A DNA stretch of 64,000 nucleotides, taken from contig VBWB01000001.1 of NCBI GenBank assembly GCA_006218045.1, positions 310,001-374,000 on the forward strand. Direction: 5' to 3'. Shown here piece by piece: positions 1-64,000 of this stretch (position 1 is the first letter of the stretch; the number at the start of each line of letters is the position of its first letter). Source of the DNA: Stygiobacter sp. (GTDB lineage: Bacteria > Pseudomonadota > Alphaproteobacteria > Rhodospirillales > Magnetospirillaceae). Both the position numbers and the translations under genes were made by a program. The notes under the pieces are model-generated. The model saw only the letters and a list, made by a program, of their open reading frames with translations. It searched no databases and had not been told where the DNA came from.

Positions 1-1577
1 CTATTGCCTTCTTGCACCGCCCGGATCAGGCTTTTGGTCGACATGGGGTTGGTGGGGTCGACGGGAAAGGCCTTGACCAGCCGCAGGAACGGCTTCACCC
101 ACCAGGCCCGCGCGGTGAAGGTGTTGACGGCGAAGATCGGCTTTTCCGGCATGAAGGCGGCCAGCAGCGCCGGGTCGAGGAAAGAGGTGTGGTTGACCAC
201 GATCACCGCTGGTTCGCCCGCCGCCGGCAGGTGTTCCAGGCCGCGCACCTCGACCCGGTAGAGACGGCGGAACAGCCAGGACAGCACGCCTTTCATGAAA
301 GTGTCGGGCAACAGGCCGCAGATGATCACCGCCACCACCAGATTGGCCAGACCCAGCACACCGAAGATGTCGGTGACGCTTAAGCCCATGGCCAGCAGGA
401 CAGCACTGGCCAGGGCGGCGGCGACCATGAAGCCAGCGTTGAACAGATTGTTGGCGGCGACCACGCGGGCGCGCACCGCCTCGTCGCTGCGTGCCTGCAA
501 GATGGCGTAAAGCGGCACGATATAGACGCCGCCGCAGATGGCGAACAGCAGCAGATCGGCCAGCAGCCGCCACGATTGCGGACGCGCCAGGAAGTGCGAC
601 AAGCTGGCCAAGGTGCCGTCGCCGTCGACGGGAGCGGCGGCGAACCACAGATCCACGGCGAACACGGTCATGGCCAGGGCGGCGAAGGGGACATGGCGGG
701 CCGAGACCTCGCCCTTGAGCAGGCGTCCGCACAGCACCGAGCCCAGACCGATGCCGACCGAGAACATGGTCAGCATCAGCGTCACCACGTGTTCGTCGGC
801 ATGGAGCACGTTCTTGGCGAAAGCGGGGAATTGCGACAGATAGGTCGCCCCCACCAGCCAGAACCAGGAAATGCCCAGCACCGACAGGTAAAGATCGCGC
901 TGGCGGCGCACCAGGGTGTAAAGCCCCATGGTTTCACCCGGCAGGTTGAAGCCGACCTTGACGCTGTCATTGCCGCCATGGGCGCGGGGCAGCGACAGGC
1001 TGGCGCCGAAGCCCAGCACCGCCAGCATGACCATGGACCAGGCGACCAGGGCCAAGCCACCCTCGACCAGCACCAAGGTGCCACCGGCGATGGTGCCGAT
1101 CAGGATGGCCAGGAAAGTGCCGCCCTCGATCAGGGCGTTGCCGCCCACCAATTCGCCATCGCGCAGATATTCGGGCAGGACGGCGTATTTGATCGGGCTG
1201 GTGAAGGTGGATTGCAGTCCCAGCAAAAACAGCGCACTCAGCATGCCGGGGATGTTCTGCGCCATCAAGGCCCAGGCCCCCAGGGCGGAAATGGCGATCT
1301 CGGCCCCTTTCCAGAACTTCATCAATCCGGATTTCTCGTAACGGTCGGCCATCTGGCCGGCGGTGGCGGAAAACAGGAAATACGGCAGGATGAACAGGCC
1401 GGCGGCGGTGGTCGCCAGCACCTGCGGGTCCATGCCGGCCTGGGCGCCAAGCTGGTAGACCACCAGGATGACCAGGGCGTTCTTGAAGAAATTGTCGTTG
1501 GCGGCGCCCAGGAACTGGCTGACGAACAGCGGCAGGAAACGGCGGCAGGCCAGCAGGTGAAAGGTTGCGTCAGCCAT
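1..1577 (-). CDS. MFS transporter fused to 1-acylglycerol-phosphate acyltransferase (LplT/Aas-like), 3' end outside window
   Basis: Manual reverse translation from ATG at 1577: MADATFHLLACRRFLPLFVSQFLGAANDNFFKNALVILVVY..., MFS helices, then acyltransferase motif VVNHTSFLDPALLAAFMPEKPIFAVNTF. Runs off the window edge, so not listed in the ORF track. Confidence 0.85.
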   Translation of the reverse strand, partial: MADATFHLLACRRFLPLFVSQFLGAANDNFFKNALVILVVYQLGAQAGMDPQVLATTAAGLFILPYFLFSATAGQMADRYEKSGLMKFWKGAEIAISALGAWALMAQNIPGMLSALFLLGLQSTFTSPIKYAVLPEYLRDGELVGGNALIEGGTFLAILIGTIAGGTLVLVEGGLALVAWSMVMLAVLGFGASLSLPRAHGGNDSVKVGFNLPGETMGLYTLVRRQRDLYLSVLGISWFWLVGATYLSQFPAFAKNVLHADEHVVTLMLTMFSVGIGLGSVLCGRLLKGEVSARHVPFAALAMTVFAVDLWFAAAPVDGDGTLASLSHFLARPQSWRLLADLLLFAICGGVYIVPLYAILQARSDEAVRARVVAANNLFNAGFMVAAALASAVLLAMGLSVTDIFGVLGLANLVVAVIICGLLPDTFMKGVLSWLFRRLYRVEVRGLEHLPAAGEPAVIVVNHTSFLDPALLAAFMPEKPIFAVNTFTARAWWVKPFLRLVKAFPVDPTNPMSTKSLIRAVQEGN

Positions 1578-2166
1578 GATGGACCTCGGTCGGTTGGCTG
1601 GTGGAAGCAAGTGCGCGCAGGCAGGCGGCATTGATCTGGTCGGTGAAGCGCGACAGCGGTGCTTGCAGGCGGCCATAGAGGATGGCGGTGGCCGGTTGCA
1701 GCATCAGCCCCAGGATCATGGCGGTGGCCAGGGCCGGATCACTGAGCCCGACTTCCCCGTCCCTGATGCCCTGTTCGACCAGATGATGAAGCACCGATAC
1801 CGGGTTGTCGGCGCCGTCGGCGATGCGCGGCAATCCCTGGTGCTGCACCAGCAGCAGAAAGCGGAACAGCGTCGGATCGTCGTCGTGGAAGCGGCAGACT
1901 TCACCGATGACCGCCGCTAGGCGGGGGCGAAAGGCCGTGTTCGGCGCCTGAAGTTCGGTCAGGCGATGGGCGAAGGCAGTGTAGTTGCGGGCGAACAGAT
2001 CGGCGACCAGATCATCCTTGGACGCGTAGTGCCGATACAAGGTGCCCTCGGCGATGCCGGCGGCCTGGGCCAGATCGCGGACGCTGGTTTCGGTCACCCC
2101 CTGTTGCACGAACAGCCGCAAGGCGGCTTCATGGATGCGCTGTCGGGTCGGTCGTCCGTCCTTCAT
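1570..2166 (-). CDS. TetR family transcriptional regulator
   Basis: TRQRIHEAALRLFVQQGVTETSVRDLAQAAGIAEGTLYRHYASKDDL HTH signature; ATG at 2166 preferred over the GTG at 2196 used in the track; overlaps the MFS start by 8 nt. Confidence 0.9.
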   Translation of the reverse strand: MKDGRPTRQRIHEAALRLFVQQGVTETSVRDLAQAAGIAEGTLYRHYASKDDLVADLFARNYTAFAHRLTELQAPNTAFRPRLAAVIGEVCRFHDDDPTLFRFLLLVQHQGLPRIADGADNPVSVLHHLVEQGIRDGEVGLSDPALATAMILGLMLQPATAILYGRLQAPLSRFTDQINAACLRALASTSQPTEVHHG

Positions 2167-2184
2167 GGTCAGGCGCCATTTAAT

Positions 2185-2196
2185 GTGAACGTTCAC
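2185..2196. promoter_or_regulatory. Candidate TetR operator GTGAACGTTCAC
   Basis: Perfect 12-bp palindrome about 20 bp upstream of the TetR ATG. Confidence 0.55.
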
Positions 2197-2275
2197 TCAC
2201 AATGAAGCAGACGAGTATGTTCGTCAAGGGGGGGATGTTGTAGGCTTGAGGAACGGAACGAAGCGGAGACCCGGC

Positions 2276-3463
2276 ATGTCCGAAAAAATCCTGCTCGTCG
2301 ATGACGAGCCCAAGGTGTTGTCGGCCCTGCGTCGCAGTTTGGGGCAGCGCTTCGCCCTGTCTTGCGCCAATGACGGGGCGGAGGCGCTGCGAATGCTGGA
2401 GTCCGAAGGCCCGTTCGCGGCGGTGGTCAGCGACATGCGCATGCCGGGCATGAACGGCGTCGAATTGTTGTGCGAGATCAAGCGCCGTGCCCCGGAAACC
2501 GTGCGCCTGATCCTGAGCGGTCAGTCGGATTTCAGCGACGCGGTCAAGGCCATCAACGAAGGGGCGATCTTCCGCTTTCACACCAAACCGGTCTCCACCG
2601 AGGCCTTGGTCGAATCCCTGGAAATCGCCTTGCTGCAACACCGCCACCAGAACCGTCACGGCGGCACGCCGGGGCTGGATCTGGCGCGCGAGACCGCGGC
2701 CTTGCGCAAGGCCTTGCGGGAGGACCAATTGCGCATCTTCGTCCAGCCGCAAGCCAGCCTGCTCGACGGCCACATCCATGGGGCCGAAGCGCTGGTGCGC
2801 TGGCAGCATCCCGAGCGCGGGCTGATCCTGCCCGGTCATTTCCTGCCCCTGGTCGATGCCGCCGGCATGAACGAGGACATCACCCGCTGGATGCTGGAAG
2901 CGGCCTGCCGCGAGTTGCACCGCTGGGATGAATTGGGGCTGTCGTCCCTGCGTCTGGCCGTCAATATGACCGTGTCCGACATCGCCGACAGCGGTTTTGT
3001 CCGGCGCGTCGCCGATTCCATGGCCCGTCACCGGGTCAAGCCGGGCAATCTGGAGCTGGAACTGACCGAAGGGGCGGCGGTGGAGGATATCAACCGCGCC
3101 CGTCTGGTGCTGCAAAGTCTGGCGGATTTGGGCGTGCAACTCAGTATCGACGATTTCGGCACCGGCTATTCGTCCTTGGGCTGGCTGCGCCGGCTGCCCA
3201 TCAACAAGCTGAAGATCGACCGCATGTTCATCGACGACATCGCCGACGATCCTGAATCCTATCGCTTCCTCGCCTCGGTGATGACCTTGGCGCGGGATCT
3301 GAACCTGACCACCCTGGCCGAGGGCATCGAAACCCTGGAACAGATGAAGCAGGTCAGCCGCACCGGCTGCGATCTGGTGCAGGGCTTTTTCCTGGCCCCG
3401 CCCATGCCGGCCGGGGATTTCCCCGCCTGGGCCATGGCCCGCGCCGCCACACCGGGACGATGA
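2276..3463 (+). CDS. Response regulator with EAL (c-di-GMP phosphodiesterase) output domain
   Basis: REC motif ILLVDDEPKVLSALRRSL...VVSDMRMPGMNG; EAL motifs EALVRW, ELTEGA, IDDFGTGYSSL, KLKIDRMF, EGIET, QGF retained. Confidence 0.93.
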   Translation: MSEKILLVDDEPKVLSALRRSLGQRFALSCANDGAEALRMLESEGPFAAVVSDMRMPGMNGVELLCEIKRRAPETVRLILSGQSDFSDAVKAINEGAIFRFHTKPVSTEALVESLEIALLQHRHQNRHGGTPGLDLARETAALRKALREDQLRIFVQPQASLLDGHIHGAEALVRWQHPERGLILPGHFLPLVDAAGMNEDITRWMLEAACRELHRWDELGLSSLRLAVNMTVSDIADSGFVRRVADSMARHRVKPGNLELELTEGAAVEDINRARLVLQSLADLGVQLSIDDFGTGYSSLGWLRRLPINKLKIDRMFIDDIADDPESYRFLASVMTLARDLNLTTLAEGIETLEQMKQVSRTGCDLVQGFFLAPPMPAGDFPAWAMARAATPGR

Positions 3464-3471
3464 GGCTGACC

Positions 3472-4182
3472 ATGGCCGAGATTTCCTACGTCTTCCATCT
3501 GCCCGACGGCCACAGCCAAACCATCACCCTGCGCTTCGCCGACGATACGTTCTTGCTGCAATTGGCCGAGGACGGGCAGCCGGAGGATTGGACCGCCCTG
3601 GCTTTCAAGCAATGCCCCCATTGCCCGCTAAGCCCGGACACGACGCCCCGTTGCCCGCTGGCCCGGGCGCTCAGCGGTTTCGTCCACGGCTTCGACGCGT
3701 TCTATTCCTATGAAGTGGCGATGGTCGAGGTGGTGACCGCCCAGCGCACCATGAGCACCAGCCATCCGTTGCAGGAAAGCATGGCGTCGATCCTGGGCCT
3801 GGTCGGTGCCGCTTCCGGTTGCCCGCACCTGGATTTCTTCCGCCCCATGGCCCGCTTTCATCTACCCTTCGCCACCGAGCAGGAAACCCTGCTGCGGGTG
3901 TTTTCCATCCATCTGCTGCGGGAATATCTGCGCTCGGGCGGGCAGGGCGACCAGAGGATCGGGCTGGGCGGCTTGCCGGCCCATTTCGACGCGGTGGCCA
4001 AGGTCAACCTGGCCATGGCCGAGCGTATCCGCGCCGCCTTCAAGAAGGATGTGGTGGTCAACGCCATCGTCATCCTCGACACTTTCGCCCAAGCGGTGCC
4101 GTGGGTGATTGAGGACGCGCTCAGCGAGTTGATGCCTTTGTTCGATCTGAGGGTCACTGACGGACCGGAACCGGCTCCTTGA
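3472..4182 (+). CDS. Conserved-looking hypothetical protein with CPHCPLSPDTTPRCPLA Cys motif
   Basis: Coupled to the RR-EAL gene (ATGA overlap if it starts at 3460); N-term YVFHLPDGHSQTITLRFADDTFLL followed by a Cys-rich motif. Confidence 0.75.
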   Translation: MAEISYVFHLPDGHSQTITLRFADDTFLLQLAEDGQPEDWTALAFKQCPHCPLSPDTTPRCPLARALSGFVHGFDAFYSYEVAMVEVVTAQRTMSTSHPLQESMASILGLVGAASGCPHLDFFRPMARFHLPFATEQETLLRVFSIHLLREYLRSGGQGDQRIGLGGLPAHFDAVAKVNLAMAERIRAAFKKDVVVNAIVILDTFAQAVPWVIEDALSELMPLFDLRVTDGPEPAP

Positions 4183-5308
4183 ACTGAAAGCTCTTGCGCA
4201 GGCTGCGCAGCCGTTCGATCTGGGGCGGCGATAATTGGGTGTTGGCGGCCAGGATCAGATGGCCGTTGGTCAGGCGCAGATCGGCCAACAGGGTATGACC
4301 GACCCGCAAGGCGGCCACCGGCACTTCCGTTTCCACCGATGGCGGCGCCTCGCCCCCCACCTCCAGGCAGGCGCGCACCTTGGCCAGCAAGCCCGGGTCG
4401 TATCGTTCCGACCGCAGATCCAGGCGGGCGAAGGCGGCGCGGGTCGGCGGTCCGCCGCCGGTGGCTTCGGCCAGATCCTTCAAGATCTTCAGCAGCCGGG
4501 CGTCGAAGGGGATGTCGTTGCCCTTGGGGCCGTCGGCGGGAAAGCCGCTGCCGTCGAAGCCGCGATCCTGCAACAGCACCACCTCCGCCACCTTGTTCAG
4601 GCGCGGGATATTGGCGATCAGGTTGCGCGCCGCCTCGGGGGCGCGCTCGAACACGGATTTCTCCGCCTCGGTCAGGCTCTGGCCGGCCTTGTGGCGGGCC
4701 AGCAGTTCCGGCGGGATGGCCACCTGGCCGATGGGGATCAGCATGGCCGCCACGTTCAATTGCCAGCGTTGCGGCAGCTTGAATTCCACCGTCAGCAGCC
4801 GCACCCATTCGCGCAGGCGGCTGGCCATGGCATAGGCGACGGGGTCGTTCATGGACACCACGTCGACCAGCACCTTGATGCTGCCCGACAGGGTCTTTTC
4901 CAGCAATTCCCGTTCCGCCGTGACCAGGCGGTATTGGGTCAGGGCGGCGTTGAGGCCGTCGGTCAGCCGCTCCACCGGGCACGGCTTGGTGAAAAAGCGG
5001 AAGATGGCGCCCTGGTTGATGGCATCCATGGCGGTCTGCTGGTCGGCATTGCCGGTCAGCATGATGCGCACGGTGTCGGGCGAGGCCTCCTTGACCTGTT
5101 TCAAGGTCTCGATGCCGTCCATTTCCGGCATGCGCATGTCGCAGACGGCGACGGCGAAAGGCTGTTGCGCCGTTTCCGCCTGACGGATGGCGGCCAGCGC
5201 CTCGCGCCCGCCCTGGGCGGTGGTGATGTCGAAACCGTCACTGAGCTGGCGGCGCAATGCCGCCAACAAATGATGATCGTCGTCGATGATCAGGATGCGT
5301 TCAGCCAT
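4154..5308 (-). CDS. Response regulator with degenerate HD-GYP-like output domain
   Basis: REC (ILIIDDDHHLLAALRRQL...VCDMRMPEMDG) plus HD-GYP-like region with AAMLIPIGQVAIP in place of HD..GK and DGSGFP in place of GYP. Confidence 0.85.
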   Translation of the reverse strand: MAERILIIDDDHHLLAALRRQLSDGFDITTAQGGREALAAIRQAETAQQPFAVAVCDMRMPEMDGIETLKQVKEASPDTVRIMLTGNADQQTAMDAINQGAIFRFFTKPCPVERLTDGLNAALTQYRLVTAERELLEKTLSGSIKVLVDVVSMNDPVAYAMASRLREWVRLLTVEFKLPQRWQLNVAAMLIPIGQVAIPPELLARHKAGQSLTEAEKSVFERAPEAARNLIANIPRLNKVAEVVLLQDRGFDGSGFPADGPKGNDIPFDARLLKILKDLAEATGGGPPTRAAFARLDLRSERYDPGLLAKVRACLEVGGEAPPSVETEVPVAALRVGHTLLADLRLTNGHLILAANTQLSPPQIERLRSLRKSFQFKEPVPVRQ

Positions 5309-6522
5309 CAGCCCAGCCTTTCCCGCCTTTCTGCCGCCAATTGCCGCCAGTGGCGGACCCGCCCATCCTTACGGATATCTATCAAATAGGCCATATCCAA
5401 CCTGTCGGGGCCAGGGGTTTGTGCCGGCAGCAGCGGGAAGGGCGGTCCCAGCGCCTGGGCCACATGGGCGGCCAGCAACACCGGGCTGGTGGCGGTGGGG
5501 GCGGCAGCGGGGGCGGCGGCGAAGGCCACCGCCTCGACGATGGAATCGGCAAAGCCCCAAAGCCCCAGCAGATAGGCGCCGATGATCGGGTGCGAGGTGC
5601 CGAAGACCTTTTGTTCCGCCTGGGCGTGGCTGAAGTGCGGGCCGACCAGGGCCATGGCCTCGGCATAGCGGTCGGGGGCGTGGTCCAGCAGCACCAGCGA
5701 GCCGATGGGCGACAGCATGGCGGCGCAATAAGCCGCCTTGCCCACCGCGTCGGCGGCGCCGTCGGCCAAAGCGACGGCTTCGGCCAGGGCGGCCATTTCC
5801 AGGCTGTAGCGGGTCAGATCGTCCAGCGCTGTCGGCGATACGCGGTCGATGTCCAATTGCCGGAACAGCCCCACATGCAAGGCCAGGGACTGCACGGTCT
5901 CCATCCCCAGGGTCTTGACCGCCTGCAACGCCGAGGTGACCTGGGCGGGGAGGGCGAAGAAGGCCGAATTGGTCAGCTTCAGGATCTCGGCGGTCATGGC
6001 CATGTCGCGGCCCAGAATGGCCGCCACCGAGGTGGCCGAGGCATCGGGCCGGGCCAGTTCCGCCATCAACTGCGTGATCACGCCGGGCAGGCTGGGCAGG
6101 TTGGACAGGCCGCCGATCACCGACAACAGCGCTGGGTCGGACAGGAAACGGCGCAGGGCCAGCGGGCGGGTGATGGCCGCTTTCAGGCTTTGCGGGTCGC
6201 AGGGCTTGGCCAGATAGATATGGGCCTGTTCCACCGTTTTCAGCACGCTGGCGGTTTCGGCATAGCCCGACAGGATGACGCGGATGGCCTGGGGATGGTG
6301 TTTGCGCACGCTCGCCAGCACCTGGGCGCCGTCCATGCCCGGCATGCGCATGTCGGTGACCACCACATCCACTTCGTTGCGTTGCAGCCAGTCCAGGGCG
6401 GCGCTGCCGGACTCAAAGAATTCCATCCGCCACTGATCGTCCATTTCGTGCATGGATCGGCGCAAACCCCGCAAAACATGCGGCTCGTCGTCGATGAACA
6501 CGATGCGCAATCTGTCGGTCAT
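5308..6522 (-). CDS. Response regulator with HDOD output domain
   Basis: REC (IVFIDDEPHVLRGLRRSM...VTDMRMPGMDG) plus HDOD-like LPSLPGVITQLMAELARPDASATSVAAILGRDMAMTAEILKLTNSAFF; ATG at 6522. Confidence 0.88.
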   Translation of the reverse strand: MTDRLRIVFIDDEPHVLRGLRRSMHEMDDQWRMEFFESGSAALDWLQRNEVDVVVTDMRMPGMDGAQVLASVRKHHPQAIRVILSGYAETASVLKTVEQAHIYLAKPCDPQSLKAAITRPLALRRFLSDPALLSVIGGLSNLPSLPGVITQLMAELARPDASATSVAAILGRDMAMTAEILKLTNSAFFALPAQVTSALQAVKTLGMETVQSLALHVGLFRQLDIDRVSPTALDDLTRYSLEMAALAEAVALADGAADAVGKAAYCAAMLSPIGSLVLLDHAPDRYAEAMALVGPHFSHAQAEQKVFGTSHPIIGAYLLGLWGFADSIVEAVAFAAAPAAAPTATSPVLLAAHVAQALGPPFPLLPAQTPGPDRLDMAYLIDIRKDGRVRHWRQLAAERRERLG

Positions 6523-9500
6523 GGTCCCGGTGCCGTGTCCTTGCTGTTCAGGCCATCCACGGGGAGGCGGATGGTGAAGGTCGCCCCGTCGCCGTCGACG
6601 CTGTCCAACGCGATCTGACCACCATGCTTGACCGTGACCACGTCGCGGCAGATGGCCAGACCCTGGCCGGTTCCCTTGCCCACCGCCTTGGTGGTGAAGA
6701 AGGGATCGAAAATCTTCTCGGCGATGCCGTCCGGCACGCCGTTGCCGCTGTCGGCGATGCTGATTTCCACCCAATCATCCCGCTGGCGGGTGGCGATGCG
6801 GATGGTCCCCGGCAAAGGTTTGCCGGATTCCTCGATGGCGTGGGCGGCATTGACGATCAGATTGAGGAAGACTTGATTCATCTCGCCAGCATAGCACACC
6901 ACCAAAGGTAAGTTATCATCCAGTTGGCGTACAACTTCCGCCACGTGCTTCCAGGTATTGCGGCAGACGGTCAGGGTGCTTTCGATGGCGCGGTTGAGAT
7001 CGGTGGCGCTTTGCGCCGTGGTGCCGGGGTGGGAAAACTCCTTCATGGACAGGACGATGCGGGCGATCTGGGCGACGCCGTCTTGCGATTCCTCGACGGC
7101 GATGGGCAGTTCTTCCAGCAGATAGGGCAATTTGGCGGCGGCGGCGGCCTGCTGGAAGGCGTCCGACTGGCGGGCGGCGTCGAGGATCGGCGGCAGCTTG
7201 GCTAGCGCGGTGGCGATGAAGCGCAGATTGTCGCCGATATACTGGACCGGGGTGTTGATTTCGTGGGCGATGCCGGCGGCCAACTGACCGACACTGGCCA
7301 GCCGTGATGCCTGCAACGCCTCGCGTTGGGCCTGCTTCAGGTTCTCGATGTCGCGGAACGAGATGATGGCGGCGCGCAACACCCCGTCTTCGCGGATGGG
7401 CGAACAGGCATAGGCCACCGCCAATTGGGTGCCGGTGGCGGTGATGAAGGCAGCGTCGTCGTCGCGCAGGGTGACGCCCTGATCGGTCACCTTTTGCCAG
7501 GGCGAGCCGTCGAACAGCACATCGCCGCCATCGCTGGCGCGCAGACGCATCAGTCCGTCGAGCATGTGCCCTTCCAGGTCACCTTGCACGGTGTCGCATT
7601 GCAACAGCCGCCGGGCCGAGGCATTGGCGAAAACCAGTTGGCCCAGGCGGTTGATGACCAACACACCTTCAAACAGGCTGTCGGCGATGCCTTTCAGGCG
7701 CTCGCGCGAGGCGCGCAGGGCCACCTCGGTGCGGTTGCGGATTTCCACCTCGCGTTGCAGCTCGCCGGTGCGTTCCGACACCAGCCGTTCCAACTGGCGC
7801 TGCTGGTCGGCCAAGCCTTCTTCGTAACGCAGGCGCAAGGTGGCATCGCGGAAGATCAGCACCGCGCCGGCCAGTTGGTCGTTCTCGCGCATGGGGGTGA
7901 CCTGATATTCCACATGAAAGAACGAACCGTCGAAGCGCCAGAACACGTCGTCATTGACCTGGATGGCGGCGCCGTGCAGATAGGCTTGGCGCACGGCGGA
8001 GGAATCGTAGGGATAGGGCTCGCCCTCGAAATCGTACAATTGGATCAGGGCATGGAAGCAGTTGCCGATCATTTCGTCCGGCGCATAACCCAAGATGGTG
8101 CCGGCGGTCTGGTTGGCGAAGGTGATGCGGCCCTTTTGGTTGAGGCCGATGATGCCTTCCCCCGCCGCCCCCAGGATCAGTTCATAGCGGTGGCGCAACG
8201 CCTCAAGCTCGGCTTCGCGCTGCTTCATCTCGGTGATGTCGGTGCGCACGCCGACGATGCCGCCGTCGTGGGTGCGGAATTCGCGGCTTAAGAAACAGCG
8301 GCCATCTTGCATGCGCACCAGGAACGGCTCGCCCGAGGCTTCCTGGTATTTTTGCATCCGCCAGTCCAGCCACTCGGTCAAAGACAATCCCTCCAGATGG
8401 AAGATGCCGGCGGCCAGACCGGCGTGGACGATGTCCTCGAAATGGGCGCCGGCGAACACCTGATCGGCGGCGGTACCGAAGGTCTTGCGGTACTGGCTGT
8501 TGAAAATGACCAGCCGGTCGTCGCTGTCGAACACGCCGATGGCATCGACCAGACTTTCGATGGCGTCGGCCAGATATTGCTGGGCCAGCTTGGCCCGGCT
8601 TTCCGCCGCCGCCTCGCGGGTGATGTCGGCGCCGACGCCGCGATAGCCGCTGAAGCAACCATCGGTGCCGAACATGGGTATGCCGCTGATGCGGATGGTC
8701 TTGGCATCCTTGCCGTCTTGCGGCCCCACATGGAAGACCACGTCACGAAACGGGCGTTGCGCCTTGATGTCGGCGGTATGGCTGGCGGCCAGCCGGTCGT
8801 TGTCGTCGCCCAGGCCGATATCGAAGAAGGAATGGCCCAGGATCGCCGCCGGTTTGACGCCCAGCACGCTGGCGATGCGTTCGGAAACGAAGGTCAGGCG
8901 GTAATCGGTATCGGTTTCCCAAAACCAGTCCGACGCCGATCCGGCCAGATCGCGGAAGCGGCTTTCGCTTTCGCGCAGGTCGTATTCCATCTGCTTGCGG
9001 GCGGTGATGTCGCGGATGATGCCGATGAACGAGCGGCGACCGGCGCTTTGCACCTCGCCGATGGCCAGTTCGGCGGGAAAGTCCTCGCCATTTTGGCGCC
9101 GGGCGACGATCTCGCGGCCGATGCCGATGATGCCGGCCTGACCGGTGCGCAGGTATTGGGAAATGACCTGCTGATGGCCGGAATGGGCTTGGCCGCCCAT
9201 CAGCAGGTCGATGGATACACCAAGCAGGTTTTGGGTGCTGTAGCCGAAAATACGTTCGGCGGCTTTGTTGAAGCTCTCGATCTGCCCCAATTCGTCGATG
9301 ACGATGACCGCTTCGCCCACATTGTCCATGGCGACGTTGAAGCGGGCCTCGGCGTCCTGGCGCACCCGCCGCGCCGCCGCCTCCAGGTCGGCTTGCAGGG
9401 CCTCCAAGGCGTTGGCGTTGAGCGCGCGTTCGGCGTCCGCCTCGTCATAAGCGGCGCTGACCATCCGGCACAGCAATCCCACGTCGACCGCGCCGTTATG

Positions 9501-9539
9501 GGTGGCCTTCTGCAATTGCCGCTCGATCAGCTTATGCAT
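6519..9539 (-). CDS. Multi-PAS/PAC sensor histidine kinase (apparently soluble)
   Basis: Several PAS/PAC segments (e.g. [22 protein letters not shown]-type), H-box [23 protein letters not shown] boxes [47 protein letters not shown]; no obvious TM segment. Confidence 0.93.
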
Positions 9540-10667
9540 TCAATCCTCGCCGATGACGGTGATGGTCATGGTCTGGTTATGCAATTCGCACGAGCCGGTG
9601 AATTGGTGCGGGCTGATCTCGCCATAGGAATAAAAACCGATGGTCTGGCACTTCGGCCCCAGCACCGCGGCCACCGAATCGACCTCTTCCGCCACCCGCT
9701 GGCCCAACAGCAGCTTGCGACCGATGCAGCTGATCAGGATGGCCAGGCTGCCCGAGCCGTCGCCCATGGCCTGGCGCGCCGCTTCACCCGCCGCGTCGAT
9801 CAGGTGGGTGAAGACGCCGCGCATCATCTGTGCCGGCGCCCCGGTGGGGATGTCGCCGGCGAAGATCATCGCCTTGTTGGCTTCGTCGATACCGACCACC
9901 GTGCGCACCAGATCGGTGCGGCTGTCGTCCAGGCTGCGGATTTTCAGCGGAAACAGCAAGGCGGCGCCGGGCAGATTGCGGGCCTGGTCGCCCAGATAGC
10001 GTTTGTACAGGTCGAGCGCCGGCTCGCCGTCCAGTTCGTACAGGATGTTGTGATCCGAGCGGGTGACCATGCGTTCCGGCCCGAACGGATCCCAGCCGCT
10101 GAAGCTGCCGTGGCGCAGGCTCAGGCTGTCGCCGTAAAGGCCCAGGGCGACGATGTTGCCTTCCTTCGGCTGGGGGCCGATACCCACCCGGGTGGCCTTG
10201 AAATCGGCACGGTCGCCGGCCAGCCCGCCGGTCAGCATGGTGTCGGCGGGCAAGGCCTGCTTGAGGGCGCGCACCAAGTCACTGCCGTTGACGTGGGTGC
10301 CGTCGGAAAGGACGAACACGGCACGCAGGCCGGCTTTCGGCAAACCGTCGGCCAGTCGCAGGCCGGCATCGTGGGACGAGGCGCACTCGGCCATATTGAC
10401 CGTGGCATGGGCGAAGCTGGCGCGGTCGAAGCTGATGGCGGCGGCGCTGATGCCGTTGTCGACCACCTCGCCGGCATGGATTTCCCCCCCGGTCGAACAT
10501 CCCACCAGCACGGCGGCTGGATAGCGGCTTTGCAGCTCATCCAGGCCGCCCTGGTCCAGGGCGCCGGGATCGGAGAAATAAAGAACCAGCTGCGGCGGCG
10601 GGGCGGCGGTATGGGGGGCGAAGCGCCAGCCGGTTTCCCGGAGCCAAAGGCTTAAGTCAACATGCAT
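9540..10667 (-). CDS. FIST N/C domain sensory protein
   Basis: VLVGCSTGGEIHAGEVVDNGISAAAISFD ... GCELHNQTMTITV-type FIST_C end (GFYSYGEISPHQFTGSCELHNQTMTITVIGED). Confidence 0.9.
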   Translation of the reverse strand: MHVDLSLWLRETGWRFAPHTAAPPPQLVLYFSDPGALDQGGLDELQSRYPAAVLVGCSTGGEIHAGEVVDNGISAAAISFDRASFAHATVNMAECASSHDAGLRLADGLPKAGLRAVFVLSDGTHVNGSDLVRALKQALPADTMLTGGLAGDRADFKATRVGIGPQPKEGNIVALGLYGDSLSLRHGSFSGWDPFGPERMVTRSDHNILYELDGEPALDLYKRYLGDQARNLPGAALLFPLKIRSLDDSRTDLVRTVVGIDEANKAMIFAGDIPTGAPAQMMRGVFTHLIDAAGEAARQAMGDGSGSLAILISCIGRKLLLGQRVAEEVDSVAAVLGPKCQTIGFYSYGEISPHQFTGSCELHNQTMTITVIGED

Positions 10668-10841
10668 GGCGTCGTCTCCGGTTCAGAGCGTTTCCCTATG
10701 GGCGACTATATCTTAAGTCGTGCCGAATGCGTCAGGAAATCACCGCCGGATCGGCGATGGGTGTACTTTCTCGATGATGGACAATATATCATTCACCAAT
10801 ATATTATTGCCTGACGGGCTTGCGGCTGCCATCCTGCCGCC

Positions 10842-11216
10842 ATGACCAGCGCGACACGCAATCAGGGCAAGGGCGGCGGAGTGGATTACACCGACCGTCA
10901 GTATTGGAGCGGGCTCATCAAGATGAGCCTGTCCAAGTTCTTCATCCTGGCCGAGTTGCAGCGCCGGCCCATGCACGGCTATGAAATCGCCCGTCAGGTC
11001 GAACTGTCGACCAAGGGCTGCTGCGCCCCCACCGCCGGAGCACTGTATCCGGTGCTGCGGGAATTCGAGCAGGGCGGCTATGTCACCGCCTTGGTCGAAC
11101 ACACCGGCGGGCGCCAGCGCAAGGTCTATACCATCACCGACCGGGGACGGCAGGCTTTCGCCGTGGCGGTCGAGGCTTGGCGCGAGGTCGGGTCTTATCT
11201 GGATGGGCGGGGCTGA
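10842..11216 (+). CDS. PadR family transcriptional regulator
   Basis: FFILAELQRRPMHGYEIARQVE...TAGALYPVLREFEQGGYV...GGRQRKVYTITDRGRQ. Confidence 0.88.
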   Translation: MTSATRNQGKGGGVDYTDRQYWSGLIKMSLSKFFILAELQRRPMHGYEIARQVELSTKGCCAPTAGALYPVLREFEQGGYVTALVEHTGGRQRKVYTITDRGRQAFAVAVEAWREVGSYLDGRG

Positions 11217-11219
11217 AGC

Positions 11220-12404
11220 ATGAAGGGTGGCGCCCGGCCTTATTCCTTCGTCTGGCTGCTGGCGGCGGCGCAACTGGTGGCCTGGGGCAGCCTGTACTAC
11301 GCCTTCGCCGTCGCCGTGGTGCCGATGGAGGCTGAATTGGGCTGGTCGAAGACCAGCTTGAACGGGGCGTTGTCGGTGGGGCTGCTGAGTTGGGGGCTGT
11401 GCGCGCCCGTGGTCGGCCAGTGGATCGACCGCAATGGTGCCCGCGCGGTGATGATCGGCGGCGCCGTCGCCGGCGGCCTGTTGATGGTGGCGTGGTCGCA
11501 GGTCCAGACCATCTGGGTGTTTTATCTGATCTGGGCGGCCATGGGCGCTGCCATGGCCTGCCTGTTGTACGAACCGGTCTTCGCCGTGGTCACCGCCCTT
11601 TATGGCACCGATTACCGCCGTGCCATCACCGCCATCACCTTGCTGGGCGGCTTCGCCAGTACGGTGCTGATCCCGGTGACCCAAATGCTGTGCGACGCTT
11701 TCGGCTGGCGTCACGCCATCGGGGTCATCGGTCTGTTCTGCATCGTATTCGTCGGCGGCCTGCACGCCGTGCTGCTGCGCCCCGGCGACGGCAAGTCACC
11801 GCATCAGCCGCAGGCGGTGGAAAAAGCGGGTGGGCCGCTGGTGCTGAGCCCGGTTTTCCTGGGGTTGGCGGTGTGGTTCACCGCCTATGGGGCCATCTTC
11901 ACCGGCCTGACCTTTCAGTTGATCCCGCTGATGTCGGCCCATGACCTGGACAGCGGTCGCATCATTATCGTGATGGCCCTGATCGGCCCCATGCAGGTGT
12001 TCGGGCGCATCGTCCTGCTGGCCCTGGGGCGGCGGCAGACGGCGCGCGGCACCGGCGCCTTCGTCGTGATCTCCATGCTGGGGGCGGTGACCATCTTATT
12101 GCTGGCGCCGGGATATTTTCCCGCCCTGGTCGCCTTTGCCCTGCTCTACGGCGCCGGCAACGGCATCATGACCATCGTGCGCGGCACCGCCGTGCCGGAA
12201 TATCTGGGCAATGCCCGCTATGGCGCCACCAATGGCGCCTTGGCCCTGCCCATCAACATCGCCAAGGCGGTGTCGCCCCTGGCCCTGGCCGGGCTGTGGT
12301 CGGCCACCGGCTCGCCGCGCGCGGTGATTTTGGCCCTGCTGGTCTGTTGCTCCGTCGCCTTGGCCGGCTATCTGACCGCCACCTTCAGCCGCCGCTCGGC
12401 CTAG
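11220..12404 (+). CDS. MFS transporter
   Basis: 12-TM-like hydrophobic pattern with SVGLLSWGLCAPVVGQWIDRNGARAVM motif; 3 nt after the PadR gene. Confidence 0.9.
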   Translation: MKGGARPYSFVWLLAAAQLVAWGSLYYAFAVAVVPMEAELGWSKTSLNGALSVGLLSWGLCAPVVGQWIDRNGARAVMIGGAVAGGLLMVAWSQVQTIWVFYLIWAAMGAAMACLLYEPVFAVVTALYGTDYRRAITAITLLGGFASTVLIPVTQMLCDAFGWRHAIGVIGLFCIVFVGGLHAVLLRPGDGKSPHQPQAVEKAGGPLVLSPVFLGLAVWFTAYGAIFTGLTFQLIPLMSAHDLDSGRIIIVMALIGPMQVFGRIVLLALGRRQTARGTGAFVVISMLGAVTILLLAPGYFPALVAFALLYGAGNGIMTIVRGTAVPEYLGNARYGATNGALALPINIAKAVSPLALAGLWSATGSPRAVILALLVCCSVALAGYLTATFSRRSA

Positions 12405-12436
12405 TTTCCGCCCCGATTCATAGAGCGGAAAAGGCC

Positions 12437-15400
12437 CTATCCCCGTCGGCCGCGCTTGCCGGCGGCCATGGCCGCCATGGCTTCGGCGACGCGGGCCATG
12501 GCCCGGGTCCAGGTGCCGTCGGTGGATTGGCGGAACACCCGCATGGTCGGATACCACACGCTGTCGTCGCGGTCGTCGACCCAGCGCCAGTCGTTGCCCA
12601 GGGGCAGCAGCACCCAGACCGGCTTGCCCAGGGCGCCGGCCAGATGCGCTTCCACCGTGTCGGTGGTGACGATCAGATCAAGCCCGGCGATGAGCGCGGC
12701 CAGATCGACCAGATGACGGCAATGGCTGCCCATTTCCTCGACGAACAGGCGGTTGCCGGTGGTGACCAGATCCGCATTCCGTTCGCCCCGTTGCAGGCTG
12801 ACCAGATCGATTTGCGGCAAGGCGGCCAGCCGCATCAGCACCGGCAGGGGGATGCCGCGATCGCGTTGGCGCTGGCCCACCCACGACAATCCCACATGCA
12901 GGCGCTGGTCGTCGGGGAAACGGAACGGCAGCACGCCGTCGGGCAGATGCAGATAGGGGATGTTGCGCGGCGGCGTGGTCCGCGACGTGGTCCCCAGCAG
13001 GCGCGGCACGTCCGGCAATCGCACGGTACAATCCACCATGGGCAGGTTTTGGCCACGCGGGATCACCTGTTCGACCCCGGCCAGGCCGGCCAGCAGCGGC
13101 GCCAGTTCGGGCACGCATTCGACGCTGACCAGACCGCCTTGCAGGGCGACCAGGGGGATGTAGCGCGCCAGCATGACGGTGTCGACGCTGTCGCCTTCGT
13201 CGCGCACCAAGATGGTGCGGGCATCCAGGCGGCTGCCGTCCCATTCCGCGGCATTGACTTCGGACAGGGCAACCGCCGGGCGGTTGATCATCTCCGCCAT
13301 GCCGCGGGCCAGATTGCCGGATTTCAGCAAGGTCGCCGCCATTTCGTGGTCGGGCACCGTGCCCGGGCGCAAATGCTCGGCCCGTTCCAACAGGCCCAAG
13401 GCCTCCTTGGGTCTTCCGCGTTCGCGTTCCAACAGGCCGAAGGCATAATGCACCTCGGCATTGTCGGGAAGAGCGGTCAAGGCCTGCAGGAAGGCGGCTT
13501 CGGATGATTCCAGATGGCCGCTTTCGCGCAGGACGTTGGCCAGATTGGCCCGGACCAGGGGCGGCGCTCCGGCGGCCAGGGCGCGGCGCCAGCAGGCGGC
13601 GGCGGCGGCGGTGCGACCGATGCGGCGCAGCAATCCGCCCAGATTGGCATTGGCGTCCACATTGCCGGGGTCCATGGCCAGGGCGCGGGCGAAGGATGCG
13701 CCGGCCTGATTGATCAACCCCTTGGCCAGTTCGGTATTGCCGCGATTGGCCAGATGGGTGGCCATCACCGCCACCTTGCCCATGCTGGCCGGTGAGGTGG
13801 GGTCGCCGGCATCGCCGTAAAGCGGGGCCGGATTCTGCCCCGGCGCCAGGGCCAGGACGATGGCGCCATCCTGGCCGGTGAAGGGGATGACATGGCCGGC
13901 GGCGACGTCGCCGGGGAACTGGAACAGGCGATAACCGCGCGTGGTCAGGCGTTCCGCCGCGCCGTTGCCTTGGGCCTGGCTGAAGACGATGGCCGCCGGG
14001 ACATAACCGCCCAGGCCGTCGATGATGGCGGCTTCGTCGCCCTTGACGCCCAGGCGCAGAATCAGACGGCGGCCCTTGTCCTCGGCCCCGTCGTCGAGGA
14101 ACTCATCCAGGATGACGGCCAGGGGCAGGCAATGCTCCGCGGCATGAACCCAGCCCGGCAGGGCATAGACGGCGCGCCCGTCGCGCACTTTCGCCGCCAC
14201 CGCCACCGGCAGGCGGGCGGCGCCGACGACCGCTTGGCGAACGGTAACGACATCGGACAGGCCGGAAATGCCGATTGTGTCCTCCAAGATGGCGGCTTCG
14301 GCGGGGCGTGCGTCGATGGCCAGGACGCGCAGCGAATCCATGTCCTGGCTGGCGATGTCCAGCACATGCGGAGCGGCGGAGCCGCAGCCCACGTCCACAT
14401 AAAGGTCGCCATCCATCAGATGGGTGGACAGCATGGCCCGCTGGGCGGCGCGCGGGCCGGTCTGGGCTTGGCTGTGATCCTGGCGCCGGGCGCGTTCCTG
14501 GGCCAGTTTTTCATCAAGGGCGTTCATCACCCGGGTGATGATGCCGATCCAGTCGCCGGGACGGGATTGACGGAACAGACGGGCCGATCCGTACCACGGG
14601 CTGTCGTCGCGGCCCCGCATCCAGCGCCAGTCGGCGGCCACCGGCAGCATGACCCAGACCGGCTTGCCCAGGGCGCCGGCCAAATGGGCGACGGCACCGT
14701 CGACGGTGATGACCAGATCCATCTCGGCGATGCGTCCGGCCAGATCGGCATAATCGGAAATGCTGGGCGACAGATCGGTGATCAGGGCGGGATGGGCCAT
14801 GCGGGCGGCATCCTCGGTCCGGTTGCCCAATTGCAGGCCGAAGAAGGCGGCGCCCGACGCCCCCAGCAGGTCCATGACCTGGGTGAAGGGAATGCTCCAG
14901 GCGGCGCGCGGGCCGGCCCAGGCCAGGCCCACTTTCAAGAGCGCCGCCGGCGGTGCGGAAACCGGCACCCGGTGACCGGGCGGCGGCGCCAGATAGGGGG
15001 CGCGGGGAATGCCGGTCAGCGAGGTGCCGAACAGGCGGGGCAGATCGTTGAGCGAGGCGTTGTAATCGATGCGCAGGCCGCTGGGCAGTTTCCCGCCCGA
15101 GGCGATGACGGCGAACACACCTTCAAGCCCCTTGGCCAGCCCGGTCAGGGGCTGCGGCAGCCCCAACACGACCTTGCCGGCACGGTGCGCGATTTCCGGT
15201 ACATAGCGCAGCAGGTGGATGATTTCGGCGATGCCCTGTTCCGCCCACAACAGGATGGTTTGACCGACCAGTTCGTCGTCGCCGTTCCAGCTTTGGCCGG
15301 GCGGTTGCGGGCGGGTGCGGCCCACGGCCTGCCAGCGCCATTCCAGGTCGTCCCATGCCCCGTCCAAATGGCCTTCCAGCAGGTTCAGCCGCGCCCGGCC

Positions 15401-16066
15401 CAGATGGGCATGAGGATTGGACGGCATGATCGCCAGCGAGCGTTCCAACTGATCCTGGGCCTCGTCCATGCGGCCCAGGCCGATCAGGGTCTGGCCCAAT
15501 CCCGACAGGGCCAGGGCGTTGTCGGCATCCATGGCCAGGATGCTGTGATACAGATCGGCGGCGGCGGTCAGATCCATGCGCCGGGCCAGCAGGTCGGCCA
15601 GTTGCTGGCGGGCGTCGATCAGATCGGGCGCCTGGGCGATGGCCCGGCGCAGGGCGGATTCCGCCGCTGCTTCGTGGCCTTCGCTCAAAAGCAGCAGGGC
15701 CAGACCATGCCAAGCCTGGGCCGGCGGCGCCGGTTCACGCACCAAGGCGGCGAAGATCACCCGGGCCTCGTCCGGGCGACCCAGCCCTTGCAGGGTCAGG
15801 GCCAGTTCAAGGCGGGCTTCCAGGTGGTGGCTGTCGTGGTCCAGCACTTTCATCAGCACCGGCAGCGCCTCACGCGTGCGGCCCAGGGCGCGCAGCATGG
15901 CGCCCTTGCCGGCCAGGGCGCCGGTATGGACGGGGTCGATGGTCAGCGCCGCTTCATAGGCGGCCAGCGCATTGGCGTAATCGACGGCGTCGCGGGCGGC
16001 ACGGGCGGCGTACAATTCGGCATCCACGGCGGCACTGTCCATCGCCGGCTCGCCCATGTGGTCCAT
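12437..16066 (-). CDS. TPR protein with two glycosyltransferase-like modules flanking an FkbM-like methyltransferase region
   Basis: N-term TPRs; LVITVDGAVAHLAGALGKPVWVMLPVAADWRWMRGRDDSPWY; middle GDLYVDVGCGSAAPHVLDI; second TPR block; LIVTTDTVEAHLAGALGKPVWVLLPLGNDWRWVDDRDDSVWY. ATG at 16066 has a good RBS. Confidence 0.85.
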   Translation of the reverse strand: MDHMGEPAMDSAAVDAELYAARAARDAVDYANALAAYEAALTIDPVHTGALAGKGAMLRALGRTREALPVLMKVLDHDSHHLEARLELALTLQGLGRPDEARVIFAALVREPAPPAQAWHGLALLLLSEGHEAAAESALRRAIAQAPDLIDARQQLADLLARRMDLTAAADLYHSILAMDADNALALSGLGQTLIGLGRMDEAQDQLERSLAIMPSNPHAHLGRARLNLLEGHLDGAWDDLEWRWQAVGRTRPQPPGQSWNGDDELVGQTILLWAEQGIAEIIHLLRYVPEIAHRAGKVVLGLPQPLTGLAKGLEGVFAVIASGGKLPSGLRIDYNASLNDLPRLFGTSLTGIPRAPYLAPPPGHRVPVSAPPAALLKVGLAWAGPRAAWSIPFTQVMDLLGASGAAFFGLQLGNRTEDAARMAHPALITDLSPSISDYADLAGRIAEMDLVITVDGAVAHLAGALGKPVWVMLPVAADWRWMRGRDDSPWYGSARLFRQSRPGDWIGIITRVMNALDEKLAQERARRQDHSQAQTGPRAAQRAMLSTHLMDGDLYVDVGCGSAAPHVLDIASQDMDSLRVLAIDARPAEAAILEDTIGISGLSDVVTVRQAVVGAARLPVAVAAKVRDGRAVYALPGWVHAAEHCLPLAVILDEFLDDGAEDKGRRLILRLGVKGDEAAIIDGLGGYVPAAIVFSQAQGNGAAERLTTRGYRLFQFPGDVAAGHVIPFTGQDGAIVLALAPGQNPAPLYGDAGDPTSPASMGKVAVMATHLANRGNTELAKGLINQAGASFARALAMDPGNVDANANLGGLLRRIGRTAAAAACWRRALAAGAPPLVRANLANVLRESGHLESSEAAFLQALTALPDNAEVHYAFGLLERERGRPKEALGLLERAEHLRPGTVPDHEMAATLLKSGNLARGMAEMINRPAVALSEVNAAEWDGSRLDARTILVRDEGDSVDTVMLARYIPLVALQGGLVSVECVPELAPLLAGLAGVEQVIPRGQNLPMVDCTVRLPDVPRLLGTTSRTTPPRNIPYLHLPDGVLPFRFPDDQRLHVGLSWVGQRQRDRGIPLPVLMRLAALPQIDLVSLQRGERNADLVTTGNRLFVEEMGSHCRHLVDLAALIAGLDLIVTTDTVEAHLAGALGKPVWVLLPLGNDWRWVDDRDDSVWYPTMRVFRQSTDGTWTRAMARVAEAMAAMAAGKRGRRG

Positions 16067-16175
16067 GACGCTCTTCCCCCGCTCATGTTTTACTTTCACC
16101 CCGGGGCAGTCAAGCGCGGCTGTGCCTGGGGGTCAAGTGCAAACAAAACCAGGATAGGCCCATACTAGGCAAACG

Positions 16176-19100
16176 TCATCCACCGGCATTGGTTTTTTCA
16201 TATTCCGCCAAGGCGGCGATCATGGCGGCGCGGGTCTTTCGCACCGATGCCGCCTTGATCGGGCCGAACCCCCTGATGTGCAGCGCCAGCCCGGCGATGC
16301 TGACCGCGGCATCGTGGTTGGACGCATCGAGGCGGGCCAGCAACCGGTCGATGACGGAATCGTATTCGTGGATCAGTTCCCGCTCCATCCGCCGCTCGGC
16401 ACTGTGGCCGAAGGGGTCGGCCCAGGTGCCGCGCAAACCTTTCAGCCGCGCCAGCCCCTTCATCAGAATCAGCATCCACGGGCCGAAGCGATGTTTGGCG
16501 GCGCCGAACCAGGGCGGCGCCAGATGCGGTTCGATCTTGTCCCAATGCTCGAATTGTCCGGCCAGCGACTGGACGAAGGCCGGATCGCCGTAAAGCCGAG
16601 CCACCTCGTATTCGTCCTTGTAGGTCATCAGCTTGGCCAAAGCGCGGGCCACCGCCTCGGTCAGGGCGGTGGCGCCGGACAGGGCGGCTTCGGCCCGGTG
16701 CACCCGATCGAGGCGGGCTTGGTAACGGTCGGCCCATTCGTTCCCGCCCCAGCGGCGCAGTTCGGCCACGCGGATGGCGATGATTTCGTCGAGGCTTGTG
16801 GCGGTCCAGGGCGGCGGCGTCACCAGGGCCTGTACCGCGTCCCGGTCATGGGCGGCGCGGCGGCCCCACAAAAAGGCCCGTTTGTTGAAATCGGGGGCGG
16901 CGCCGTTCATGTCGATGGCGGTCAGGATCGCTTCCAGCGACACCGGCAGCAGGCCGCGTTGCCAGGCGAAGCCGACCACGAACAGATTGGCGGCGATGGC
17001 ATCGCCCATCAGCGCATTGGCCAAGCGGGTGGCGTCGATGAAATCGGCCTGGGCGCCGGCGGTGATGGCGTGGCGCATGGCGGCATCGGGAAAGTCCAGG
17101 TCGGGGGCATGGGTGAAGGTGGCGGGCATGGAGTGGTGGCTGTTGATCACCGCCTGGGTGGTGCCGGATTTCAGCTTGCTCAGGGTGTCGAAGCCGGCGG
17201 CGGTGACCATGTCGCAGGCCAGCAGCAGATGGGCGCCGCCATCGCCGATGCGACTGGCGAACAATTTGTCGGGGTCGTCGCACAGGCGCAGATGGCTGAC
17301 CACGGCGCCGTTCTTTTGCGCCAGCCCGGTCTGGTCCAGGCTGGTGACGCCCTTGCCGTCCAGATGGGCGGCCATGCCAAGGACTTGGGCGACGGTGACC
17401 ACCCCGGTGCCGCCGATGCCGGTGACGATGATGGCATAGGGTTGGTCCGCCCCCGGCAGGACCGGTTCCGGCAAGGGGGGGAAGTCGCCGGCGGCCACTT
17501 CCGCCGGTTTCTTGGCCTGCGCCCCGGTAACGGTGACGAAGGCCGGGCAGAAGCCCTTGGCGCAACTGAAATCCTTGTTGCAGGCCGATTGGTCGATGGC
17601 GCGCTTGCGGCCCCATTCGGTTTCCACCGGCACCACGGCGACGCAATTGGATTTGTCGCCGCAATCGCCGCAGCCTTCGCATACCCGTTCATTGATGAAC
17701 AGGCGTTCCGTCGGCTCTTCCATCAGGCCGCGCTTGCGGCGGCGGCGCTTTTCGGCGGCGCAGGTCTGGTCATGGATCAACACCGACACGCCGGGCCAGT
17801 CGCGCAATTCCCGTTGCACGGCGTCGAGATGGTCGCGGTGGTGGATGGTGGTGCCCGGCGGCAGCCGGTCGGCATAGGCAATGGTGCGGTCCGAGGTGAC
17901 GGCGATGCGCTCCACCCCTTCCGCCCGCACCTGGGCGGCGATGGCCGGCACGTCCAGGGGGCCGTCCATGGGTTGGCCGCCGGTCATGGCCACGGCATCG
18001 TTGAACAAGATCTTGTAGGTGATGTTGACGTGGGCGGCGACGCAGGCGCGGATGGCCAGCAGGCCGGAATGGTAATAGGTGCCGTCGCCCAAATTCTGGA
18101 ACATGTGACGGCGACGGGTGAAGGGGGCCTGACCGATCCAGTTGGTGCCTTCGCCGCCCATCTGGGTATAGGTCTCGGTGTGCCGCTCCGGCATCCAGGT
18201 GGCCATGATGTGGCAGCCGATACCGCCCATGGCATGGCTGCCCTCGGGCACCAGGGTCGAGGAATTGTGCGGGCAGCCGGCGCAAAAATAAGGCACGCGG
18301 GCAAAGCCCTGGGGCACGGCGGCCAGGGCCGCCTGCTTGGCATCCAGCCAGTCCAGCCGCTCGCGCACCCGCAGGCTGGTATAGAACCGCCCGATGCGCC
18401 CGGCGATGACACGGGCGACCAGGGCCGGGTTCAACTCGCCATGGCTGGGCAGCAGCGGCGCTCCGGTCTCGTCGGTCTTGCCCACCACCCGTGGCCGCAG
18501 CGTTCCGTCCCAATTGAACAATTGGGCGCGCAACTGATCCTCGATCACCGGGCGCTTTTCCTCGATCACCAGGATTTCGTCCAGGCCCTGGCAAAAGGCG
18601 CGGATGCCTTCCGGCTCCAGCGGCCAGGTCATGGCCACCTTGTAGATGGCCAGCCCCATGGCTCCGGCGTACTCGCCGTCGATGCCCAGATCGTCCAGGG
18701 CTTGCAGCACGTCCAGCGTTGCCTTGCCGGTGGTGATTATGCCGAAACGGCGGCTGCCGCCGCCGCCGCCGATAATGGTGCGGTCCAGCCGGTTGGCGCG
18801 GGCGAAGGCGAGGGCGGCGGGCAGCTTGTGGCGCAAAAGCCGCTCTTCCTGGGCGAGGAAGCGGTCGGGCCAACGGATGGACAGCCCGCCCTCGGGCAGA
18901 GGGAAGTCCCGTGGCGCCACAATGTGAACCCGCCACGGATTGACGTCGATGGTGGCCGAGCTTTCCACCGTCTCGGTCACCGCCTTGACCCCGACCCACA
19001 GGCCGGAAAACCGCGACAGCGCCCAGCCGGTCAGGCCGTAATCCAGCAGATCCTGAACATCGGCCGGATTGAGCACCGGCATGTTCATGGCCATGAACAA

Positions 19101-19586
19101 TTGTTCCGATTGGTGCGCCATGGTCGACGACCGGGCGCCGTGGTCGTCGCCGGCCAGCACCAGGACGCCGCCATGGGCAGCGGTGCCGGCGGAATTGGCG
19201 TGCTTGAAGGCATCGGCGGCACGGTCCAGCCCCGGCCCCTTGCCGTACCAATAGGCGAAGACGCCATCGGTCCTGGACTCGCCCGACAGTCCGACCTGTT
19301 GGCTGCCCCAGATGGCGGTGGCGGCCAGTTCCTCGTTGAGGCCGGGCTGGAAGTGGATGTCGTGGCCGGCCAGATGTTTTTGCGCCCGCCACAATTCCTT
19401 GTCCAAGCCCGAAAGCGGCGAGCCGCGATAGCCGGAGATGAAGCCGGCGGTCTCGAAGCCCAGGCCGCGGTCGCGGTCGCGCTGGATCATGGGCAGGCGG
19501 ACCAGGGCCTGCACCCCCGACAGGAACACCCGGCCACTTCTGGCGGTGTATTTGTCTTCCAAGGTGATCTTGCTGGAAATGGACAT
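16176..19586 (-). CDS. Indolepyruvate ferredoxin oxidoreductase, fused alpha/beta type
   Basis: MSISSKITLEDKYTARSGRVFLSGVQALVRLPMIQRDRD...GFISGYRGSPLSGLD; Fe-S motif CEGCGDCGDKSNC; GIGGTGVVTVAQVLGMAAHLDGK. Confidence 0.95.
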   Translation of the reverse strand: MSISSKITLEDKYTARSGRVFLSGVQALVRLPMIQRDRDRGLGFETAGFISGYRGSPLSGLDKELWRAQKHLAGHDIHFQPGLNEELAATAIWGSQQVGLSGESRTDGVFAYWYGKGPGLDRAADAFKHANSAGTAAHGGVLVLAGDDHGARSSTMAHQSEQLFMAMNMPVLNPADVQDLLDYGLTGWALSRFSGLWVGVKAVTETVESSATIDVNPWRVHIVAPRDFPLPEGGLSIRWPDRFLAQEERLLRHKLPAALAFARANRLDRTIIGGGGGSRRFGIITTGKATLDVLQALDDLGIDGEYAGAMGLAIYKVAMTWPLEPEGIRAFCQGLDEILVIEEKRPVIEDQLRAQLFNWDGTLRPRVVGKTDETGAPLLPSHGELNPALVARVIAGRIGRFYTSLRVRERLDWLDAKQAALAAVPQGFARVPYFCAGCPHNSSTLVPEGSHAMGGIGCHIMATWMPERHTETYTQMGGEGTNWIGQAPFTRRRHMFQNLGDGTYYHSGLLAIRACVAAHVNITYKILFNDAVAMTGGQPMDGPLDVPAIAAQVRAEGVERIAVTSDRTIAYADRLPPGTTIHHRDHLDAVQRELRDWPGVSVLIHDQTCAAEKRRRRKRGLMEEPTERLFINERVCEGCGDCGDKSNCVAVVPVETEWGRKRAIDQSACNKDFSCAKGFCPAFVTVTGAQAKKPAEVAAGDFPPLPEPVLPGADQPYAIIVTGIGGTGVVTVAQVLGMAAHLDGKGVTSLDQTGLAQKNGAVVSHLRLCDDPDKLFASRIGDGGAHLLLACDMVTAAGFDTLSKLKSGTTQAVINSHHSMPATFTHAPDLDFPDAAMRHAITAGAQADFIDATRLANALMGDAIAANLFVVGFAWQRGLLPVSLEAILTAIDMNGAAPDFNKRAFLWGRRAAHDRDAVQALVTPPPWTATSLDEIIAIRVAELRRWGGNEWADRYQARLDRVHRAEAALSGATALTEAVARALAKLMTYKDEYEVARLYGDPAFVQSLAGQFEHWDKIEPHLAPPWFGAAKHRFGPWMLILMKGLARLKGLRGTWADPFGHSAERRMERELIHEYDSVIDRLLARLDASNHDAAVSIAGLALHIRGFGPIKAASVRKTRAAMIAALAEYEKTNAGG

Positions 19587-19648
19587 GGCGCACCTCCTCT
19601 CCGGCAGGTGGGAAGAGAGCGGAGCGCGGCAAAGGGGGACGGTGAAAA

Positions 19649-19691
19649 ACGCAATAAAATCCAGGAGCGGGCAGGGGGGACGCAATAAAAT
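19649..19691. repeat. Two exact direct repeats ACGCAATAAAAT, 31-bp period
   Basis: 19649-19660 and 19680-19691, about 60 bp upstream of the ior start codon (minus strand). Confidence 0.7.
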
Positions 19692-19776
19692 TGCCATACG
19701 CTCGAGCAAATGGGGGGGTGATTTCCGCCCGTAGGCAGGCTATATGGGGGCAGCCTGAAAAATTGGGATTGGTCTG

Positions 19777-20757
19777 ATGAGCGTGCTTGTCACCGGAGCC
19801 GCCGGCTTCATTGGATATACCACCTCGCTGCGCCTGCTGGCGCGCGGCGACCGGGTGGTCGGCGTCGATAACCTCAACGCCTATTACGACCCGGCGCTCA
19901 AGGCCAAGCGGCTGGATCATCTGCGCCAGCATCCTGGCTTCAGCTTCGTCCAGGCCGATATCGCCGACCGCGCGGCCATGGCGGCGGTGGCCCAGGCCCA
20001 TCCCGACATCACCGCCTATATCAATCTGGCGGCCCAGGCCGGGGTGCGCCATTCGCTGACGGCGCCGCACGATTACAGCCATTCCAACGTCGAAGGCCAT
20101 CTGGTCATGCTGGAAATGGCCCGCGCCAACAAGAATTGCCGGCATTTCGTCTATGCCAGCTCGTCATCGGTCTATGGCGCCAACACCAAGTTGCCGTTCT
20201 CGGTGGAAGACCGGGTGGACCAGCCCATCTCGCTTTACGCCGCCACCAAGCGCGCCGGCGAACTGATGAGCCATTCCTATTCCCACCTTTACCGCATCCC
20301 CACCACCGGTCTGCGGTTCTTCACCGTCTATGGCCCCTGGGGGCGTCCGGACATGGCCGCCTATCTGTTCGCCACCGCCATCCTGGCCGGCAAGCCGATC
20401 ACCGTGTTCAACAACGGCGACATGCGCCGCGACTTCACCTATATCGACGACATCGTCTCGGGTGTGGTCGGCGTGCTCGACAACCCGCCCGGTGATGACG
20501 GCGTCTCGCCACCTTGCCGGCTTTACAACATCGGCAACAACAACTCGGAAAAGCTGATGGATTTCATCGGTTTGATCGAGCAATGCCTGGGCCGCAAGGC
20601 GGAATACGATTTCCGCCCCATGCAGCCGGGCGACGTCAAGGAAACCTATGCGGATATTTCCGCCATCCACAAGGATGTGGGGTTCGCGCCGACCACGCCG
20701 ATCACCGTCGGCGTGCCCAAGTTCATCGACTGGTTCAAGACCTATCATGGGGTGTGA
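19777..20757 (+). CDS. NAD-dependent sugar epimerase, UDP-glucuronate 4-epimerase-like
   Basis: VTGAAGFIGYTTSLRLLARGD..VGVDNLNAYYDPALKAKRL; YASSSSVYGANTKLPFS; YAATKRAGELM. Confidence 0.92.
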   Translation: MSVLVTGAAGFIGYTTSLRLLARGDRVVGVDNLNAYYDPALKAKRLDHLRQHPGFSFVQADIADRAAMAAVAQAHPDITAYINLAAQAGVRHSLTAPHDYSHSNVEGHLVMLEMARANKNCRHFVYASSSSVYGANTKLPFSVEDRVDQPISLYAATKRAGELMSHSYSHLYRIPTTGLRFFTVYGPWGRPDMAAYLFATAILAGKPITVFNNGDMRRDFTYIDDIVSGVVGVLDNPPGDDGVSPPCRLYNIGNNNSEKLMDFIGLIEQCLGRKAEYDFRPMQPGDVKETYADISAIHKDVGFAPTTPITVGVPKFIDWFKTYHGV

Positions 20758-20882
20758 TGCCGGTCGGCGCTTCATTTGACTCGCCGAAGGCGCATCGATC
20801 GACGGGCAAGCCCGAGCGGCGTCTGAGCCTGACCGTCTCGGCATGAACTGGCCCACAGGGTCAGTTCATTGGCCGGGCGGTA
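20754..20882. repeat. Interspersed hairpin-rich repeat, copy A
   Basis: Same order of blocks as 35161-35315: GTGATGCCGGTCG...CATTTGAC..GCCGAAGGCGCATC.ATCGAC.GGCAAGCC...CCGTCTCGGCATGAA.TGGCCCA..GGGTCA.TTCATTGGCCGGGCGGTA. Confidence 0.85.
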
Positions 20883-22350
20883 GATCCGCACTTGGCAAGG
20901 TGAAATGGAAGCGGGTGCCGGCTTCGGCCGGTGATTCGATCCAGATGGTGCCGCCGTGGCGCTCGACGATGCGCTTGCAGATGGCCAGGCCGATGCCGGT
21001 GCCCGGATATTTATGGGCCGGGTGCTGGCGGCGGAAGATCTCGAACGGGTCGGGGCCGGACAGATCAATGCCGATGCCGTTATCGGCGATGGTGAAGCGC
21101 CACATCCCGCCCTCTTGGCTGGCGCTGATCGTGACCACCGGCTGCTGGTCGGGCGGCTGGAACTTGATGGCATTGGCCAGCAGGTTCTGAAACACCTGCA
21201 TCACCTGGATCGGGGCGCCGACGACCACCGGCAGGGCGGCGACCCGAATGTCGGCGCCGCTGCTTTTGATGGTGTCGGTCAGGTTTTCCATGGCCTGGGC
21301 GCAGGAAGCGGCGCTGGGAAAAGCGGTGAACTCGGCCAGCTGACCGTCGACGCGGGTATAGGTCAGCAAATCGTTGATCAGGGCGTGCATGCGCTGGCCG
21401 CCGGCGACGATGAAGGCGATGTATTCGTCGGCCCGTTGATCCAATTGGCCGCCATATTGGCGCGACAGCAATTGCGCGAATGAGACGATGCTGCGCAGCG
21501 GTTCCTGCAAATCGTGCGAGGCGACGAAGGCGAAGCGTTCCAACTCGCGGTTGGCGGCGGCCAGATTATCCAGCGTCTGTTGCAGCATCCGCTCACGCGC
21601 TTGCCGCTCGGCGATGTCGCGTTCCAGCTCGGCGTTGACGCCCGATAATTCCCGGTAGGCCGCTTCCAGGTTGGCGGCCATGGCGGCGAAGGATGCGGTC
21701 AACTGGTCCAGTTCATCCGGGGTGGACGGCTGGCGCCGGCTCAGTTTCAGCGGCGGGGCCGAGCCGTGGGCGTCGTAGCGGCTGAAATATTGGGCGATGG
21801 TCACCAGGTGGCGGGTGATCAGGCGGTGGACGATGTAAAGGGTGAACAGCGAGACGATGAAGGTCTTGACCCCCTGGCTGGCCAGGATGACCATGACTTT
21901 CTCGCGCAGGCGATCATGGACGCTGGCCATGTCGGCCGCGACCCGCAGTGCGCCGATCTGGCGGATTTGCCCATGATCCTGGCGCAGCAACGGATATTCG
22001 CGCTCGCGGCTGGTGCCGGCCCTCGGCGCTCCGGCCTCGACCCGCAGCGGATTGGCGACGCCGGTGGCGGTTTCCCGCACTTCGGCGAACTGGATGTCGG
22101 GCAGGCGCAGCAAGCCGTCCAGGTGCAGGCGCAGCCCGGCTTCATCCACGTTCCACAGCGCCACCGCCAAACTGTCCAGATTGCTGTTGCCGATGTCCCG
22201 CAGCCGGTTGTCGATCATGGTCACGTCGTGGCGGTAATCCAGGTACAATTGCAACCCGGTTGACACCAGCGTGACCACGGAGCTGAACAGCACGATCAGC
22301 ACCAGAACCCGCAGGCCGATACCGCGCAAGGACGGACGGTGCTTGTTCAT
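20866..22350 (-). CDS. Membrane sensor histidine kinase
   Basis: N-term TM GIGLRVLVLIVLFSSVVTLVSTGLQLYL; H-box FVASHDLQEPLRSIVSFAQLL; ADNGIGID..GTGIGLAICKRIVERHGG. Confidence 0.92.
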   Translation of the reverse strand: MNKHRPSLRGIGLRVLVLIVLFSSVVTLVSTGLQLYLDYRHDVTMIDNRLRDIGNSNLDSLAVALWNVDEAGLRLHLDGLLRLPDIQFAEVRETATGVANPLRVEAGAPRAGTSREREYPLLRQDHGQIRQIGALRVAADMASVHDRLREKVMVILASQGVKTFIVSLFTLYIVHRLITRHLVTIAQYFSRYDAHGSAPPLKLSRRQPSTPDELDQLTASFAAMAANLEAAYRELSGVNAELERDIAERQARERMLQQTLDNLAAANRELERFAFVASHDLQEPLRSIVSFAQLLSRQYGGQLDQRADEYIAFIVAGGQRMHALINDLLTYTRVDGQLAEFTAFPSAASCAQAMENLTDTIKSSGADIRVAALPVVVGAPIQVMQVFQNLLANAIKFQPPDQQPVVTISASQEGGMWRFTIADNGIGIDLSGPDPFEIFRRQHPAHKYPGTGIGLAICKRIVERHGGTIWIESPAEAGTRFHFTLPSADLPPGQ

Positions 22351-23072
22351 GAGAAATAATTGTTACGGAAGATGGCGTCCAAGGTGCCGTCGTCGCGCAT
22401 GTCGCGGATGGCCCGGTTGAATTGATCCATGGCGTTCAGATGCGGCGATTTCAGCGAGCATTGCAGCACCAGATCCATCCGGCTCAGTAGCAATTGCTGG
22501 CCCAGGTGATGGTCCAGGCCCATCTGCGCCGCCAGATAGCGGATGGTCGGCATGGCCCCGGCCACCGCGTCGACCCGACCATGGGCAAGCTTGCGCAAGC
22601 CGGTCTGGTAATCGGTGTCATATTCCTTGCGCAGCCGCGTATCCTCGTCGAAGCCGCCGCCTATGACGAGGCCGCGCAGCACGGATATGCCGCTCAGCCG
22701 GGGCAGGCTGTCGAAGCCGTCGAGGGCGATGCCCTTGGCGGCGACGATGCCCACCGGGTGTTGGGCCAGCACCTCGCCCTTTTTGACGATGCCGGCGCGG
22801 GTGTCGTTCCAGACGATGATGGTGCAGTCCTGCGCCCCGGTTTCCAACTCGCGGTCGATGCGGGCGAAGGGATGCAAGGTGATGGCGATGCTGTGGCCGG
22901 TGCGGCGCCGGAACTCGGCCACCACCGCCGGGAACACCCCCACCGGCTCATGCGTCGAGGGATCAAGCGAGGCCCAAGGCGCCACGTCAATGGTGATAAA
23001 GCGCAAATCCCCCGCTCTCGCCGGAACGAAAGGCAGCATCAGCATCAGCAATAGCAGCGCCGTCCGGGCCAT
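22347..23072 (-). CDS. Periplasmic solute-binding protein (SBP_bac_3-like), coupled to the histidine kinase
   Basis: Signal peptide MARTALLLLMLMLPFVPARA; PVGVFPAVVAEFRRRTG; stop overlaps the HK start (ATGA). Confidence 0.8.
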   Translation of the reverse strand: MARTALLLLMLMLPFVPARAGDLRFITIDVAPWASLDPSTHEPVGVFPAVVAEFRRRTGHSIAITLHPFARIDRELETGAQDCTIIVWNDTRAGIVKKGEVLAQHPVGIVAAKGIALDGFDSLPRLSGISVLRGLVIGGGFDEDTRLRKEYDTDYQTGLRKLAHGRVDAVAGAMPTIRYLAAQMGLDHHLGQQLLLSRMDLVLQCSLKSPHLNAMDQFNRAIRDMRDDGTLDAIFRNNYFS

Positions 23073-23243
23073 ACTCCGCCCCCCACATAACGGACCGCCC
23101 ACAGCATAGCGCGCATGGTGTGGTTATGCCACCGCAAGTATTGAGGGTACACGAATGGTGGAATGTCGAGTCTTGTCAACCCTATTTACGATTGTTTATT
23201 TATTTAAAATCAGATTATTACATATTTTTTCTAAAGCAAAAAA

Positions 23244-24983
23244 TCAGTCTGCTCGATCGCCGTACAGCCTTTCGATCTGCTCGGCGAAGTGCTGGCGGAT
23301 GATGTGACGCCGAATTTTCATGGTTGGCGTCAACATCAGGTTGTCGGTGGTGAAGGCTTGATCGATCACGGTGTGACGCCGGATTTTTTCGATGGTTGAC
23401 AACCCGCTGTTGACGCGCTCGACCGCCTTGGCCGCCTGGGTGGCGTCACACTCCTCGGCGGCGACGATCAGCGCCACCAGATGCGGGCGCTTGTCGCCAT
23501 GGACCATGGCCTGGGCGATTTCCGGCTGAAGCGTCAGCAAGCCTTCGATGCGTTGGGGCGAGATGTTGTCACCGCCCGAGTTGACGATGATATCCTTCTT
23601 GCGGTCGGTGATACGGATATAGCCGTCCTCGTCCATTTCGCCGATATCGCCGGTGTGCAGCCAGCCATCGGTGCCGATGGCCCGCGCCGTCGCCTCGGCG
23701 TCACGCCAATAGCCCTGCATCAGCACCTCGCCCTTGACCAGGATCTCGCCGTCATCGGCGATGCGCACGCTGATGCCATGGAGCGGCGGCCCCACCGTAT
23801 CCAGTTTGATCTTGCCGGGGGGCGAGCAGGAAATCGCCGGCCCCGCCTCGGTCTGACCATAGCCTTGCAGGATGCGCACGCCGAGGGCGGCGAAAAACGC
23901 GCCCACCTCGAAGGCCAGGGGGGCGCCGCCCGAGACCAGCGCCTTCAGCCGCCCGCCGAAGCGTTGGCGCACCTTGGCGCGGACCAGCCGGTCCAGGGCC
24001 AGATCGGCCAGTCTTTCGCCCCAGCTCAGCTTCTGACCGATCAGGCGTTTGGTGCCCAGGTGCAGGGCGGCGAGAAACAGCTTTTCCTTGATCCCGCCCT
24101 GGCGCCGCAGGGCGCCGAGGATGCGGGCGCGCATGCTTACATACAGGCGCGGCACGGCGGTCATGATGGTGGGGCGGACCTCGCCCATGTTGGCGGCCAG
24201 TTGGTCGAGGCCCTCGGCATAGGCGATGGTGGCGCCGATGCCGAGCGGGAAGATCAGCCCCACGGTGTGTTCATAGGAATGGGAAAGCGGCAGGAAGGAC
24301 AGGAACACCTGATCGTCCAGTCCCAACTCGCGCAACAGCGCATGGGCGCCCAGGCAATCGGCCAGCAGGGCGCCATGGGACAGCATCACCCCGCGCGGCG
24401 CCCCGCCGGTGCCCGAGGTATGGATGATGCAGGCGGTGTCGTCGCGGCAGAGCCGGGCGGCGCGGTCGCGCATGGCGGCGTGTTCGCCCGCGCCCATGTC
24501 CAGCACCTGTTGCCACTCCAGTACGGCGAAGCCGGGGGCTTGGGCCAGACGCGGCGGCTCCAGGCAGATCAGGGTGGGCGGCTGGCTGGCCCTGGCCGCC
24601 ACCGCCATCACCCGCTCGACCAGGGCCAGGGTCGAGACGACGACCAGCCGGGCCTGGACGTTTTCCAGGATGTGGCGGTGATCGTCGGCGGTGTTGGTGA
24701 CGTAGGCCGGCACGGTGATGCCGCCGGCGATCATGATGGCCAGATCGGCGATGGCCCATTCGGGCCGGTTTTCCGACACCAGCATGACGCGGTCGCCGGG
24801 TTCCAGCCCCAGGCGGACCAGCCCACCGGCCAGGGACAGGGCGGCGTCAACGGTCTGGCGCCACGACAGATAGTGCCAGGCGCCGTCACGCTTGGCCCCC
24901 AGCAAGGGCCGATCGCCCAAGCTGTCGGCCTGATCCAGAACCATGGCCGGGATGCTGGGACAGGTTGCGAGATCGACGGGCAT
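23244..24983 (-). CDS. Long-chain fatty acid-CoA ligase (AMP-dependent synthetase)
   Basis: IIHTSGTGGAPRGVMLSH; LVSGGAPLAFEVGAFFAALGVRILQGYGQTEAGP; GWLHTGDIGEMDEDGYIRITDRKKDIIVNSGGDNISP. Confidence 0.93.
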   Translation of the reverse strand: MPVDLATCPSIPAMVLDQADSLGDRPLLGAKRDGAWHYLSWRQTVDAALSLAGGLVRLGLEPGDRVMLVSENRPEWAIADLAIMIAGGITVPAYVTNTADDHRHILENVQARLVVVSTLALVERVMAVAARASQPPTLICLEPPRLAQAPGFAVLEWQQVLDMGAGEHAAMRDRAARLCRDDTACIIHTSGTGGAPRGVMLSHGALLADCLGAHALLRELGLDDQVFLSFLPLSHSYEHTVGLIFPLGIGATIAYAEGLDQLAANMGEVRPTIMTAVPRLYVSMRARILGALRRQGGIKEKLFLAALHLGTKRLIGQKLSWGERLADLALDRLVRAKVRQRFGGRLKALVSGGAPLAFEVGAFFAALGVRILQGYGQTEAGPAISCSPPGKIKLDTVGPPLHGISVRIADDGEILVKGEVLMQGYWRDAEATARAIGTDGWLHTGDIGEMDEDGYIRITDRKKDIIVNSGGDNISPQRIEGLLTLQPEIAQAMVHGDKRPHLVALIVAAEECDATQAAKAVERVNSGLSTIEKIRRHTVIDQAFTTDNLMLTPTMKIRRHIIRQHFAEQIERLYGDRAD

Positions 24984-25080
24984 GATTCCTCCCATTGGCA
25001 CTTGATCCGCGCCGTTTCGCGCCATCTTATAGGGGCACGTTGCCTTTACTGATAATCCCAACCGGGACAGGAGTCACTGG

Positions 25081-26865
25081 ATGAGCACCAAGAATATCGC
25101 CGCCGATCTGGGCAATCTGCCCGAATGGGATCTGACCGACCTGTACCCGGCCCCGGATTCAGCCGAACTGGCCGCCGATCTGGACAAGGCGGAGGCGGCG
25201 GCCAAGGCATTCAGCCAGCGCTACGACGGCAAGTTGGCCGAGATGTCCGGCGACGCTTTCGGCGATGCCATCGCCGAATATGAAAGCCTGGGTGAAATCA
25301 TGTACCGGGCCATGTCCTATGCCCAACTCTACTATGCCGGCGACCAGACCGACCCGGAACGCGGGCGCTTTCACCAGGGTATCCACGAACGCATCACCGA
25401 CATTTCGGCGCACACCTTGTTCTTCACCCTGGAAATCAACCGCCTTGACGACAGCGTGCTGGAAGACAAGCTGACATCGACCAAGGCCGCTCATTACGGC
25501 CCCTGGCTGCGCGATGTCCGGGTGTTCCGCCCGCATCAATTGTCGGACGAGGTCGAGCGCCTGCTGCATGACAAATCGGTGGCCGGGCGGTCGGCCTGGA
25601 ACCGCCTGTTCGACGAAACCATGGCGCGGCTGCGCTTTCCGCTCGACGGCAAGATGCTGACCTCGGCCGAGGCGCTGCACCTGATGAGCGACCGCGACCC
25701 GGCCAAGCGCAAGGCCGCGGCCGAGACCCTGGGCCAGGTGCTGACCGAGAACACTGGCCTGTTCGCCCTGATCACCAACACCTTGGTCAAGGACAAGGAG
25801 ATCGAGGACAAGTGGCGCAAATACGCCCGTCCGCAATCCTATCGCAACCTGTCCAATCAGGTGGAGGACGAGGTGGTCGACGCCCTGGCCGCCGCCGTCA
25901 AGGGCTGTTACGGCCAGTTGTCGCACCGCTATTATGCCCTGAAGGCCAAGTGGTTCGGCGTCGATCAGCTGGATTACTGGGACCGCAACGCGCCGCTTCC
26001 CGACGCCGCCGACCGTACCTATAGCTGGGAACAGGCGCGCGACAGCGTGTTGGACGCCTATGGCGCCTTCAGCCCCGACATGGCGGCATTGGGCAAGCGC
26101 TTCTTCGACGGCAACTGGATCGACGCCCCGGTCCGTCCGGGCAAGTCGCCCGGCGCCTTCGCCCATCCCACCGTCACCACCGCCCATCCCTATCTGCTGG
26201 TCAATTACCAGGGCAAGGTGCGCGACATCATGACCCTGGCGCACGAGTTGGGTCACGGCGTCCATCAGCTGCTGGCCGCCGGCCAGGGCGGATTGATGGC
26301 CGACACCCCCCTGACCCTGGCGGAAACCGCCTCGGTGTTCGGCGAGATGCTGACCTTCCAGTCCATGCTGGCCAAGGAGACCGAGCCGGCGCGGCGCAAG
26401 GCCATGCTGGCCGGCAAGGTGGAAGACATGTTGAACACGGTGGTGCGCCAGGTGGCGTTCTACCAGTTCGAGTGTCTGGTTCACGATGAACGCCGCCGTG
26501 GCGAGCTGTCGCCCGACCGCATCGGCGAATTGTGGATGCAGGTGCAGGTGGAGAGCCTGGGGCCGGCCCTGCGCTTCGATGACGGCTACAAGTCGTTCTG
26601 GACCTATATCCCGCACTTCGTCCACACGCCGTTTTATGTCTACGCCTATGCCTTCGGCGATTGTCTGGTCAATTCGCTTTATTCGGTCTATCGCAATGGC
26701 GCGCCGCACTTCGCCGAAAAGTACCTGGACATGCTGCGTGCCGGCGGCACCAAACGGCACCAGGATTTGCTGGCCCCGTTCGGCCTTGATGCCGGCGATC
26801 CGGCCTTCTGGCGTCAGGGTCTCGACGTGGTGGTCGGCTTCATCGACGAGCTGGAAGCCATGTGA
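25081..26865 (+). CDS. pepF: M3 family oligoendopeptidase F
   Basis: Zn motif HELGHGVHQ; C-term FVHTPFYVYAYAFGDCLVNSLY. Confidence 0.93.
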   Translation: MSTKNIAADLGNLPEWDLTDLYPAPDSAELAADLDKAEAAAKAFSQRYDGKLAEMSGDAFGDAIAEYESLGEIMYRAMSYAQLYYAGDQTDPERGRFHQGIHERITDISAHTLFFTLEINRLDDSVLEDKLTSTKAAHYGPWLRDVRVFRPHQLSDEVERLLHDKSVAGRSAWNRLFDETMARLRFPLDGKMLTSAEALHLMSDRDPAKRKAAAETLGQVLTENTGLFALITNTLVKDKEIEDKWRKYARPQSYRNLSNQVEDEVVDALAAAVKGCYGQLSHRYYALKAKWFGVDQLDYWDRNAPLPDAADRTYSWEQARDSVLDAYGAFSPDMAALGKRFFDGNWIDAPVRPGKSPGAFAHPTVTTAHPYLLVNYQGKVRDIMTLAHELGHGVHQLLAAGQGGLMADTPLTLAETASVFGEMLTFQSMLAKETEPARRKAMLAGKVEDMLNTVVRQVAFYQFECLVHDERRRGELSPDRIGELWMQVQVESLGPALRFDDGYKSFWTYIPHFVHTPFYVYAYAFGDCLVNSLYSVYRNGAPHFAEKYLDMLRAGGTKRHQDLLAPFGLDAGDPAFWRQGLDVVVGFIDELEAM

Positions 26866-27094
26866 TCATTTGATCGGGGAAAAGTCCCTCAGCTTCGCCT
26901 CGGTGTACTTTTCCCCGGTTTCTGCGATGAAAACCCGTGCTCAAGCAAGCTTTCCGCGCGGGTTTCGGTCTTTCTCCCGCCTTCGCCCCGCAAAGGCGGT
27001 AAAACGTAAAGGCGAAAAATAGGCGCAGGGCCGCCCCAAGCCTATTTTTCTCAATTTAAATCAACGGGGAAAAAGCGAGGGACTTTTCCCCGGG
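26866..27094. repeat. Nested inverted-repeat block between convergent genes
   Basis: Outer 15-bp IR GGGGAAAAGTCCCTC (26876-26890) / GAGGGACTTTTCCCC (27077-27091); inner GGGGAAAAGT/ACTTTTCCCC, AAACCCG/CGGGTTT, CCGCCTT/AAGGCGG, AAAAATAGGC/GCCTATTTTT. Confidence 0.85.
27015..27049. terminator. Bidirectional terminator-like hairpin AAAAATAGGC/GCCTATTTTT
   Basis: 10-bp perfect stem, 15-nt loop, A tract on one side and T tract on the other. Confidence 0.65.
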
Positions 27095-28270
27095 CTACGC
27101 CTTCGCCCCCAGCATGGTCTTGAGGCGGGCGATCTCGCCGGATTGATAGCGGATGCGCGCCGCCATCACTTCCAGCAGCTTGACGGCGATGATGTCGCTT
27201 TTTTCCAGCCGGGCCAGGAATTCCGCCCCCTTGATCACCACCACTTCCGACGGCTCCAGGATCTGGGCCGAGGCCATGCGCGGGCGGTCGTCCAGCACTG
27301 CCATCTCGCCGATGATGTCGCCGGGCTTGGACAGGTCCAGATACAGCTCGCGCCCGTCCGGGGTGGTCTTGGATATCTGCACCAGCCCGTCATCCAGCAC
27401 ATAGCATTCGCCGTTGCAGGCATCGCCTTGGTGGAACAGGTATTCCCCCGGTCGCAACGTGCGGCGATTGTGGGTGGCCGGACCGGCGGTGGTGATCTGC
27501 GGCTTGCCGGTGATCGCCGCCTGGACGGCGCGCATCTGTTCCACCGCGTCGGCGATGGCGTTGCCCATGCTCGAGGTATTGCGCAAATTGCCGGCGATGC
27601 GCAGCGCCATGGGGCGCAGGGATTCGTCGGCGGGCAGTTCGGCCAGGGTCTCGATCATCACCGCCGCCCGTTCGGCGTCGTCGGCGCGGCACAAGGCCGG
27701 TTCGCGGAAGGCGCCGAACGAGCCCAGCAATTTGCCGGCGCCGTTGCTGGACTGGATCGACCGGGCCACGTGCAGCAGGCGGGCGGTGGCGAAGTTCTCG
27801 ACCTTGAGGACGCCCTTGGGCGACAGATAGGCTTCCGACGGCGACAGACACAGGCCGGTCTGGCCGATGCGCTGACTGAGCTCGAACAACGACAACAGCC
27901 GCACCATGGCCGAGACGGCAAAGGCCGAGCTGATGTTCTCCACCCGCTTGGGCAGGCGGCTCAAGGGCAGGCCGTCGGGCGGTTCCGACACCACGTAGAG
28001 GCGGTGGTCGTCGTGCAACAGATCTTCCGCCTGCAAGACGCTGGGATGGGTGGTGGTGCGGGCCTGATCGACATCCGCCTTCAGCAGGTCGGGGCCATAG
28101 CCGGTGCCGGGATGGCTGAGCAGATCCTTGGGGATGCCGTAGATCACCACCTGCCGGTCCGACTTGGAGTCCTGGCAGTGGGCGTGGATGATGCCGCAAT
28201 CGACCTCGCTGGATTGCACCCGATAGCGGTCGAACAAGGTACCCGGCAGCATGACGCTGGTTTCGCTCAT
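27095..28270 (-). CDS. Kinase-like (probable pseudokinase) N-terminal domain fused to C-terminal cyclic-nucleotide-binding domain
   Basis: C-term CNB: GEYLFHQGDACNGECYVLDDGLVQISKTTPDGRELYLDLSKPGDIIGEMAVLDDRPRMASAQ. N-term order of segments resembles a Ser/Thr kinase: FDRYRVQ..., YVVSEPPDGLPLSRLP, LCLSPSEAYLSPKGVLKVENFATARLL. Confidence 0.8.
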   Translation of the reverse strand: MSETSVMLPGTLFDRYRVQSSEVDCGIIHAHCQDSKSDRQVVIYGIPKDLLSHPGTGYGPDLLKADVDQARTTTHPSVLQAEDLLHDDHRLYVVSEPPDGLPLSRLPKRVENISSAFAVSAMVRLLSLFELSQRIGQTGLCLSPSEAYLSPKGVLKVENFATARLLHVARSIQSSNGAGKLLGSFGAFREPALCRADDAERAAVMIETLAELPADESLRPMALRIAGNLRNTSSMGNAIADAVEQMRAVQAAITGKPQITTAGPATHNRRTLRPGEYLFHQGDACNGECYVLDDGLVQISKTTPDGRELYLDLSKPGDIIGEMAVLDDRPRMASAQILEPSEVVVIKGAEFLARLEKSDIIAVKLLEVMAARIRYQSGEIARLKTMLGAKA

Positions 28271-28358
28271 GGATCGTTCCCCAGATTGAGCCGCCCATGA
28301 TACTGTCGATGTCCAATGATGGCGAGGCGGTTTGAATCAACCGGAAAGGAATAGGCGC

Positions 28359-28793
28359 ATGGTTTGGCGAATGGGATGCGCGGTCGCCGCGCTGATGCTG
28401 GCGGCTCCGGCCTGGGCCGGCTCGGTCGGGACCATCAAGACGGTGACGGGCGAGGCCCATGTAGAGCGCGGCGGCCAAAGCGTCACGGCGGCGCCGGGGC
28501 TGGCGTTGGAACAAAGCGATGCCATCGTTACCGGCAATGACGGCAGCGTCGGCCTGACGCTCCGCGACAACACCACGCTGTCGGTGGGGCCGCGCACCAG
28601 CATGGGTCTGGACGAATTCGACTTCGAGCCGGCGGCGGGCAGCATGAAGCTGGTCACCTCGGTGGCGCGGGGCACCATGATGATGACGTCGGGAACCATC
28701 GCCAAGCTGGCGCCCGAGAAAGTATCGGTGGTGACCAAGTCGGGCACCATCGGCGTGCGCGGCACCCGTTTCGTGGTCAGTGTGGAAGAATGA
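28359..28793 (+). CDS. FecR domain protein (secreted)
   Basis: Signal peptide MVWRMGCAVAALMLAAPAWA; FecR-like GTIKTVTGEAHVERGG...SVVTKSGTIGVRGTRFVVSV. Confidence 0.85.
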   Translation: MVWRMGCAVAALMLAAPAWAGSVGTIKTVTGEAHVERGGQSVTAAPGLALEQSDAIVTGNDGSVGLTLRDNTTLSVGPRTSMGLDEFDFEPAAGSMKLVTSVARGTMMMTSGTIAKLAPEKVSVVTKSGTIGVRGTRFVVSVEE

Positions 28794-29395
28794 CGAACAT
28801 GCCCCGTATCCTTGCCGCCCTGGCCGTGGTCACCCTGTTGGCCGGTTGCGCCCGCCCGGCGGCTTATGTGGTGCTGCTGGACCAGCCCGATCATCCCGGC
28901 AGCGCCGTCACCTGGACCAACCAGGCCGGCACCCAGGTGGTGGCCACCCCCGGCAGCGGCACCGGCGCCGACCGCGCCGATGCCAAGCCGGCGGACGTGT
29001 TCGCCCTTTCGGAAAAGGACATTCAGGATCGCTTCGGTCAGGCCATCAAGGCGCAGCCGCGCACGCCCAAATCCTTTTTGCTTTATTTCCAGTTCCAGTC
29101 CACCGACCTGACGCCGGAATCGAAGGCGTTGCTGCCGTCGGTGCTGGACGAGGTCAAGGCGCGTCCGGCCCCCGATCTGTCGATCATCGGCCATACCGAT
29201 GGGGTGGGCGACGCCAAGTACAATTATGAACTGGGGCTGCGCCGGGCCAAGGAAGTGCAATCCATGGTCACCGCTTTGGGTATCGAACCGAGGATGATCG
29301 AGGTGACCAGCCACGGCCAAAGCAACCTGCTGGTGCCGGAAGCCAAGGGCAAGGGCGAGGCCAAGAACCGCCGGGTGGAAGTGACGGTACGGTAG
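28790..29395 (+). CDS. OmpA family lipoprotein
   Basis: Lipobox LLAGC; LYFQFQSTDLTPESKALLPSVLDEVK...SIIGHTDGVGDAKYNYELGLRRAKEV; ATGA overlap with fecR-like gene. Confidence 0.9.
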   Translation: MTNMPRILAALAVVTLLAGCARPAAYVVLLDQPDHPGSAVTWTNQAGTQVVATPGSGTGADRADAKPADVFALSEKDIQDRFGQAIKAQPRTPKSFLLYFQFQSTDLTPESKALLPSVLDEVKARPAPDLSIIGHTDGVGDAKYNYELGLRRAKEVQSMVTALGIEPRMIEVTSHGQSNLLVPEAKGKGEAKNRRVEVTVR

Positions 29396-29420
29396 GTCTC
29401 CCCGTGGCGTTGTCGTGAGT

Positions 29421-29653
29421 GGAAAGAACCAGCCGCAACACGGATGAACGCGGATGCCCGCGCCAGAGCGTGTGAGTTTATCCGCTCCCTTCTGCCGTCA
29501 CTCCCGCGAAAGCGGGAGTCCAGAGTGTGCACCACAACCTTTTTCGCGACTCCTGGATACCCGCCTGCGCGGGTATGACGGGGTGACAAGGTGGAGACGT
29601 CAATAAATTCACAGGCTCGCCAGCGTCCATCCGTGTTGCTGCTGGTTTTTCCC
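29421..29653. repeat. Composite MITE/REPIN-like intergenic element
   Basis: Imperfect ~31-bp terminal inverted repeats (29421-29451, 29623-29653) around a head-to-head pair CGTCACTCCCGCGAAAGCGGGAGTCCAG (29496-29523) / CTGGATACCCGCCTGCGCGGGTATGACG (29553-29580). Confidence 0.75.
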
Positions 29654-29676
29654 GCCTGTACTGACGGCTGCCGGGT

Positions 29677-31821
29677 CTATTTCTCCGCCAATACCACCCG
29701 CACACCACTTTCCCCCGCGTGCAACCGCTTCAGATGAAACGCCGCCAGTGGGTCGCCGTCGGCCAAGGGGGCGAAAGCGAGCAATGCCGCCGCCGTGTCG
29801 CCCGCCGCCATCAGCGCATAGGCGGCCAGATAGGCTTGGGCATCGCTGCCGGCGGGCAGCGGCTCGAAGGCCAAGGTGGCTTCGCTTTTGCCTTTCAGCA
29901 CCAGTTCGCCCACCGGACGGCCATGGAAATCCGGGCATAGTTCCGCCGTACTGCCAGCGACGCAGATATGGGTGCCCAGGTGGCGGTTGACGGTTTCCAG
30001 CCGGGCCGCCGCGTTGACCGCGTCGCCCAGGGCGCGGTAATCGGAAATGCTGCCGCCGCCCACATTGCCGATGGTGACCATGCCGGTATTGACGCCGATG
30101 CGGGTTAGCCCCAAGGCATGGCCCTGTTCCCGCATGCGAATGACATAGGCGCGGCTGAAGGAATCCATTTCCAGGGCGCAGGCCACGGCGCGGGCGGCGT
30201 GGTCGGGTTGCATCACCGGGGCCGAGAACATCACCGCTACCGCGTCGCCGACGATGCGGTCCAGCGTGCCCTGATGAGTGAAGGCGATCCTGACCATGCC
30301 GTCGATATAACCGTTCAGCACGTGCAGCAAGGTGGCCGGGTCGGATTTTTCCACCAAGGTGGTGAAGCCGGCCAGGTCGGTCATGACGAAGGAACATTCG
30401 CGGCGTTCGCCGCCCACCGCCAGCGATTGCGGGTTGTCCAGCAGATGGCGCACCAGATTGGGCGAGATATAGCGGGCGAAGGCGCCGCGGATGAAGGCGC
30501 GTTCCGCCTGATCCTGGCGATGGCGGACCAGGGCGGTGATGCCATGGGCAAGGATGGCGGCGGCCAGGGCCGGCAGCGGGTCGGCCAACAGCCGCATGTC
30601 CAGGAACAATAGGGCGGTCAGGCCCAGCGACAGCAGGGCGACGGCCAGGGTGGTCAGGGCCCCGGCCAGGGGCGCCATCCAGGCGGCGGCGGCGATCAGG
30701 ATCAGGCCGGTGATCACCGCCAGCAGGGTTTCCGCCCCTTCCATCCAATCGGGCCGCTGGGGCAGGGCGCCCAGTTGTGCCGCTTCCGCCACCTCGGCAT
30801 GCATGAGCACACCAGGGACGATGTCGCCATGCGGGGTCAGGCGCAAATCCAGCAAGCCCTTGGCCGAGGCGCCGACGAAGACCACGTGGCCGTCAAGGGC
30901 GCGGGTATCGGCGCTGCCGTCCAACACCTTCCAGGCGGGGACGAAGCGATCGGCTTGCGGTCTGGTGTAGTGCAGATGCACCGATCCCTGCGCATCCACC
31001 GGGATTTGCAAGGGGCCCAGGGCCAATTGGGTCAGTGCCCCGGTTTCCTCCGCCGACTTGACCAGGATGTTGCGCTTGCCGGTGGCGACGCGCAGGGCTT
31101 CCAGGGCCAGGGACGGGTGCAATTGCTCGCCCAGGCGGACGATCAGCGGCACCCGGCGGATGATGCCGTCGCCATCGGCGGTGAAGGCGACGGCGCCGGT
31201 GCCGGCGGCGGCCTGTTCCAAGGCGGGCAACGAGCGTACGCCCTGGCCCAGATCAGGCAGGGCGGCCAGCGGATCGGGGCCGGAAAAGATGAAGCGGGCC
31301 TTGGCCGGGCTTTGCTCCCCCGCCGGCTGATGGCCGCCGGCGAAGCCGGTAACCACGCTGCTGGCGGCGAAGCCGGTGACAACACTGCCGCCGGCGATTG
31401 CCGCAGCCAGTACCGCATCGGGGTCGGGCAGGGTCTGGATGGTCTGACGCATGGCCGGCGACAGCGGCCAATCGGCCGAGACACGGGTGGGCGCGGTGCG
31501 GTCGGGCTCGGCCAGGATGATATCGAGGGCGATGGCAGCGGCTCCGGCGGCGCGCAAATTTTCCACCAAAGCCGCCAGAGAGTGGCGCGGCCACGGCCAT
31601 TGCCCCAGCCGGGCCAGGGAATCCTCGTCGATATCGACGATGCGGACCGGCACCGGCACATAGGGGCGCGGCCACAGGTTTTGCAGGGTGTCGAAAGCCA
31701 GATGGTCCAGCCGGGTCCGCGCCTGCGGCACCAGCAGCAGGGCAAGGATGGCCAGCACCAGGGCGACAGCGCCGATGGCGGCCGCCCGCATCTTGGCCCT
31801 TGCCTTGCCGGTCATGGCCAT
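29677..31821 (-). CDS. CHASE2 sensor domain adenylate/guanylate cyclase
   Basis: CHASE2 VRIVDIDEDSLARLGQWPWPRHSLAALVENL..AIALDIILAEPD; C-terminal TM helices; cyclase ECSFVMTDLAGFTTLVEK...GTLDRIVGDAVAVMFSAP...IGVNTGMVTIGNVGG...DYRALGDAVNAAARLE. Confidence 0.94.
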   Translation of the reverse strand: MAMTGKARAKMRAAAIGAVALVLAILALLLVPQARTRLDHLAFDTLQNLWPRPYVPVPVRIVDIDEDSLARLGQWPWPRHSLAALVENLRAAGAAAIALDIILAEPDRTAPTRVSADWPLSPAMRQTIQTLPDPDAVLAAAIAGGSVVTGFAASSVVTGFAGGHQPAGEQSPAKARFIFSGPDPLAALPDLGQGVRSLPALEQAAAGTGAVAFTADGDGIIRRVPLIVRLGEQLHPSLALEALRVATGKRNILVKSAEETGALTQLALGPLQIPVDAQGSVHLHYTRPQADRFVPAWKVLDGSADTRALDGHVVFVGASAKGLLDLRLTPHGDIVPGVLMHAEVAEAAQLGALPQRPDWMEGAETLLAVITGLILIAAAAWMAPLAGALTTLAVALLSLGLTALLFLDMRLLADPLPALAAAILAHGITALVRHRQDQAERAFIRGAFARYISPNLVRHLLDNPQSLAVGGERRECSFVMTDLAGFTTLVEKSDPATLLHVLNGYIDGMVRIAFTHQGTLDRIVGDAVAVMFSAPVMQPDHAARAVACALEMDSFSRAYVIRMREQGHALGLTRIGVNTGMVTIGNVGGGSISDYRALGDAVNAAARLETVNRHLGTHICVAGSTAELCPDFHGRPVGELVLKGKSEATLAFEPLPAGSDAQAYLAAYALMAAGDTAAALLAFAPLADGDPLAAFHLKRLHAGESGVRVVLAEK

Positions 31822-32206
31822 TGCCTGAGGATTGTCATGCCGCCTCGCCCCGGTTTGGAGTACTGTTTTTCCATGGGTCGCCACTGTAACGCAGGGGAAC
31901 CGGCTTCACATCCCACCCGCATGGGCGGGGATGATCTGCCCGTGTCAACTACTCAGAGGTCATAAGTGGCGAACAGGGGCTCGCCTAAGCCGTCAATGTC
32001 GTGTAGGCAATCACCATGGTGCGCCGCACAAAAGCGCAGCAGGGGAATCTTTAGTTCGGATATGCCTGATGCAGCGCAATAAAAAGACAGGGCCAAGGAC
32101 GTCATGATATATAAAATTTCCTGAACACCCTTGGCAGCGTGGCGCAAGCCGTGCATCCTGCCTTTCTAATATAGAGCGGCCCGTCTCTTTAAGCAGGGGA
32201 AAGAAC

Positions 32207-33334
32207 ATGAAGATCGCCATACCGAAGGAGCGTCGCGCGGGGGAAACCCGGGTGGCCGCCTCGCCCGATACGGTGAAGAAATACGTCCAGATGGGCTTCG
32301 AGGTGCAGATCGAAGCGGGTGCCGGCAGCGGCGCCTCCATCGCCGACGCGGTTTATGCCGAGGCCGGGGCCACTATCGCCGCCGATGCCCAGGCCGCCTT
32401 CGACGCCGATGTGGTGCTGAAGATCGCGCGCCCCACCGATGACGAAATCGGCATGATGCGCGAAGGCGCGGTGCTGATCGCCGGTCTGTCGGCGCTGACC
32501 AACAAGGACATGGTGGAGAAGCTGGCGGCCCGCAAGGTCACCGCCTTCGCCATGGAGCTGGTGCCGCGCATCACCCGCGCCCAAAGCATGGACATCCTGT
32601 CGTCGCAGGCCAATCTGGCCGGCTACAAGGCGGTGCTGGACGGCGTGCACGTGTTCAAGCGGGCCGTCCCCATGATGATGACCGCCGCCGGTACGGTGGC
32701 CCCGGCCCGTTTCCTGATCCTGGGGGCCGGTGTCGCCGGCCTGCAGGCCATCGCCACCGCCAAGCGTCTGGGCGGCGTGGTCTATGCCTTCGACGTCCGC
32801 CCGGCGGTGAAGGAGCAGGTGCAGTCCCTGGGCGGCAAGTTCGTCGAAGTGGACCCCGAAGCGACCAAGGACGCCGAGACCGCCGGCGGCTACGCCAAGG
32901 AAATGAGCGAGGATTACAAGGCCAAGCAGGCGGCCAAGATCGCCGAGGTGCTGGCCAAGACCGACATCGCCATCTGCACCGCGCTGATCCCCGGCAAGCC
33001 GGCCCCGGTGCTGATCACCGAGGACATGGTCAAGGGCATGCGTCCCGGCTCGGTCATCGTCGATCTGGCGGTGGAGATGGGCGGCAATTGCCCGCTGTCC
33101 GAGTTCGATCAGGTGGTGGAAAAGCACGGTGTCACCCTGGTCGGTCACGGCAACGTGCCGGCGCGGCTGGCGGTGGATGCCTCGGCCCTGTTCGCCAAGA
33201 ACCTGTTGAACTTCATCACGCCCTTGGTGGACAAGGAAAACAAGACTTTGGCCTTCAACTGGGACGACGAGATCCTGAAGGGGTCTTGCGTCACCCGTGA
33301 CGGTCAGGTCGTGCACCCGGCGTTGGTCGGCTAA
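32207..33334 (+). CDS. pntAA: NAD(P) transhydrogenase subunit alpha part 1
   Basis: MKIAIPKERRAGETRVAASPDTVKKYVQMGFEVQIEAGAG...LGAGVAGLQAIATAKRLGGVV. Confidence 0.96.
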   Translation: MKIAIPKERRAGETRVAASPDTVKKYVQMGFEVQIEAGAGSGASIADAVYAEAGATIAADAQAAFDADVVLKIARPTDDEIGMMREGAVLIAGLSALTNKDMVEKLAARKVTAFAMELVPRITRAQSMDILSSQANLAGYKAVLDGVHVFKRAVPMMMTAAGTVAPARFLILGAGVAGLQAIATAKRLGGVVYAFDVRPAVKEQVQSLGGKFVEVDPEATKDAETAGGYAKEMSEDYKAKQAAKIAEVLAKTDIAICTALIPGKPAPVLITEDMVKGMRPGSVIVDLAVEMGGNCPLSEFDQVVEKHGVTLVGHGNVPARLAVDASALFAKNLLNFITPLVDKENKTLAFNWDDEILKGSCVTRDGQVVHPALVG

Positions 33335-33348
33335 GGAGGAACCCGGAC

Positions 33349-33753
33349 ATGGATCCCAAAGATATTGTCGAGGGCGCGGCCAAGCTCGCCACCGACGCCC
33401 AGGAGATGGCCGCGAAAGCGGCGCTGCTGGCCCAGCAGGCCACCCAATTGTCGGTTTCGCCCGTGGATGGCGGCGTCGGCTTCGTCAGCCTGCTGACCAT
33501 TTTCGTGCTGGCCTGCTTTGTCGGCTATTACGTGGTCTGGCGGGTGACGCCGGCCCTGCATTCGCCCTTGATGGCGGTGACCAACGCGGTGTCGTCGGTC
33601 ATCATCGTCGGCGCCCTGATCGCCACCTCCACCGACGGCATGGCCGCCAAGGTGCTGGGGTTCTTCGCGGTGATCCTGGCCTCGGTGAATATCTTCGGTG
33701 GCTTCATCGTCACCCAGCGCATGCTGTCCATGTTCAAAAAGAAGCAGAAATAA
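33349..33753 (+). CDS. pntAB: NAD(P) transhydrogenase subunit alpha part 2
   Basis: Small membrane subunit between pntAA and pntB; VWRVTPALHSPLMAVTNAVSSVIIVGAL. Confidence 0.95.
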   Translation: MDPKDIVEGAAKLATDAQEMAAKAALLAQQATQLSVSPVDGGVGFVSLLTIFVLACFVGYYVVWRVTPALHSPLMAVTNAVSSVIIVGALIATSTDGMAAKVLGFFAVILASVNIFGGFIVTQRMLSMFKKKQK

Positions 33754-33763
33754 GGGGGCGACC

Positions 33764-35160
<1,397 letters not shown>

Positions 35161-35164
<4 letters not shown>

Positions 35165-35315
35165 TGCCGGTCGACGTTTCATTTGACGCGCCGAAGGCGC
35201 ATCAATCGACCGGCAAGCCTGGAGTCGCAGACGTGTGCTCCGCACACAGCGGCGTTTGAGCCTCGCCGTCTCGGCATGAAATGGCCCAATGGGTCATTTC
35301 ATTGGCCGGGCGGTA
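35161..35315. repeat. Interspersed hairpin-rich repeat, copy B
   Basis: Homologous to 20754-20882 with about 26 bp extra containing GTGTGC-tcc-GCACAC; begins at the pntB stop codon. Confidence 0.85.
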
Positions 35316-35335
35316 TGATAAGGGGGCTGCACAAA

Positions 35336-35374
35336 AAGACGGCGCCGGAGAGGAAACTCTCCGGCGCCTTTTTT
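35336..35374. terminator. Rho-independent terminator (likely bidirectional)
   Basis: AAAAAGAC-GGCGCCGGAGAG-gaaa-CTCTCCGGCGCC-TTTTTT, 12-bp perfect stem. Confidence 0.92.
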
Positions 35375-35393
35375 GTTGGTGGTTTGCTGTCGC

Positions 35394-36422
35394 CTATTCT
35401 TCCTGGATGATGACGCCGTACCAGCCCAGGCCGGCATAGGTTTCATAACCCGGGGTCAGGGCATAGGCGACCAAGGTGCCGTCAATGTCCTGATAGCAGC
35501 CGCGGTCGCCCAGTTTGGTGCGCAGCGGAAACTTTTCCACCAGCAGGCCGCGCCGGGCCGAATCGGCGATGATGCGGTGGTCGCGGTCGATCAGCAGGCA
35601 GCGGCTTTTCTGCCGTTCCTGCGGCGACAGGCGGACGCCGTCGACGATGGTCTGGGCCTGGGCCTCCCAGTCGAAAAAGATGCCCAGGGCGCCGATGGGG
35701 GCGCCGTCGGCCTCGCCGCCTTCGCGGATGGCGGTGGCATAGGTGGCGACCAGGGCGCCGCCCAGGCCGCCTTCGCGGTTGATATCGGCGACGGCGAAGT
35801 CATTGCCGCTTTGGGTGGCCATGGCGTCGCGGAACCAGGGTTGACGCGACACGTCGGTACCGATGGCGTTAGGGTAACGGCCGCTCCGGCCATTGGCGAT
35901 GACCCGGCCCGAGGCATCGGCGACCCACAAATCCAGATAGACGGTATAGGAATCGAGGATGACGCCCAGGCGCTTGCAGGCGTGGCCGGCCTTGGCCGGG
36001 TCCATCAGGCAATCGACCATGGCGGAATCGGTGGCCCACCAGCGCACGTCGCACGAGCGTTCGTACAGATTGCGGTCGGCGATTTCCACGGCGTTATGGG
36101 CCAGATCGGCCAGACGCTCGCCGCGGACCTGACGCACTTCCTCGGCCAGGGCGCGGCCAAAGCCCGACAGGCTGTCCAGCTTGCCGCGCAATTCACCACG
36201 CAACGAATCGGTCAGTTCGGCGATTTCGGTGGAAATCGCCTTCACCTCGTCGGCGACCACGGCGAAGCCACGACCCATCTGGCCGACGCGCTGGGCTTCG
36301 ATCGAGGCATTCAATGCCAACATCCGGGATCTACGGGTGATGCCGTGGATACGGTCGATCTTTTGATCGGTGACAGCGGCGACGTTCCCGGTGATTTCCA
36401 GCAGATGTTCGATTGTTGCCAT
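35394..36422 (-). CDS. Soluble MCP-like signalling hairpin followed by C-terminal Cache/PDC-like sensor domain
   Basis: MCP tip SRMLALNASIEAQRVGQMGRGFAVVADEVKAIS near the N-terminus; C-terminal LDLWVADASGRVIANGRSGRYPNAIGTDVSRQPWFRDAM Cache-like; no TM. Confidence 0.82.
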   Translation of the reverse strand: MATIEHLLEITGNVAAVTDQKIDRIHGITRRSRMLALNASIEAQRVGQMGRGFAVVADEVKAISTEIAELTDSLRGELRGKLDSLSGFGRALAEEVRQVRGERLADLAHNAVEIADRNLYERSCDVRWWATDSAMVDCLMDPAKAGHACKRLGVILDSYTVYLDLWVADASGRVIANGRSGRYPNAIGTDVSRQPWFRDAMATQSGNDFAVADINREGGLGGALVATYATAIREGGEADGAPIGALGIFFDWEAQAQTIVDGVRLSPQERQKSRCLLIDRDHRIIADSARRGLLVEKFPLRTKLGDRGCYQDIDGTLVAYALTPGYETYAGLGWYGVIIQEE

Positions 36423-36557
36423 TTTATCCTCGTGCGCAGTGTGTGCGTTGCAGCATCCATAGCACGGGATGATTTCAATGTGCATAAAAAAATTGCATAC
36501 GGCCCGGACATATACGAATGCCTAATTTATAGGCTGCGCTGATTCGGGGTGGATAAA

Positions 36558-36669
36558 GCGCTCTTGGCGCGGTGTCCGTCGGCATGCCGGGAGACGGGGG
36601 ACAGGGGGAGATTTCCGGGCACGCCTGCGGCCTGACGCCAAGAGCGCCGCGACATTGCCATCGCGGCGC
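36558..36669. repeat. Overlapping alternative inverted repeats in rpsU-MCP intergenic region
   Basis: GCGCTCTTGGCG (36558-36569) / CGCCAAGAGCGC (36636-36647); GCGCCGCGA (36644-36652) / TCGCGGCGC (36661-36669). Confidence 0.75.
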
Positions 36670-36779
36670 CCCGGTGCAATTGACTTTGGTCAGCTCTTGC
36701 GTCCCGCGCCGACATTTTCATGTGGCGCAGGGGTAGAGGAGGCTCGCCAAGGGCCGCCGTCAATCGCGGCGGCAAACCA

Positions 36780-36983
36780 TTAGAAGCCTTCACGCTCCAG
36801 GCGCTTGCGCTCCAGCTTGCGGGCGCGGCGCACGGCCTCGGCCTTCTCGCGAGCGCGCTTTTCCGAGGGCTTCTCGTAGTTGCGGCGCAGCTTCATTTCA
36901 CGGAAGACGCCTTCGCGCTGCATCTTCTTCTTGAGGGCCTTCAGGGCCTGGTCGACGTTGTTGTCACGGACGAGAACTTGCAC
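36780..36983 (-). CDS. rpsU: 30S ribosomal protein S21
   Basis: [56 protein letters not shown]. Confidence 0.97.
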
Positions 36984-37151
36984 GTTTCTTCACAGCTCCT
37001 CTACGCTGAATAGAAATCCGACGCACGGCACCCCATGCCGTCCGGGAGGGCGATCTGATAGCACAGTGTATTGCCTTTGAAAAGAGATTTACACATCATC
37101 TTGATGTTCTCGACGCGGGCGCCTAACTGAGCTAGGTATTCTGGACCGTAT

Positions 37152-37796
37152 ATGAGGGCCAAAGCCATGGACTTCCAAGATATTCGTGATCGCCTGGTCG
37201 TCGCCGCGCTGCCGCACGCGGTTTTCGACGGCTGGACCGCCAAGACGTTGACCCTGGCCGCGTTGGATCTTGATCTGGAGGTTTCCCTGGCCGAACGCGC
37301 CTTCATGGGCGGTCCGGTCGAGGCGGTGGCCCATTTCGCCGATCTGGGCGACCGACTGATGCTGGCCGATTGCCTGGATCCGGGCTTGGCGGCGCTGAAG
37401 ACCCCCGACCGCATCAAGACGCTGATCCGCGCCCGCCTGACCCGCTGGGCGCCGCACCGCGAGGCGCTGCGCCGGGCGCTGTCGCTGCTGGCCCTGCCCG
37501 CCCATGCCCTGATCGCCGCCAAGGCGACGGCGCGCACCGTCGACACCATGTGGCGGGCGGCGGGCGATACCTCCAGCGATTTTTCCTGGTACACCCGCCG
37601 CGCCACCCTGACCGCCGTCTATGCCGCCACCTTGCTCTATTGGTTGGACGATGCGTCGGAGGATTGCGCCGATACCTGGGCCTTCCTTGATCGCCGTCTG
37701 GCCGACGTGGGGCGGGTGACCAAGGCGCGGCAAAACCTGACCAAATGGCTGACCAGCCTGCCCAAGCCGAAAATGCCGGCGGGTAAGCGGGTGTGA
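37152..37796 (+). CDS. COQ9 family ubiquinone biosynthesis protein
   Basis: AFMGGPVEAVAHFADLGDRLM...SSDFSWYTRRATLTAVYAATLLYWLDDASEDCADTWAFLDRRL. Confidence 0.88.
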   Translation: MRAKAMDFQDIRDRLVVAALPHAVFDGWTAKTLTLAALDLDLEVSLAERAFMGGPVEAVAHFADLGDRLMLADCLDPGLAALKTPDRIKTLIRARLTRWAPHREALRRALSLLALPAHALIAAKATARTVDTMWRAAGDTSSDFSWYTRRATLTAVYAATLLYWLDDASEDCADTWAFLDRRLADVGRVTKARQNLTKWLTSLPKPKMPAGKRV

Positions 37797-37870
37797 TCCT
37801 TGATTTGCCGGGGCGAAGCGGGCATCCGCGTTGCTGCTGGTTTTATCCGTCTGGAACAGTGACGGGGGCG

Positions 37871-38659
37871 TCAGATGCGCTGTGCGCTGCCCAACCGCTC
37901 CGACAGCAGGTTGGCCGATTGCTTGAGCTCGCGCACCACCTGACCGTCGGGGCGCATGTCGAACATGCCCTGGATACCGACCACCAGCATGGTGAGCGTG
38001 ATGTCGCCGCCAGCGTTGAACACCGGGGCGCCCACCGCTTCGACGCCGGGCACCAGATGATAGCCGGATACGGCGCTGATGCCGCTCTGGCGCACCTGAT
38101 CGAACATCGCCTCGATATCCGGCCAGCAATTGGCGTTGGCCGGGGCGCGGCCCTCAGCCAGTTCGGCTTCGATCAGGCCTTGCACCTGCCGGCGCGGCAG
38201 ATAGGCGCCGAAAATCTGGCCCGACGCCGATGACAGCACTTCAAGCGCGGTACCGGTGACGACGTTGACGGTGATGGCGCGGCGCGGGCGTTCGCCGCGC
38301 ACGATCACCGGTCCGTTCTCGCTCCATACCGATAGCGCGGTGGTTTCGTTGACGCGGTCGCGCAACTCGGCGATGGCATTCAGGCCCAACTGAATGCGGT
38401 CCAGGCGGTCGATGGCGGCCAGGCCCACATGCAGGGCCAGCGGCCCCAGATCGTAAAGCGAGGTCTCACGGTCCTGCTCGACCATACCGGCCCGGATCAG
38501 GCTGACCAGATAGCGGTGCGCCTTCGATGCCGGCATGCCGGCGATGGCGGCGATATCCTTCAGCATCATGGCGCGATCACCACTGACCAAGGCCCGCAGG
38601 ACCTGCATGCCGATCTCGATGGACTGGACGCCGTGTTTGCCTTCGCTGGCTTCATTCAT
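37871..38659 (-). CDS. IclR family transcriptional regulator
   Basis: VQSIEIGMQVLRALVSGDRAMMLKDIAAIAGMPASKAHRYLVSLIRAGMVEQD plus IclR effector domain. Confidence 0.92.
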   Translation of the reverse strand: MNEASEGKHGVQSIEIGMQVLRALVSGDRAMMLKDIAAIAGMPASKAHRYLVSLIRAGMVEQDRETSLYDLGPLALHVGLAAIDRLDRIQLGLNAIAELRDRVNETTALSVWSENGPVIVRGERPRRAITVNVVTGTALEVLSSASGQIFGAYLPRRQVQGLIEAELAEGRAPANANCWPDIEAMFDQVRQSGISAVSGYHLVPGVEAVGAPVFNAGGDITLTMLVVGIQGMFDMRPDGQVVRELKQSANLLSERLGSAQRI

Positions 38660-38861
38660 GGACCGCGTATCTCCCCTGAACCATCAAAGGAGATACCGTT
38701 GATGCACGGTCTTGACAAGGTTAGATGCTTAGTCCCGGCATTTGATGGTGCATCCCATTCCAAAGAGTGCAAGGAGGCACCACGGGCAAGGTCTACGCAG
38801 CCGCGCCACCAGCCCACAAAATAGTCAAGAGAGCTTGATCCCTTGCCAACGTTTACGCCCT

Positions 38862-39038
38862 CTAAGCCACCTGACGGGTGGATTCAACCGGTTTGTCGGT
38901 CTCGGCTTCCATGTGCACATGGAAACAGCGTTGGCACCACAGCACCGGGGCCAGTTTGCGGTCGCGGCTGACCCGGTGGCGGGTGCGCTGGTTGCAGGCC
39001 GGGCAGGTATGGAATTCGTCGTGTTGATCGGTGGTCAT
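38862..39038 (-). CDS. 58-aa zinc-ribbon-like small protein
   Basis: Manual translation MTTDQHDEFHTCPACNQRTRHRVSRDRKLAPVLWCQRCFHVHMEAETDKPVESTRQVA; CPAC...CQRC. Below the track length cut-off. Confidence 0.65.
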   Translation of the reverse strand: MTTDQHDEFHTCPACNQRTRHRVSRDRKLAPVLWCQRCFHVHMEAETDKPVESTRQVA

Positions 39039-39108
39039 GGCGTCCCTCGTGTGGCCAAGGAAGTACGCCAGCCAATGGTGGCAAGCAAGCGACCGAATTG
39101 TGAAGAAA

Positions 39109-42100
39109 TCAAGGTGCGCTGCGGGATAGACGGCGGCGCAGGCGCTCGAACCAGACGTAAAGCACCGGGGTGATGTAAAGGGTCAGCGCCTGGCTGACCA
39201 CCAGCCCGCCGACCACCGACAGGCCCAAAGGCTGGCGCAGTTCGGCGGCGGCGCCATGGCCGAGCGCGATGGGCAAGGTGCCCATGATGGCGGCCATGGT
39301 GGTCATCATGATCGGGCGAAAGCGCAGCAGACAGGCCTGACGGATGGCCTGATGCGGGTCAAGCCCCTGGTTGCGCTGCGCCTCCAGGGCGAAATCGATC
39401 ATCATGATGGCGTTTTTCTTGACGATACCGATCAGCATCAGGATACCGATCATGGCGATCACCGACAATTCCTGGCGGAACAGCATCAGCGTCGCCAACG
39501 CGCCCACCGCCGCCGAGGGCAGGCCGGACAGGATGGTCACCGGGTGGATCAGGCTTTCATACAGCACGCCCAGGATGACATAGATGACCACAACCGCCGC
39601 CAGCAGCAAGATGCCCTGGTTGGAGAGGGATTGCTGGAACACCTTGGCGGTGCCGGCGAAATTGCCGGTGATGCCGGCGGGCATGGCCATCTCGGCCTGG
39701 ATGGCGCGGATGCGCTCGGCGGCCTGACCCAGGGCGATGTCGGGGGCCAGGTTGAAGGCGATGGTGACGGCGGGCAACTGGCTTTGGTGGTTGATGGTCA
39801 GCGGCCCGACGGTGCGCCCGATTTCCGCCAGAGCGTCCAAGGGCACCAACGGTCCCTCGGTCGAGCGTACCTTCAGCTTGGCCAGGGCCGACAGATCGCC
39901 TTGAAAACGCGGGTCCATTTCCAAGATGACGGCGTAATCGGCGATGGTGGCGTAGATGGTGGAAATCTCGCGCGAGCCATAGGCGGAATAAAGCGCGCTG
40001 CGCACGTCTTCCAAGCGCACGCCCAGGGCCGCCGCCTTGTCGCGGTTGACGGCGACCAGGGCTTGCGGGCTCTTCACCTGCAAATCGCTGGTGACGTCCT
40101 GGACCAAGGGCTCGGCCATCAGCCGGGTGGTCAGGCGGTCGGCGAAGGCGTAAAGCTCGGCCTGGTTGATGCCTTCCAGCGTGTACTGATACTGGCTTTT
40201 CGACGACCGCCCACCCAGGTTCAACGTCTGCACCGGGGTGATGAAGACGCTGATGGCCGGATTGCCCGCCGTCTTCTTGCGCAATTGCCCGATGACCTGC
40301 TCGACACCGGGGCGCTGGTCGCGGGGCGCCAGATTGACGAACATGCGGCCGGAATTGGCGGCGTTGGACAGGCCCGAGACCCCCACCGCCGAGGTGACGG
40401 TGGCGACGTAAGGATCAGCGCCGACGATGGCCGCCATCCGCTTTTGCTCTTCCGCCATGGCGGCGAAGGAAATGTCCTGGGCCGCTTCGGTCTGGATGAA
40501 GATCTGGCCGGTATCCTCGGTGGGGAAAAAGCCCTTGGGCACCTCGCGAAACAAGATCACCGTGGCGATCACGGTCAGGATGCTCAAGCCCAGCATGGAC
40601 AGGCCATGGGCCAGCACCCAATCCAGGCTGCGCTGATAGAAGGCCAGCAGGGCGTTGAAACCCCGTTCCAGCTCGCGTTCCACCGGCCCCGCCTTGATGT
40701 CGTGCTCGGGCCGCAGCCAGCGGGCGCACATGACCGGGGTCAGGGTCAGCGATACCAGGCCGGAAATGCCGATGGCCAGGGTCACCACCACGGCGAATTC
40801 GTGGAACATGCGACCGATGACACCGCCCATCAGCAGGATGGGGATGAAGACGGCGACCAGTGATACGGTGATGGAGACGATGGTGAAGCCGATCTCGCGC
40901 GCCCCCTTGAGGGCGGCATCGAGCGGCTTCATGCCGTCATCCACATGGCGCTGGATGTTTTCCAGCATGACGATGGCGTCGTCGACCACCAGCCCCACCG
41001 ACAGGGTCAGGCCCAGCAGCGAGATGTTGTCGAGGGAGAAGCCCAACAGCGACATGGCGCCCAAGGTGGCGACCAGCGACACCGGCATGGCGATGGCCGG
41101 GATCAGGGTGGCCGACAGCCGGCGCAGGAACATGAAGATGACCATGACCACCAGGGCGATGGTGATGGCGAAGGTGAATTGCACATCGACGATGGCGTCG
41201 CGGATCGAGCGCGAACGGTCGTTCATCACCTGCACGTCGACGGTGGGCGGCAGACTGTCCTTGATGGTCGGCATCAGGGCGCGCACATCGTCGACCACCT
41301 GCACGGTGTTGGCCTCGGGCTGGCGCTGCACCGCCAGGACGATGGCGCGGGTGCCGTTGAACCACGAGGCGGTGCGGTTGTTCTCGACCGAATCCAGCAC
41401 ATTGGCCACGTCCTTCAAGCGCACCGGGGCGCCATCGCGCCAGGCGATGGCCAGTTCGCCGAAGGCCACCGCATTGGGCAATTGGGCGTTGGATTGCAAG
41501 GTCAGCTGCTGCTTGGGGCCGTTCAACACCCCCAGCGGCGAATTGGAATTGGCGGCCTTGATGGCGCTGCTCAGTTCATCGACGCCGATGCCCCGTGAGG
41601 CCAGGGCGTCGGGGTTCAACTGGATGCGCACGGCGAATTTCTGACTGCCATAGACCAGCACCTGGGCGACGCCCGACAGCCGCGACAGCCGGGGCAACAA
41701 GATGGTCTGGGCGTAATCGTCCAAGGTGGCCAAGGGCGTGGTCGGCGACGACAGGGCCAGCAGCACGACGGGGGCATCCGACGGGTTGACCTTGCGGAAG
41801 GAGGGGGGCGTGGTCATTTCCTCGGGCAGGCGGCGCTGGGCCCGGGTGATGGCCGCCTGCACGTCCTGGGCCGCCGCATCGATGTCGCGGTCGAGGACGA
41901 ATTGCAAGGTGATCGAGGTGTTGCCCTGACCCGAGGCAGAGGTGATGGTTTCCAGCCCGGCGATGGTGGAAAACTCGCGTTCCAGCGGTGCCGCCACCGA
42001 CGAGGCCATGGTGTCGGGGCTGGCTCCCGACAGGCTGGCTGAGACGCTGATGGTGGGAAAGTCGACGTTGGGCAACGAGGCCACCGGCAATTGCCGCCAG

Positions 42101-42183
42101 CCGACGATGCCGCCGAACACCAGCACCAGCGTCAGCAACAGCGTGGCAATGGGGCGGCGGATGAAGGTTTCCGAGAAGTTCAT
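39109..42183 (-). CDS. RND efflux pump permease (AcrB/MdtB-C-like)
   Basis: MNFSETFIRRPIATLLLTLVLVFGGIVGWRQLPVASLPNVDFPTISVSASLSGASPDTMASSVAAPLE. Confidence 0.95.
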   Translation of the reverse strand: MNFSETFIRRPIATLLLTLVLVFGGIVGWRQLPVASLPNVDFPTISVSASLSGASPDTMASSVAAPLEREFSTIAGLETITSASGQGNTSITLQFVLDRDIDAAAQDVQAAITRAQRRLPEEMTTPPSFRKVNPSDAPVVLLALSSPTTPLATLDDYAQTILLPRLSRLSGVAQVLVYGSQKFAVRIQLNPDALASRGIGVDELSSAIKAANSNSPLGVLNGPKQQLTLQSNAQLPNAVAFGELAIAWRDGAPVRLKDVANVLDSVENNRTASWFNGTRAIVLAVQRQPEANTVQVVDDVRALMPTIKDSLPPTVDVQVMNDRSRSIRDAIVDVQFTFAITIALVVMVIFMFLRRLSATLIPAIAMPVSLVATLGAMSLLGFSLDNISLLGLTLSVGLVVDDAIVMLENIQRHVDDGMKPLDAALKGAREIGFTIVSITVSLVAVFIPILLMGGVIGRMFHEFAVVVTLAIGISGLVSLTLTPVMCARWLRPEHDIKAGPVERELERGFNALLAFYQRSLDWVLAHGLSMLGLSILTVIATVILFREVPKGFFPTEDTGQIFIQTEAAQDISFAAMAEEQKRMAAIVGADPYVATVTSAVGVSGLSNAANSGRMFVNLAPRDQRPGVEQVIGQLRKKTAGNPAISVFITPVQTLNLGGRSSKSQYQYTLEGINQAELYAFADRLTTRLMAEPLVQDVTSDLQVKSPQALVAVNRDKAAALGVRLEDVRSALYSAYGSREISTIYATIADYAVILEMDPRFQGDLSALAKLKVRSTEGPLVPLDALAEIGRTVGPLTINHQSQLPAVTIAFNLAPDIALGQAAERIRAIQAEMAMPAGITGNFAGTAKVFQQSLSNQGILLLAAVVVIYVILGVLYESLIHPVTILSGLPSAAVGALATLMLFRQELSVIAMIGILMLIGIVKKNAIMMIDFALEAQRNQGLDPHQAIRQACLLRFRPIMMTTMAAIMGTLPIALGHGAAAELRQPLGLSVVGGLVVSQALTLYITPVLYVWFERLRRRLSRSAP

Positions 42184-42184
42184 G

Positions 42185-43312
42185 TCACTTGTCCGCCTGG
42201 GGAGCGCGCTCGCTCACCGTCAGGCCGGGGGCCAGCCGCATCTGTCCCTGGGTCACCACCTTGGCGCCCGGCTTCAATCCGTCGGTGATGATGGCGCTGC
42301 CGTCCAGCACCCGGTCGACGCGGACCGGGACGATGGACGTCTTGGCCTGTTCGTCGACGACGAAGATGAAGGTGCCGTTCTGGCCGCTTTGCACCGCTTC
42401 CGCCGGGACGGTCAGCGCCTTGTCCTCGATGCCCAGCGTCAGGGTGACGTTGACGAACTGGCCCGGCCACAGCCTTGTGTCGTCATTGGCGAAGGTGGCT
42501 TTCAGCCCGATAGTACCGGTGGTGGCGTCGATGGCCGAATCGATGAAGCTCAGTTGCCCCACCGCCCGCAAGCCAGGATCGGCGGTCGAGGTCACCACCG
42601 TTTCCAAGGGGCCAGCTTCCATGGCGGCGCGGATGCGCGGCAAATAGCTTTCCGCCACCGAAAAGGCCACGTTGATGGGCCGCATCTGGGTGATGGTGAC
42701 CATGGATTGCGCATCGCCCGGCTTGGCCAGCGACCCCAGCTTGGCGTTGATGGTGCCGGTACGACCGGGGACCAGCGCCTTGATGGTGGCATAGCCCATG
42801 GTCAGCCGGGCATTGTCGATGGCCGCCAGATCGGATTTGACGGACGCCTCGGCCTGGGTCGCCTCGGCCTGGGATTGCTCGACCTTCTGTTTGGTGGCGC
42901 TGCCCGCCTTCAGCAATTCGGTATAGCGCACCAGATCGGCCCGCGCCCGCTCGAGCTGCGCCCTGTCGCGGGCCAGATTGGCCTCGGCCTGGCGCTTGTT
43001 GGCCTCGGCCATGCGGGCATCCAGGGTGAACAAGGTGTCGCCCTGGGCTACTTCCTGCCCCTCGCGGATATGGACCTGCAACACCTCGCCCTCGACCCTG
43101 GGGCGGATTGCGACCACCGCCAGGGACTGGACATTGCCCACCGCCTCGACCCGCACCGGCATGGGCCGTTCGGTTGCCAGGGCGGTGACCACCGGCACGG
43201 GCTTGGTGTCGGTCTGGGCCTTGGGGGTGGACTGGCGTCCGGCCACATACCAGCCGATGCCGGCAAGAGCGGCCAGGATGGCGACGGTGAGGGCGATGCG
43301 TGATGTGTTCAT
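42185..43312 (-). CDS. RND efflux periplasmic adaptor (membrane fusion protein)
   Basis: VRVEAVGNVQSLAVVAIRPRVEGEVLQVHIREGQEVAQGDTLFTLDAR; directly upstream of the permease. Confidence 0.94.
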   Translation of the reverse strand: MNTSRIALTVAILAALAGIGWYVAGRQSTPKAQTDTKPVPVVTALATERPMPVRVEAVGNVQSLAVVAIRPRVEGEVLQVHIREGQEVAQGDTLFTLDARMAEANKRQAEANLARDRAQLERARADLVRYTELLKAGSATKQKVEQSQAEATQAEASVKSDLAAIDNARLTMGYATIKALVPGRTGTINAKLGSLAKPGDAQSMVTITQMRPINVAFSVAESYLPRIRAAMEAGPLETVVTSTADPGLRAVGQLSFIDSAIDATTGTIGLKATFANDDTRLWPGQFVNVTLTLGIEDKALTVPAEAVQSGQNGTFIFVVDEQAKTSIVPVRVDRVLDGSAIITDGLKPGAKVVTQGQMRLAPGLTVSERAPQADK

Positions 43313-43403
43313 GTCCCCATCTTGCAGGTCTGGCGCAAGGCGTCAACGACAGCCGGGTAACGGAGGGTAACGGTGGGTAACTTTGCCGAAGATGTCAGAA
43401 TTG

Positions 43404-43470
43404 CTGCAATGCAACATTTCGATTGCATTCCTGTGAGAAACCGCTATGGTGCCTAAATGCTGCATTGCAG
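43404..43470. promoter_or_regulatory. Two PhaR-type CTGC-N3-GCAG sites upstream of phasin
   Basis: CTGC-AAT-GCAA (43404-43414, one mismatch) and CTGC-ATT-GCAG (43460-43470, perfect). Confidence 0.6.
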
Positions 43471-43500
43471 CGAAGACGACACCAGCCCAAGGAAGCCATC

Positions 43501-43848
43501 ATGTCGACCGCCAATTTTGAACAGATCGCCGCTGCCACCAAGGCCAACACCGAAGCCCTGACCAAGAGCGGCACCGCCGCCATCGCCGGCTATCAGGAAT
43601 TGGCCAAGGCTTACCAGGCTCTGGCCACCAAGAACGCCGAGAAGCTGACCGCTTCCATCCAGGCTTTGGCTGGCGTCAAGAACCCGGCCGAATTCATCGA
43701 ATTGCAGCAGAAGCTGGTGAAGGAAGGCGTTGAAGCCGCCGTCGCCGACAGCCGCAACATCGCCGAGCTGACCCAGTCGGTTTTCACCCAGGCTTTCGAG
43801 CCGGTGAAGGCGCAGGTTGAAGCCCTGCAGAATGCCGTCGCCAAGTAA
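43501..43848 (+). CDS. Phasin family protein
   Basis: NFEQIAAATKANTEALTKSGTAAIAGYQELAKAYQALATKNAEKLTASIQALAGVKNPAEFIELQQKLVKEGVEAAVADSRNIAEL. Confidence 0.93.
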   Translation: MSTANFEQIAAATKANTEALTKSGTAAIAGYQELAKAYQALATKNAEKLTASIQALAGVKNPAEFIELQQKLVKEGVEAAVADSRNIAELTQSVFTQAFEPVKAQVEALQNAVAK

Positions 43849-43863
43849 TCTTCGGCGTCGTTG

Positions 43864-43900
43864 AAAAAGGGCCGCGCTCCGGTATGGGGCGCGGCCTTTT
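43864..43900 (+). terminator. Rho-independent terminator of the phasin gene
   Basis: AAAAAGGGCCGCGC...GCGCGGCCTTTT. Confidence 0.85.
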
Positions 43901-43944
43901 CATTGTCACTACAGCCTAGGCCGAGGGACTTTTCCTCGAATGCA

Positions 43945-44850
43945 TCACCACAGCCAGGCCGCCCCGCGCACGCCGGATGAATCGCCGTGCGTGGGCGGCA
44001 GCAGCCTTGTCTCGACCGCATCCGAGAACACGTATTCCCCCCACAAGCGAGGCACGTTGCGGTAAAGCCGCGCCATGTTGCCGACACCGCCGCCCAGCAC
44101 GATCACCTGCGGGTCGAGGATGTTGATCACACCGGCCAGGGCACGGGCCAAGCGGTCCTCGTAACGCGTCAGCACACCTTCGGCCAGATCGTCGCCCCGT
44201 TCGGCCAAGGCCAGGATATCCGGCACCCGCATTCCGTGGCCGTGCTGGCGTTCCAGACCGGGGCCGGACAGAAAGGTCTCGATACAGCCGGCCTTGCCGC
44301 AATAGCACATATGCCCCGGCCCCTCGTCGGCCTGCGGCCAGGGCAGCGGATTGTGGCCCCATTCGCCGGCAATGGCGTTGGCACCGGCCAGCAGGCGGCC
44401 ATGCACCACCACGCCGCCGCCCACCCCGGTGCCCAGGATGACGCCGAAGACGATGGCCGCCCCTTGCCCAGCCCCATCGCTGGCCTCGGACAAGGTGAAG
44501 CAATCGGCGTCGTTGGCCAACCGCACCGGACGGGCCAAGGCGGTGGCCAGATCGCGGTCGAAAGGCCGCCCGATCAGCCAGGTGGAATTGGCGTTCTTGA
44601 CCAGCCCGGTCTTGGCACTGATGGTGCCGGGGATGCCGACACCGACGCTGCCGCCCCGGCCCAGCCGGCTTTCCAACCCCAGCACCAGATCGCGGATGGT
44701 GGCGACGGTGCCGTCATAATCACCACGTGCGGTGGCCACCCGCAGGCGGTCGAGCTCGATGCCGCTGTCACGGTCAAGGGCGATGGCTTCGGTTTTTGTG
44801 CCCCCTAAATCGATGCCGATACGAAGGGTGGGCTTGCGATCGTCGTTCAT
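43945..44850 (-). CDS. ROK family sugar kinase
   Basis: RIGIDLGGTKTEAIALD; NDADCFTLSEA; GTGVGGGVVVHGRLLAGANAIAGEWGHNPLP; CYCGKAGCIETFLSGPGLER. Confidence 0.93.
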   Translation of the reverse strand: MNDDRKPTLRIGIDLGGTKTEAIALDRDSGIELDRLRVATARGDYDGTVATIRDLVLGLESRLGRGGSVGVGIPGTISAKTGLVKNANSTWLIGRPFDRDLATALARPVRLANDADCFTLSEASDGAGQGAAIVFGVILGTGVGGGVVVHGRLLAGANAIAGEWGHNPLPWPQADEGPGHMCYCGKAGCIETFLSGPGLERQHGHGMRVPDILALAERGDDLAEGVLTRYEDRLARALAGVINILDPQVIVLGGGVGNMARLYRNVPRLWGEYVFSDAVETRLLPPTHGDSSGVRGAAWLW

Positions 44851-44896
44851 GATCCAAATTTAACCTGTTGCCGCATTGCGTCAAATCGGTATCTTG

Positions 44897-45961
44897 ATGC
44901 GTAAAATATGGAGAAAGCCCCCCGTGACCTACGTCCAGCTCGACCATCCCTTTCCCATTCCGCCCGATACCGCCAGCGTGCACGAAGTGGCGCCCGGGAT
45001 CTTGTGGATTCGCATGCCGCTGCCTTTCGCCCTCGACCACATCAATCTGTGGGCCTTGGCTGATGACGACGGCTGGGTCGTGGTGGATACCGGGGTGGGC
45101 AACGACGAGACCCTGGCCCATTGGGATGCCCTGCTGGCCGGGCCGTTGGGTGGCAAGCCGATCACCCGGCTGATCTGCACCCATTTCCACCCCGACCACA
45201 TGGGGTTGGCCGGGCCATTGACCGAGCGCTTCGGCATCCGTCTCACCGCCACCATCGGCGAATGGACCTATGGCCGCATGCTGATGCTGGAAGGCGGCGA
45301 GGATTATATCGACAATCAGGTCGATCATTACCGTCGCTGCGGCTATGACCCGGAATTACTGGACGGCGTGCGCGAACGGTCCGGCGGCTACAAGGATCGC
45401 ATCACCTGGATTCCGGCCAATGTTTCGGTCATCCGCCACGGCGATCGCCTGACCATCGGCGGGCGGGTCTGGCAGGTGTTCACCGGCAACGGCCATTCGC
45501 CCGAACATGCCTGCCTGTATTGCCCGGATTTGAACGTGCTGATTTCCGGCGACCAGATTTTGCCACGCATCTCGCCGGTGGTCGGCGTTTGGCCGCAAGA
45601 GCCGGATTCCGACCCGCTCAGCCAGTTCATGGATAGCCTGGAACGACTGAAAACGGCTTTTCCCGCCGATTGTCTGGTGCTGCCGTCGCACAAACTGCCG
45701 TTCAGGGGCCTGCATGAACGGGCCGACGAATTGCTGGCCCATCACGACGACCGCCTGGACAAGGCACTGAAAGCCTGCGCCGAACCGGTCACCGCGCTTC
45801 AGGCGTTGCGGCATCTGTTCCCGCGCCCGTTGGACGCCCACCAGACCGGCTTCGCCATGGGCGAAACGGTGGCACATCTGAACCATCTGGTGAAGACCGG
45901 GCGGCTGGATCGCCACACCAAGCCGGATGGGGTATGGCTATATAAGACTATTTGCAAATAA
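44897..45961 (+). CDS. MBL-fold metallo-hydrolase
   Basis: ICTHFHPDHMGLAGPL zinc motif; NGHSPEHACLYCPDLNVLISGDQIL; GTG at 44924 is an alternative start. Confidence 0.88.
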   Translation: MRKIWRKPPVTYVQLDHPFPIPPDTASVHEVAPGILWIRMPLPFALDHINLWALADDDGWVVVDTGVGNDETLAHWDALLAGPLGGKPITRLICTHFHPDHMGLAGPLTERFGIRLTATIGEWTYGRMLMLEGGEDYIDNQVDHYRRCGYDPELLDGVRERSGGYKDRITWIPANVSVIRHGDRLTIGGRVWQVFTGNGHSPEHACLYCPDLNVLISGDQILPRISPVVGVWPQEPDSDPLSQFMDSLERLKTAFPADCLVLPSHKLPFRGLHERADELLAHHDDRLDKALKACAEPVTALQALRHLFPRPLDAHQTGFAMGETVAHLNHLVKTGRLDRHTKPDGVWLYKTICK

Positions 45962-45969
45962 CAATATCT

Positions 45970-45997
45970 CTCCGATAATCGCCCCGTCTTATCGGAG
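45970..45997. promoter_or_regulatory. Inverted repeat overlapping the Shine-Dalgarno of the next gene
   Basis: CTCCGATAA-tcgccccgtc-TTATCGGAG; GGAG in the 3' arm, ATG at 46004. Confidence 0.65.
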
Positions 45998-46003
45998 TCC
46001 GTC

Positions 46004-46870
46004 ATGTCGCCATCCGCTACCCCCGTGGTCACCGCTTTCTTTGATCCCCTCACCTGGACCATCACCTATGTGGTTCGGGCGCCGGGTGCTTCGTCCTGTG
46101 TGGTGATCGATCCGGTACTGGATTACGACCGCCGCGACGGCAAAGTATCGACCAGCTCCATCGACACGGTTTGCGCCTTCCTGGATAGCAACGGGCTGAA
46201 AGTGGAATGGGTCCTGGACACCCATGTGCATGCCGACCACATGACCGGCCTGGCCGAGTTGGCGCGTCGTACCGGGGCCAAGAAGGCCATCGGCAACCAG
46301 GTCAGCGTGGTGCAGAAAACCTTCGCGGCCATCTACAATCTGCCCGGTTTTCCCTGTGATGGCAGCCAATTCGACCGCTTGCTTGCCGATGGCGACCAGA
46401 TCACGTTTGAAGAACTGACCCTGACCGCCCTGTATGTGCCCGGCCATACGCCGGCCTGCATGGCCTATGTGGCCGGTGACGCGGTGTTCGTCGGTGACAC
46501 CTTGTTCATGCCTGATTTCGGTACGGCGCGCTGTGATTTCCCCGGTGGCGACGCCGCCATCCTGTATCGATCCGTTCGCCGCTTGCTGGACCTGCCCGCC
46601 GACACCCGCATGTTCGTCGGCCATGATTACGGGCCGGGGGGGCGCGCCATCGCCTGGGAAACCACTGTCGCCGCGCAAAAAGCCGGCAACATCCATGTGC
46701 GTGACGGCATCAGCGAGGTGGAATTCGTCGCCCTGCGCCAAAGCCGCGACGCCACCCTGGACATGCCGGAATTGCTGTTGCCGTCGTTGCAGGTCAACAT
46801 CCGCGCCGGCAACCTGCCCGAGCCGGAAAGCAACGGTACCAGCTATCTGAAGTTCCCGTTGTCGGTATAG
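46004..46870 (+). CDS. MBL-fold persulfide dioxygenase (ETHE1/Blh-like)
   Basis: DTHVHADHMTGLAELARRTGA; VPGHTPACMAYVAGDAVFVGDTLFMPDFGTARCDFPGGDA; FVGHDYGPGGR. Confidence 0.9.
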   Translation: MSPSATPVVTAFFDPLTWTITYVVRAPGASSCVVIDPVLDYDRRDGKVSTSSIDTVCAFLDSNGLKVEWVLDTHVHADHMTGLAELARRTGAKKAIGNQVSVVQKTFAAIYNLPGFPCDGSQFDRLLADGDQITFEELTLTALYVPGHTPACMAYVAGDAVFVGDTLFMPDFGTARCDFPGGDAAILYRSVRRLLDLPADTRMFVGHDYGPGGRAIAWETTVAAQKAGNIHVRDGISEVEFVALRQSRDATLDMPELLLPSLQVNIRAGNLPEPESNGTSYLKFPLSV

Positions 46871-47212
46871 TCAGACTGGGGCTTTGTCGTTACGCAAGAC
46901 CATCACCCATTCCGGGGCCTCGCCGGAGCGGGACTCGAAGAAAAGCTTCCAAGCCCGGGCGTCGATGGTCGGCGGATCGTAGGACAAGAACAATCCCTTG
47001 GGGGCGCAGATGACGTCCACCAACGTCCACGGGGACAACGGCAAGGGCAGACGCAACGGTCCGTACTGGCGGTTCACGTTCCGCAGAACGGTGTCGTGGT
47101 AAAGCGGCACCGTCAGATACAGCAATCCACCAGGCATCACCTTGCGGGTAAACGCCGCCATGGCCTTGAGGTCGCCATCGGCGTCCAGGGGATCGCCGTA
47201 TCGCCATTCCTT
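46871..47212 (-). pseudogene. 5'-truncated DUF268-like gene remnant
   Basis: Frame reads through upstream of the track ORF as IKEWRYGDPLDADGDLKAMAAFTRKVMPGGLLYLTVPLYHDTVLRNVNRQYGPLRLPLPLSPWTLVDV; N-terminal part absent. Confidence 0.6.
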
Positions 47213-47258
47213 GATTCGCCGTGAACGGGCTTAGGGATTCGCCGTGAACGGACTTAGG
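47213..47258. repeat. Tandem 23-bp duplication GATTCGCCGTGAACGGRCTTAGG x2
   Basis: 47213-47235 and 47236-47258, differing at one base; sits at the truncation point of the remnant and the 3' end of the ArsR gene. Confidence 0.85.
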
Positions 47259-47589
47259 CGGCGCAGGCGCCGCCATTGTCCTTGGCGCAATAAAGACCAT
47301 ACAAGGTGTTGATGACGGCGCTGGCCTCGGCCCCCGACAGCGAATAATAGATGGTCTGGGCCTGGCGGCGGGTCTGCACCAGGGTATCACGGCGCAGGCG
47401 CGCCAAATGCTGCGACAGGGCCGATTGCGATAGACCGATCAGCCGCTCCAATTCGCCCACCGACTTTTCCCCGTGCAAAAGCTGGCACAAGATCATCAGC
47501 CGATGTTCATTGCTCATGGCCTTCAGCAGGGTGCTGGCACGCCTTGCACTATCTTGGAGTTTATCCAATTCCATTTCCGACACCCTCAT
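47254..47589 (-). CDS. ArsR-family persulfide-sensor-like repressor (BigR/SqrR type)
   Basis: ASTLLKAMSNEHRLMILCQLLHGEKSVGELERLIGLSQSALSQHLARLRRDTLVQTRRQAQTIYYSLSG...LYGLYCA; two Cys at positions typical of this group. Confidence 0.85.
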   Translation of the reverse strand: MRVSEMELDKLQDSARRASTLLKAMSNEHRLMILCQLLHGEKSVGELERLIGLSQSALSQHLARLRRDTLVQTRRQAQTIYYSLSGAEASAVINTLYGLYCAKDNGGACAA

Positions 47590-47726
47590 ACCACTCGCAA
47601 TCGGTCATATATCATACCACTCATTTTTGATGTTTCAATATTACCGCATAGGAGGTTTTCCAAAACGGGTGCCGAATAGCATCTCATTGAACACAATCTT
47701 GTGTGTGATATTTGGCATTAACCTGA

Positions 47727-49646
47727 TCAGGCGCTGGCCATAGCCGCCGATTGCCCCAGGGCGGACAGCACGCAGGTGACGATATGCGGGGCGTTGAGCC
47801 CGGCCAGATCGTATTGCTTGAGCGGCGCTTCGTGTTCCAGGAAGACGTCGGGCAACACCATGGGCCGCACCTTCAAGCCGCGATCCAGGGCGCCGGAATG
47901 GGCGAGGAAATGCAGCACCTGGGCGCCGAAACCGCCGACCGAGCCCTCTTCGATGGTCACCAATACCTCGTGCTCGCGCGCCAGACGCAGGATCATCTCC
48001 TGATCCAGCGGCTTCATGAAGCGGGCATCGGCGACGGTGGTGGAGAGGCCGCGCGCCGCCAGGTCTTCGGCGGCCTTCAGCGCCTCGCCCAGACGGGTGC
48101 CGAGGGACAGCAGGGCGACGCGACTGCCTTCGCGAACGATGCGGCCCTTGCCGATGGGCAGAACCTCGCCGCGTGCCGGCAGGTCCAGCCCCACCCCCTC
48201 GCCACGCGGATAGCGGAAGGCGGAGGGACGATCGTCCAGGGCCTTGGCGGTGGCCACCGCGTGCATCAGTTCCAACTCATCCGCCGGGCTCATCAGCACG
48301 ATGTCGGGCAGGCAACCCAGATAGGCCAGATCGAAGGCGCCGGCATGGGTAGCGCCATCGGCACCGACCAGACCGGCGCGGTCGATGGCGAAGCGCACCG
48401 GCAGCTTCTGGATGACCACGTCATGCACCAACTGGTCATACCCACGTTGCAGGAAGGTGGAATAAAGCGCGCAGAACGGCTTGAACCCCTCGCAGGCCAG
48501 ACCGGCGGCGAAGGTCACCGCGTGCTGTTCGGCGATGCCCACGTCGAAGCAGCGGTTGGGGAAGCGCTCGGCGAACTTGTCCAGGCCGGTGCCGGCGGGC
48601 ATGGCGGCGGTAATGGCGACGACGCGGTCGTCTGCCTCGGCCTCGGCCAGCAGGGCCTGGGCGAACACCGAGGTGTAGCTGGGGGCGTTGGCCTTGGGCT
48701 TGGCCAGGGCGCCGGTGACCACGTCGAACTTGCCGACGCCGTGATATTTGTCGGCGGCCTGTTCCGCCGGCGGATAGCCCCGGCCTTTCTTGGTCACCAC
48801 ATGGATCAGCACCGGCTTGTTGTCCTCGGAATCGCGGACGTTCTTCAGCACCGGCAGCAGGTGATCGAAATTGTGGCCGTCGATGGGGCCGACATAATAA
48901 AAACCCAGTTCCTCGAACAACGTACCGCCACCGGAGACGAAGCCGCGGGCATATTCCTCGGCCCGCTTGGCCGCGCGCTCCAGGGGCGGCGGCAGCATGG
49001 ACGCCAGATCCTTGGCGAAGTGGCGGATGGACAGATAGGGCCGCGACGACAGCAGGCGCGACAGATAGGCGCTCATGGCGCCGACCGGCGGCGCGATGGA
49101 CATGTCGTTGTCGTTCAAGATGACGACCAGGCGCGAATCCATGGAGCCGGCATTGTTCATGGCCTCATAGACCATGCCGGCGCTCATGGCGCCGTCGCCG
49201 ATCACGGCGATGACGTTGAAATCCTCGCCCTTGAGGTCGCGCCCGACCGCCATGCCCAATCCAGCGGAAATGGAGGTGGAGGAATGGCCGGCACCGAACG
49301 GGTCGTAGACGCTTTCCGACCGCTTGGTGAAGCCCGACAATCCGCCGCCCTGGCGCAGCGTGCGGATGCGATCCTTGCGCCCGGTCAGGATCTTGTGCGG
49401 ATAGCACTGATGCCCCACGTCCCAGATCAGCTTGTCGACCGGGGTCTGGAATACGTGATGCAAGGCCACGGTCAGTTCGACCACGCCCAGGCCGGCGCCC
49501 AGATGGCCGCCGGTGATGGACACCGCCTCGATCATTTCCTGGCGCACTTCGTCGGCCAACTGGCGCAATTGTTCCGGCGTGAAGGCGCGGGTATCGGCGG
49601 GGCAATCGACGCTGTCGAGCAGACGTTGACAAACGCTCATGGTCAT
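47727..49646 (-). CDS. dxs: 1-deoxy-D-xylulose-5-phosphate synthase
   Basis: [65 protein letters not shown]. Confidence 0.97.
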
Positions 49647-49650
49647 ATCC

Positions 49651-50553
49651 TTACACGCTGCGGGTGACGACGTAATGGGCCGTCAGCCGCAACAAATGGG
49701 CAGCATCGCCGAAGGGGTCGAGATGGCGGCAGGCCTGCTCGACCAGCATGTCAGCCTGGGCACGGGCGCGTTCCACCCCCAGCAGGGAAACAAAGGTGGC
49801 CTTGCCGGCATCGGCATCCTTGCCCAATTTCTTGCCCACCCGCGCCTCGTCGCCTTGCACGTCAAGCAGATCGTCGGCGATCTGGAAGGCCAGACCCAGG
49901 TCATGGGCATAATTCTTCAAGGCCAGCCGCAGCGACGACGGCGCCTTGCCCAGAATGGCCCCGGCCTCGCAGGCGAAACCGATCAACCGACCGGTCTTCA
50001 TTTGCTGCAAGCGGGTGATGTCGGCCATATCCATGATCAATTGCGCCGCCTGCAAATCGACCATCTGGCCGCCGACCATGCCCATGGCCCCGGCGGCATG
50101 GGCCAATTGCCACACCAATTCGCAGCGGACGGCCGGATCAGGGTGGGTGGCCTCGGTCGCCAGCAGCTCGAACGCGCGCGATTGCAGGGCATCGCCGGCC
50201 AGAAGCGCGGTGGCCTCGTCGAACCGGCGATGGCAGGTGGGGCGGCCCCGGCGCAGGTCGTCGTCATCCATGCACGGCAGATCGTCATGGATCAGCGAAT
50301 AGCAATGCACCATTTCCAAGGCGCAGCCGACCCGTAAAGCCGCCGCCGGCGACACGTTGAACAACGACGCCGCCTGCACGGTCAGGAACGGACGCAAGCG
50401 CTTGCCGCCATCCAATGCACTATAGCGCATGGCGTCGTGGACACGGCGTTCCGGCCCGTCGGGCGGCGGCAGCAGGTGGGCCAGTTCGTCATTGACGGCC
50501 GCCGCGTTGGCGGCCAAGGCCTGGAGCAGAATGTCGGACACGTGCCGGGTCAC
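49651..50553 (-). CDS. ispA: Polyprenyl (farnesyl) diphosphate synthase
   Basis: [54 protein letters not shown]. Confidence 0.95.
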
Positions 50554-50795
50554 TCGATGCCGGCGGGTTCAAGCCCGATGGCGCCGTCGCCGCCCAGCAC
50601 GATCTTGTCGACCTTGGCCTGGGCTTCCTTCAGCTTGGCTTCGCAGTGACGCTTGAGCAACGCACCGCGCTCATAGGCGCCGATGGCGTCGTCAAGCCGG
50701 GTCGAGCCGGTCTCCAGCTTGCGGACGATGGCATCCAGTTCGGAAAGCGCGTCCTCGAAACTGAGCGTGGCGATATCGGGCGGCAGGTCGGCCAT
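50550..50795 (-). CDS. xseB: Exodeoxyribonuclease VII small subunit
   Basis: LSFEDALSELDAIVRKLETGSTRLDDAIGAYERGALLKRHCEAKLKEAQAKVDKI. Confidence 0.95.
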   Translation of the reverse strand: MADLPPDIATLSFEDALSELDAIVRKLETGSTRLDDAIGAYERGALLKRHCEAKLKEAQAKVDKIVLGGDGAIGLEPAGIE

Positions 50796-50906
50796 GGCGC
50801 CAATGTCTCTCTTATTATTCTGGGGTTCCCAAACGAAGGGGGGAAGTTTACGGATGCGGGCCGGCAAAGGCAAGCAAACCGGTTGATTGAATTCGCATCT
50901 GCGCCA

Positions 50907-50934
50907 TTGACAGCGGGGGGGCGGTTTGTATAAA
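50907..50934 (+). promoter_or_regulatory. Near-consensus sigma70 promoter upstream of rpsD
   Basis: TTGACA - 16 nt - TATAAA. Confidence 0.65.
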
Positions 50935-51048
50935 AGCCCCTTTCTTCCCGAGAATGTGGGCGCGCTTCGCGTCCCGCCCCAGGTGACACTGGATCAGGCC
51001 TATCGGGACAAACCCCAACCGGCAACAGCCGGGACCAAAGGAAGACCC

Positions 51049-51666
51049 ATGACCAAGCGTATTGAAGCGAAATTCAAGATCAACCGCCGCCTGGGCGTCA
51101 ATCTGTGGGGCCGTGGCAAGAGCCCGCTGGCTCGCGGTAAGGAAACCCCGCCCGGCCAGCATGGCGCGCGCCGCAAGAAGCCCTCTGACTTCGGCACCCA
51201 GTTGATGGCCAAGCAGAAGCTGAAGGGCTATTACGGCAACATTTCGGAAAAGCAGTTCCGCAAGCTGTATGACGAGGCCGTGCGCCGCCGTGGCGACACC
51301 TCGGAAAACCTGATCGGTCTGCTGGAGCGCCGCCTGGACGCCGTCGTCTATCGCATGAAGCTGGCCGTCAGCCCCTTCCAGGCCCGTCAGGTCATCAACC
51401 ACGGCCACATCCACGTCAACGGCAAGCGCCTGAACATCGCGTCCTATCAGGTCAAGGACGGCGACATCATCACCGTCAAGCAGAAGTCCAAGGATCTGGC
51501 CATCATCCTGGAAGCGGCGCAGTCGCCGGAACGCGACGTCCCCGACTATCTGGAAGTCGATCACAAGGAAATGAAGGGTACCTTCATCCGCGCCCCCAAG
51601 CTGTCGGACGTGCCCTATCCGTGCCAGATGGAACCCAATCTGGTCATCGAATTCTACTCGCGCTGA
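51049..51666 (+). CDS. rpsD: 30S ribosomal protein S4
   Basis: [57 protein letters not shown]. Confidence 0.97.
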
Positions 51667-51690
51667 TCCGGTTCTCCGGACGGCAGCAAG

Positions 51691-51718
51691 AAGGCCCGGT
51701 GGAAATGCCGGGCCTTTT
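51691..51718. terminator. Rho-independent terminator
   Basis: AAGGCCCGG-tggaaatg-CCGGGCCTTTT. Confidence 0.88.
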
Positions 51719-51753
51719 GCTTTGTCATCCCCGTTGATCGAAGCCGATCAGCC

Positions 51754-52686
51754 CTACATGCCCATCAAGGCGCGCACATGTTCCTTGACCGAGGCGGCCA
51801 GGGCCTCGATGTCGTAGCCGCCCTCCAGCACCGACACCACCCGGTTGTCGGCGGTCTCGGCGGCAACGTCCAGCAATTGCTCGGTCGCCCACTTGAAATC
51901 GCTGGTCTTCAGCCGCAGATGGGCCAGCGGGTCGGCGGCATGGGCGTCGAAGCCGGCGGAGATGATCAGGAAATCGGGGGCGAACTCGCGCAGCTTGTAG
52001 ACCAGCATGTCGGCGAAAGCCTGGCGGAAATCGTCCGAGGCGCAGCCCGCCGGCAACGGCACGTTGACCATGCGACCGATTCCGCCGGTTTCCTCGGCCA
52101 GGCCGGTATTGGGATAAGCATGTTCCTGGTGGGTCGAGGCATAGAACATGCCCGGTTCGTCCCACAGGATATGCTGGGTGCCGTTGCCGTGATGGACGTC
52201 GAAATCGACGATGGCGACGCGCTTGAAGCCGTGGGCATCGCGGGCGTGCAAGGCGGCGATGGCCGCGTTATTGAACAGGCAAAAGCCCATGGCGGCATCG
52301 CGTTCGGCGTGGTGTCCCGGCGGGCGCACGGCGCAAAAGGCATTGCGGGCCTGCTTGGTCGCCACCGCATCGACGGCGGCACAGCCAGCCCCGGCGGAGC
52401 GCAAGGCGGCATCGCCCGACTGGTACGACAGGATGGTGTCGGGATCGATGTGGAAAAACTCACCCGGTTCGGGGACCGACGACAGCACGTGGTCGACGTG
52501 ATGGGGGCAATGGGCGCGCAGTAAGTGTTCACGGCTGGCCTGGGGCGCTTCCTCGCGCTGCAACAGGCTGAATTCCTCGGTTTCGAGACCGGCGAGGACC
52601 GCCTTCAGGCGATCGGCGCATTCGGGGTGATAGTCGCCTGTATCGTGTTTCAGGCAGACGGGGTGCGTGAACAGCATGGTAGCCAT
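51754..52686 (-). CDS. Histone deacetylase family protein
   Basis: AVRPPGHHAERDAAMGFCLFNNAAIAA; VAIVDFDVHHGNGTQHI; ISAGFDAHAADPLAHL. Confidence 0.95.
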   Translation of the reverse strand: MATMLFTHPVCLKHDTGDYHPECADRLKAVLAGLETEEFSLLQREEAPQASREHLLRAHCPHHVDHVLSSVPEPGEFFHIDPDTILSYQSGDAALRSAGAGCAAVDAVATKQARNAFCAVRPPGHHAERDAAMGFCLFNNAAIAALHARDAHGFKRVAIVDFDVHHGNGTQHILWDEPGMFYASTHQEHAYPNTGLAEETGGIGRMVNVPLPAGCASDDFRQAFADMLVYKLREFAPDFLIISAGFDAHAADPLAHLRLKTSDFKWATEQLLDVAAETADNRVVSVLEGGYDIEALAASVKEHVRALMGM

Positions 52687-52782
52687 TTGCGTTTCGTCGG
52701 ACGTCCCTTATTAGTGTTTGATTGATTGTCGGTGAAGCCAAGGGTAATTGCCATACCCGATTTTCGCATGGGGCTATGTCTG

Positions 52783-53538
52783 ATGGGATTACGCGTTCGC
52801 ATAGATCAATTGCTGGTGGATCGTGGTCTGGCCGAAAGCCGGGCCAGGGCCCAGGCTCTGGTCATGGCCGGGCTGGTCATCGTCGGCGGCAGGAAGATCG
52901 ACAAGGCCGGCACCCAGGTGGCCGAGGATGCTGTCATCGAGTTGAAGGGCCAGGATCACCCTTGGGTGTCGCGCGGCGGCCTCAAGCTGGTCGAGGCGCT
53001 GGATCGCTTCGCCATCGAGCCCACGGGCAAGGTGGCGGTGGATGTGGGCGCCTCCACCGGCGGCTTCACCGATGTGCTGCTGAGCCGGGGCGCCGCCCGC
53101 GTCTATGCCGTCGATGTCGGCCACGGGCAATTGGCGTGGAAGTTGCGCAGCGACGACCGCGTCATCGTGCTGGAGCGCACCAATGCCCGCTATCTGACGG
53201 TCGGGCAAATCCCTGAACAAGTGGACATGGTGGTGTGCGACGCCAGCTTCATCGGCCTGGAAACGGTGCTGCCCGCCGCCCTCAATCTGGCCGCCGACGG
53301 CGCCATCCTGGTGGCGCTGATCAAGCCGCAATTCGAGGTGGGCAAGGGCCGGGTCGGCAAGGGCGGCGTGGTGCGCGAACCGGAATTGCATGCCGAGGTG
53401 TGTGATCGCATCACCGCCTGGCTGCCCAGCAATCCCGGCTGGGAACTGATCGGCCTGTGCGACAGCCCGATCAAGGGGCCGGAGGGCAACAAGGAATTCC
53501 TGATGGTCGGTCGCAAATGTGTTCCCGCTTCCAACTGA
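52783..53538 (+). CDS. tlyA: TlyA family rRNA (cytidine-2'-O)-methyltransferase
   Basis: RIDQLLVDRGLAESRARAQALVMAGLVIV; VDVGASTGGFTDVLLSRGAARVYAVDVGHGQL; LIKPQFEVGKG. Confidence 0.93.
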   Translation: MGLRVRIDQLLVDRGLAESRARAQALVMAGLVIVGGRKIDKAGTQVAEDAVIELKGQDHPWVSRGGLKLVEALDRFAIEPTGKVAVDVGASTGGFTDVLLSRGAARVYAVDVGHGQLAWKLRSDDRVIVLERTNARYLTVGQIPEQVDMVVCDASFIGLETVLPAALNLAADGAILVALIKPQFEVGKGRVGKGGVVREPELHAEVCDRITAWLPSNPGWELIGLCDSPIKGPEGNKEFLMVGRKCVPASN

Positions 53539-54050
53539 ACCATCCCTTGGCCGGGATCATGGCGCGGTTTCACCTGCGCGTGCCGCCGCCTTGGCCCAAT
53601 GCCACCGAGTTCCGCCCCACCGACCGGGCCTTGGTGGTGGCGGCGGACGGCGCCCGCCTGCTGGGCTGGGGATTGAAGGTGGAGTGGGACAACTCCCCGT
53701 TGATCAATGCCCGGGTCGAGACGGTACGGGAAAAGCCCACCTTCCGCCGCCTGTTGGGCAATCGCCTGCTGGTACCGGCCAGCGCCTGGTGGGAATGGGA
53801 CGGGGCCAAGGTGAAAATGCGGTTGGCGCCCACCGATGGTGGGCTTTTGTCCTTTGCCGGGCTATATGACGGCGACAGATTCGTCATCCTGACCGGCGCG
53901 GCCACCCCCGACCTCGCCCCTGTGCACGACCGCATGCCGCTCTTGGTCGATGAACGCTGGCTGCAAGGCGGCGCCCCCCGGGTGGTGGAAACGCCGATCG
54001 TGGCGGTCATTGATCAGCCGCCGCCGCGCCAAGCCGATTTGTTCGGTTAA
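53517..54050 (+). CDS. SRAP (HMCES/YedK-like) abasic-site crosslinking protein
   Basis: MCSRF start with catalytic Cys2; INARVETVREKPTFR; VPASAWWEWDG; HDRMPLLVDERW. Confidence 0.92.
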   Translation: MCSRFQLNHPLAGIMARFHLRVPPPWPNATEFRPTDRALVVAADGARLLGWGLKVEWDNSPLINARVETVREKPTFRRLLGNRLLVPASAWWEWDGAKVKMRLAPTDGGLLSFAGLYDGDRFVILTGAATPDLAPVHDRMPLLVDERWLQGGAPRVVETPIVAVIDQPPPRQADLFG

Positions 54051-55003
54051 TTCAGCCCGTAGATGTCAGGCGGCGGGGTGGCCAGATCCCAGCCCAGGCG
54101 CAGGCATACCGCCAGCACGATCAGGGCCAGGGCTAGGCGCAGATGCTCGCCGCGCATGCGGCCGCCGATGCGGGCGCCGAACTGGGCACCGATGACACCG
54201 CCGATCAGCAAGGTCAGCATCAGCACCACGTCCACCGTCTGGGTGGTGATGGCCTGCAACAAGGTGACGTTGGCGGTGACGAAGATGATCTGCAACAGCG
54301 AGGTGCCGACCACCACCGCCGTCGGCATTTCCAACACATAGATCATCAGCGGCACCATGACGAAGCCGCCGCCCACCCCCATCAGCGCCGCCAGCACGCC
54401 GCCGAAGACGCCGACGCCCACCGGGATCAAGGCGCTGATGTAAAGGCCGGAGCGGGGAAACCGCATCTTGAACGGCAGCGAATGCCAGGGATGGCGATGG
54501 CGCTTGCGCAAGGGGCCGCCGCCGCCCGATTTCAGCAAGGCGCCCACCGATTCCACCGCCATGGTGCTGCCGATGAAGCCCAGGAACACCACATAGCAGA
54601 TGGAAATGACCAGATCGATCTGGCCCAGGCTTTTCAGCCAGCCGAACAAGATCACCCCCAGGCCCGATCCGGCGAATCCGCCCATGGTCAACACCACGCC
54701 CATGCGCACATCCACATTGCGCCGCCGCCAATGGGCGATCAGGCCGGAAACGCTGGCGCCGACCACCTGATTGGCGCCGGTGGCCACCGCCACCGCCGGC
54801 GGCACGCCCAGGAACATCAGCAAAGGCGTCAGCAAAAAGCCGCCGCCCACACCGAACAGCCCCGACAAAAAGCCGACACCGCCGCCCAAGGCCAGCAACG
54901 CGTACAGATTGACCGACAGGCCAGCGATGGGAAGATAGACGGGCAAGGGGGCAATCCTTGAATTAAGTTGCCCTAATATAGACGGCGCCACCGGCGCCGT
55001 CAC
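54047..55003 (-). CDS. TauE/SafE family sulfite exporter/permease
   Basis: GFLSGLFGVGGGFLLTPLLMFLGVPPAVAVATGANQVV; GVFGGVLAALMGVGGGFVMVPLMIYVLEMPTAVVVGTSLLQI. Start uncertain. Confidence 0.9.
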   Translation of the reverse strand: MTAPVAPSILGQLNSRIAPLPVYLPIAGLSVNLYALLALGGGVGFLSGLFGVGGGFLLTPLLMFLGVPPAVAVATGANQVVGASVSGLIAHWRRRNVDVRMGVVLTMGGFAGSGLGVILFGWLKSLGQIDLVISICYVVFLGFIGSTMAVESVGALLKSGGGGPLRKRHRHPWHSLPFKMRFPRSGLYISALIPVGVGVFGGVLAALMGVGGGFVMVPLMIYVLEMPTAVVVGTSLLQIIFVTANVTLLQAITTQTVDVVLMLTLLIGGVIGAQFGARIGGRMRGEHLRLALALIVLAVCLRLGWDLATPPPDIYGLN

Positions 55004-55026
55004 GCATTCATCCGTGTGGGGAAAGG

Positions 55027-55197
55027 TTATTTGCCCTTGAAATAGGGGGCGGTGTCATAGGGGGTGAGGGCGGCGGTATCGGCCTTGGTCACCGGCGCCT
55101 GGGGGCGCGGGGTGATGCGGTTTTCCAGCGCGGCTTCATAGGGGGACGAGCAGGCGGCCAGCAGGGCGACGGCGGCAGCGGCGAGAACGATCTTCAT
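55027..55197 (-). CDS. 56-aa small lipoprotein
   Basis: MKIVLAAAAVALLAACSSPYEAALENRITPRPQAPVTKADTAALTPYDTAPYFKGK; lipobox LLAAC. Confidence 0.7.
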   Translation of the reverse strand: MKIVLAAAAVALLAACSSPYEAALENRITPRPQAPVTKADTAALTPYDTAPYFKGK

Positions 55198-55262
55198 TTT
55201 CTTCTCCGATGGTTCCGGGATCTGCCGGCATGGTATCGCGACAGGGCGGCGGGAGCAAACAT

Positions 55263-55934
55263 CTATCCGGCCAGGGCGTATCCCAGGCCGCGCACGGTGA
55301 CGATGGGGGCTTCGGTGTCGCCGTCGCGCATCTTGCGGCGCAGGCGGGCGATCAGGGTGTCGACGGTGTGGTCGCTGACCTGGCGCGGGTCGCGGTTGCT
55401 GATGACGTCCAGCAGGAAATCGCGGCTGAGCGGTTGCGGACGCTCGGCCACCAGGGCGGCCAGGATATTGAATTCGCCCGAGGTCAGTTCCAGCATCCGG
55501 CCATCGGGGCGGAACAATTCGCGGCGGATCACATCCAGGGTCCAGCCGTCGAAGCTGATGATGGACTCGCCCGACCGGCGCAGCACGTTGCGGATACGGG
55601 CCAGCAGCGTGCGCAGGTTGACCGGCTTGATGATGTAATCGTCGCCGCCGGCTTCCAGGCCGTTGATCTCGTCCTCGTCGGCGTCGCGGCTGGTCAGGAA
55701 GATCAAGCCGCCGCGCTTGCCCAGATCCAGTTCCCGCGCCAAGGCGATGCCGTCGGCATCGGGCAGGTTGATGTCCAGGATGATCAAGGCCGGCTGGGAT
55801 TTTAGCAAGGCGGTGCGCAATTGGGCGCCAGTGGCGGCACGCAGGCATGAATACCCTTGCTGTTCCAGATAGCCGGCAACCATTTCCAAGGATTCCGGGG
55901 CGTCTTCAACGACAAGAATGGTATCGGCGGTCAT
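55263..55934 (-). CDS. OmpR/PhoB family response regulator
   Basis: REC ILVVEDAPESLEMVAGYLEQQGY...ILDINLPDADG; winged helix RPQPLSRDFLLDVISNRDPRQVSDHTVDTLIARLRRKM. Confidence 0.94.
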   Translation of the reverse strand: MTADTILVVEDAPESLEMVAGYLEQQGYSCLRAATGAQLRTALLKSQPALIILDINLPDADGIALARELDLGKRGGLIFLTSRDADEDEINGLEAGGDDYIIKPVNLRTLLARIRNVLRRSGESIISFDGWTLDVIRRELFRPDGRMLELTSGEFNILAALVAERPQPLSRDFLLDVISNRDPRQVSDHTVDTLIARLRRKMRDGDTEAPIVTVRGLGYALAG

Positions 55935-55961
55935 CAGCTGCAGTCATGGCGGAAGGGAATC

Positions 55962-58337
55962 TCAATTTCCGGGGCTTTTTGCGCATAAATTCGCCTCGAC
56001 CGATACAATGGCCTTTTGCAGGGCCGCCCGCAAGTCATCGCACGCGCCTATATCCAATGCATTTCCGTGCATCACTCTGCCGGCGGCGTCGGCCAGCGCG
56101 GTCAATTCCAAGCTGGCGGCGCTGCCCTTGAGACGGTGGGCCACGGCGTGCAGGGCTTCGCCCTCGAGTCCGGCCTCCAGCGTCGTCAGGCATTCCCGCG
56201 CACTGGCGGCGAACAGGGTCCATATCCTGATCATATGGTCTCGACCCAGCAGATCCTCCAACCGGGTCGGGGTATTGGCGAGGCTGGCGATGTGGGCGGC
56301 CAAGGCACTATCGTCGGCGTCGAGCGTCTCTGCCGTCAGCCTGTGCAAGGTCGGCGGCTGAGGCCGGGTCGCGATGAAATCCCGCAGGAACTCATAATCC
56401 TCCGGGCTCAGCACCAGCACGGCATCGAAGGGGCGGGCCGCCAGCATATTGGCGGCGATGGAGGTGGTGGCGGCGCCGAATACCCGGTGGCCCAGGCGCG
56501 ACAGCCGGGCGCGCACGGCATCGCCGTCAGCGCCCACCAGCAACAGATCGACGCAAGGATTGGTGCCGGTGGCCTGGGCCATGGCCGCTTCCAGGGTGCC
56601 GCGCTCCATGGGCTTGGCCACATGGCCGTTCATGCCGGCGGCGCGACAGCGGGCGGTGTCGCCGGGCAGGGCATTGGCGGTCAGGGCGATGATCGGAACC
56701 GATCCGGCCCGTCCGGGCAGGGCGCGGATGCGGCGGGTGGCTTCCAGCCCGTCGATCTCGGGCATCTGCATGTCCATCAGGATCAGGTCGAAACCACCGC
56801 CCGCCGCCAGTTCCACCGCCCGGGCGCCATCGACGGCGACGGTGACGTGATGGCCGGCGCTTTCCAGCATGGCCCGGGCGACGTGCTGGTTGACCGGGTT
56901 GTCCTCGGCCAGCAAGACGGTCAAGGGCGGTACCGGGGCCATGTTCGCCGCCGCCGTCTTGGCTTGCGGCGCCCGCGCCGGGGCGAAGTCGAGATGGAAG
57001 AAGAAGTGGCTGCCCTTGCCGGGGGTGCTGTCGACGCCGATGCCGCCGCCCAGGCCTTCGACCAGCCGTTTGCAGATCACCAGCCCCAGGCCGGTGCCGC
57101 CGAACTGCCGGCTGATGGAGGAATCGGCCTGACTGAACGGCTGGAACAGGCGGGAGAGTTGACTGGCGGCGATGCCGGGGCCGGTATCGGTGACGGAAAA
57201 CTCTACCCCGACACGGTCGGACACGTCGCCGCTGCGGCGGACGGTGACGGTGACGCCGCCCGCTTGCGTGAACTTGACGGCGTTGCCGATCAGGTTGAAC
57301 AGGATCTGGCGCAACCGCCCGCCATCGCCATCCAACCAATCGGGGAGGTCGGGGGCCACATCCAGGGCCAGGGTCAGGCCCTTTTCCGCTGCCCGCACGT
57401 CCATCAGGGCGATCACCCCCGCCAGCAACGGTCGCGGCTGAAACGGGGCGTGATGGAACCGGAACGAGCCGGATTCCAATTTGGACAGGTCCAGGATGTC
57501 GTCCAGGATGGTCAGCAGACCCTCGGCGGAATGACAGGCTGTTTGCAGACGGCTGCGGTCGTTTTCGGCCAGCGGACTTTCCAGCACCAGCCGCACCATG
57601 CCCAAAACGCCATTCATCGGGGTGCGGATTTCGTGGCTCATCACCGCCAGGAAGTCGGCCTTGGCCCGCGCCCCGGCCTCGGCCGCCTCTTTCGCCTGCA
57701 TCAGAGTGTGGTTGGTTTGCCGCTCGCGCTCGATATGCAGGTATTCCTCGCGTTGCATGCGCCCGGACTGGCTGCGGGCGAGGCCGCCGACCACATAGGC
57801 GACGATGGTCAGCATGAAGATGATGCCCAGGTCCAGCGGTGCCTCGGGCTGGGGTCGCAACCCGCCCCAGAACAGCAGGCTGATGCCGGCGGCGAAGGCG
57901 CTGAGCAGGGCCGAGGCGCGGAAGCTGCCGGGCAGGAACATGAAGAGGGTGATGGCGATCAGCGGCATCAGCGCGCCGCCATGACGCAGCAGCACCGGAT
58001 GATTGAAGATCAGCGCGTTCAGGGTGAAGAAGACGTATTGATGGACATAAGTCAGCGTCACCACTCGGCCATAATCGGCGGGACGGCTCAGCGCGACCAT
58101 GACGGCCAGGCACCACAGGGCGATCAGCAGGCGGTCACCCAGGAAAAACGCCAGGGTGTCGCCATCCAGCATCATCACGTCCAAGGGCGCGAAGCCGATG
58201 CTGGTCAGGGTGGTGGCCATGACGCACAACCGGGCGCTGGCACGGGCGCGGGAGACTGAACCTTGGTTGAATCCCGCTTCCAGGTTCGCGGCGGTGAATT
58301 CGCCGGCGGACGAAATGCCGGTCGTTCTGCCGGTCAT
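55962..58337 (-). CDS. Hybrid sensor histidine kinase (TM-HK-REC-HPt)
   Basis: [67 protein letters not shown]; HPt [18 protein letters not shown]. Confidence 0.93.
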
Positions 58338-58401
58338 GACGGAAGGGGCGAGGCGATGCGGCAAATCATGGCCGCAAGCCTCGACCAATCCGGCTTCACC
58401 G

Positions 58402-59433
58402 TCAAGGTGCGGCGAAAACCACCACCCGGCGGGCTCCCAGGCCGACCTGACGTCCCGGTTCCAGCCCCAGCCGGGCATGGGAGTCGCGGTCGATCACCGC
58501 TTCGGCGTGGGCTCCGCCGGGCAGGTGCAGGTCCAGGCGCACCGTCGGACCCAGTATCACCTGATGGCGGATCACCGCGTCATTGCCGCTGGGATCGATC
58601 TCGATCTCGTGCGGACGGATGAAGGCCAAAGCCGGGCCGTCGGCGATGGCGGGCGCTGGCACCCGCCAATGGGCCACCTGGGCGATTCCGTTTTGGACTT
58701 GCGCCTCCAGCCGGTTGGCGTTGCCGAGAAACTGAAAGACGAAGGGCGTCGCCGGGTTGTCGTAGATGTCGGCGGGGGTGCCGATCTGCTCGATGCGGCC
58801 CTTGCTCATCACCACCACTTCGTCGGCCAGTTCCAATGCCTCTTCCTGGTCGTGGGTGACGAAAACCGAGGTCAGTCCCATGTCGTCGTGCAATTGCCGA
58901 AGCCAGCGGCGCAGATCCTTGCGCACCTGGGCGTCGAGCGCGCCGAAGGGTTCATCCAGCAGCAGCAGGCGCGGTTCCACCGCCAAGGCGCGGGCCAGGG
59001 CGACGCGCTGGCGCTGGCCGCCCGACAATTGCGACGGATAACGCCCGGCCAGACCGGACAATTGCACCAGATCGAGCAGGCGGGCGACGCGGTCGTTGAT
59101 CTCGGCCTTGCTGGGCTTGTCCGGGCCCTTGCGCACCTTCAGGCCGAAGGCGACGTTTTCGGCCACGCTCATGTGGCGGAACAAGGCGTAATGCTGGAAG
59201 ACGAAGCCGACGCGGCGGTCGCGGGTCTTGAGCGACGACGCGTCCAGGCCGTTCAGATGGACGGCGCCGCCATCGGCGTGGTCGAGCCCGGCCAGGATGC
59301 GCAACAGCGTGGTCTTGCCCGACCCCGACGGCCCCAACAGCGCCACCAGCTTGCCCGGAGTGATGCGCAAGGAAACGTCGTCGAGGGCGTTGAAACCGCC
59401 GAAGCGTTTGGACAGATGGCTGACGTCGATCAT
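58402..59433 (-). CDS. cysA: Sulfate/thiosulfate ABC transporter ATP-binding protein
   Basis: [102 protein letters not shown]. Confidence 0.95.
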
Positions 59434-59437
59434 GGCT

Positions 59438-60280
59438 TCAGTGCCTGCCTGCGGCGGCGAGTTCGTCGCGGTGCCACCATTCAAGCGTGGTTTTGGCGCC
59501 AAGGGTGACCAGGGCCAGAAGCGCGAGAAGCGAGGCGACGGCGAATGCGCCGACGAAATCATATTCATTGTACAAGATCTCCACATGCAGGGGCATGGTG
59601 TTGGTCAGGCCGCGAATGTGGCCCGACACCACGGAAACGGCGCCGAACTCACCCATGGCGCGGGCGTTGCAAAGCAGCACCCCGTACAGCAATCCCCATT
59701 TGACGTTGGGCAGGGTGATGGCCCAAAAGGTGCGCAAGCCGCCGGCGCCCAGGGTCAGGGCGGCTTCCTCCTCGTCGCGGCCCTGTTCCTCCATCAGCGG
59801 GATCAACTCGCGGGCGACGAAGGGGAAGGTGACGAAAATGGTGGCCAGGACGATACCGGGCACGGCGAAGACGATCTTGACGTCGTGTTCGATCAGCCAC
59901 GGCCCCAAGGCGCTTTGAGCCCCGAACAACAGCACGTAGATCAGGCCGGAAATCACCGGCGACACCGAGAACGGCAGGTCGATGAACGAGATCAGCCAAG
60001 CCTTGCCGGCGAAGTCGAATTTAGCGATGGCCCAACTGGCCGCCAGGCCGAAGGCCAGGTTGAGGGGCACGGCGATGCCGGCGACCAGCAAGGTCAGGCG
60101 GATGGAGGCCAAGGTGTCGTCGCCGCCCAGGGAGCGCCAATAGGCATCGGCCCCTTTGCGCAAGGCTTCGGTCAGCACGGCGGCCAGCGGCAGTACCAGG
60201 AACAGGGCCAGAAAGCTGACGGCGACGGCGATCAGCAGCCAGCGGACGAGGATGGGGTCGCGGGTGGCGGCGCGGCTCAT
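59438..60280 (-). CDS. cysW: Sulfate ABC transporter permease CysW
   Basis: [81 protein letters not shown]. Confidence 0.94.
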
Positions 60281-61101
60281 GACAATCCCCCCAGGCGTTG
60301 GCGGTTCCATTTTTGCAGCATGTTGATGGCCAGCAGCATGGCGAAGGACACCGCCAGCATCAGGCAAGCGATGGCGGTGGCGCCGACGTAATCGTATTGT
60401 TCCAGCTTGGTGACGATGAGGAGCGGTGCGATTTCCGATACGCCGGGCAGATTGCCGGCGATGAAGATGATCGAGCCGTATTCGCCCACGGCGCGGGCGA
60501 AGGCCAGCGAGATGCCGGTCAGAAGCGCCGGGGCGATGGACGGCAGGATGACGCGGAGGAAGGTCTGCACCCGGCTGGCGCCCAGACAGGCGGCGGCTTC
60601 CTCCAATTCGGAATCCACGTCCTGCAACACCGGCTCGACCGTGCGGACGACGAAGGGGACACCGATGAAGATCATGGCGATGATGGCGCCCAAGGGGGTG
60701 AAGGCGACCTTGAACGGCAGCAATTGCCCGATCCAGCCGTTGGGGGCGTAAAGCGCGGTCAGGGCGATGCCGGCGACGGCGGTGGGCAGGGCGAAGGGCA
60801 GGTCGATGAAGGCGTCGATCAGTTTGCGTCCGGGAAACGGATAGCGCACCAATACCCAGGCCACCAGCAGGCCGAAGACGCCGTTGATCAGGGCGGCGAT
60901 GGCGGCACCGCCGAACGACAGTCGGAACGAGGCCAGCACCCTGGCATCGGTCAAGGTGTCCAGCCATTGCTGGGCGGTCATGCCGGCGGCTTTCAGGATC
61001 AATGCCGCCAGCGGGATCAGCACCACCAGCGACAGATAGCCTATGGTCAATCCCAGGGTAGCCGAGAACCCCGGGATGACGCGAACGGACTTGGCCGACA
61101 T
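60277..61101 (-). CDS. cysT: Sulfate ABC transporter permease CysT
   Basis: VIPGFSATLGLTIGYLSLVVLIPLAALILKAAG; FARAVGEYGSIIFIAGNLPGVSEIAPLLIVTKLEQYDYVGATAIA. Confidence 0.94.
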   Translation of the reverse strand: MSAKSVRVIPGFSATLGLTIGYLSLVVLIPLAALILKAAGMTAQQWLDTLTDARVLASFRLSFGGAAIAALINGVFGLLVAWVLVRYPFPGRKLIDAFIDLPFALPTAVAGIALTALYAPNGWIGQLLPFKVAFTPLGAIIAMIFIGVPFVVRTVEPVLQDVDSELEEAAACLGASRVQTFLRVILPSIAPALLTGISLAFARAVGEYGSIIFIAGNLPGVSEIAPLLIVTKLEQYDYVGATAIACLMLAVSFAMLLAINMLQKWNRQRLGGLS

Positions 61102-62144
61102 TACTTCTTCGCCTGGATGCGGTCGAAGATGCCGCCATCGCCGAAATGTTCCTTCTGCGCCTTGCCCCAGCCGCCGAAGACGTCGTCGATGGTGAACAGC
61201 CGCACATTGGGGAAGTCGGAGGCGTACTTCTTGGCGATGTCGGGATCGCGCGGACGGTAATGATGCTTGGCGGCGATTTCCTGACCCTCGGGCGAGTACA
61301 GGAACTTCAGGTAGGCCTCGGCCTGGGCGCGGGTGCCCCGACGGTCGACGACCTTGTCGACCACCGCCACCGGCGGCTCGGCCAGGATGGACAGGCTGGG
61401 AATGACGGTCTCGAAGCCGCCGCCGAATTCGCGGTTGGCCAGGATGGCTTCATTTTCCCACGACAGGAAGACGTCGCCGATGCCACGCTGGGCGAAGGTG
61501 GTGAGCGAGCCCCGCGCGCCGGTATCGAGCACCGGGACGTTCTTGTAGATCTTGCCGACGAAATCCTCGGCCTTGGCCTGATCATTGTTCCACTTGTTGA
61601 GGGCATAGCCCCAGGCGGCCAGATGGTTCCAGCGCGCCCCGCCCGAGGTCTTGGGATTGGGGGTGATGACCTGGACGTCGGAACGGATCAGGTCATCCCA
61701 ATCCTTGATGGTCTTCGGGTTGCCCTTCCTGACCAGGAAGACGATGGTCGAGGTATAGGGCGACGCATTATAGGACAAACGCTTCTGCCAATCGGGCTCC
61801 AGCAGCTTGGCCTTTTCGGCGATGGCGTCGATGTCGTAGGCGAGAGCAAGGGTGACCACGTCGGCTTCCAGCCCGTCGATGACGCCGCGGGCCTGCTTGC
61901 CCGAGCCGCCATGGGATTGGTTGATCTTCAAATCCTCGCCGGTCCTGGTCTTCCAGTGCTTGACGAAGGCCGTGTTGAACTCCTGGTAAAGCTCGCGGGT
62001 GGGGTCATAGGACACGTTCAACAGGGTCTTGGGCTCGGCCGCCAGGGCGCCGGGAATGGCGATGGCGATGGCGGCGGCAATGGCGGTCGCGGCGGCGGCG
62101 GCGATGGCCGCGCGCTTGATGTCTTGGATCAGAAACCAGGTCAT
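61101..62144 (-). CDS. Sulfate ABC transporter substrate-binding protein
   Basis: [71 protein letters not shown]. Confidence 0.95.
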
Positions 62145-62281
62145 TCATTCGGCTCCTAAGATAGAAGTCTATAGGAAGTTAGGCTTATCTGACTGGAAAA
62201 GGCGCCGGGTGGTGCCGTCGGTCGATCTCTTCCGATGAATTTATCTGTGGCCAAGGTGCCCGTGCGGCTCACTCATGTCAA

Positions 62282-62303
62282 CTATAAATCTACCAATTTA
62301 TAG
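62282..62303. promoter_or_regulatory. AT-rich palindrome CTATAAAT-ctacca-ATTTATAG
   Basis: Perfect 8+8 inverted repeat between divergent sulfate-binding-protein and ketosynthase-like genes. Confidence 0.6.
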
Positions 62304-62320
62304 ACTGATGTGGTGACCGC

Positions 62321-63136
62321 GTGAAATGCGGGCGGACGGGAGACTTTTCCTCATGGTTGCAATGTCGTTCGACTAGGGATCGTTTGCGTGCTAAACCCCT
62401 GATCGTCCAATGGCTGGACCGGCATCCGGGGGAGAGGGTGGTGTCTGTTTGCGTGCGCGTTGCCGCTTGGGCGGCCTGGGATGGACACGCCGATGTGCTG
62501 GCCGTGGGCGGTATGGTTCCGCCCGCCCGCCCGGCTTTGCCGGCTTTGTTGCGGCGGCGGGTTTCGCCCTTGGGGCGCAAGGCGTTGCAAGCGGCCTGGG
62601 CGATCCTGCCCGCCGATTGCCAACCACGCCTGATCCTGGCTTCACGCCATGGCGAATACGCCCGCACCTTCGAGCTTCTCACCAGCCTGAGCGAAAGCGC
62701 CGAGGTGTCGCCGGCTGAATTCAGCTTGGCGGTGCATCATGCCTTGGCCGGGCTGTTGTCCATCGCCACCGGCAATCGACAGGGCCACTCGGCTGTGGCT
62801 GCCGGCGCCGATTCATTCGGTTATGGGCTGCTGGAAGCGGCTTGTTTCGTCGCCGAACAAGCAACTCCCGCCCTACTTTTCTATTTCGACGAAGCCTTGC
62901 CGCCGATCTATGCCCCGATCAGCGACGATGACGGCCCTGCCTTCCCCCTGGCCCTGGCCGCGCTGCTGGTGCCGCAATCCTGGCCCGCCGCCCGCGTCAT
63001 CCATATGCACATGGAAAGCGGGGATGGTCAGCCCGGTCAGTGTCCGGCGCGCGCGTTCCTGTCGGTGCTGGAACAGGATGGCGAAGCCGTGGCCCAGGGT
63101 GGGCGCCATGCTTGGCGGTGGTCCCATGCGGCTTGA
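62321..63136 (+). CDS. Beta-ketoacyl synthase-like protein (Ketoacyl-synt_2 type)
   Basis: ASRHGEYARTFELLTSLSESAEVSPAEFSLAVHHALAGLLSIATGNRQGHSAVAAGADSFGYGLLEA. Start uncertain (GTG 62438/62441 possible). Confidence 0.8.
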   Translation: MKCGRTGDFSSWLQCRSTRDRLRAKPLIVQWLDRHPGERVVSVCVRVAAWAAWDGHADVLAVGGMVPPARPALPALLRRRVSPLGRKALQAAWAILPADCQPRLILASRHGEYARTFELLTSLSESAEVSPAEFSLAVHHALAGLLSIATGNRQGHSAVAAGADSFGYGLLEAACFVAEQATPALLFYFDEALPPIYAPISDDDGPAFPLALAALLVPQSWPAARVIHMHMESGDGQPGQCPARAFLSVLEQDGEAVAQGGRHAWRWSHAA

Positions 63137-63962
63137 TCCTGGCCGGCTGTGGCGCGGTTTCGGCACCGCCTTGTTCCTGTCGCTGATCGGGCTGGGCGGG
63201 ACGCTGATGGCGGTGACGGTGTTTCCGGTCGTCAATCTGCTCACCCGCGATCCAAGCGTGCGGCAGCGTCGCATTCTTTACGCCATGCATCTGGCCTTCC
63301 GGCTTTATTGCAGGGCCATCACGGCCCTGCGGGTCGCCGACATCGACATCAAGGGCGGCGAACGGCTGCGTCATCTGCAAGGCGCCCTGATCGTCGCCAA
63401 TCATCCGTCGCTGCTGGATGTGGTGATGATCATCGCGGCGACGCCAAGGGTGCAATGCATCGTCAAGGCCGGGCTGTGGCGGCACCCGCTTTACCGCCTG
63501 ACCGTGGGCGGTGCCGGCTTCCTCCGCAACGATCTGGAACCGGAAGAGCTGGTCGCCGCCTGCACCCGCGATCTGCATGCGGGGCTCAACCTGATCATCT
63601 TTCCCGAAGGCACCCGCACCATCCCCGGCACCCGGCCCAAGCTGCACCGCGGCTTCGCCAATCTGGCCATCACCGCCGCTTGCCCGGTGCAGGTGCTGAC
63701 CATCACCTGCGACCCGCCGGTGCTGCACAAGGGCAATCCGTGGTGGCGGGTGCCGGAAAAGCGTTCGCGCTTTTGCCTGGAGGTGGGAGAATTGCTCGAC
63801 ATCGGTCATTTCACCGACGGCCATATCCGTTCGGTGGCGGCGCGGCGGCTGGTCGCCCATCTGGATAACTTCTACCTGGAAAAATTGGGTCATGGACACG
63901 TTGGAACAGCAATTGAAGACATTGATCGTCGAGGCGTTGAAGCTGGAGGATCTGTCGCCTGA
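63126..63962 (+). CDS. 1-acyl-sn-glycerol-3-phosphate acyltransferase family protein
   Basis: GALIVANHPSLLDVVMIIAATPRVQCIVKAGLWRHPLYRLTVGGAGFLRND...LIIFPEGTRTIPGTRPKLHRGFANLAI; ATG 63126. Confidence 0.9.
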   Translation: MRLDPGRLWRGFGTALFLSLIGLGGTLMAVTVFPVVNLLTRDPSVRQRRILYAMHLAFRLYCRAITALRVADIDIKGGERLRHLQGALIVANHPSLLDVVMIIAATPRVQCIVKAGLWRHPLYRLTVGGAGFLRNDLEPEELVAACTRDLHAGLNLIIFPEGTRTIPGTRPKLHRGFANLAITAACPVQVLTITCDPPVLHKGNPWWRVPEKRSRFCLEVGELLDIGHFTDGHIRSVAARRLVAHLDNFYLEKLGHGHVGTAIEDIDRRGVEAGGSVA

Positions 63963-64000
63963 GGACATCGACGCCGCCGAACCTTTGTTCGGCGATGCTG
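63892..64000 (+). CDS. Acyl carrier protein, 5' part only
   Basis: MDTLEQQLKTLIVEALKLEDLSPEDIDAAEPLFGDA, ACP N-terminus just before the expected DSL phosphopantetheine site; overlaps the acyltransferase 3' end; cut by the window edge. Confidence 0.8.
   Translation, partial: MDTLEQQLKTLIVEALKLEDLSPEDIDAAEPLFGDA

Follow-up and report, generated by a model that had tools for sequence, protein, structure and literature searches.

In Magnetospirillum, the mtxA operon encodes the secreted protein MtxA together with a CHASE2 cyclase (PMC4439547, PDB 4z29). The BiofilmReg operon of Burkholderia encodes a LysM-FecR protein, a CHASE2 histidine kinase and a response regulator (PMC5192318), and in Campylobacterota a CHASE2-adenylate cyclase is clustered with genes for a phosphodiesterase, a FecR protein and a TPR protein (PMC9239204). 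In S. meliloti, the pathway runs from the outer-membrane protein NsrA through the CHASE2 cyclases CyaD1, CyaD2 and CyaK to the receiver Clr (PMC13001267, PMC5498481). Cyclases are also encoded with cyclic-nucleotide-binding (CNB) receptors, as in Xanthomonas XC_0250/XC_0249, a cGMP cyclase and its linked CNB-GGDEF receptor (PMC3770947), and in Pycsar, which comprises the PycC cyclase and a CNB-TIR receptor (PMC11224242).

Here we describe a four-gene locus within a 64,000-nt stretch of DNA (the window), which encodes a CNB-pseudokinase, a FecR protein, an OmpA-domain lipoprotein and a CHASE2-class III nucleotidyl cyclase. The mtxA operon, which is also present in the same genome as a second CHASE2-cyclase operon (L083; MtxA orthologue at G000:C16, not at the window locus), is similar in combining a secreted protein with a CHASE2 cyclase. 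However, its cyclase has the canonical Lys/Thr residues and belongs to other CHASE2 and cyclase clades, and the operon, for which we annotated CHAT-TPR and an MBL-CNB protein downstream, lacks both the FecR-OmpA pair and the CNB-pseudokinase. MtxA was not detected by the FecR model built here and is therefore not called a FecR protein. The BiofilmReg operon shares a FecR and a peptidoglycan-binding domain adjoining a CHASE2 sensor, although FecR and the peptidoglycan-binding LysM reside in one protein and the output is a two-component system. The Campylobacterota cluster shares the CHASE2 cyclase, FecR partner and linked signalling genes but includes a phosphodiesterase, and neither an OmpA lipoprotein nor a CNB-pseudokinase is described there. 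The progression from outer-membrane protein to CHASE2 cyclase to CNB receiver is common to the S. meliloti pathway, in which, however, the outer-membrane part is a beta-barrel and the receiver a Crp-type transcription factor. XC_0250/XC_0249 likewise links a class III cyclase with a CNB effector, but the cyclase has TPRs rather than CHASE2 and the effector is not a pseudokinase but makes c-di-GMP. Pycsar also encodes a cyclase and CNB receptor together, whereas the window locus has a membrane sensory cyclase with envelope partners and no TIR or TM effector.

Results

The gene arrangement given in the preliminary description is confirmed by the coordinates and Pfam domains (Table 1). fecR and ompA are coupled through an ATGA overlap (28790-28793), the CNB-pseudokinase gene diverges from fecR, and the CHASE2 cyclase gene converges on ompA, 281 bp separating the two stop codons. 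The four genes are thus organized in divergent and convergent units, not as a single operon. Both parts characteristic of FecR/CHASE2 sensor systems are present, namely a CHASE2 membrane protein and an adjoining FecR periplasmic protein. Hydropathy indicates a TM-like segment at cyclase residues 13-31 and further TM-like segments within 365-407, flanking the CHASE2 domain; by inspection, the FecR protein has no TM segment beyond its signal peptide. In the OmpA lipoprotein, the lipobox Cys20 and residues D137 and R152 of the OmpA/Pal domain are invariant.

Table 1. Coordinates of the genes, domains and intergenic region of the locus, numbered from the first nucleotide of the window.
Feature	Position	Strand	Description
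CNB-pseudokinase gene	27095-28270	-	391 aa; cNMP_binding (PF00027) 1e-22; likely cyclic-nucleotide receiver
Degenerate protein-kinase-fold domain	27506..28237	-	CNB-pseudokinase residues ~12-255; without HRD/DFG motif
Cyclic-nucleotide-binding domain	27200..27463	-	CNB-pseudokinase residues 270-357; phosphate-binding-cassette Glu322 and Arg331; from PF00027 and alignments
Divergent intergenic region	28271-28358	.	88 bp; common to CNB-pseudokinase gene and fecR
fecR	28359-28793	+	144 aa; FecR (PF04773) 4e-9; N-terminal signal peptide
ompA	28790-29395	+	201 aa lipoprotein; OmpA/Pal peptidoglycan-binding domain 6e-18; overlaps fecR via ATGA
CHASE2-class III nucleotidyl cyclase gene	29677-31821	-	714 aa; CHASE2 and Guanylate_cyc 1e-16
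CHASE2 sensor domain	30703..31755	-	cyclase residues 23-373; PF05226 6e-55
Class III cyclase domain	29878..30399	-	cyclase residues 475-648; D482, D526, N603 and R607 kept; R522 and R596 at base-specifying positions

The whole block occurs in 6 of the 13 sampled Magnetospirillum genomes, always as a unit, and sits between pepF and pntAA. No remnant was found at this site in the five block-free genomes of the genus with checkable flanking genes. Orthologues are 72-97% identical across the six genomes, a degree of conservation which indicates that the arrangement is not due to chance, and dN/dS values of 0.07-0.30 reveal purifying selection on all four genes. These observations support a co-inherited four-gene unit. 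One of the genomes with an orthologous block encodes an MtxA that matches the sequence of the M. gryphiswaldense crystal structure; this species is harmless, cultivated in the laboratory and readily manipulated genetically. The six species-level genomes show the co-conservation beyond the strain that the preliminary description asked for, but the four genes were never found together outside Magnetospirillum.

The kinase-like N-terminus of the CNB protein was not detected in a Pfam search of the window's own protein, and its match to StkP is weak (E 2e-4). Two full-length relatives nevertheless exceed the curated cut-off for Pkinase, and the AlphaFold model (pLDDT 83, pTM 0.79) matches PknA and Stk1 of the PDB in Foldseek; on this predicted structure and these relatives, the N-terminus is a kinase fold. 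None of the 13 aligned family members has an HRD or DFG motif, nor is the beta-3 Lys conserved, so the label 'pseudokinase' used in the preliminary description is correct. An active, PKG-like CNB-kinase is rejected, as no family member has the catalytic motifs. By sequence, the CNB-pseudokinases form a narrow family devoid of kinase catalytic motifs. The CNB domain retains the phosphate-binding-cassette Glu and Arg, and its base-recognition residues, in the Gln377-Ser378 region of the last helix, do not single out a ligand.

Outside the genus, the block splits into two recurring sub-modules, one pairing the CNB-pseudokinase with a CHASE2 cyclase and the other a FecR-OmpA pair with a CHASE2 sensor. 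For the first, a CHASE2 cyclase lies within 10 kb of the CNB-pseudokinase in 12 of 14 full-length loci, other genera included, as expected of a cyclase/receiver pair. The exceptions are L191, with no cyclase within 18.5 kb, and L040, on a 7.3-kb contig without a cyclase. The kinase gene close to the L086 cyclase, which had seemed exceptional, encodes an ordinary active kinase that has no CNB domain. Full-length CNB-pseudokinases were recovered in the order sample (300 genomes) from the same family and from one genome of another family, and the class-wide search (395 genomes) detected none outside the window's own genome. The co-occurrence reflects few independent events. Related clusters place other CNB effectors, CNB-GGDEF, CNB-EAL or Crp, next to the cyclase.

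The class III domain has, as judged from its residues, the set of a catalytically competent nucleotidyl cyclase, both metal-binding Asp and the transition-state Asn and Arg being invariant. In contrast, the Lys and Thr/Ser/Asp that specify the base in canonical class III adenylate cyclases are replaced by Arg522 and Arg596, a pair conserved in all six Magnetospirillum orthologues. Pseudokinase-linked cyclases of other genera have Asp/Ser or Glu/Val. The canonical Lys is thus missing from the pseudokinase-linked cyclases, whereas it is kept in every cyclase of the class-wide sample (37/37). It is possible, though less likely than not, that the pseudokinase-linked cyclases produce not cAMP but cGMP or a cyclic pyrimidine, which would be read privately by the CNB-pseudokinase, and that the changed base pockets arose about twice.

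Alternatively, sensor and cyclase would cooperate in making ordinary cAMP for a general Crp-like pool, with the CNB-pseudokinase a neighbour under its own control. CNB-domain similarity occurs at 14 places in the window's own genome, and the receiver is therefore not necessarily private to it; most CHASE2 cyclases in the class sample lack a CNB neighbour, and the CHASE2 cyclases of S. meliloti signal to Clr as a general receiver (PMC13001267). However, the repeated association of CNB-pseudokinases with CHASE2 cyclases in other genera and the loss of the canonical Lys from all cyclases so linked make a general pool unlikely.

The domains of the cyclase differ in phylogenetic position. Its CHASE2 domain falls in a class-wide cyclase-type clade (support 99/100), while the catalytic domain groups with the CNB-pseudokinase-linked cyclases in a clade of 18 rows (100/100), and joining this clade to the class-wide cyclases is rejected (p-AU 5e-59). 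On these trees the cyclase has the look of a chimera, the sensor grouping with class-wide cyclase-type sensors and the catalytic domain with the pseudokinase-linked lineage. Given the conflict, the catalytic domain and CNB-pseudokinase appear to have stayed together while the sensor differs.

In the second sub-module, FecR-OmpA lipoprotein pairs adjoin CHASE2 sensors with histidine kinase or SpoIIE outputs at four loci of the family and 7 of 17 loci of the class, indicating that FecR-OmpA-CHASE2 is a reusable front end. Alternatively, the block could be two neighbouring but independent loci, with no functional link between the envelope pair and the cyclase/pseudokinase pair: FecR-OmpA pairs also stand alone at other loci, including L069 in the window's own genome, and outside the genus none was seen beside a cyclase-type CHASE2. 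Independence is nonetheless distinctly improbable, as the block is present or absent as a unit, FecR-OmpA pairs beside CHASE2 proteins of other output types span several families, and FecR/CHASE2 operons are already published (PMC5192318, PMC9239204).

Discussion

We consider it probable that the locus encodes a self-contained relay from envelope to cytoplasm, in which a FecR-OmpA-CHASE2 envelope sensor drives the cyclase and the CNB-pseudokinase reads the product. The envelope side would consist of FecR in the periplasm and the OmpA-domain lipoprotein in the outer membrane, bound to peptidoglycan, which may contact the membrane cyclase at its periplasmic CHASE2 domain and thereby influence it. 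On the cytoplasmic side, the class III domain would then synthesize a cyclic nucleotide, and its binding by the co-encoded CNB-pseudokinase could shift the state of the dead kinase domain, a putative scaffold or allosteric switch for a partner. The spread of the genes over divergent and convergent units, the other CNB-domain matches in the genome, the two pseudokinase loci lacking a cyclase, the absence outside the genus of FecR-OmpA pairs beside a cyclase-type CHASE2 and the small number of independent events weigh against this relay. That the cyclase is instead inactive and serves as a ligand-binding or dimerising module, as its two non-canonical base-specifying positions might imply relative to the 37 class-wide relatives, is highly unlikely in view of the invariant metal and transition-state residues, the purifying selection and the retention of Arg/Arg in every orthologue. 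Pycsar-type defence is rejected, as PycC/PycTIR profile matches are partial and to generic domains, and no TIR or TM effector domain is present. There is no support for an origin from phage: the PHROG entries matched have no known function, and the CNB-pseudokinase matches none.

FecR/CHASE2-cyclase neighbourhoods were correctly regarded as known in the preliminary description, published examples carrying cyclases or histidine kinases (PMC9239204, PMC5192318). Its ranking of the locus as a candidate undescribed system goes too far, given these neighbourhoods and the mtxA operon (PMC4439547); the CNB-pseudokinase receiver, its link to cyclases with non-canonical base pockets and the combination with FecR-OmpA look new. 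In the open-access literature, we found no relevant description of CHASE2 together with cyclic nucleotide binding, or of a bacterial CNB pseudokinase as receiver.

To our knowledge, neither the signals for FecR/CHASE2 systems nor the receivers for most CHASE2 cyclases are known. This locus provides a complete candidate chain of envelope sensor, cyclase and receiver within 4.7 kb, a candidate CNB-regulated pseudokinase in bacteria and sensors that appear to have been exchanged between cyclase lineages. As a sequence clue, the missing base-specifying Lys makes product specificity directly testable. If the cyclases do make a private, non-cAMP nucleotide, this would be a bacterial second-messenger pathway with a dead kinase as its receiver.

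A conserved four-gene block

The window carries adjoining genes for a CNB-pseudokinase, FecR, an OmpA lipoprotein and a CHASE2 cyclase. The positions, 88-bp divergent gap and fecR-ompA ATGA overlap given in the preliminary description all match the window sequence, and Pfam confirmed the CNB, FecR and OmpA domains and CHASE2 with a class III cyclase. The 171 bp enclosed by inverted repeats between ompA and the cyclase gene look like a small inserted element, as the two genes abut in genome G031. All functional links are inferences drawn from sequences and gene neighbourhoods.

In the window CNB protein, Pfam does not detect the kinase-like portion. Pkinase scored above cut-off in two full-length relatives, the AlphaFold model is good (pLDDT 83, pTM 0.79), and Foldseek matched the N-terminal part to PknA and Stk1 and the CNB part to GlxR, CRP and Bd1971. 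HRD and DFG motifs are missing in 13/13 aligned family members, and the proposed CNB-kinase-like pseudokinase is thus upheld.

Co-conservation of the four genes extends beyond this strain, the complete block being present in six of the 13 genus genomes at 72-97% identity (55 family genomes searched), including Magnetospirillum sulfuroxidans J10, Magnetospirillum sp. 64-120, sp. W65 and Rhodospirillaceae bacterium UBA6219. Each of the four genes has a dN/dS within 0.07-0.30, although the starts of some orthologues were placed approximately. pepF and pntAA flank the block, the interval being broken by contig ends in G027, the sixth block-bearing genome. Both flanking genes lie on one contig in five block-less genomes, separated by a 359-bp gap in one and by unrelated genes in four (by inspection an ABC1-type kinase with a secreted protein or a histidine kinase); tblastn of these five intervals detected no block fragments. 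In two further genomes pepF and pntAA are on separate contigs and block orthologues are absent.

Table. Coordinates of block genes and associated features
Feature	Location	Detail
CNB-pseudokinase gene	window 27095-28270 (-)	
fecR	window 28359-28793 (+)	
ompA	window 28790-29395 (+)	
CHASE2 cyclase gene	window 29677-31821 (-)	
Inverted repeat	window 29421-29451 / 29623-29653	31 nt, 87%
Imperfect inverted repeat	window 26875-26905 / 27062-27092	31 nt, 77%; between pepF and CNB-pseudokinase gene
mtxA operon, second CHASE2-cyclase operon of own genome	G000:C16:12000-30000 (L083)	genes 665-10500
Orphan FecR-OmpA lipoprotein pair, own genome	G000:C2:101067-102087 (L069:8065-9091)	no CHASE2 neighbour
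Apyc1-like (PF23023) metallo-beta-lactamases	L038:6402-7160; L085:8669-9448	adjoin CHASE2 cyclases
CNB-EAL proteins, another family	L222:5633-6916; L237:5499-6863	between FecR and CHASE2 cyclase
Very large ORF (2038 aa or longer)	L181:3-8451	FecR domain near start; divergent from CHASE2 cyclase; secretion-transporter-like genes downstream
FecR-OmpA pair beside CHASE2-SpoIIE phosphatase	L213:6898-10129	SpoIIE by Pfam
FecR-OmpA pair beside CHASE2-SpoIIE phosphatase (L247, L252)		SpoIIE by motif

Association of cyclase and CNB-pseudokinase

Full-length CNB-pseudokinase loci number 14: the genus accounts for six and other genera of the family for seven (L038-L044), while the last (L191) belongs to a different family. 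A CHASE2 cyclase lies less than 10 kb away on the same contig in 12 of them; none occurs in 18.5 kb at L191, and the contig of the other exception, L040, is only 7.3 kb. As genomes hold about 2-4 such cyclases, chance proximity is roughly estimated at 1-2% per locus. Outside the window, genes were called by a simple ORF picker and neighbourhoods labelled from profiles built for this analysis. The other-genera clusters additionally encode CHAT-TPR proteins, secretion parts, extra CNB proteins, CNB-PAS-GGDEF and, in two, an Apyc1-like metallo-beta-lactamase. The Apyc1-like enzymes of L038 and L085 are candidates for the cNMP phosphodiesterase role in signalling clusters on the chromosome, and the CNB-EAL proteins likely link cNMP to c-di-GMP.

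The cyclase base pocket

The metal-binding Asp and transition-state Asn/Arg of the cyclase are conserved. The base-specifying pair, canonically Lys with Thr/Ser/Asp, is Arg522/Arg596 in 6/6 genus orthologues and Asp/Ser or Glu/Val in the pseudokinase-linked cyclases of other genera. Lys with Ser or Thr is found in 37/37 class-wide CHASE2 cyclases and 21/24 unlinked family cyclases (L086 counted as unlinked). By lineage, Lys is absent from 6/6 linked versus 3/~61 unlinked (Fisher p near 1e-6, totals differing slightly between versions of the count), a test that overstates the link because lineages are not independent, the trees implying about two origins. Among the three unlinked exceptions, L180 shares its contig with a CNB-pseudokinase, the genome of L085 has one on another contig, and L088 lies on a 2.7-kb contig. 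Pocket residues do not tell which nucleotide the cyclase makes.

Domain trees

In the CHASE2-domain tree the window protein groups with cyclase-type domains from across the class (clade of 22 rows, 99/100), apart from the CHASE2 clade of pseudokinase-linked cyclases of other genera. The catalytic-domain tree places it with those linked cyclases in an 18-row clade (100/100), and joining its catalytic domain to class-wide cyclases was rejected (p-AU 5e-59). An exclusive clade of Magnetospirillum and family-cluster cyclases was marginally rejected (p-AU 0.04) because L222, a CNB-EAL-linked cyclase, falls inside; the clade is therefore wider than the pseudokinase association. In a separate comparison the catalytic domains closest to that of the window cyclase were L084 and L086, both Lys/Thr and lacking a CNB-pseudokinase. 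The window cyclase looks chimeric; the simplest inference is that its sensor half was swapped and that its catalytic half either retained the CNB partner or reacquired it.

FecR-OmpA pairs with other outputs

Within the family, a FecR-OmpA lipoprotein pair adjoins a CHASE2 histidine kinase and response-regulator-like neighbour four times (L079-L082; HisKA/HATPase by Pfam in L079, by BLAST in the others). Among 17 full-length OmpA-type lipoproteins of the class sample, FecR is adjacent or fused in 12 and CHASE2 adjacent in seven (four histidine kinases, three SpoIIE-type); cyclase-type CHASE2 adjoins 0/17, some contigs ending near the gene. CHASE2-SpoIIE phosphatases are a third output type for the FecR-OmpA sensor front end. 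The lipobox Cys and peptidoglycan-contact Asp and Arg are invariant in aligned lipoproteins. In a random class-wide set of 37 CHASE2 loci, roughly half have a FecR gene no more than a few genes away; proximity of FecR to CHASE2 is therefore nothing unusual in itself.

Relation to known systems

The mtxA operon of this genome comprises an MtxA orthologue, a separate CHASE2 cyclase with a Lys/Thr pocket, and a CHAT-TPR protein. Downstream of these lies a protein combining an MBL fold with CNB, which may be a phosphodiesterase/receptor. mtxA deletion gave no visible phenotype (PMC4439547). The block-bearing genome G021 is very probably M. gryphiswaldense, since its MtxA differs from the crystallised protein only at the tag junction and a single internal position.

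Pairing of FecR with CHASE2 is already known, as the preliminary description stated (PMC5192318, PMC9239204), as are linked cyclase/CNB pairs (PMC3770947, PMC11224242), and S. meliloti CHASE2 cyclases are described as acting downstream of an outer-membrane protein (PMC13001267). The suggestion of an undescribed system therefore appears to hold for the putative CNB-pseudokinase receiver, of which no description was found in the open-access literature, and not for these published pairings.
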